NCBI GenBank assembly: GCA_003162335.1
Contig: PMMG01000016.1
Span: 1-35,099, forward strand
Direction of reading: 5' to 3'
Source of the DNA: Dehalococcoidia bacterium
GTDB taxonomy: Bacteria > Chloroflexota > Dehalococcoidia > Dehalococcoidales > Fen-1064
Length of the DNA: 35,099 bases
Within the stretch, counting starts at the first letter, position 1. Each line of letters begins with the position of its first letter. This document shows, one piece after another, positions 1 through 35,099 of this stretch. The notes under the pieces are model-generated. The model was given only the letters and a program-made list of their open reading frames with translations. It did no database searches and had not been told where the DNA came from. The position numbers were made by a program, and so were the translations under genes.

Positions 1-1179
1 GACCTGGCAATATCGCTGGTGCCTCGGATGGAAGTGCTTAAATTGACGCGGGAATGTGTAGAAAAACGTGTCCGGGGCATGCTCCTCTTCACTTCCGGTT
101 TCAGGGAAAAAGATGAAGAAGGTAAAAAAATCGAGTTGGAAATGGCGCGCATTGCTGCCGAAGGCGGCGTCCGGCTCATCGGGCCTAATGCCAACGGTTT
201 CTATTGCCCGGCATCCAAAATCTGCACTTTCCCCGGCGCTCTCATGGTTGGAGGATTACCGGTCGAAAGCGGCAAACTCGCCATCCTTTCTCAGAGCGGC
301 TCTTTTGCCGATTATACCTGCCAGATCCTGGCCGGTAAGAATATCCGGTTCAGTAAAGTAGTCGGCTATGGTAACGAAAGTGACCTCAGCGCTGCCGATT
401 TTCTGGAATATTTCGGCCAGGATAAAGAAACCGCCGTCATCGCCGGTTACCTCGAAGGAATTAAAGACGGCCGCCGGTTCTATGAATTCGCTCGTACAAT
501 TTCCAAACAAAAACCGATCATTATCTGGAAAGGCGGTCTCACCAAATCCGGCGCGCGTGCTGCCCAGGCGCACACCGGATCGTTGGCCGGTTCCCGGCAA
601 GTCTGGCAAACCATGTTCAAGCAGGCCGGTATTATTAGCGTGAACAGTATCGAAGAAGTGGTAGATTGCGTTCTGGGTTTTTACCGGTTGCCGCTACCTA
701 ATGGCCGCAGGGTCACTATATTATCCGGGATGGCCGGGACCAATGTCGGCACGGCGGATAATTGCCTCATGCTGGGGCTGGAAATGGCAAAATATACCGA
801 AACAACCAATCAAAAACTCCTGCAACTGCTGCCCGCTATCGGGACGACTGCCGCCAACCCTACCGATATCGGCGCCGGAGTGCTCGTCAATCCCAAACTC
901 TATGGGCAAACCGCGAAAATTCTCCTCGACGATGCCAATGTGGATATGTTAATCACGATTACCGGACCGGATAATCCTGTCACTGTCAAAGACCTGGCCG
1001 AAGTTGCCCAAAACGCAACTAAACCAATGGCAATCTCATTATTCGATATCGCCGGTTTAGTGGAACCGCAGGCAAAGTTCCTGCAAGAAAAAGGCATCCC
1101 TGTCTACTTCGACCCGAAGCGCGCCGCGTTCGTCCTGGCTAAAATGGTTGATTACGCCGAATACAGAACGAAAGGCTAA
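1..1179 (+). CDS. CoA-binding / acetate-CoA ligase (ADP-forming) family protein, 5'-truncated by window edge
   Basis: Frame 1 is open from base 1 (DLAISLVPRMEVLKL...); motifs RLIGPNANGFYCP, LSQSGSFADY, KGGLTKSGARAAQAHTGSLAGS typical of the acyl-CoA synthetase (NDP-forming) family. Confidence 0.85.
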   Translation, partial: DLAISLVPRMEVLKLTRECVEKRVRGMLLFTSGFREKDEEGKKIELEMARIAAEGGVRLIGPNANGFYCPASKICTFPGALMVGGLPVESGKLAILSQSGSFADYTCQILAGKNIRFSKVVGYGNESDLSAADFLEYFGQDKETAVIAGYLEGIKDGRRFYEFARTISKQKPIIIWKGGLTKSGARAAQAHTGSLAGSRQVWQTMFKQAGIISVNSIEEVVDCVLGFYRLPLPNGRRVTILSGMAGTNVGTADNCLMLGLEMAKYTETTNQKLLQLLPAIGTTAANPTDIGAGVLVNPKLYGQTAKILLDDANVDMLITITGPDNPVTVKDLAEVAQNATKPMAISLFDIAGLVEPQAKFLQEKGIPVYFDPKRAAFVLAKMVDYAEYRTKG

Positions 1180-1397
1180 CCATGATTTCCATTCCGGCCT
1201 TCGCTATTATTCATTTGAATAATATGGATTTTTAATTTATTGGGTATTTTGATATTCGGATTTCGGATTTATTTGATTATTGATTGGTACCTGGTTTTTG
1301 GAATTTGGTTATTTCGTCCCTTAGCTTCAAAAGTAGCCATCCGCCCCAAAATATGCTTTAATATATATTTGTTGACTAATATGGAGGACATATAAAC

Positions 1398-2090
1398 ATG
1401 GCGACTTTAGAACTAAAAGCAACGAAACGACACATCGAGGGCAAAAAAGTGCAGGAATTACGCCGTCAGGGCGTCACCCCGGCGCATCTCTTTGGACCCG
1501 GTGTGGATTCTTTAGCGATACAATGCGATACTAACGCTCTGCGGAATATCCTGGTAGACGCCGGGCACACCAAACTCGTCAGCCTCAAACTGGGCCACGA
1601 GCATGCCCCGCGCACGGTCATGATCCGCGAGGTCCAGATCGATAATTTCAAGGGCGGCGTGCTCCATGTCGATTTCTACCAATTGAATTTGAAAGAAAAT
1701 ATCAGAGTTAATGTCCCCATCACGTTAACAGGTGAATCGTCAGCCGCCAAGATGAAAGGTAACTCTCTGGTGCAGGAGCTCAACGAATTGACAGTTTTAT
1801 GTCTGCCCACTAACATCCCGAGTATCGTCGAGGTAGATATTTCTCCGTTGATCACCGCCGACCAGATGATCCGCGTCAGAGATCTGAACGCCATACCCGA
1901 TGTCACTATAGTCAACGAACCGGGTGTAGTTGTCGCCAGAATTGCGGTTGAAGTCGCTGAGGTTGTTGAAAAACCGAAAGCTGCCGCTGAAGGTGAGGCT
2001 GCCGCAGAAGGCGCTGCCCCTGCCGAGGGTGAAAAGAAAGAAGCCCCCGCTAAAGGTGAAAAGGCCGCAAAGCCCGAAAAGAAGGAATAG
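1398..2090 (+). CDS. rplY: 50S ribosomal protein L25/Ctc with Ala/Glu/Lys-rich C-terminal tail
   Basis: Protein resembles L25/TL5/Ctc (LRRQGVTPAHLFGPG..., HVDFYQLNLKENIRVNVPI); GGAGGA ribosome-binding site upstream of ATG. Confidence 0.9.
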   Translation: MATLELKATKRHIEGKKVQELRRQGVTPAHLFGPGVDSLAIQCDTNALRNILVDAGHTKLVSLKLGHEHAPRTVMIREVQIDNFKGGVLHVDFYQLNLKENIRVNVPITLTGESSAAKMKGNSLVQELNELTVLCLPTNIPSIVEVDISPLITADQMIRVRDLNAIPDVTIVNEPGVVVARIAVEVAEVVEKPKAAAEGEAAAEGAAPAEGEKKEAPAKGEKAAKPEKKE

Positions 2091-2116
2091 TTTTGTAGTT
2101 TATCATTCTCAACGGC

Positions 2117-2145
2117 CGCCGGAGGATTTAAAATGTCCTCCGGCG
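2117..2145 (+). terminator. Hairpin between rplY and ilvE (terminator/attenuator-like)
   Basis: CGCCGGAGGA-TTTAAAATG-TCCTCCGGCG, 10-bp perfect stem followed by TTT. Confidence 0.55.
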
Positions 2146-2183
2146 TTTGCAATTATACCCGCTGAGAAAAGGAGATTATTAAA

Positions 2184-3095
2184 ATGCCTTCATACGCCTA
2201 TTATCAGAAAAAGTACATACCGCTGGCAGACGCTAAAATGGGCATCATGACCAACTTTGCCCACTACGGCACAGGTGTCTTCGAGGGTATCCGCGGCAAC
2301 TGGAACAAGGCAGACAACCAGCTCTACCTCTACCGCCTGAAAGAACACTACGAACGCCTGATGAGCGGTTGCCGCGTCATGAATATCGCGCTGCCATATA
2401 CCGTCGAGGATCTTTGCGATATTACCGTCAAACTGACCGCCAAATGCAATTTCAAAGAAGATGTTTACGTGCGCCCCGTTGCCTATAAAAGTTCTGAGGC
2501 AATGGGCGTCCGCCTCCACAATCTGGATAATGATTTCTTTGCTTTCGTTTTCCCCTGGGGGCGCTACATTGATACCGACCGCGCGCGCTGCTGCGTCTCT
2601 TCATGGCGTTTCCCCACTGAAGTACCGCGTGCCAAAATCACCGGCCTCTACGTCACCAATGCCTTAGCCAAAACAGAAGCTGTTGAGAACGGTTTCGATG
2701 AAGCCATCATGCTCACCCCCTCCGGTTATGTGGCGGAAGGCAGCGGCGAGAATATTTTCATGATCGTCGATGAAAAACTCATCACGCCGCCCGCTTCGGA
2801 CGGTGTTTTAGTCGGCATCACCCGCGATACCGTGATCAAATTAGCTAAAAATGAACTGGGCATCGAAACGGTAGAAAGACATATCAACCGCATCGAACTT
2901 TATAACGTCGCCGAGATCTTCATGACCGGCACCGCCGCGCATATCACGCCCATCGCCGAAATCGACCACCGCAAGGTCGCTAACGGAGAAATCGGCAAAG
3001 TTACTAAAAAACTGCAAAATCTCTACGCCGATGTTATCCTGGGAAAGAACAAAAAATACGCCAACTGGTGCACACCGGTATTTTCAAAAAAATAG
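2184..3095 (+). CDS. ilvE: Branched-chain amino acid aminotransferase
   Basis: Class IV aminotransferase motifs: GTGVFEGIRGNW, YVRPVAYKSSEAMG, EAIMLTPSGYVAEGSGENIFM, EIFMTGTAAHITPIAEID. Confidence 0.93.
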   Translation: MPSYAYYQKKYIPLADAKMGIMTNFAHYGTGVFEGIRGNWNKADNQLYLYRLKEHYERLMSGCRVMNIALPYTVEDLCDITVKLTAKCNFKEDVYVRPVAYKSSEAMGVRLHNLDNDFFAFVFPWGRYIDTDRARCCVSSWRFPTEVPRAKITGLYVTNALAKTEAVENGFDEAIMLTPSGYVAEGSGENIFMIVDEKLITPPASDGVLVGITRDTVIKLAKNELGIETVERHINRIELYNVAEIFMTGTAAHITPIAEIDHRKVANGEIGKVTKKLQNLYADVILGKNKKYANWCTPVFSKK

Positions 3096-3113
3096 AACTC
3101 TGACGAGGCCGGT

Positions 3114-3749
3114 ATGATCGGAAATGGGTTTTTAACAACACTCATCGTTTTCGTCATCGGCTATTTCATCGGCTCTATACCCACTGCTTATATCCTCACA
3201 CGCCTGAAAACCGGTAAGGATATCCGCAAACTCGGCGGCGGCAATGTCGGCGGACTGAACACCTTCAAAGAAGTCGGCCTGGTTCCTGCCCTTATAGTCG
3301 CTTTGATCGACATCGCCAAAGGTGCCGCCGTGGCAGCAATTGCCTATTGGCCGCTGCATCTTGATCAGCCCTATGTATTAATTGCGGTAGTCGCTGCTGT
3401 CGTCGGGCACAGTTGGATGATCTGGCTTAAGTTCAGCGGCGGCAGAGGTATCGGCGTGATCGCCGGTTCATTATTGATCGTCATGCCGGTCTACGGTTAT
3501 CCGCTGCAGTTGGGAATTATTATTGCCGTCGTCTTGTTATTTTTCGCGTTAACCCGCAATGTCGCGTTATCGATGGGAATAGCTTTACTGGTATTGCCGT
3601 TCCTGTTCTGGCTGGGCGGCACTCATTCCGGCCTGCTGGTGATCTGGTACATTGTCATCGCGCTCATTGTTGCCGGCAAATTTTTTCCTGCCGCTTTAAA
3701 AGCCCTGGCTAAAAATAAAAACCTCAAAGACTACATCAAAGGCCGCTGA
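3114..3749 (+). CDS. plsY: Glycerol-3-phosphate acyltransferase PlsY
   Basis: GYFIGSIPTAYILTRLKTGKDIRKLGGGNVGGLNTFKEVG...GHSWMIWLKFSGGRGI, hydrophobic segments. Confidence 0.9.
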   Translation: MIGNGFLTTLIVFVIGYFIGSIPTAYILTRLKTGKDIRKLGGGNVGGLNTFKEVGLVPALIVALIDIAKGAAVAAIAYWPLHLDQPYVLIAVVAAVVGHSWMIWLKFSGGRGIGVIAGSLLIVMPVYGYPLQLGIIIAVVLLFFALTRNVALSMGIALLVLPFLFWLGGTHSGLLVIWYIVIALIVAGKFFPAALKALAKNKNLKDYIKGR

Positions 3750-3807
3750 AACGAGCTGTCAGCAATCAGCTCTCAGCCGGATAGTGGTACAGCCGTCCCC
3801 ACCAAGT

Positions 3808-4086
3808 GTCATTGCGAGGAACGAAGCAATCTCAGGGAGGCGGGGTATTCAATCCCAAACCACCATTCCGCCGAAAGCTTGAGACTGCAGTCGAAATACT
3901 TGACGAAGGAAATGTACGGTATCCATTTTCAAATTATTTATTTCATATTTTGAATTTGTTTGTAGTTTGGTGCTTGGGGTTTGGAATTTCTGTAGAGTGT
4001 GTGCCAGCCCCCCAGGTGTAATTCTCCCGTTTTTCCCATCCTTGCGGGCGACCGGATTATTTTTACGGGCGACCGGCCGGTCGCCC
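3808..4086. repeat. Composite intergenic repeat: GTCATTGCGAGG unit + AT-rich tract + GCAGCCC unit + GGGCGACCGGCCGGTCGCCC palindrome
   Basis: Modules recur at 6891-7128, 21308-21485 (partial) and 30979-31245; 20-nt palindrome at 4067-4086. Confidence 0.75.
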
Positions 4087-4143
4087 CCATGGTCGTATTT
4101 TCCCCTACTCACCACTCACAACTTAAGAAATTTAAACAAAATT

Positions 4144-4176
4144 GAGCCGTATTCTAGGTTATATAGAATACGGCTC
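4144..4176 (-). terminator. Rho-independent-like terminator downstream of rpsT
   Basis: Perfect 13-bp stem GAGCCGTATTCTA / TAGAATACGGCTC, 7-nt loop; minus-strand 3' side runs into CAATTTTGTTT. Confidence 0.75.
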
Positions 4177-4203
4177 AAGCTCTATCTCAAGTATCGGAAG
4201 TTG

Positions 4204-4467
4204 CTATTTTACGGCGTTTAATTTCTTGATCAAACGGGCTTTGCGGCGGGCAGCATTATTAGGATGAATAATACCCTTTGAAGCCGCTTTATCCAGCGTG
4301 CTTAGGGCGGTCGCTGCTGCGGTCTTGGCTGTATCCGCTTTACCGGCGTTAATCGCTTTTTCCGCCTTGGTAATACTGCTCTTACACTCTGTGCGGATAG
4401 CTTTATTCCGAATAGTCCGCTTGGCGTCCGTACGCAACTGTCTGATTGATGAATCTATATTAGGCAA
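4204..4467 (-). CDS. rpsT: 30S ribosomal protein S20
   Basis: MPNIDSSIRQLRTDAKRTIRNKAIRTECKSSI...KGIIHPNNAARRKARLIKKLN. Confidence 0.93.
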   Translation of the reverse strand: MPNIDSSIRQLRTDAKRTIRNKAIRTECKSSITKAEKAINAGKADTAKTAAATALSTLDKAASKGIIHPNNAARRKARLIKKLNAVK

Positions 4468-4525
4468 TTTCTACCTCCTTACACTGTGTCCATAGCCTTA
4501 TATGCAAATTAAAATATTTTTAACA

Positions 4526-6709
4526 TTACGAAGTAGGTTTGATCGATGTCCCTTCACCCGCACGGGTGACATTAATGACCCCGCGGACACCTTCAATCCT
4601 GGATAGAACACGGCTCAACTGCCCCAGATCCTCGATGTCGATTGTGATCGAAATCATCGCTTGCTGGTCGGGTTTTTCGGAGACATTCATGTTAGCGATG
4701 TTGACTTTCTCCGCGGCCACTACTACAGTAATATCCCGCGCCAGGCCGACCCTGTTGAAAGCATCCACCACCACTGAAACCGGATAAGTCGTCCCGGTCT
4801 GTCCCCAATCGACCTCAATGAGCCTTTCTTTCTCTTCCTCATTAATAATGTTAATGCAATCTTTGCGGTGAACACTGACACCGCGATTGCGTGTTACAAA
4901 TCCGATTATCTCATCTCCGGGCACCGGATTGCAACATTGAGCGAGACTTGTCAGCATATCGCCCGCTCCCAGCACCCTGATGGAAGACGTCGAGACCTTG
5001 GCCGGTGTCGTACCGGTTGGTTTCACTACTTCAGGTTGTTCCGGCGCTAGTCTGGAGGCTATTTGCTGTGTGGTCACGCCTCCGTAACCCAGCGCCGCGT
5101 AAAATTCATCGATGGTATCGTAACTGAATAATTTCGAAATTTTTTCCCGCTCGGTGAATTTAATGCCAAGGTGCCGCATGAATTTATCCAGAATTTCCCG
5201 CCCGCGTTCGACATTTTCCGTCCGCTCCTGCTTTGTAAACCACTGCTTGATTTTCGAACGTGCGTGCGTAGTCTTAATGTAACCGAGGTTTTGATTCAAC
5301 CAATCGCGGCTGGGCGCGCGGGTCCCTTTGCTGGCCATGATTTCCACAATATCGCCGTTATGCAGTTCAGTATTCAGCGGCACCAGTTTACAGTTTACCT
5401 TGGCACCGATGCAGCGGTTTCCCAGGTCTGTATGGATACGATAGGCAAAATCCAGCGGAGTAGAACCCTTCGGCAGGTCCTTCACATCCCCTTTCGGCGT
5501 GTAGACAAAAACCTGGTCGCTGAACACGTCTGTTCTCACGGATTCCAGGAACTCTTCCGCTCCGCTCAATTCCCGGTGCCAGTCGATCAATTGCCGCAGC
5601 CAACCGATACCGTTTTCAAAACTGTTATCTTTCCGTCCGCCATCTTTATAGCGCCAGTGCACAGCCACACCGTATTCGGCAATGCGGTGCATTTCCCGCG
5701 TGCGTATCTGGATCTCCAGCGGCGTCGTCCGTTCGCACATTACTGTCGTATGCAGGGACTGGTAACCATTCATCTTGGGATTAGCAATATAGTCATCGAA
5801 CTGATCCGGCAGCGGATGCCAGAGGTTATGGACAATGCCTAAAGAGGCATAACAATCCTGAACCGTCTCCACCACCACTCTTAATGCCAGCAGGTCGTGG
5901 ATATCATCGAAATCTTTGCCCATGGCAATATATTTTTCAGTTTTCTGGTTGATACTGTAAATGTGCTTCGCGCGGCCTGTGATTTCCGCCTTGATGCCTG
6001 CCTTTTCAAATTCTTGTTTAAGCAGCCAGGTCACTTCCGCAATAAAACGCTCGCGGTCGGCACGCTTGCTGGCAATCAATGTTGCGATGCGGCGGTATTT
6101 CTCCGGTTCCAGGTAGCGAAAAGACAGGTCTTCCAGCTGCCATTTCACTTCCCAGATGCCCAAACGATGCGCTAGCGGCGCATAGATATCCAGTGTCTCG
6201 CGGGAAATACGTAATTGCTGTTCCGGCGTAAGCGCCTGCAGTGTGCGCATATTATGCAAACGGTCGGCAAGTTTGATGAAAACCACCCGCAGATCTTCTG
6301 CCATCGCTACCAGCATTTTCCGCAGGTTCTCCGCCTGGCTTGCGCCGCTTAGACCGCTGCCGCGCCTGGGGGTGACATTCGTGGTTGTAAGTGAAATCTT
6401 GCCCAGTTTGGTCGTGGCGTCCACCAGTTTGGCAATTTCCGGCCCGAACTTCTCCACTATCTCGGCGTTTTCCACACCGCAATTCTCTTCGACGTCATGC
6501 AGCAGAGCCGCGGCCAGCGAACTGGCATCCAGCTGCAGGTTCACCAGGATCATCGCCACGTGTAATGGGTGCTCGATGTAAGGTTCGCCGGATTTCCGCG
6601 TCTGGCCTTCATGGGCCTTGGCCGCAAACTCATAGGCCCGCTCGATGACAGCCATTTTTTCGGGCGGGAGATATGTTTTTGCTTTTTCGATGAGTTCAGC
6701 TACAGGCAC
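4526..6709 (-). CDS. rel: RelA/SpoT-family (p)ppGpp synthetase/hydrolase
   Basis: HD domain (HPLHVAMILVNLQLDASSLAAALLHDVEE), synthetase (NPKMNGYQSLHTTV), TGS (VFVYTPKGDVKDLPKGSTPLDFAYRIH), C-terminal ACT domain. Confidence 0.96.
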   Translation of the reverse strand: MPVAELIEKAKTYLPPEKMAVIERAYEFAAKAHEGQTRKSGEPYIEHPLHVAMILVNLQLDASSLAAALLHDVEENCGVENAEIVEKFGPEIAKLVDATTKLGKISLTTTNVTPRRGSGLSGASQAENLRKMLVAMAEDLRVVFIKLADRLHNMRTLQALTPEQQLRISRETLDIYAPLAHRLGIWEVKWQLEDLSFRYLEPEKYRRIATLIASKRADRERFIAEVTWLLKQEFEKAGIKAEITGRAKHIYSINQKTEKYIAMGKDFDDIHDLLALRVVVETVQDCYASLGIVHNLWHPLPDQFDDYIANPKMNGYQSLHTTVMCERTTPLEIQIRTREMHRIAEYGVAVHWRYKDGGRKDNSFENGIGWLRQLIDWHRELSGAEEFLESVRTDVFSDQVFVYTPKGDVKDLPKGSTPLDFAYRIHTDLGNRCIGAKVNCKLVPLNTELHNGDIVEIMASKGTRAPSRDWLNQNLGYIKTTHARSKIKQWFTKQERTENVERGREILDKFMRHLGIKFTEREKISKLFSYDTIDEFYAALGYGGVTTQQIASRLAPEQPEVVKPTGTTPAKVSTSSIRVLGAGDMLTSLAQCCNPVPGDEIIGFVTRNRGVSVHRKDCINIINEEEKERLIEVDWGQTGTTYPVSVVVDAFNRVGLARDITVVVAAEKVNIANMNVSEKPDQQAMISITIDIEDLGQLSRVLSRIEGVRGVINVTRAGEGTSIKPTS

Positions 6710-7108
6710 GTTTCAGACCACCTTTCCGGACTATAAACTAAGTATAACCTAAGGGTAAAATCAATACAAAGCCCAAAGTCACAGATGGAAAGCCATTAGC
6801 CGTTAGCTGTCAACTATCCCGTAGGGTCGAATTTTCGAAGATACTCATACGATGCGCATTAAAAGTATGATGTACGAACTCGACCGCCCATCGTCATTAT
6901 AAGGAACGAAGCAATTTCAGAGAGGCGGTGGATGTAGGGCTATGCATCCACATGAGCGAAGATCGTATCCATTTACATCTTTATAACTTGAACATTTGAA
7001 TTTGTTTCGGATTTCGATATTAGTATTTCGTATTTTGTTTGAGATTTGGTGATTGGAACTCGGAATTTAATACTGTATTAATTGTACGGGTGACCGGATT
7101 ATTTGTAC

Positions 7109-7128
7109 GGGCAACCGGCCGGTCGCCC
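7109..7128. repeat. GGGCAACCGGCCGGTCGCCC palindrome copy
   Basis: One mismatch from the palindromes at 4067-4086 and 31226-31245. Confidence 0.8.
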
Positions 7129-7230
7129 CCACCGTTGTATCCATTTGTGTCTTTTGAATTTGTTTCGGATTTCGATATTCAGACTTAGTGCTTTCTTGAT
7201 TATTGATTATTACCGCAGGTTGTATCTTTC

Positions 7231-7842
7231 TTACTCCGGAATTACCAGCAAATAATTATAAAGCCTCCGCATTTGGTCTAGGAACAGGTTTAACTCCGGA
7301 TAGAAAGCGCGGAAGCGGTCGTCCAGAACCGTGTGCATCAGGCGGGCCTCGGACTCGGAATAATATTCCTCCTCACCGCACGGAGTTACCGGTAGCGTTG
7401 TGTCGCTTTTACCGTCCCAATTCGCATTCACCTGGAAATCGGCTTTTTGCAGGGGTAAATCCAGCGTGGCATCCACCAGTACCAGTTTATCGTTAATCTC
7501 TACCTTACAGGCCAGGTGACGGGAGACTGGCAGCGCCAGCGCCATGTCTTTCAACCTGACCGAATACTCACCCATAATTCCGGCGATTTCGTCCCAGCGG
7601 TGTGGATACACCGCATAAAATACCGGCAAATCGAGGCGGCGGAACATTTCGGATAACAGGAAGTGCTTGGGTGAACAGGATCCTTTACCGGTTTTCAGAA
7701 TATTCCGGTAGCCTCGGTAATCCATGATCTCCGGCACGATGGTATAAGGGATATCCCTGATCTGACAGAAGATATTTATACGGGCCTGCAGCGGGTCTTT
7801 CCCTTTCGTCCATTCCTTGAACTTCTCATCGATGTTGTTCAT
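7231..7842 (-). CDS. Transglutaminase-like domain protein
   Basis: Candidate Cys-His-Asp triad in GKGSCSPKH...YPHRWDEI...VDATLDLPL; overlaps the upstream PrsW-like ORF by 17 nt. Confidence 0.6.
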   Translation of the reverse strand: MNNIDEKFKEWTKGKDPLQARINIFCQIRDIPYTIVPEIMDYRGYRNILKTGKGSCSPKHFLLSEMFRRLDLPVFYAVYPHRWDEIAGIMGEYSVRLKDMALALPVSRHLACKVEINDKLVLVDATLDLPLQKADFQVNANWDGKSDTTLPVTPCGEEEYYSESEARLMHTVLDDRFRAFYPELNLFLDQMRRLYNYLLVIPE

Positions 7843-8782
7843 TTACAAATCCCGGCTTTTTAATCACACGGCTGCCGCAAGACGGGCAAAAATTAGTCTT
7901 GTTGGTCAGTTCGGCTCCGCATTTACCGCAAAATTCGGGATAGGTCGCTTTGTTCACTGCCAACTGAGCGCCGCAGGTAGGACAGAAGGCGTAGTAGTAA
8001 GGAATATGCGTTTGACAATTCGGGCAAGCAATCAATAACTCGGCGTTTTTATCCTTGAACGGTGAGTCTTTCTGCCCGCGTTTGATCAAGACGATAAAGA
8101 AAGCGATTAATCCGCCGAACAATGCGATCATACCGATCAGGATCGGGATATTGGTAAAAGCATCAGTTTGCTGGAAGGCCAGGAAATCAAACATCCCGTG
8201 CCCAGCCATCGCGCCCAGTAACCCCAACCAGAGCCAAATCGCTGAGTTTTTCTTCTTCATTTTGCGCATCGCCAGTGGATAGCCCCACAGCGCCGAAAAG
8301 GCCACGTGTGCCAGTGTGGAAATAGGCGCCCGTACCAGTATCGTTTGCCAGCCGTAAGAAGTCATGTAGCCCACATTCTCCAGCGAGGCAAAACCCAGCG
8401 CAGAAGCCGAGGAATAGACCAGCCCATCGATCGGCTCATCGAAGTAAGGAGACGAATAGATCGTGGTTCTGACCACCAGGAATTTGAACAGTTCTTCGGT
8501 GAACCCGGCGACGATAAATGCCATGTACGCCATTTGCCCCAGGGACAAGCGGCTCAAACTGTCCACGTTCAAATCTTTGAGGTTGCCTAAATGTCCGAAA
8601 ACATACGGCAACATCAACCCCAATTCAATAAACGAAACCGGGACTGTCACGGCCATACCCAACAGGAACGTGCGGATGACCAGTCTTTTCGGTTCCGGCC
8701 GGTATTTATTTCCACGGTAGATCAGCCAGAGCCAAAAAAGACCCGGCGCCAGTCCCAGAACCGGGATCAGCAGAAATTGCAT
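7826..8782 (-). CDS. PrsW-family intramembrane metalloprotease with C-terminal tandem zinc ribbons
   Basis: GFTEELFKFLVVRT, DGLVYSSASALGFASLENVGYM, AHVAFSALWGYPLA, GHGMFDFLAF motifs; C-terminal CPNCQ..FCPTCG and CGKCG..FCPSCG. Confidence 0.85.
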   Translation of the reverse strand: MQFLLIPVLGLAPGLFWLWLIYRGNKYRPEPKRLVIRTFLLGMAVTVPVSFIELGLMLPYVFGHLGNLKDLNVDSLSRLSLGQMAYMAFIVAGFTEELFKFLVVRTTIYSSPYFDEPIDGLVYSSASALGFASLENVGYMTSYGWQTILVRAPISTLAHVAFSALWGYPLAMRKMKKKNSAIWLWLGLLGAMAGHGMFDFLAFQQTDAFTNIPILIGMIALFGGLIAFFIVLIKRGQKDSPFKDKNAELLIACPNCQTHIPYYYAFCPTCGAQLAVNKATYPEFCGKCGAELTNKTNFCPSCGSRVIKKPGFVNEQHR

Positions 8783-8801
8783 TTGTCAGACCTTACTTTA
8801 T

Positions 8802-9569
8802 TCAGTCGGTTTTTATTACGATTGTATCGGCGACGTAATCGTGCAGACCGCGTTTTTTACTGGTAAAGGCGATAATCAAGAAGCTGAGACCCATAGTGAA
8901 CCCGTTCAACTGGTAAGCCAGACTGCGTCCGAATGCTCGCCAGTAGCTCACACGTGAGCCGTCCGGCTTCACCACCTTGAGTTTTAAAGCCGCCTTGCCG
9001 ATGGTTTTACCCCATTTACCAATGGCAACAGTGTAATATATGGTTTGAACAGCATAAACGCACACAATGTATATCAGATATATTATCCAGAATGTGCTAT
9101 CGAACTTGCCGCTCGTTTCAAAAGAGGATAACCAATCTGAATTCAATTTTGAACCGAGGATAACCGCGGCAATTACCCCGACAACAATACTGATCACAAC
9201 ACCCAATAAAATTCCGTCGATGAAAATGGCCAGTAACCTGACCCAGAAACCAGCATAACGTATCGCATAGCCGCCGCCCAGTTTATCGGGGAGCTGCAAA
9301 CCGCACTTGTAGCAAAATTGAGACGTAGGCTCGTTTGCCGCCCCGCAGCCGGCGCAGATTTTCTTATTCTGGAAAGCTATGTCCGGTAGTTTCACGCCGC
9401 ATTTGTGACAATAAACCGAATCCGGAGGATTAGCGGTACCGCAATTTGGGCAGATTCGGCTGGCGGCAGGCGCAGGGCTTGGCGCCGCCGGGGATGGTGC
9501 AGGCGAAAGGATTATTTCCGGCTGTTGTTGTGCGTCTCCGGGATTTTCCCCCGGGGGTTGTTGTTCCAT
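8802..9569 (-). CDS. RDD-family membrane protein with N-terminal tandem zinc ribbons
   Basis: CPNCGTANPPDSVYCHKCG, CAGCGAANEPTSQFCYKCG followed by YAGFWVRLLAIFIDGILLG (RDD signature). Confidence 0.85.
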   Translation of the reverse strand: MEQQPPGENPGDAQQQPEIILSPAPSPAAPSPAPAASRICPNCGTANPPDSVYCHKCGVKLPDIAFQNKKICAGCGAANEPTSQFCYKCGLQLPDKLGGGYAIRYAGFWVRLLAIFIDGILLGVVISIVVGVIAAVILGSKLNSDWLSSFETSGKFDSTFWIIYLIYIVCVYAVQTIYYTVAIGKWGKTIGKAALKLKVVKPDGSRVSYWRAFGRSLAYQLNGFTMGLSFLIIAFTSKKRGLHDYVADTIVIKTD

Positions 9570-9904
9570 TTTCTGACTCCTGCATTAATAATAAAATTGA
9601 TTCCCACAGGTAAACTAACTTGCTCATAATTGAGACATATTATCAGGATATTATCACCATCTCAGTCTGAATGCAAACAAATTGTTGACCCGGATTAGCT
9701 GTAGGTATAGAATACGCTGAGGGCACAATTCAATTTCTAATATCTAAATACCCAACCAAAAACAAAACCAATAATTCAATACTAAAGTCCAAAATCGAAA
9801 TTTGAAATAGGGAATATGCAACAATATCGTTAAACTTTAGTACTTTTGTATTAGTAATTTAAAAATTCGGAATTCGTTTAGAACTTAGATTTTAGAGCTT
9901 AATC

Positions 9905-10489
9905 ATGAATAAGATTGGTGAAATAGTCGAATCCGGCAGTTCTGCATTTACCGCGGAGTGCTATGAATTGCACAATATTCCTGCGCTCGGTAGCCTGGTC
10001 AAAGTAACCGGACAGGAAACGGATATTTTCGGCATTGTCTGTCAGGCAGGCACGGCCGGCATAGAACCCGGCAGGCATCCGGTGGCCCGCGGCAAGGACG
10101 AAACTTCGGAAGAAGCCGTCTACCAATCCAGTCCCCAGCTGCTGAAACTTTTACGCAGTGAATTTCAGGTATTGGTGGTCGGACAAAAAACCAGCGGCAG
10201 AATATTACAATATTTACCGGCTAAACCGGCGCACATCCATGCTTTTGTCTATCCCTGCGATTCCGCAGAAGTAAAAGAATTCAGCCGCTCTTTTGATTTT
10301 CTCAATATTCTGGTCAATAACCGGTTGGAAATTCCCACCGAAGACCTGACTGCAGCCGCCCTGCGCGAAATGAGTAAAGAACAAACCGACCCGCGCGCTT
10401 TCCTGGTCGGCGGCGGTAAAGCATTAACCTCGATTCTCAGCGGCGATTACCGCCGTCTAAAAGCAATTCTGGCGAGGCTGAAACAATGA
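9905..10489 (+). CDS. HAS-barrel-like protein upstream of HerA-type ATPase
   Basis: N-terminal IGEIVES...PALGSLVKVTG..TDIFGIVCQAGT resembles HAS-barrel; stop overlaps start of the HerA ORF by 4 nt. Confidence 0.55.
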   Translation: MNKIGEIVESGSSAFTAECYELHNIPALGSLVKVTGQETDIFGIVCQAGTAGIEPGRHPVARGKDETSEEAVYQSSPQLLKLLRSEFQVLVVGQKTSGRILQYLPAKPAHIHAFVYPCDSAEVKEFSRSFDFLNILVNNRLEIPTEDLTAAALREMSKEQTDPRAFLVGGGKALTSILSGDYRRLKAILARLKQ

Positions 10490-12108
10490 TGGAAACTCGA
10501 CGTGAGCAAAATCTGGGCATTGTCGTTGCCGGTTCGGTAGAAAAGGGCACTGAGGTCCGTTTGGATAGTTCTGCTTCGGTTGAGGATATGGTGGTAGGAC
10601 GTTATGTGACTATCGACGGTAAAAAACGGCGTTTCTTCGGTATGGTCACCGATATCAGCCTCGGTGTCACGGATGAGGAAATCGCTATCTCCCCGCCGGA
10701 TACCGCGGACGCTTTCTCGGCGGAAATTCTGGAAGGCACGGCTACTTACGGCTCACTGCACGTCCTGCCGATGTTGACCATTAGCGATGCAGTTAGCGGC
10801 ATCAACGAAGAACCGCAGCCGGTCAAGACCGTACCCAGTCATTTTTCCCGCGTGAAACTGGCCTCGGAAGCCGACATGGAATTTGTTTTTGGGAAAGAAA
10901 ATAATTCTAATTTCTACATCGGCAATCCGCTGGACATGGAAACGAAACTCTGCCTGAATCTGGAAACACTGGTGAAACGCAGTAACGGCATCTTCGGCAA
11001 GAGCGGCACCGGCAAAACATTTTTAACCCGCCTGTTACTGATTGGCATGCTGCAAAAGAGCAAAGCCACCAATCTGATTTTCGATATGCATAATGAATAC
11101 GGCTGGGCCGGCAGCTTTGAAGGCGGCAAAGGCGGCGTCAAAGCGCTCAAACAACTGTTCCCCTCAAAAGTGGCCGTCTTTACCCTCGATGAAGAGAACT
11201 CCCGGCACCGCGGCGTCAGTACGGATTTTGTTGTCCGCATCGGTTTTGATGAAATTGACCCGGAAGATATTTCTTTGCTGCGCCAGACCCTGAACCTCAC
11301 CGAACAGGCAGTAGAAGCCGTTTATCAACTTAAGCGCCATCTGGGCCGAAGCTGGATGCAGGAAACGCTGGATATGTCCGATTCGGATGAAATTGAAGTA
11401 CTGCTGAAAAACCTGAATATTCATGAAAGTAGCTTTGCCAACCTGCGTCGGGGCTTAGCATCCATCCGGCGCCTGCCGTTCCTTGTTCCCCACGCCCAGG
11501 TAAACGCAGTAGATTCAATATTGGGATACCTGGACCGGGGCATGAACGTCGTGCTGGAATTCGGCAGGCACCGCGATATAACAGCATACATGCTGGTGGC
11601 CAATATGCTCGCCCGCCGGATTTACCAGCGTTACCAGGAAAAAACCGAAGTTGCTATGGCCGGTAAAGTTACCCCGCCGACACCGCTGGTAATTACGATT
11701 GAAGAAGCCCATAAATTTCTCAATCATGAAATCGCCAACCAGACCATTTTCGGCGAAATTGCCCGCGAAATGCGTAAATATAATGTCACACTCCTGGTGA
11801 TCGACCAGCGGCCCAGCGCCATCGATGAGGAAATCATGTCGCAGCTGGGCACCAAGATCACCTGCTTGCTGGATAACGAAAAAGATATCGAAGCGGTATT
11901 GGCCGGCGTCTCCGGTAAAAATGAACTGAAAACTGTGCTGGCAAGGCTGGCACCGAAGCAGCAGGCCTTGATTTTCGGGCATGCGGTGCCGATGCCGGTG
12001 GCCTTCCGGCCGAAAGACTGGGGCACGGCGAAATCCTACGAAGAATTTACCCACGGCAATGATTCCCCCGAAAAAGCGGATAAAGACATCAAGGACTTGT
12101 TTGAATGA
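10486..12108 (+). CDS. herA: HerA-family (DUF87) ATPase with N-terminal HAS barrel
   Basis: Walker A GKSGTGKTFLTRLL, Walker B-like LVITIEEAHKFL, REMRKYNVTLLVIDQRPSAIDEEIMSQLGTKI. Confidence 0.88.
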   Translation: MMETRREQNLGIVVAGSVEKGTEVRLDSSASVEDMVVGRYVTIDGKKRRFFGMVTDISLGVTDEEIAISPPDTADAFSAEILEGTATYGSLHVLPMLTISDAVSGINEEPQPVKTVPSHFSRVKLASEADMEFVFGKENNSNFYIGNPLDMETKLCLNLETLVKRSNGIFGKSGTGKTFLTRLLLIGMLQKSKATNLIFDMHNEYGWAGSFEGGKGGVKALKQLFPSKVAVFTLDEENSRHRGVSTDFVVRIGFDEIDPEDISLLRQTLNLTEQAVEAVYQLKRHLGRSWMQETLDMSDSDEIEVLLKNLNIHESSFANLRRGLASIRRLPFLVPHAQVNAVDSILGYLDRGMNVVLEFGRHRDITAYMLVANMLARRIYQRYQEKTEVAMAGKVTPPTPLVITIEEAHKFLNHEIANQTIFGEIAREMRKYNVTLLVIDQRPSAIDEEIMSQLGTKITCLLDNEKDIEAVLAGVSGKNELKTVLARLAPKQQALIFGHAVPMPVAFRPKDWGTAKSYEEFTHGNDSPEKADKDIKDLFE

Positions 12109-12974
12109 ACAGGCAGAAAGTCGGGTTGGCATTGGGAGGCGGCGCGGCCCGAGGACTGGCGCATATCGGCGTGATGGAAGTCCTCGACAAGGAAGGCATT
12201 CCCATCGATATGATTGCCGGTACCAGTGTAGGCGCAATCATCGGCGGATATTACGCCAGTAAAAAAGACGTTAAATCGATGCGGCCGCTGGCTGTCGCTT
12301 TCGGTGCGCAAAGACTCCGGTATTTTTCCGATTTTACTCTGCCGCATTTTAGCACGGTGCGACCGCTGGCCAAAGCCTTCGGCCTGGAAAATAAAAGTTA
12401 TTTATCGGATTTCACGCAACCGTGGACCGGCATTATCAAGGGTCAGCGTATCGAGACAGAACTGAAAAAAATAATCGGCGCAGAAACGAGATTTGAGGAT
12501 CTGCATATTCCATTCTCCTGTATTGCAGTGGATATCGATAACGGGGAAGAAGTGGTGATCCATGACGGCAAGGTCTGGGAAGCTGTGCGCGCCAGTTCGT
12601 CAATTCCAGTGTTTTTTAACGTTGTAAAGATGCACGGCAGGAATCTGGTGGACGGCGGTTTGATGAATCCGGTGCCGACCAAAACCGTCCGTGATATGGG
12701 CGCCGACTTTGTTATCTCCGTCAATGTTCTTCCCTATAAGGCAACCAGCGACACGCGGGAACCGAGCATTTTTTCCATCATGATGAAGGCTTTCTATATA
12801 CTGGATGCCAAGTTCATCAATGCTTCCATCAAGGACTCCGATGCCGTGATCGAACCGGATGTCGTGCACATCGCGTTCACGGATTTTCAACGGGCAGAAG
12901 AGTGCATCGAAATCGGCGCGGCAGCCGCGCGTAAAGTTGTGCCGGTAATTAAGAAAAAACTGGGGCTGCCCTGA
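12105..12974 (+). CDS. Patatin-like phospholipase (RssA/YlbK-like)
   Basis: GGGAARGLAHIGV oxyanion hole, GTSVG nucleophile elbow, DGG motif (LVDGGLMNPVP); overlaps herA stop by 4 nt. Confidence 0.9.
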   Translation: MNRQKVGLALGGGAARGLAHIGVMEVLDKEGIPIDMIAGTSVGAIIGGYYASKKDVKSMRPLAVAFGAQRLRYFSDFTLPHFSTVRPLAKAFGLENKSYLSDFTQPWTGIIKGQRIETELKKIIGAETRFEDLHIPFSCIAVDIDNGEEVVIHDGKVWEAVRASSSIPVFFNVVKMHGRNLVDGGLMNPVPTKTVRDMGADFVISVNVLPYKATSDTREPSIFSIMMKAFYILDAKFINASIKDSDAVIEPDVVHIAFTDFQRAEECIEIGAAAARKVVPVIKKKLGLP

Positions 12975-12985
12975 TTCCCGGGAAA

Positions 12986-13837
12986 ATGATGATGCAAACT
13001 GAATCTCTTTTATTCAGAACGAAAAAGTTATTGACAACCTACGACCTGCATGCGAAAAAGGGATTAGGGCAGAATTTTCTGATCGACGGCGGTATCCTGA
13101 AAAAGATTGCTGCCGCGGCTGAATTAACCTCGACGGATACCGTAATCGAGGTAGGCCCCGGGCTGGGAGTGCTCACGGAAACACTGGTCGAGCAGGCCGG
13201 CAAAGTTATCGCGATTGAACTTGATGATAATCTTGCCGGTATTCTGAAAAACCGTTTCGCCGATGTAAAAAAACTCACCGTGATCAATGACGACGTGTTA
13301 AAAGTAAATCCCGCTGACATCCTCGGCATAGACACAAATTATAAGGTCGTAGCTAATTTACCTTACTATATTACCTCGGCGGTTATCCGCCATTTTCTGG
13401 AAGCTCCGGTCAAGCCGGCAGTGCTGATCTTGATGGTACAGAAAGAAGTTGCGAAGCAGATTACCGCGCAGCCCGGCGAAATGAGCTTGCTCAGCGTCAG
13501 CGTCCAGTTGTACGGCAAGCCGATGGTGGTCGGTAAAGTCTCCGCACACTGTTTTTACCCGGCGCCGAATGTTGATTCGGCTATTTTGAAGATCTCCGTC
13601 TACCCGCACTCGAAGATCGAGACCGCAGATATTACCGGATTTTTTGATATTGCGCGGGCGGGTTTCAGCGCTAATCGCAAACAACTGGTCAATTCGCTGG
13701 CCAATGGTTTAAAAGTATCGAAAACGGAGATTATTCCCGTTCTGGATCAGGCAGGCATTGACCCGCAGCGGCGGGCGGAGACATTGACTATCGATGAGTG
13801 GGGAAATTTGTTTAGGGCATTTAAAGAGAAGCGATAA
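12986..13837 (+). CDS. rsmA: 16S rRNA (adenine(1518)-N(6)/adenine(1519)-N(6))-dimethyltransferase
   Basis: KKGLGQNFLID, VIEVGPGLGVLTETL, VVANLPYYITSAVI, VQKEVAKQI. Confidence 0.95.
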   Translation: MMMQTESLLFRTKKLLTTYDLHAKKGLGQNFLIDGGILKKIAAAAELTSTDTVIEVGPGLGVLTETLVEQAGKVIAIELDDNLAGILKNRFADVKKLTVINDDVLKVNPADILGIDTNYKVVANLPYYITSAVIRHFLEAPVKPAVLILMVQKEVAKQITAQPGEMSLLSVSVQLYGKPMVVGKVSAHCFYPAPNVDSAILKISVYPHSKIETADITGFFDIARAGFSANRKQLVNSLANGLKVSKTEIIPVLDQAGIDPQRRAETLTIDEWGNLFRAFKEKR

Positions 13838-13859
13838 ATAGGCACAATAAATAGTAGCC

Positions 13860-14023
13860 TGAGATTGTCCGAAATTCCCTGGATTGTCGGGTTAAGCCCG
13901 ACAATGACAATAACAAATATTCTATTCCAGCAAAGCTGGAATAGAATATTCACGAATTGTCATTCCCGACCTGATCGGGAATCCATATAAATTTTTTCGA
14001 ATATCTATTTTCGGACAGCCTCA
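13860..14023 (-). repeat. MITE-like element copy A (inverse orientation relative to B-D)
   Basis: TGAGATTGTCCGA...TCGGACAGCCTCA terminal inverted repeats with three internal palindromes shared with copies at 21487, 24392 and 25007. Confidence 0.85.
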
Positions 14024-14120
14024 TTAAGGAATGGGGCGTTGCGGCATGATAAAATGACGGACATATTTAGAATGATAATGAACTATGTTTTCCCAAATTA
14101 TTCGGAGATTAAACAATAAA

Positions 14121-14975
14121 ATGTTAAACATAGAAGCGCCGGCAAAAATCAATTTGACACTGGAAGTCCTTAGCAAGCGCGCTGACGACTACCATGAAAT
14201 ACGCAGCGTGATTCAGACACTGAATTTCTGTGATTCCTTGCAGATTTCACCGCGCAAAGACGTTCAATTTAAAAGCAATAAAACAGGGTGGTCGGGAGAT
14301 CAAAGCCTGGTTGCCAAAGCGGCGAAACGGCTGCAGGCTGCAACAGGCTGTAAAACTGGCGCCGCAATCAAGATCAAAAAACGCCTGCCTTTGATATCCG
14401 GCCTGGGCGGCGACAGCAGCGATGCCGCGGCAGTACTGCTCGGTCTCAACCAATTCTGGGAACTGGGGCTGGCTCCTGAAAAATTACACACACTGGCGCG
14501 GGAATTGGGCTCTGACGTTTCTTTCTTTCTCTCCGGCGGCACGGCTTTAATGGAAGGCCGCGGAGAGAAAATTACATCTTTGCCCCCGCTGCCGCACCAA
14601 TGGGTGATTCTGATTATCCCGAATGTCGCTGCAATGCCGGGGAAAACCAAACGGCTGTACGGCATGCTGCGCCCCTGTCATTACACTGATGGGAAAATTA
14701 CAGAGCAGTTGATAACCGATCTGAAATCCAAACATGAATTCAAAACTTCTTCGCTCTTTAATACCTTCGAAAATGTCGCCTTTGCCCACGGTGAAGAACT
14801 GGCGAAATACCACGATTATATTCTGAAAATCGGCGCTCCCAACGTTCACCTGGCTGGCTCCGGGCCGTCCCTGTTTACGTTGCTGGAAGAAAAAGCGCAG
14901 GCGGAAGATTTATTATTGCGCCTCAAAAATCACAAGATGGAAGCCTATCTGACCGATACCAGGAACGGTTTGTAA
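14121..14975 (+). CDS. ispE: 4-diphosphocytidyl-2-C-methyl-D-erythritol kinase
   Basis: APAKINLTLEVLSKRADDYHEIRSV, PLISGLGGDSSDAAAVLLGL, GSDVSFFLSGGTALMEGRGE; start placed at MLNIEAPAK rather than the longer 14085 call. Confidence 0.92.
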   Translation: MLNIEAPAKINLTLEVLSKRADDYHEIRSVIQTLNFCDSLQISPRKDVQFKSNKTGWSGDQSLVAKAAKRLQAATGCKTGAAIKIKKRLPLISGLGGDSSDAAAVLLGLNQFWELGLAPEKLHTLARELGSDVSFFLSGGTALMEGRGEKITSLPPLPHQWVILIIPNVAAMPGKTKRLYGMLRPCHYTDGKITEQLITDLKSKHEFKTSSLFNTFENVAFAHGEELAKYHDYILKIGAPNVHLAGSGPSLFTLLEEKAQAEDLLLRLKNHKMEAYLTDTRNGL

Positions 14976-15209
14976 GTTGGGATAAGTTTCAACTAACAAA
15001 ATCCATCCTGACCTTCCCGCTCAAACTAGAAGGAATAAACATTTAATAATTCTTATCAAACAATGCTGACACCTGATTGTTTAGTCCAAAGGCGAAATAC
15101 CCGGAGATTTTCTGATTTAGAAGAAAATTGGAGGTCCTTTTTAGCCGCAGTTAAAAAGGATATGACTTTCAGTCAAAATGTACTGATAGCTGCTTGCTGT
15201 ACTTGGCAT

Positions 15210-15238
15210 TTGGAATTTACCCCGTATCCTTATATAAT
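15210..15238 (+). promoter_or_regulatory. Candidate sigma-70-type promoter for rubrerythrin
   Basis: TTGGAA - 17 nt - TATAAT, about 30 nt upstream of the rubrerythrin start. Confidence 0.5.
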
Positions 15239-15270
15239 AGTGACAAATATTGGAAAGATGGAGGATTGAA

Positions 15271-15774
15271 ATGACGCAGACAGATGATAATTTAAAGGAA
15301 GCTTTTGCCGGAGAAAGTCAGGCTAACCGCCGCTACACCTTTTTTGCGGAAAAGGCCGAAAAAGAGGGACTGAAACAGGTGGCGCGTTTATTCCGGGCCG
15401 CCGCAGAGGCCGAGACCGTACATGCCCGCAATCATTTCAACGCCATGGATGGAGTGGGTTCCAGCATCGATAACATCAGCGCCGGGGTCATCGGCGAACA
15501 CCTGGAGTTTACCAGAATGTACCCGGGTTTTATTGATAAAGCCGAAGAAGAAGGGAACAACCGGGCGCAAAAATCCTTTGAATACGCCAATCAGGTGGAA
15601 GAAATCCACTACAACATGTACCAGGAAATGCTGAAGAAGGTTAAGGCCAAACAGCCGATTAAAGACGAGCCGTATTATGTCTGCCCGGTTTGCGGCAATA
15701 CCGTGGCCGGAAATGCCCCGGATGTTTGCCCGATCTGCGGTACCCCCGGCAGTAAATTTAAAAAGATCGAATAA
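15271..15774 (+). CDS. Rubrerythrin
   Basis: Ferritin-like EAFAGESQANRRY, EAETVHARNH, C-terminal rubredoxin-like CPVCGNTV..CPICGTPGSKF; start at ATGACGCAG. Confidence 0.95.
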   Translation: MTQTDDNLKEAFAGESQANRRYTFFAEKAEKEGLKQVARLFRAAAEAETVHARNHFNAMDGVGSSIDNISAGVIGEHLEFTRMYPGFIDKAEEEGNNRAQKSFEYANQVEEIHYNMYQEMLKKVKAKQPIKDEPYYVCPVCGNTVAGNAPDVCPICGTPGSKFKKIE

Positions 15775-15828
15775 ACGGCTTGATTCTCTTTTATAACTAA
15801 AATAGACGGAAACCTGCACTGGTTTGCT

Positions 15829-15910
15829 CTAAGTAGAAACTCCGGAAGAGGGAGTACAAGCGCACTCCCTCTCGTTTACCATCCTCTCCTTTTTAGGGAG
15901 GGGATTCAGG
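15829..15910. repeat. Dispersed two-hairpin repeat (CTAAGTAGAAA..CTCC family), copy 1
   Basis: CTAAGTAGAAACTCCGGAAGAGGGAGTACAAGCGCACTCCCTCTCGTTTACCATCCTCTCC; related to 29740-29832. Confidence 0.65.
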
Positions 15911-16010
15911 TAATTGGCGTTTGTTTTTTCCGATAGCCAAAAGTTAACTATCCAATTAAATTCAACCCAAAATTCGTCTAAATAAATAATTGATCGATAG
16001 GAGCAATTAA

Positions 16011-16376
16011 ATGACCGCGGACACACAAAACAAGTTTGTAAAGACCTGGAAACCCACCGTCGCCGGGATCTTGAGCATCATCGCCGGGGTGTTTGCTGTA
16101 TTCCTGGCGTTGTTGATGTTCCGGCGGCACGAGGTTATCGCACTGTTTTTCCCGAATAGAAGGTGGCGAATCACCGGTCTCTTTATTCTGCTGCTGGCCG
16201 TAATGTCGATCACCGGCGGTATTTTTGCGTTAATGCGGAAAGCCTGGGGCGTGGCACTGGCCGGAGCGATCACTGCCCTTTATCCTTTCGGGGTCTTCGG
16301 GATCCTGTCGATTATCTTCATCACGCTGGCTAAAGATGAATTCGGAACACCCGCCGACAAAGACTCGGTGAGGTAA
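16011..16376 (+). CDS. Small predicted membrane protein (DUF4064-like)
   Basis: 120-residue ORF with three to four hydrophobic segments; no specific family certain. Confidence 0.5.
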   Translation: MTADTQNKFVKTWKPTVAGILSIIAGVFAVFLALLMFRRHEVIALFFPNRRWRITGLFILLLAVMSITGGIFALMRKAWGVALAGAITALYPFGVFGILSIIFITLAKDEFGTPADKDSVR

Positions 16377-16393
16377 AACACAGGTAATAACTC

Positions 16394-17248
16394 TTAATCC
16401 AGCCCCAGTAATTTCGCCGGGTTCACCTTCGCCATCAATTCGATCTCGCGTTCGCTGATGCCGTTCTTAAGCAGCAGTGCGATAAACATTCGCATACCCT
16501 CCGCTGGAGTGGGATTAAAGGCTTGTCCCAGGTCGGTGCCGATGATACAGTGCTCCGCCCCGACATTTCTAATCGCGCGCACCAACAGCTGGGGGTCATC
16601 CCTGTGCTCGTTAGGCAAAAATCCGACGTAGATGTATTCGATGAAGGCGCCCATCTGTCCCAGGCGGCGCTGTTCTTCCAGATCGGGCGAACGTTCGAAG
16701 GAATGTGTTGAAGCATGGGTAACCACAAATTTCGTGATCCCCATTGCCAGCGCTTCTTCCGCCAGCACCATGGTTTCCCGCGCGGAAATATGGCCGGTTG
16801 CCAGCACCATGTTATATTCCTTGACCAGCGATAATATCCTCTCCATCTCGGGCACCGGTTTATTTTCCGGAGTTAATATGGACAATCCGTTCTCATCTGC
16901 CGGTAACCGTCCGGATTTGTTCGGCGAAGTTTTGGAGGAATGGGTAGGCAGCCAGACTACTTTAGCGCCGAGTTTGGCCGAAGTTTCCAGTGCATAATAG
17001 TTAAGTCCACCCACATCATAATCAAGGCAAATACTGCCGAAAACCTTGACTTCCGGCACTAGTTGGTTGACCATCGTTGCCAGCGGCACCGTCGGGTAAT
17101 TTTGATTTTTCAGCACGATCGCTCTCATCCCCATCGCGCGTGCCTGTCTGGCCGTCTCCAGCGCATCCGACCGGGTCGGCATCGTTAAATCCGGGCCGTG
17201 GTGGAGATGCATATCTATGGATCCGCGGACTAAATCATCGATCATCAT
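16394..17248 (-). CDS. Amidohydrolase-like metal-dependent hydrolase (DUF6282-like)
   Basis: IDMHLHHGPDL metal-binding start, TGHISARE, VTHAS, CIIGTDLGQ motifs in TIM-barrel hydrolase order. Confidence 0.7.
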   Translation of the reverse strand: MMIDDLVRGSIDMHLHHGPDLTMPTRSDALETARQARAMGMRAIVLKNQNYPTVPLATMVNQLVPEVKVFGSICLDYDVGGLNYYALETSAKLGAKVVWLPTHSSKTSPNKSGRLPADENGLSILTPENKPVPEMERILSLVKEYNMVLATGHISARETMVLAEEALAMGITKFVVTHASTHSFERSPDLEEQRRLGQMGAFIEYIYVGFLPNEHRDDPQLLVRAIRNVGAEHCIIGTDLGQAFNPTPAEGMRMFIALLLKNGISEREIELMAKVNPAKLLGLD

Positions 17249-17266
17249 TTCTCAACTCCAGCAGAA

Positions 17267-18202
17267 TTAAATAATCAGCTTTCTGATCTCGTGGATCGCC
17301 AGCGCCTCTGCGGCGGTAAAACGCAGGAATTTAGTGATCTCCAGTATTTCATCATCCGTCAGGCGGTACGTCAACAGTCCCAGGTAAAAATCGGGGGTAG
17401 CCCGACCGGAATCACGGGCGGTCTGGAATCTATCGGCCAGCCAGTCATCGGCTTTTAGTGAAGTATGCAATTCCTGTAAAGCGCCCAGTTCATCGGCACG
17501 CGCCAAAACTTTTTCCGGTTGCTGTTCTTTCAATACCAGTTCCAGTTCATGCCTGAGGCGGAATCCGCCGACGGTCTTCATTTGCTTTACATTGCGTTTC
17601 AGTAACTGCAAAGTATCCGGTTCGATCTGGAAACCCAGCCGCTGCTCATAGCGGATCGCCCGCCAGATACGGGTGGCATCATCGACAAAACTGTTTCCAT
17701 GCAGTACCCGGATGTATTTTTTCCCCAGGTCTTTCATCCCGCCGTAGCGGTCATATAATTCTCCGTAATGGGCAGGGCTCAGGCCAACAGCCATCGCGTT
17801 TACCGTAAAATCACGGCGGAAAAGGTCGGTTTTGATCGTGCCGGGAGTAACCAATGGCAAAGCGCCGGGTCGGGCATAAGTTTCCGTGCGGGCCGTCGCA
17901 AAATCAACCGTCCATTTATCCAACGCGATTTTCGCGGTATTAAACATCTTGTGGGTAGTCAGTTTCCCGCCCGCTTTTTCGACGAAATCCGTAGCCAGCG
18001 CAACAGCATCGCCTTCCACCACCAGATCGATATCAAAATTTCCGTTGGCCTGCCCCAGCAGCAGGTCGCGGACGATCCCGCCCACCAGGTACAGCGGCAG
18101 ATTTTTACTCTCCGCAATGGCTGTCGCCTTTTTGATCAGCGCGATGGCCTCGGCGGGCAGGCTTCTTTCAATTTTTTCGGCCAGATTGATCTGTTTCGGC
18201 AT
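17267..18202 (-). CDS. CCA tRNA nucleotidyltransferase/poly(A) polymerase family protein (short form)
   Basis: LYLVGGIVRDLLLGQANGNFDIDLVVEGDA, FRRDFTVNAMAVGLS, DDATRIWRAIRYEQRLGF. Confidence 0.88.
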   Translation of the reverse strand: MPKQINLAEKIERSLPAEAIALIKKATAIAESKNLPLYLVGGIVRDLLLGQANGNFDIDLVVEGDAVALATDFVEKAGGKLTTHKMFNTAKIALDKWTVDFATARTETYARPGALPLVTPGTIKTDLFRRDFTVNAMAVGLSPAHYGELYDRYGGMKDLGKKYIRVLHGNSFVDDATRIWRAIRYEQRLGFQIEPDTLQLLKRNVKQMKTVGGFRLRHELELVLKEQQPEKVLARADELGALQELHTSLKADDWLADRFQTARDSGRATPDFYLGLLTYRLTDDEILEITKFLRFTAAEALAIHEIRKLII

Positions 18203-18409
18203 TTGTCCACACTAAATAATTTTCTCTATCTTACCATAACGGCGCATTGCCATTCCCGCGAAGGCAGGAATACAGTAATCTATCGTCTCGCTATCTGGAT
18301 TAGTAGCACAGGCCTCCGCGCCTGTGAGCTATTAATTCCCCTTCTTTTCATCGTCATTGCTAGTGTAGCGCATCAATCTCCGAGAAGGGAGATTTACCAA
18401 TCGCAGCTC

Positions 18410-18500
18410 AAGCAAGGCTTGAGTTAGAGGGGCGCAGCCCCTCTAAGCAACTTCCTCTTCCCATGCGGGAAGAGATTGAAAGATGGGGCGTTGTGATTGT
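18410..18500. repeat. Dispersed repeat with GAGGGGCGCAGCCCCTC palindrome, copy 1
   Basis: AGCAAGGCTTGAGTTAGAGGGGCGCAGCCCCTCTAA..CTCTTCCC..GGGAAGAGATT..GGGGCGTTGTG; matches 28869-28956. Confidence 0.75.
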
Positions 18501-18812
18501 ATTACCGTTGCAAAACAAAAATGGACTTCAATATAATAAACATATTCTACACTCTTCGGGAAGTATATGTGCGAACAATATCCCCGTTCTAAAATGCCCA
18601 TGCTAAAAGTTTGCTTGACAAAGAGACGATAATTTCAGAATCGCCTGCTCAGAGCACTTGCGACTGTAGTTTGCCGTCACCCATAAAGGATGACAACCCA
18701 CCCCACTAAAATCACATCCCTCCATAACATTATCAACTAGAATATACTTGTAACGCACTGCCAAATATAGTAGCCTGAATACTGCCATACCCTGACCGCA
18801 AAGGAATCATAA

Positions 18813-21293
18813 ATGTCGAACAAACCCGGATCGGAGAAAACAACCAAAGCCAGCATCCCCATCACGGGGATGACCTGTACTACCTGCGCCGTTACCATCG
18901 AGAAAGGCCTGGCAGAAACCCCCGGCGTAGAGAAGGCCGCAGTTAATTTCGGTTCGGAAAAAGCCACAATAGCATATAACCCGGATAAAGTCAGCCTGGA
19001 GCAAATCAAGGAAACCATCTCCGGATTAGGCTATGCAGTCGCCACCCAAAAATCCATTTACCTCGTCACCGGCATGATGTGCGCCACTTGCGTACAGCAT
19101 GTGGAAGAAGCGCTGAAAAGCGTGCCCGGCGTGGTCTCGGCCGTCGTCAACCTGGGTTCGGAAAAAGCTACTGTTGAATACCTGCCGGGTGTCACCTATG
19201 CGGATTTGAAAAAAGCCGTCGCGGATGCCGGTTATGAACTGGGCGCGGAATTAAAAGCCCTTGAAGATGTCAGCGCGACAGCGCAGCGCGAAGTCCGCAA
19301 AATCCGGAACCGGTTTATTTTTGCCGCGATTCTAACCGTTCCAATTGTTATTATGATGCTCACCCCGACCTTTAAAGGCATGGAATATTTGCTCTGGGCG
19401 CTGGCCACACCGGTGCAGTTCTGGGCCGGCTGGCGTTTTTACAAAGGGGCCTGGGGCGCGCTCCGGCACCGCACCACCGATATGAATACGCTCATCGCCG
19501 TGGGGACTTCCGCGGCTTATCTTTACAGCGTGGTTGCCACGCTGTTCCCTTCACTATTCACCTCCAATGGCTTGAAGGCGAATGTCTATTTCGATACTTC
19601 CTCGGCGATTATCACCCTGATCCTGCTGGGACGGTACCTGGAAGCCCGCGCCAAAGGCCGGACCTCGGAAGCCATTAAAAAACTGATCGGACTGCAGCCG
19701 AAAACCGCCGTTGTGGTACGGGACGGCCAGGAACAGCAAATTCCTATCGATGCAGTGCTCACCGGCGACCTCGTGCTGGTCAAACCCGGCGAGCGCGTGC
19801 CGGTCGACGGCATCCTGCGCGAGGGCTATTCGAGCCTGGACGAATCGATGATCACCGGTGAAAGCATCCCCGTCGAAAAGAAACCGGGGGATGAGGTCAT
19901 CGGCGCTACGATCAATAAGACCGGCAGCTTCCGGTTCGAGGCTACCAAAATCGGCAAAGATACCACGCTGGCGCGCATCGTCCGGCTGGTGGAAGAAGCG
20001 CAGGGCAGCAAAGCCCCGGTGCAAAGACTGGCCGATGTCATCGCCAGCTATTTCGTCCCGATCGTCATCAGCATCGCCGTGATTACTTTCCTTGTCTGGT
20101 TTTTTGCCGGTCCGTCGCCGTCATTAACCTACGCCTTCCTCAACTTCGTGGCAGTGCTGGTTATTGCCTGCCCCTGTGCATTGGGTCTGGCCACACCCAC
20201 CGCGATCATTGTCGGCACCGGCAAAGGGGCTGAATACGGCATCCTCATCCGCAGCGCCGAAACACTGGAAAAAGCGCATAAAATCAACGCCGTCCTTTTA
20301 GACAAGACCGGCACTTTGACGCTGGGAAAACCGGCAGTCACGGATGTTATTCCCGCGGCGGGTTTTACCGAAGCGGAAATCCTGCGTCTGGCCGCCTCCG
20401 CCGAAAAGAACTCCGAGCACTCACTGGCTGAAGCAATCGTCAAAGCAGCGGCAGTGAAAGGTCTGGAGCTTTCACCCGCGACCGAGTTTAATGCCATGCC
20501 CGGCTTCGGCATCGAAGCAATGGTGGAAGGTAAAAAACTGTTGTTGGGCAATTTGAAATTGACACAGGAACACAATCTGGTTTTAGGCCAGCAGGAAGTG
20601 CGCGCCAATGAACTGTGGTATGAAGGTAAAACCGTTATGTTCGTCGGCATCGACGGACAGGCTGCAGGCTTGATCGCGCTGGCCGATACCATCAAGCCCG
20701 ACGCTGTTTATGTCGTCAAACAATTGCAAAAGATGGGTATCGAAGTGGCAATGGTCACCGGCGATAATCAGCGCACCGCCGAGGCGATCTCCAAACAGGC
20801 CGGAATCGAGCGCGTTTTTGCGGATGTCCTGCCGGAACATAAAGCCGACGAAGTGAAAAAACTGCAGGCAGAAGGTAAGGTCGTCGCAATGGTCGGCGAC
20901 GGCATCAACGACGCCCCTGCTTTAGCCCAGGCGGATGTCGGTATCGCCATCGGCACCGGCACGGATGTTGCCATGGAAACCGGCGATATTACGCTAATCC
21001 GCGGCGAATTAAGCGGTATCCCCACCGCGATTGCCTTGAGCAAACGCACGCTGCGCACAATCCGCCAGAACCTCTTCTGGGCATTTGCCTATAACGTCAT
21101 CCTGATTCCGGTTGCCGCCGGTATTTTATACCTTGTCTTCAGAAATAATCCGGTGCCTTCCGGCCTCCATTTTATTCTCGGCGACCGCGGCTTTTTAAAC
21201 CCGATCATGGCCGCAGCAGCGATGGCTTTAAGCTCCATCACCGTCGTCACCAATTCCCTGCGCCTCCGCACCTTCAAACATGTTAAGGCTTAA
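18813..21293 (+). CDS. copA: Copper-translocating P-type ATPase with two N-terminal HMA domains
   Basis: GMTCTTC and GMMCATC metal-binding motifs, [44 protein letters not shown]. Confidence 0.95.
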
Positions 21294-21307
21294 CCTGTTC
21301 GCTCACC

Positions 21308-21360
21308 GTCATTGCGAGGAACGAAGCAATCTCAGGGAGGCGGGGTATTCAATCCCAGAC
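21308..21360 (+). repeat. GTCATTGCGAGGAACGAAGCAATCTCAGGG dispersed repeat
   Basis: Near-identical 50-nt match to the copy at about 3808-3857 (..GGAGGCGGGGTATTCAATCCCA); shorter variants near 6891 and 30979. Confidence 0.85.
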
Positions 21361-21486
21361 CGTCATACCGTCGACAACCGGTATCCAATTCTATTATTTT
21401 TTAATATTTGAATTTGCTTGGGATTTGGTGTTTGGAACTTGGAATTTAATATCTGTAAAGTGTGTGCAGCCCACAAGAAGCAATTC

Positions 21487-21696
21487 TGAGATTGTCCGAA
21501 AAATACCTATTGTAAGAAATTCATATGGATTCCTCCCGCGCTTCCTTTTGGAAATTGATATGAGTGAGGGACCTGCGGCGATCAAGTCGGGAATGACAAG
21601 TCGTGAATATTCTATTACAGTGAAACTGTAATAGAATATTTGTTTTTGTCATTGTCGGGCTTGACCCGACAATCCAGGATATTTCAGACAGCCTCA
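21487..21696 (+). repeat. MITE-like element copy B (with internal insertion), homology tail to about 21765
   Basis: TGAGATTGTCCGAAAAATAC...TTTCAGACAGCCTCA; same internal palindromes as A, C, D. Confidence 0.85.
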
Positions 21697-21966
21697 TAAG
21701 ATACTTACCAAATAATGTATTAAGGCCACAGTACTTTTTTGTAATCAATTACATCAAAATGTGGGAAGTGATTATTTCAACTAACTGCAGACCTCGGAGG
21801 GATTTTATTGATAAAAGTGGCACAGGCTTCTGCGCCAATAGTAATGGTGACTTAACATATAAATAACTGCAATAATTCCCTTGATTAAACACCTGAAATA
21901 CGTTATATTGATCTGAAAAGAACTATTCCGGAGAGATATAATGACCGGTAATAAAGGGGGCAAAGA

Positions 21967-22773
21967 GTGTTTGAAATCATCAACTCACCCTGGACAAAAA
22001 CAATCATGCGTCCCTTACTTAACAAAGACTTGGGGGCAGGATACAAAAGCCCTTCCCAAAAAATCAGAGTGTTAACCGAAGAATGGGTTGGCGAGGAAGT
22101 TTTTTGTCCATCTTGCGGCGCATGTATCAACAGATACGAGCATAATCGTCCCGTTGCCGACTTCTACTGTCCCATCTGTAAAGAAGAATATGAACGCAAA
22201 AGTAAGAGAAAAAGTTTTGGCAGTAAGATTGTAGATGGAGCTTTTGAGACTGCCATTGAACGATTAAAAGGCAACCTTAATCCTAATTTATTCTTATTGG
22301 CTTATAACCCGCAGAATTATGAGGTCTTGAATTTCTGCGTCATACCAAAGTATTTCTTTGTTCCCCAGACAGTAGAAAAACGTAAACCACTTACTAAAAC
22401 TGCACGCAGAGCTGGCTGGGTTGGTTGTAATTTTGTCCTAGACAGTATTCCACAAACGGCGAGAATATTCTACATCAAAGATAAGGTTCAATTGCCCTAT
22501 AAAGGCATATTAGAGCATTGGAAGAAAACACTGTTTTTGAAGGAAGAACCAAGACTTGGGGAGCGAGGCTGGATAATAGATATCATGAATTGCATCGATA
22601 AGCTTGGTATGAAGGAATTCTCACTTGCTGATGTTTATGTTTTCGAAAAGGAGTTGTATATAAAACACCCACATAACCTCCATATACGAGACAAGATCAG
22701 ACAACAACTGCAGATATTGAGAGATAGTGGCTATTTAGAATTTCTGGGACGAGGAAGGTATCGAAGAACGTAA
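21967..22773 (+). CDS. dpnI: DpnI-like type IIM (methyl-directed) restriction endonuclease
   Basis: Strong recalled similarity to DpnI: SQKIRVLTEEWV..CPSCG..NRPVADFYCPICKEEYERKSK (PD-(D/E)XK plus Cys4 zinc site), RKPLTKTARRAGWVGCN, RGWIIDIMNCIDKLG, IRDKIRQQLQILRDSGYLEFLGRGRYR (C-terminal wHTH). GTG start called; internal ATG at 22006 is an alternative. Confidence 0.92.
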   Translation: MFEIINSPWTKTIMRPLLNKDLGAGYKSPSQKIRVLTEEWVGEEVFCPSCGACINRYEHNRPVADFYCPICKEEYERKSKRKSFGSKIVDGAFETAIERLKGNLNPNLFLLAYNPQNYEVLNFCVIPKYFFVPQTVEKRKPLTKTARRAGWVGCNFVLDSIPQTARIFYIKDKVQLPYKGILEHWKKTLFLKEEPRLGERGWIIDIMNCIDKLGMKEFSLADVYVFEKELYIKHPHNLHIRDKIRQQLQILRDSGYLEFLGRGRYRRT

Positions 22774-23033
22774 TGAGAGAATATATTTTTCTTACATCCG
22801 AAGGCACAACATTTCAGCCTGATAGCACCAGTTCAGAGCCTGATATTGAAAATATGCAAGTAATAGGCTTTGTTGGCGGCGATACAGTTCAAGACGCCGT
22901 GATAAGGTTGGTTGAGCTAAATGAGTACTTAGCCAACACGAATTTCGATGAAATCTTCGCAATTTCGCTTGCAGATGACCACCGGGAATACTTCTCTCTG
23001 AGAGATATCTTACGGAAATCTGGTGGCACTTGA
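22773..23033 (+). CDS. Small hypothetical protein coupled to the DpnI-like gene
   Basis: Start overlaps the DpnI stop (TAATG); 86 aa; same low-GC composition. Confidence 0.6.
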   Translation: MREYIFLTSEGTTFQPDSTSSEPDIENMQVIGFVGGDTVQDAVIRLVELNEYLANTNFDEIFAISLADDHREYFSLRDILRKSGGT

Positions 23034-23111
23034 TACGTGATTTAGATACAAATGCCCGAAAAAGCAGGAGCAACTTGTTTTTGGAAACTCTGGAGGGAAG
23101 GAGAACCTACA

Positions 23112-23411
23112 ATGAGAGCTTGGGTAAATGGTATCGAATGTCGGTTTTTCTATGATGAGGTTATTTCGGATGAGAAAGCACCTGATGGTTATTCTTATCG
23201 ATATTACCTGAGACACGATGAAGACAACTGGATTAAACCGATAAGCATAGAACCGCATGTATTTGTTAACTTTTTTGGCACGGTATTTATGAAAGACCAA
23301 TTGGAATTTGATAAAAACAGGTATATTGATGTAAACAAATTTAAATTCGAAGGGAAATATGTTGTCTTTGGAATACGAAAAACAGCGACGAACAAAATGC
23401 TGGGAATATAA
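23112..23411 (+). CDS. Small hypothetical protein, third gene of the DpnI-like island
   Basis: Start placed at ATGAGAGCTTGG preceded by GGAGGGAAGGAG (the track's 23052 start lacks an obvious RBS). Confidence 0.55.
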   Translation: MRAWVNGIECRFFYDEVISDEKAPDGYSYRYYLRHDEDNWIKPISIEPHVFVNFFGTVFMKDQLEFDKNRYIDVNKFKFEGKYVVFGIRKTATNKMLGI

Positions 23412-23437
23412 TAGCCATCTCGTTTTTAAACAACATT

Positions 23438-24352
23438 CTATCCCTTCATTCTCTGCAAATACTTGTGTGCCTGCAGCGCCGCTTTGGCGCCTTCCCCGGC
23501 CGCTATGACAATCTGCTTTTCCGGCACGTTCGTCACGTCCCCCGCAGCAAAAAGCCCGGGTATTTCTGTCTCGCAGGAGCAATTGACCGGCACCTCGCCG
23601 CTGTGATTCAGCTTCAATAAATCCTTGACCATATCGGAGTTCGGCGCCAACCCGATTTCGATGAACACCCCGGTATCATCCAGCTGGCGGCTTTCCCCCG
23701 TTTTCATGTTTTTCACCACGATACCGTCTACGAGACCCATGCCCAGCACTTTTTCCGTCTGGTATTCCGTATAAATAGTCAAATTTTTGGCTTCTGCCAG
23801 TTTCTCGATCATGATTGCGTCGCCGGAAAGCGGCGTGACTGAGACCATGTCCACGTGCTCCGCGATTTTCACCATATCCAACGCCGCCTCGATCGCCGAA
23901 TTGCCGCCGCCGATCACCGCCACTTTTTGTCCGGCAAAGATCGGACCGTCACAGATCGCGCAGTAAGTAACGCCGCGCCCGGTCAATTCCATTTCGCCTT
24001 CCACATTCAGCCGCCGCGGTCGTTTTCCGGAGGCCAGTAGCACCACTTTACCCTGGTATGCTTCCCCCGCTTCGCACACAACCTCGAAACCACCCTCGAT
24101 CTTCTTGATCTGTTTTACTTTAGGACCGATTTTTTTAGCGATCGGAAACTGCTCGACCTGCTGCTGGAATTTGGCGATCAGGTCGCGCCCTTCGATGAAC
24201 TGGTATCCCAGGTAATTCTCGACGCCGCTCGTCCAGTTCACCTGCCCGCCGATATCGCTGGCAATCAACAAAGTGTCAACTCTTTTCCGTGCCGAATAGA
24301 CTGCTGCCGCCATGCCTGCCGGCCCGCCGCCGACGATAATTATTTCGTACAT
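23438..24352 (-). CDS. trxB: Thioredoxin reductase (NAD(P)/FAD-dependent)
   Basis: YEIIIVGGGPAGMAAAVYSARKR, GVTYCAICDGPIF (CxxC), AVIGGGNSAIEAAL, GLFAAGDVTNVPEKQIVIAAGEGAKAA; start at ATGTAC with GGAGG upstream. Confidence 0.93.
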   Translation of the reverse strand: MYEIIIVGGGPAGMAAAVYSARKRVDTLLIASDIGGQVNWTSGVENYLGYQFIEGRDLIAKFQQQVEQFPIAKKIGPKVKQIKKIEGGFEVVCEAGEAYQGKVVLLASGKRPRRLNVEGEMELTGRGVTYCAICDGPIFAGQKVAVIGGGNSAIEAALDMVKIAEHVDMVSVTPLSGDAIMIEKLAEAKNLTIYTEYQTEKVLGMGLVDGIVVKNMKTGESRQLDDTGVFIEIGLAPNSDMVKDLLKLNHSGEVPVNCSCETEIPGLFAAGDVTNVPEKQIVIAAGEGAKAALQAHKYLQRMKG

Positions 24353-24391
24353 CAAACCTCCGGGGGTCAAATAATTTATCAGTCAGAATTA

Positions 24392-24554
24392 TGAAGCTGT
24401 CCGAAAATACTATTGGTAGAAATTTATATGGATTCCCGATCAGGTCGGGAATGACAAGTCGTGGATATTCTATTCCAGCAAAACTGGAATGGAATATTCG
24501 TTTTTGTCATTGTCGGGCTTGACCCGACAATCCAGAATATTTCGGACAACCTCA
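24392..24554 (+). repeat. MITE-like element copy C
   Basis: TGAAGCTGTCCGAAAATAC...TTTCGGACAACCTCA with three internal palindromes. Confidence 0.88.
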
Positions 24555-24608
24555 CAAGGTACTTACGAAGTAATGTATCAAGAGAGAATTGCCCTTTAAC
24601 TAATCCAC

Positions 24609-24872
24609 CTATTTCGCCAGTAATTCGTCGATCCTGTCCTTGTTAAACCCTATGATTATTTCTTCCCCGATCATGACTACCGGCACGCCCATTTGCCCGG
24701 ATTTTTGAATCATTTCTTTCGCCTTTTCACGGTCATGCCCGACATCGTAATCCTGGAATTTGACACCTTTACTTGAAAGATACTCTTTCACTCTAAAACA
24801 CCATGGTCAAGTGGTGGTGGAGTATACGGTCACGGGTTTGTGTTCGGGCAATCTGGCGATTTCTTCGGTCAT
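24609..24872 (-). CDS. Candidate selenocysteine-containing glutaredoxin/YruB-like redoxin (in-frame UGA at 24807-24809)
   Basis: Reading through UGA gives MTEEIARLPEHKPVTVYSTTTUPWCFRVKEYLSSKGVKFQDYDVGHDREKAKEMIQKSGQMGVPVVMIGEEIIIGFNKDRIDELLAK, a complete 87-residue redoxin with UPWC in place of CPWC; GGAGG six nt upstream of ATG. Confidence 0.78.
24774..24790 (-). promoter_or_regulatory. Candidate bacterial SECIS apical hairpin
   Basis: UGAAAGA-GUA-UCUUUCA (7-bp perfect stem), loop begins 24 nt 3' of the UGA, with a possible lower helix UUUUA/UAAAG. Confidence 0.45.
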
Positions 24873-25006
24873 TTTCATCCTCCGGTCTAGATTTATCTGA
24901 TACCCTTAGCGTCAATATACGTTATTGGTTATAGTAATTCAAGCACATTTTTAATGCAGTGATAAATGTCACTTGAAGGGAGGAAAACCAGAATCACAGT
25001 TAGCCC

Positions 25007-25170
25007 TGAGGCTGTCCGACAATAGCTATTGGAAGAAATTTATATGGATTCCCGATCAGGTCGGGAATGACAAGTCGTGGATATTCTATTCCAGCAAAAC
25101 TGGAATAAAATATTCGTTTTTGTCATTGTCGGGCTTGACCCGACAATCCAGAAGATATTAGACAGCTCCA
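25007..25170 (+). repeat. MITE-like element copy D, homology tail to about 25217
   Basis: TGAGGCTGTCCGACAATAG...ATTAGACAGCTCCA; nearly identical internally to copy C. Confidence 0.88.
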
Positions 25171-25244
25171 CTGCTATAGTACTTTATTTTGTAATCAACC
25201 ACTTAAAATAAATGTAGAGCGAGTTGGAGGGGGCGAATCAACAT

Positions 25245-27818
25245 TTAATTCAAACTGATCGTCGATCCATCCGGGGTTTTCACCACATCTATTCGTGCCG
25301 GGAAAGCGTCCCGCAGTTCCTCGACATGCGTGATCACCAGGATCTTTTCGAAATCGTCCTGAATGGAATTAATGGCTTCCTTCAGCTTCTCAATGCCGGC
25401 GGCATCCTGCGTCCCGAATCCCTCGTCGATGATCAGCGTCGGTAAAGGCGCGCCCGCTCTTTTCGCCAGCAGCCGCGACAATGCAATACGGATCGCGAAA
25501 TTAATGCGGAAAGCCTCGCCGCCGCTGTACATCTCATAATTCCGCGTGCCCAGCTCGTCGGAGATCTTGATTTCCAGCGTCTCGGTGACGTCGCCTTTTT
25601 GTGTTTCTTTCTGGGTCTCTATCTTGACGTGCATGCGGTTATCCGTCATTCGCGCCAGCAGCTGGTTAGCTTCATTTTCGATTTCCGGCAAAGCCGTCTC
25701 GATCAATAAAGCCTGGATGCCTTTTTTGCCAAATGCTTCCGCCAGTTCGTGATAGATCGCGGCTTCTTTCGCCGCAGCATTCAATTGTTTTTCCTTATCA
25801 ACTTTTTCCGTTTCCCGCCGGGCATAATATTCCAGTTTGCCTTTAATTCCGCCGATTTTCTCCTGTACCTGTTTTTGCATGACCGTCAATCGTTTGAATT
25901 CATTTTCTACGCGCAGCAGTTCGCTCGCCACCTGCGGCAGCGCCCTGATTTCCAGCGATAATTCCATCTTTTTAAGGCTGTCATTCTGTAAACCCTGCTG
26001 TAATTCATCGCTGGCTTTGACGGAACGTTCGATGTCTTCTCTTTCCTGATTGATCAACCGGTCGGCTTCCTCCAGTCGTAGCTTGGGAGCTTCAAACTGC
26101 TGTAAGGCTTCCAGTTCATGACGCGCCAGTTCATGCCGTGTCACATCGTAGTTCATTGCGGTTAATTCGGCGGAGATCTGGTTGACCGCAGCCTGCTGCG
26201 TTAAGGCAAAATCCTTGCGGGCCAGGCTCTCTTCGATGTTCTTCAACCCTTCTCTGGCATCTGCCAGCAGGCGGCCTGCTTCCTCAGCGTGCTGAATTTC
26301 CCGCTCCAAAGCTCCCATTTTTGTCTGTGCCGTGCCTTTTTCTCTGGCGAGCGTTTTTTCCGTTTGCGAAATTTCCAGTTCCGTCGTTCTTGAAGTAGCT
26401 TTCCTCTGCACGATCAGCGTGACAATACTGTGCAATTGCTCTGACTTGCTTCGTTTTTCAGAATTATAATGCGCAGAGATATGGTGCAGCCCTGCCGCTC
26501 CCAGTTCCGTCTGACAAACCGGGCATTTGGCATTGTCCGGCTGTGTCAGTAAAAGGTTCAATTTTTCTTCGATTTCGACGATCTCTTTTTCCAGCCTGTT
26601 TTTGTCCGATTCCAGACTACGGATTTGCGCGGTGTTTTCCTGGCTGGCATCCCGCTTATTATGTAAAGTCTGCTCTTGCCCGGCGAGCTGCAGCAATTGA
26701 TTCTGTGCCTGCTGCGCTTCTTCTTTCAATTTAGGCAATTCCTCAACCGCTTTCTCCTGTTCATTGACCTTGTTTTGCAATAACGTGTGTTCTTTGGTCA
26801 ATGCCTGGCCCTCGCGTTCTACAAACATCTCCAGTTCGTGACGGCGTTGGCTCAACCGGTTTACCTGCGCCAGGTTTTTGTTCATGTTATCGTTCAAGGC
26901 TTTGACTTCAACATAACGCCGGTACCCTTCCTCGATCTCCGTGCGTCTGGCCAGTAACTGCTCATGCTCGGTAATTCTGCCGCGCAGCTGCCGGATCTGC
27001 TCCTGCCATTGGTTTAAAGTGCTCGTTTTTTCGGCGATGCTTTTTTCCAGTTGCTGTAAATGCGCCCGCTTGCTCTCCAGCAATTCCTTGCGTTGGCGCA
27101 GTGTGTTCAAACCGGATTCCTGTTCTTTCAGCGATTTTTCTATTTCTGTCAGTTCGGTTTGCGTCTTCGTTAATTCCGCTTCCGCGGCAGCTTTTTGTTC
27201 CAGCTCACGGTTTATATCGGCAATAGAGACCGCCAACGTAGCCCTCAACAACTCGCGCTGTTTGACAATGTCTTTGGCCTGCGCTTCAAATCCGTCGTAA
27301 TAGGCCAGGCCGAGGATGTTCACCAGCACTTGCTTGCGTTTGGCCGGGCTGGAGGTCGTGAACTCGTCGGCGTGTCCCTGCCGCAGGAAAGCGCTGTTAG
27401 TAAAGGTATTGTAGTCCATGTGCAATACTTCGATGATTTTCTGCTGGGTCAGAGGGATCGAATCGCAATCCATCGGACGGTAACCGGTTCCGTTAGCGAT
27501 CTGAAAAGTCAGCGAAGATTGTCCGGAGGCGCCGCGCTTTTTTGGGCGGGCATGCTTGCGGATGATGCGGTATTTTTGTTCCCCGATGGCAAACTCGAAC
27601 TCGACTTCCATCTCATTCTGATTCTGGTGGATAAGATCGTCATCGCGCTTGGCGCGGGTTTCCCCCCACAATGCCCAGGTCATCGCGTCGATAATCGCAG
27701 ATTTGCCGTTGCCGTTATCGCCGCAAATGCTCACAGTGTGGATGCCGGTAAAATCGAGCGTGGGCACGTTTTCCCGGTAAGGCATGAAGTTGCGCATGGT
27801 CAGCTTGATTGGAATCAT
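25245..27818 (-). CDS. sbcC: SbcC/Rad50-type SMC-like nuclease subunit ATPase
   Basis: GDNGNGKSAIIDAMTWALWGETRA Walker A, long coiled coil with CPVC zinc hook, MYSGGEAFRINFAIRIALSRLL signature, LIIDEGFGTQD Walker B. Confidence 0.92.
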   Translation of the reverse strand: MIPIKLTMRNFMPYRENVPTLDFTGIHTVSICGDNGNGKSAIIDAMTWALWGETRAKRDDDLIHQNQNEMEVEFEFAIGEQKYRIIRKHARPKKRGASGQSSLTFQIANGTGYRPMDCDSIPLTQQKIIEVLHMDYNTFTNSAFLRQGHADEFTTSSPAKRKQVLVNILGLAYYDGFEAQAKDIVKQRELLRATLAVSIADINRELEQKAAAEAELTKTQTELTEIEKSLKEQESGLNTLRQRKELLESKRAHLQQLEKSIAEKTSTLNQWQEQIRQLRGRITEHEQLLARRTEIEEGYRRYVEVKALNDNMNKNLAQVNRLSQRRHELEMFVEREGQALTKEHTLLQNKVNEQEKAVEELPKLKEEAQQAQNQLLQLAGQEQTLHNKRDASQENTAQIRSLESDKNRLEKEIVEIEEKLNLLLTQPDNAKCPVCQTELGAAGLHHISAHYNSEKRSKSEQLHSIVTLIVQRKATSRTTELEISQTEKTLAREKGTAQTKMGALEREIQHAEEAGRLLADAREGLKNIEESLARKDFALTQQAAVNQISAELTAMNYDVTRHELARHELEALQQFEAPKLRLEEADRLINQEREDIERSVKASDELQQGLQNDSLKKMELSLEIRALPQVASELLRVENEFKRLTVMQKQVQEKIGGIKGKLEYYARRETEKVDKEKQLNAAAKEAAIYHELAEAFGKKGIQALLIETALPEIENEANQLLARMTDNRMHVKIETQKETQKGDVTETLEIKISDELGTRNYEMYSGGEAFRINFAIRIALSRLLAKRAGAPLPTLIIDEGFGTQDAAGIEKLKEAINSIQDDFEKILVITHVEELRDAFPARIDVVKTPDGSTISLN

Positions 27819-27981
27819 CTCGGCTTATTTTAACACAGAAGACAGATTGACAAACAGTACGGGAAAACACTAATATCTAAATCCTGAGCTCCAAACAAAT
27901 CCAAACATACTAAAATATAAGGACATCGAAAAAATATTCAAGTTTCAATAATCAATAATCAAAATATGTGAGTTGAATTTA

Positions 27982-28344
27982 ATGAAAGATCAATTTGTTT
28001 CCAAGCCATATGATTTAGAAGAAAGAACGATTAAATACGCGAGGGATGTATTTGTTTTTGTAGGTTTGTGCCCTAAAACATCAGTAAATGTTGAACTGGT
28101 AAAACAGGTTGTAAGGTCATCTGGCTCGGTGGGAGCTAATTATATCGAAGCTAGAGAATCGCTAGGGAAAAAAGACCAAGCGATGAGAATCAGAATATGC
28201 CGGAAAGAAATGAAGGAAAGCAGATACTGGTTGCAGCTTTTTGAAATAAAAGGTCAGGGTATCGAGGAAAAACGCAGGTTATTGATAGATGAGCCATCGG
28301 AACTTTTAAAGATATTTAGTGCCATAATTGAAAAGATAAAATAA
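27982..28344 (+). CDS. Four-helix bundle protein (23S rRNA intervening-sequence protein family)
   Basis: LEERTIKYARDVFVFV..VVRSSGSVGANYIEARESLGKKDQAMRIRICRKEMKESRYWLQL. Confidence 0.85.
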   Translation: MKDQFVSKPYDLEERTIKYARDVFVFVGLCPKTSVNVELVKQVVRSSGSVGANYIEARESLGKKDQAMRIRICRKEMKESRYWLQLFEIKGQGIEEKRRLLIDEPSELLKIFSAIIEKIK

Positions 28345-28413
28345 ATAATATTCAGTATTTTCTTGAAACTTGCCGAAGGTTGAATCTTGATTATTCGTTA
28401 TTAGGAGGCCCAC

Positions 28414-28860
28414 ATGCAATCTGCCGAAGGAAAAATAGGACGGGTTTTCATGCTCAGATTGGAAGATGGCGATTTACTGCCTTCCGCAATCGAAGGTTTT
28501 GCCGAAGAAAAACACATTAAAAACGGTTTTGTGCTTCTGGTCGGCGGTATCGGCAGCGGCCAGGTCGTGGTCGGACCAAGGATCACCGACCAGATGCCGC
28601 CGGACGCCATGTTACTGCCCATCGACGGTGCGCATGAGGTGGTAGGAGTCGGTATCCTCGCCCCCGGTCCTGCCGGTAAAATTACCATGCACATGCATGC
28701 TGCAATGGGCCGCTCCGGTAAAACGACCACCGGCTGCATCCGCCGGGGCGTGAAGACCTGGCTGGTCGCCGAAGCAATTGTTTACGAAATTACCGGCCTC
28801 GACGCCAAACGAATGCTGGATAAAAAGAGCGGTTTTGCCTTGTTGCAGGTCAAAGTATAA
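28414..28860 (+). CDS. PPC/DUF296 domain DNA-binding-like protein
   Basis: VFMLRLEDGDLLPSAIEGFAEEKHIKNGFVLLVGGIGSG...HMHAAMGRSGKTTTGCIR. Confidence 0.8.
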   Translation: MQSAEGKIGRVFMLRLEDGDLLPSAIEGFAEEKHIKNGFVLLVGGIGSGQVVVGPRITDQMPPDAMLLPIDGAHEVVGVGILAPGPAGKITMHMHAAMGRSGKTTTGCIRRGVKTWLVAEAIVYEITGLDAKRMLDKKSGFALLQVKV

Positions 28861-28868
28861 GGTTTTTC

Positions 28869-28956
28869 AAGCAAGGCTGAGTTAGAGGGGCGCAGCCCCT
28901 CTAACTCAATTTCTCTTCCTTACCGGGGAAGAGATTAAAGAGATAGGGCGTTGTGT
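28869..28956. repeat. Dispersed repeat with GAGGGGCGCAGCCCCTC palindrome, copy 2
   Basis: AAGCAAGGCTGAGTTAGAGGGGCGCAGCCCCTCTAACTC..CTCTTCCTTACCGGGGAAGAG..AGGGCGTTGTG. Confidence 0.75.
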
Positions 28957-29061
28957 CATAATGAATATAATAAAAATGACATATTCTCCTGATTTTAGAT
29001 CTACTGCAGGCTATATTGTAGAAATCCCATGTTCATATCAAATAAGGAAGGACTAACAAAA

Positions 29062-29637
29062 ATGAAAAAAGTATTATTGACTCCCCAGCCCCTGATTTGT
29101 GTCCCGCCGACCGTAATGGTCGGCACAATGATTAACGGCAGGCCCAATTTTATGACCGCTGCCTGGTGCGGCGTGGCCAGTAGCAACCCGCCGATGATTT
29201 CCGTCGGTATCCGGCCTGGCCGCTACACGATGAAAGGGATTAAAAACAAGGAGTTTTCCATCAATATTCCCTCCGCGGATATTGTAAAAGAAGCCGATTT
29301 TTGCGGCATGGTTTCCGGCGCGGATGTGGACAAAGCTGCAGTCTGTAAATTTACTATTTTTTATGGTGTATTGAAAAATGCTCCCCTCATCGAGCAGTGC
29401 CCGGTCAACCTGGCCTGTAAAGTAGAGCATATTCTGGAACTGGGTGTGCATAACCTTATCATCGGGCAGGTCATTGAAACCCATATTTCCGAAAACTGCC
29501 TCACCGACGGTAAGCCTGACCTCAAGAAGATCAAACCATTTATTTACGGCATGGGCCCGATGGCAGAATATTTTACCGTCGGAGAATCCCTCGGTAAAGG
29601 TTTTTCCCTCGGCAAAGAACTGATGAACAAGAAATAA
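29062..29637 (+). CDS. Flavin reductase family protein (FMN-binding)
   Basis: MINGRPNFMTAAWCGVASSNPPMISVGIRPGRYTMKGIKNKEFSINIPSADIV; start at MKKVLLTPQP. Confidence 0.85.
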   Translation: MKKVLLTPQPLICVPPTVMVGTMINGRPNFMTAAWCGVASSNPPMISVGIRPGRYTMKGIKNKEFSINIPSADIVKEADFCGMVSGADVDKAAVCKFTIFYGVLKNAPLIEQCPVNLACKVEHILELGVHNLIIGQVIETHISENCLTDGKPDLKKIKPFIYGMGPMAEYFTVGESLGKGFSLGKELMNKK

Positions 29638-29739
29638 GATATCCAAACTATTTTCGACTGACTGCAATTTGATGGCGGCAGATTGCTATTTGGGTTCGTT
29701 TCTGGTAGTTTGCTATTTCTTTAAAATGTATTAGTTGGG

Positions 29740-29832
29740 TCTAAGTAGAAAATCCAGAAGAAGGAGTGCCTTTGCACTCCTTCTCGTTTATCTGCCTCTC
29801 CTTTATGGGAGAGGATTGGTGAGGGTCGTTGT
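29740..29832. repeat. Dispersed two-hairpin repeat, copy 2
   Basis: CTAAGTAGAAAATCCAGAAGAAGGAGTGCCTTTGCACTCCTTCTCGTTT..CTCTCC..GGAGAGG..GTCGTTGTG; related to 15829-15910. Confidence 0.65.
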
Positions 29833-30045
29833 GTATTTATTGCATGTCTCATATTAACTTGCTGAATTACTTCTTCAAAATTAAGAAAACCGCACCTTGA
29901 TCGCTGCTAAATTGACAAATCTCCCGTACGATGCTAGTATTTTCGCAATTCAAGCCCGGTTCTTTTGAAATCGGAGATATTGGAAATAGCCATTTTAAAA
30001 ATTTAAACATCAATAAAATAATATGTAAAAATAAGGAGTCTGGTC

Positions 30046-30702
30046 ATGACGGTAGCAGATTTGGAAGCAAAGGTAGAAGCATTATCTAAATCGATAAAGA
30101 AGCTGGAAAAACAAGCTCAGGCGCAAGCCGATATCGAAGCGATCAAGAAATTACAAAGGTCGTATGGTTTTTACCTCGAACACTGGCAGGAAGACGAAAT
30201 CGTCGAACTGTTTTCCCGCAGCCCGGACGTTCAACTGGAGATCAATGATACCGGCTGTTTTAAAGGGTGGGAAGCGATCAGAGACAGTTTCAATTTTGCC
30301 GACCACTATACTGCCTACGGCGTGAAAAAAGCCCCCGGCGAGTTTCTGCATATCTTGATGCCTTTGGCCGGTATCGTCGACCTTGATAAAAATGGCAAAA
30401 CCGCCAAGGGTAGATGGTACGGCTTCTTCCTCGGCGCCATGCCCCGTCCGGTGAAAACCGAAGCGTTGATCGGCTGCGGCATCTGGGAAAATGAATATGT
30501 CAAAGAAAACGGCATCTGGAAGTTTAAAAAGCTTTTCTGGAATGACATTTTCTGCAGTCCCCTCAATGAGGGTTGGGTCAAGAATCCGTTCCTTGGACAC
30601 CCCATGAAAACTATTGCATCCAGCCCCGATTATCATTTCCAGCATTATCCCTCCGGCTTCATCTTCCCCTACCACTACAAAAATCCTGTCACCGGCAAGT
30701 AA
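30046..30702 (+). CDS. NTF2/SnoaL-like domain protein with N-terminal coiled coil
   Basis: Helical N-terminus followed by IKKLQRSYGFYLEHWQEDEIVELFS... and WKFKKLFWNDIFCSPLNEGW. Confidence 0.7.
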   Translation: MTVADLEAKVEALSKSIKKLEKQAQAQADIEAIKKLQRSYGFYLEHWQEDEIVELFSRSPDVQLEINDTGCFKGWEAIRDSFNFADHYTAYGVKKAPGEFLHILMPLAGIVDLDKNGKTAKGRWYGFFLGAMPRPVKTEALIGCGIWENEYVKENGIWKFKKLFWNDIFCSPLNEGWVKNPFLGHPMKTIASSPDYHFQHYPSGFIFPYHYKNPVTGK

Positions 30703-30715
30703 TTATGTCATTCGA

Positions 30716-30749
30716 GTAGCGTGGCCGAGCTTAGCCTCGGCCACGCTAC
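30716..30749. terminator. Perfect 14-bp stem hairpin downstream of the NTF2-like gene
   Basis: GTAGCGTGGCCGAG-CTTAGC-CTCGGCCACGCTAC; no strong U-tract so terminator role is tentative. Confidence 0.5.
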
Positions 30750-31225
30750 TTATATCAATTCATCCTTCTTTATTTTCAATCCGTCCCGATGAAAGCTTGT
30801 CCCACACTTGATATGGGATCGGGATCCAGCCTTGTTTCCGGAATTAACAAACTCGCAATTCATCGCCGTAAACTACACGTTTGTCATACTGAGCCATCTG
30901 TTTTGTTACTCCCCTCAAATATATGCGAAGTATCTAGACCGGATATTCCCTTTTCCCCTTTCCCAATTCTGTTTCCCCATCGTCATTGCGAGGAACGAAG
31001 CAATCTCAGGGCGGGGCGGCGGCATCCCCTTAGTGACTCAGACGTCCCTGCCTGTGGACATTACCTGTTTTTTATTCATAACTCACAACTCATAACTGAA
31101 AACTCAAAACTTCAAGCTGACCGCTGAAAACTTCTCCCCCACGTAATAGCTGTAGGGTCGGTGCAGCCCACCAGGTGTAGTTCTCCCTTTTTCTTCATCC
31201 ATGCGGGAGACCTGATCAATTATAC

Positions 31226-31245
31226 GGGCGACCGGCCGGTCGCCC
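31226..31245. repeat. GGGCGACCGGCCGGTCGCCC palindrome copy
   Basis: Identical to 4067-4086. Confidence 0.85.
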
Positions 31246-31329
31246 CCACGGTCGTAACCATTTGTATGTTTCGGATTTCCCATCTTTTACACTCTCCACC
31301 CTCTAATGTTATAATTATAAGGTTGGAGT

Positions 31330-33103
<1,774 letters not shown>

Positions 33104-33106
33104 ATA

Positions 33107-35099
<1,993 letters not shown>

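Follow-up and report, generated by a model that had tools for sequence, protein, structure and literature searches.

The dpnI locus of a Dehalococcoidia bacterium and the remains of a DpnII-type operon at related loci

The dpnI gene and the insert between copA and trxB

We analyzed a stretch of 35,099 nucleotides (hereafter the window) that belongs to one contig of a 2.8-Mb Dehalococcoidia genome, assembled into 179 contigs and 86% complete. The features of the locus, together with those of two related loci, are listed in Table 1. The copA-type and trxB-type genes are separated here by about 2.1 kb, occupied by dpnI, a small ORF, a scrap of a DpnII gene and an LPD28-domain gene, whereas in four same-genus genomes (G001-G004) the gap measures 190-490 bp and lacks dpnI. 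The gene order copA, trxB, sbcC and PCC-domain gene is conserved in four same-genus genomes, and because synteny holds on both sides, a binning error is unlikely. The GC content of dpnI, the small ORF and the LPD28-domain gene is 40.0%, 42.1% and 36.7%, respectively, against 51.4% ± 2.2% for 23 neighboring CDS. A preliminary description of this DNA had proposed an accessory island, lower in GC than its flanks and horizontally acquired; the site, empty in four congeners, and the insert genes of 37-42% GC agree with each of these points. The LPD28-domain gene, located between the DpnII scrap and trxB, has no counterpart next to dpnI in the relatives examined. The palindromic repeat upstream of dpnI has further copies at 13860-13977, 24410-24555 and 25026-25171, and is also present on further contigs of this assembly (L025, L026).

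Table 1. Features of the dpnI locus in the window and of the corresponding loci in two relatives
Feature	Coordinates	Strand	Remarks
Window: copA-type P-ATPase gene, left flank	18813..21293	+	Pfam E1-E2_ATPase/HMA; 71-76% DNA identity in same-genus/same-family genomes
Window: dispersed palindromic repeat copy	21552..21697	.	~146 nt; in low-GC stretch 5' of dpnI
Window: dpnI	22006..22773	+	255 aa; PF06044, PF17726, 4esj, mREase_II; start by homology
Window: small ORF	22773..23033	+	86 aa; shares one base with dpnI stop
Window: DpnII endonuclease gene scrap	23042..23092	+	LDTNARKSRSNLFLETL; tblastn
Window: LPD28-domain gene	23112..23411	+	PF18843 E 9e-15; possible start 23052
Window: trxB-type reductase gene, right flank	23438..24370	-	Pfam Pyr_redox_2
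G091 (L020): methylase stump	4906-4526	-	residues 1-123
G091 (L020): dpnI	4493-3729	-	
G091 (L020): small ORF	3726-3469	-	
G091 (L020): DpnII stump	3452-3309	-	residues 251-298
G008 (L019): methylase stump	4001-4375		residues 1-121
G008 (L019): dpnI	4414-5175		
G008 (L019): small ORF	5178-5435		
G008 (L019): DpnII stump	5431-5571		residues 252-298

The open frame that contains dpnI runs from 21967 to 22773 on the forward strand, and the preliminary description had equated the gene with it. The frame exists as stated, but its GTG at 21967 would add 13 unconserved residues to the product. Since homologous DNA in relatives begins at about 21992, some 15 nt 5' of the ATG at 22006, and the relatives' DpnI proteins start with MRLLLNKDL in sequence comparison, this ATG is preferred and is probably the true start, giving a product of 255 residues compared with 254 for DpnI. 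The GTG, which is directly preceded by GGGGG, may be used instead.

The predicted protein matches the Pfam families DpnI (PF06044; E 2e-69, profile positions 4-182 of 183) and DpnI_C (PF17726; E 2e-32, profile positions 2-69 of 70), both far over the cut-off, as well as the PADLOC model mREase_II for type II methyl-directed enzymes (E 1e-102). The solved R.DpnI chain 4esj is matched over residues 18-267, nearly the whole length (E 2e-78), at about 50% identity. At the level of sequence, these matches confirm that 22006-22773 (+) encodes a full-length DpnI, as had been proposed, and the enzyme itself is an ordinary one of an already known kind. The nearest named relatives of the gene lie in Dehalococcoidales MAGs, and the DpnI proteins of the two relatives in Table 1 are 75% and 81% identical to that of the window. 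Residue conservation was read from an alignment of 12 DpnI family members from several phyla. The zinc cysteines (C34, C37, C55 and C58), the PD-(D/E)XK residues (D52, E63 and K65, corresponding to family residues D53, E64 and K66) and R135 are invariant in all 12, while the methyl-pocket residues L129, W138 and G140 are shared by every member but one, a divergent Neisseria homolog; the roles of the pocket and catalytic residues are those described in PMC4117772. The window protein has the entire methyl pocket (L129, R135, and W138 with G140). The motifs quoted in the preliminary description are therefore real, and the check on catalytic residues that it had called for, made here by alignment, revealed no loss of any of them.

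The small ORF lies directly 3' of dpnI in four close copies of the locus and in an Arcicella MAG; it is 66-77% identical in G008, G091 and STD1_192, and 37% identical in Arcicella. It has no Pfam match and occupies a dpnD-like position, although it belongs to a different family: a DpnD gene (PF14207) follows dpnI in G047, G080 and a Thermoguttaceae MAG, but not in the window. Within the class, the small ORF is infrequent, with 2 of 394 genomes carrying it. Its structure was modeled with moderate confidence (pLDDT 74) as a beta-beta-alpha-beta-beta-alpha chain, a fold without a PDB match at E <= 0.001. In G073 (L071 5-1133), a member 60% identical to that of the window lies beside an apparently intact DpnA-like methylase gene at a locus without dpnI, so the family is not tied to dpnI alone. 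Two divergent dpnI genes of the same class, in G270 (L079 1501-2280) and G408 (L080 1261-2043), are followed by a conserved ORF of 113-117 aa without a Pfam match, which represents another family in the dpnD position.

Stumps of a DpnA-DpnII operon around dpnI

In G091 and G008, the cassette of dpnI and small ORF is flanked by two stumps, the 5' part of a DpnA-like methylase gene on one side and the 3' part of a DpnII gene on the other (Table 1). The DpnII stump of G091 exceeds the Pfam cut-off, and a third relative, STD1_192 (L013), retains a shorter methylase scrap that ends just 5' of dpnI. The likely source of such stumps is an operon of the DpnII/LlaDCHI type, of which the congener G002 carries an intact pair consisting of a 322-aa DpnA-like methylase and a 302-aa DpnII. 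The G002 methylase is 53% identical to M2 from the GATC-specific pSRQ700 operon of Lactococcus, in which M2 is the second methylase and is accompanied by a methylase of the Dam type and an endonuclease of type II. Unlike operons of this type, G002 has no PF02086 match to a DpnM-type methylase, and the dpnI carriers of the window's clade retain fragments only. Among 101 relatives, the search for DpnII recovered four strong full-length genes, none of them in a dpnI carrier, whereas isolated C-terminal pieces of DpnII were found only twice, both at dpnI loci. We considered whether the stumps might still function as fragments and rejected this: the methylase stump has lost its C-terminal half, in which the cofactor motif lies, and just about 48 residues of DpnII are left. 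In another dpnI clade, represented by G066 (L021 2489-3733), the first 38 aa of a beta-class methylase are encoded upstream of dpnI and stop 6 nt short of it, and dpnI is followed by a different small ORF; this arrangement also occurs in L022, and L014 is similar. The generic methylase start was considered as a further stump and set aside, its match being weak (E 0.005).

DNA homology between G008 and G091 extends through the stumps and stops near their outer edges, so the stumps could serve as recombination arms. This gives some weight to allelic exchange, in which DpnI and DpnII cassettes sharing a locus as alternatives would have recombined and left the stumps, with no insertion of dpnI into a working DpnII operon; pneumococcal cassettes do alternate at a single locus (PMC12707154). 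The stumps are, however, truncated coding sequence and not neutral flanks, which implies at least one founding event that broke both genes; we regard exchange as possible but less likely than insertion.

In the window, positions 23042-23092 read LDTNARKSRSNLFLETL, compared with LDTNARKNRSGLFLEKM in intact DpnII, and correspond to 17 codons matching residues 155-171 of the G002 enzyme. A Pfam search does not detect this short scrap, and no methylase scrap was detected 5' of dpnI in the window. The preliminary description had reported no methylase here, and this part of its account of the neighborhood stands; the DpnII scrap and the relatives' wrecked operon had escaped it. That the match is due to chance, and that the window cassette was never part of a restriction-modification (R-M) operon, might be argued from its shortness, its invisibility to Pfam and the missing methylase scrap, but we consider this very improbable. 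The scrap is the best tblastn match in the whole window, its E-value of 0.003 being some three orders of magnitude lower than that of the next best match (5.2); none of 200 shuffles attained its score, and it lies in the correct orientation directly at the 3' edge of the cassette, where the relatives hold their DpnII stumps. In the dpnI tree, the window copy falls within the scar-bearing clade (support 100/100), with G008 as its sister at weak support (87/85). Because the scrap maps to DpnII residues 155-171 and the relatives' junction lies at about residue 251, a single shared event is not proven: either different deletions followed one founding event, or the events were separate.

GATC sites and methylases in the host and its relatives

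The window contains 152 GATC sites, 0.85 of the Markov expectation, one of them within dpnI. The preliminary description had noted GATC sites in and around the gene and had seen no methylase in the window; the sites are confirmed, and no GATC methylase was recognized in the window or elsewhere in the 86%-complete assembly. Searches of this assembly yielded no Dam-type methylase (PF02086), no phage-type Dam (PF05869), no DpnII (PF04556) and no DpnA-like methylase gene. The host's single PF01555 gene carries a TSPPY motif, which is typical of m4C enzymes. Taken as sequence evidence, this supports, but cannot prove, the view that the host does not methylate GATC.

Candidate GATC-methylated donors are present among the relatives, of which 20 of 101 exceed the PF02086 cut-off, not all of them necessarily GATC-specific. 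PF02086 matches were found in one of seven dpnI carriers versus 23 of the 94 other genomes, a distribution that is only suggestive of mutual exclusion between dpnI and Dam. G047 and G080 carry dpnI plus other beta-class methylases that may or may not target GATC, and G080 has PF02086 matches besides dpnI. In G047 (L087 1279-3236), a beta-class methylase gene adjoins a weak DpnII-like endonuclease gene about 11 kb from dpnI; if this methylase targets GATC, the exclusion rule fails. In the Arcicella MAG (L016 4995-6511), dpnI and the small ORF converge with an overlap of a few bases on a gene of the phage-type Dam family (PF05869), a combination that would be odd unless the Dam-family gene is not expressed or its product methylates a different site. 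The annotated phage set gave one partial match to the DpnI wing domain, and none of the papers searched dealt with restriction by DpnI in Dehalococcoidia.

A possible route for the acquisition of DpnI

We consider it very likely, judging from the comparisons above, that the window encodes a working DpnI whose cassette became established by replacing the interior of a DpnII-type R-M operon and now forms a low-GC insert that retains a DpnII scrap. The product would be a type IIM DpnI in which N6-methyladenine at GATC is checked twice, by the PD-(D/E)XK domain and by the winged helix, and it would cut DNA arriving from donors and phages that methylate GATC, a putative role in defense. A partner methylase would be unneeded, because the host apparently does not methylate GATC. 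The cassette of dpnI and the 86-aa ORF would first have replaced the inside of an operon of DpnA-like methylase and DpnII. Such a landing place would be safe in a single step, because insertion would at once abolish the methylation that makes DpnI suicidal; residual marks would still need to be diluted by replication, with or without help from the small ORF. The cassette would thereafter have come to lie between copA and trxB, still with its piece of the DpnII gene. That the window gene is instead an inactive passenger, or that its product has come to recognize a different methylated site and does not restrict Gm6ATC in this host, seems to us highly unlikely: its start codon is uncertain, the second half of the DpnI recognition logic lies beyond sequence reading and Neisseria often has frameshifted alleles of dpnI (PMC516771), but the frame is open, all catalytic, zinc and methyl-pocket residues are kept, and the copies in other genera, at 75-81% identity, all have open frames as well.

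Three known systems offer points of comparison. R.DpnI (dpnC) of Streptococcus pneumoniae (PDB 4esj/4kyw) shares the full two-domain length, the conserved residues and about half of its sequence with the window protein, which differs in its Chloroflexota host, in the small ORF that takes the place of DpnD, and in being known here from sequence. In Neisseria, the dam-replacing gene drg (NmeBII) has replaced dam, leaving a truncated dam in a low-GC setting (PMC516771, PMC4269198). The likeness lies in a low-GC DpnI-family gene displacing a GATC methylase, and gonococcal drg is followed by a broken DpnA-like methylase gene; drg, however, is described as inserted at the Dam gene beside leuS, whereas the operon displaced in the Chloroflexota relatives encoded a DpnA-like methylase and DpnII and left scars on both sides. 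As regards a drg-like locus, that is, dpnI within the remains of a GATC methylase or R-M system, G091 and G008 show both stumps and the window shows the 17-codon DpnII scrap as its sole remnant. Pneumococci carry alternative DpnI, DpnII or DpnIII cassettes at the same place (PMC12707154, PMC3573125), so that DpnI and DpnII systems likewise share one location in alternative genomes. They differ from the Chloroflexota relatives, which retain the broken ends of the DpnII operon next to dpnI, and from the window, whose cassette occupies a site that is empty in congeners. A more far-reaching idea, which we regard as doubtful, is that of a converting cassette: the truncated methylase and endonuclease genes at its edges would provide homology for recombination, so that DpnII-type operons at various chromosomal sites could each become DpnI-type in a single step, while the small ORF would restrain DpnI until the old marks are diluted.

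In a cell with GATC methylation, DpnI is expected to be lethal, which raises the puzzle of how a lineage can acquire dpnI at all. The position of dpnI between a broken GATC methylase gene and a broken DpnII gene suggests an answer, namely that the cassette erases the mark on landing, and the cassette apparently removed methylation while installing the methyl-directed nuclease. The Chloroflexota case is a further, two-sided example alongside drg and the pneumococcal cassettes, and together with them it hints at a recurring rule.
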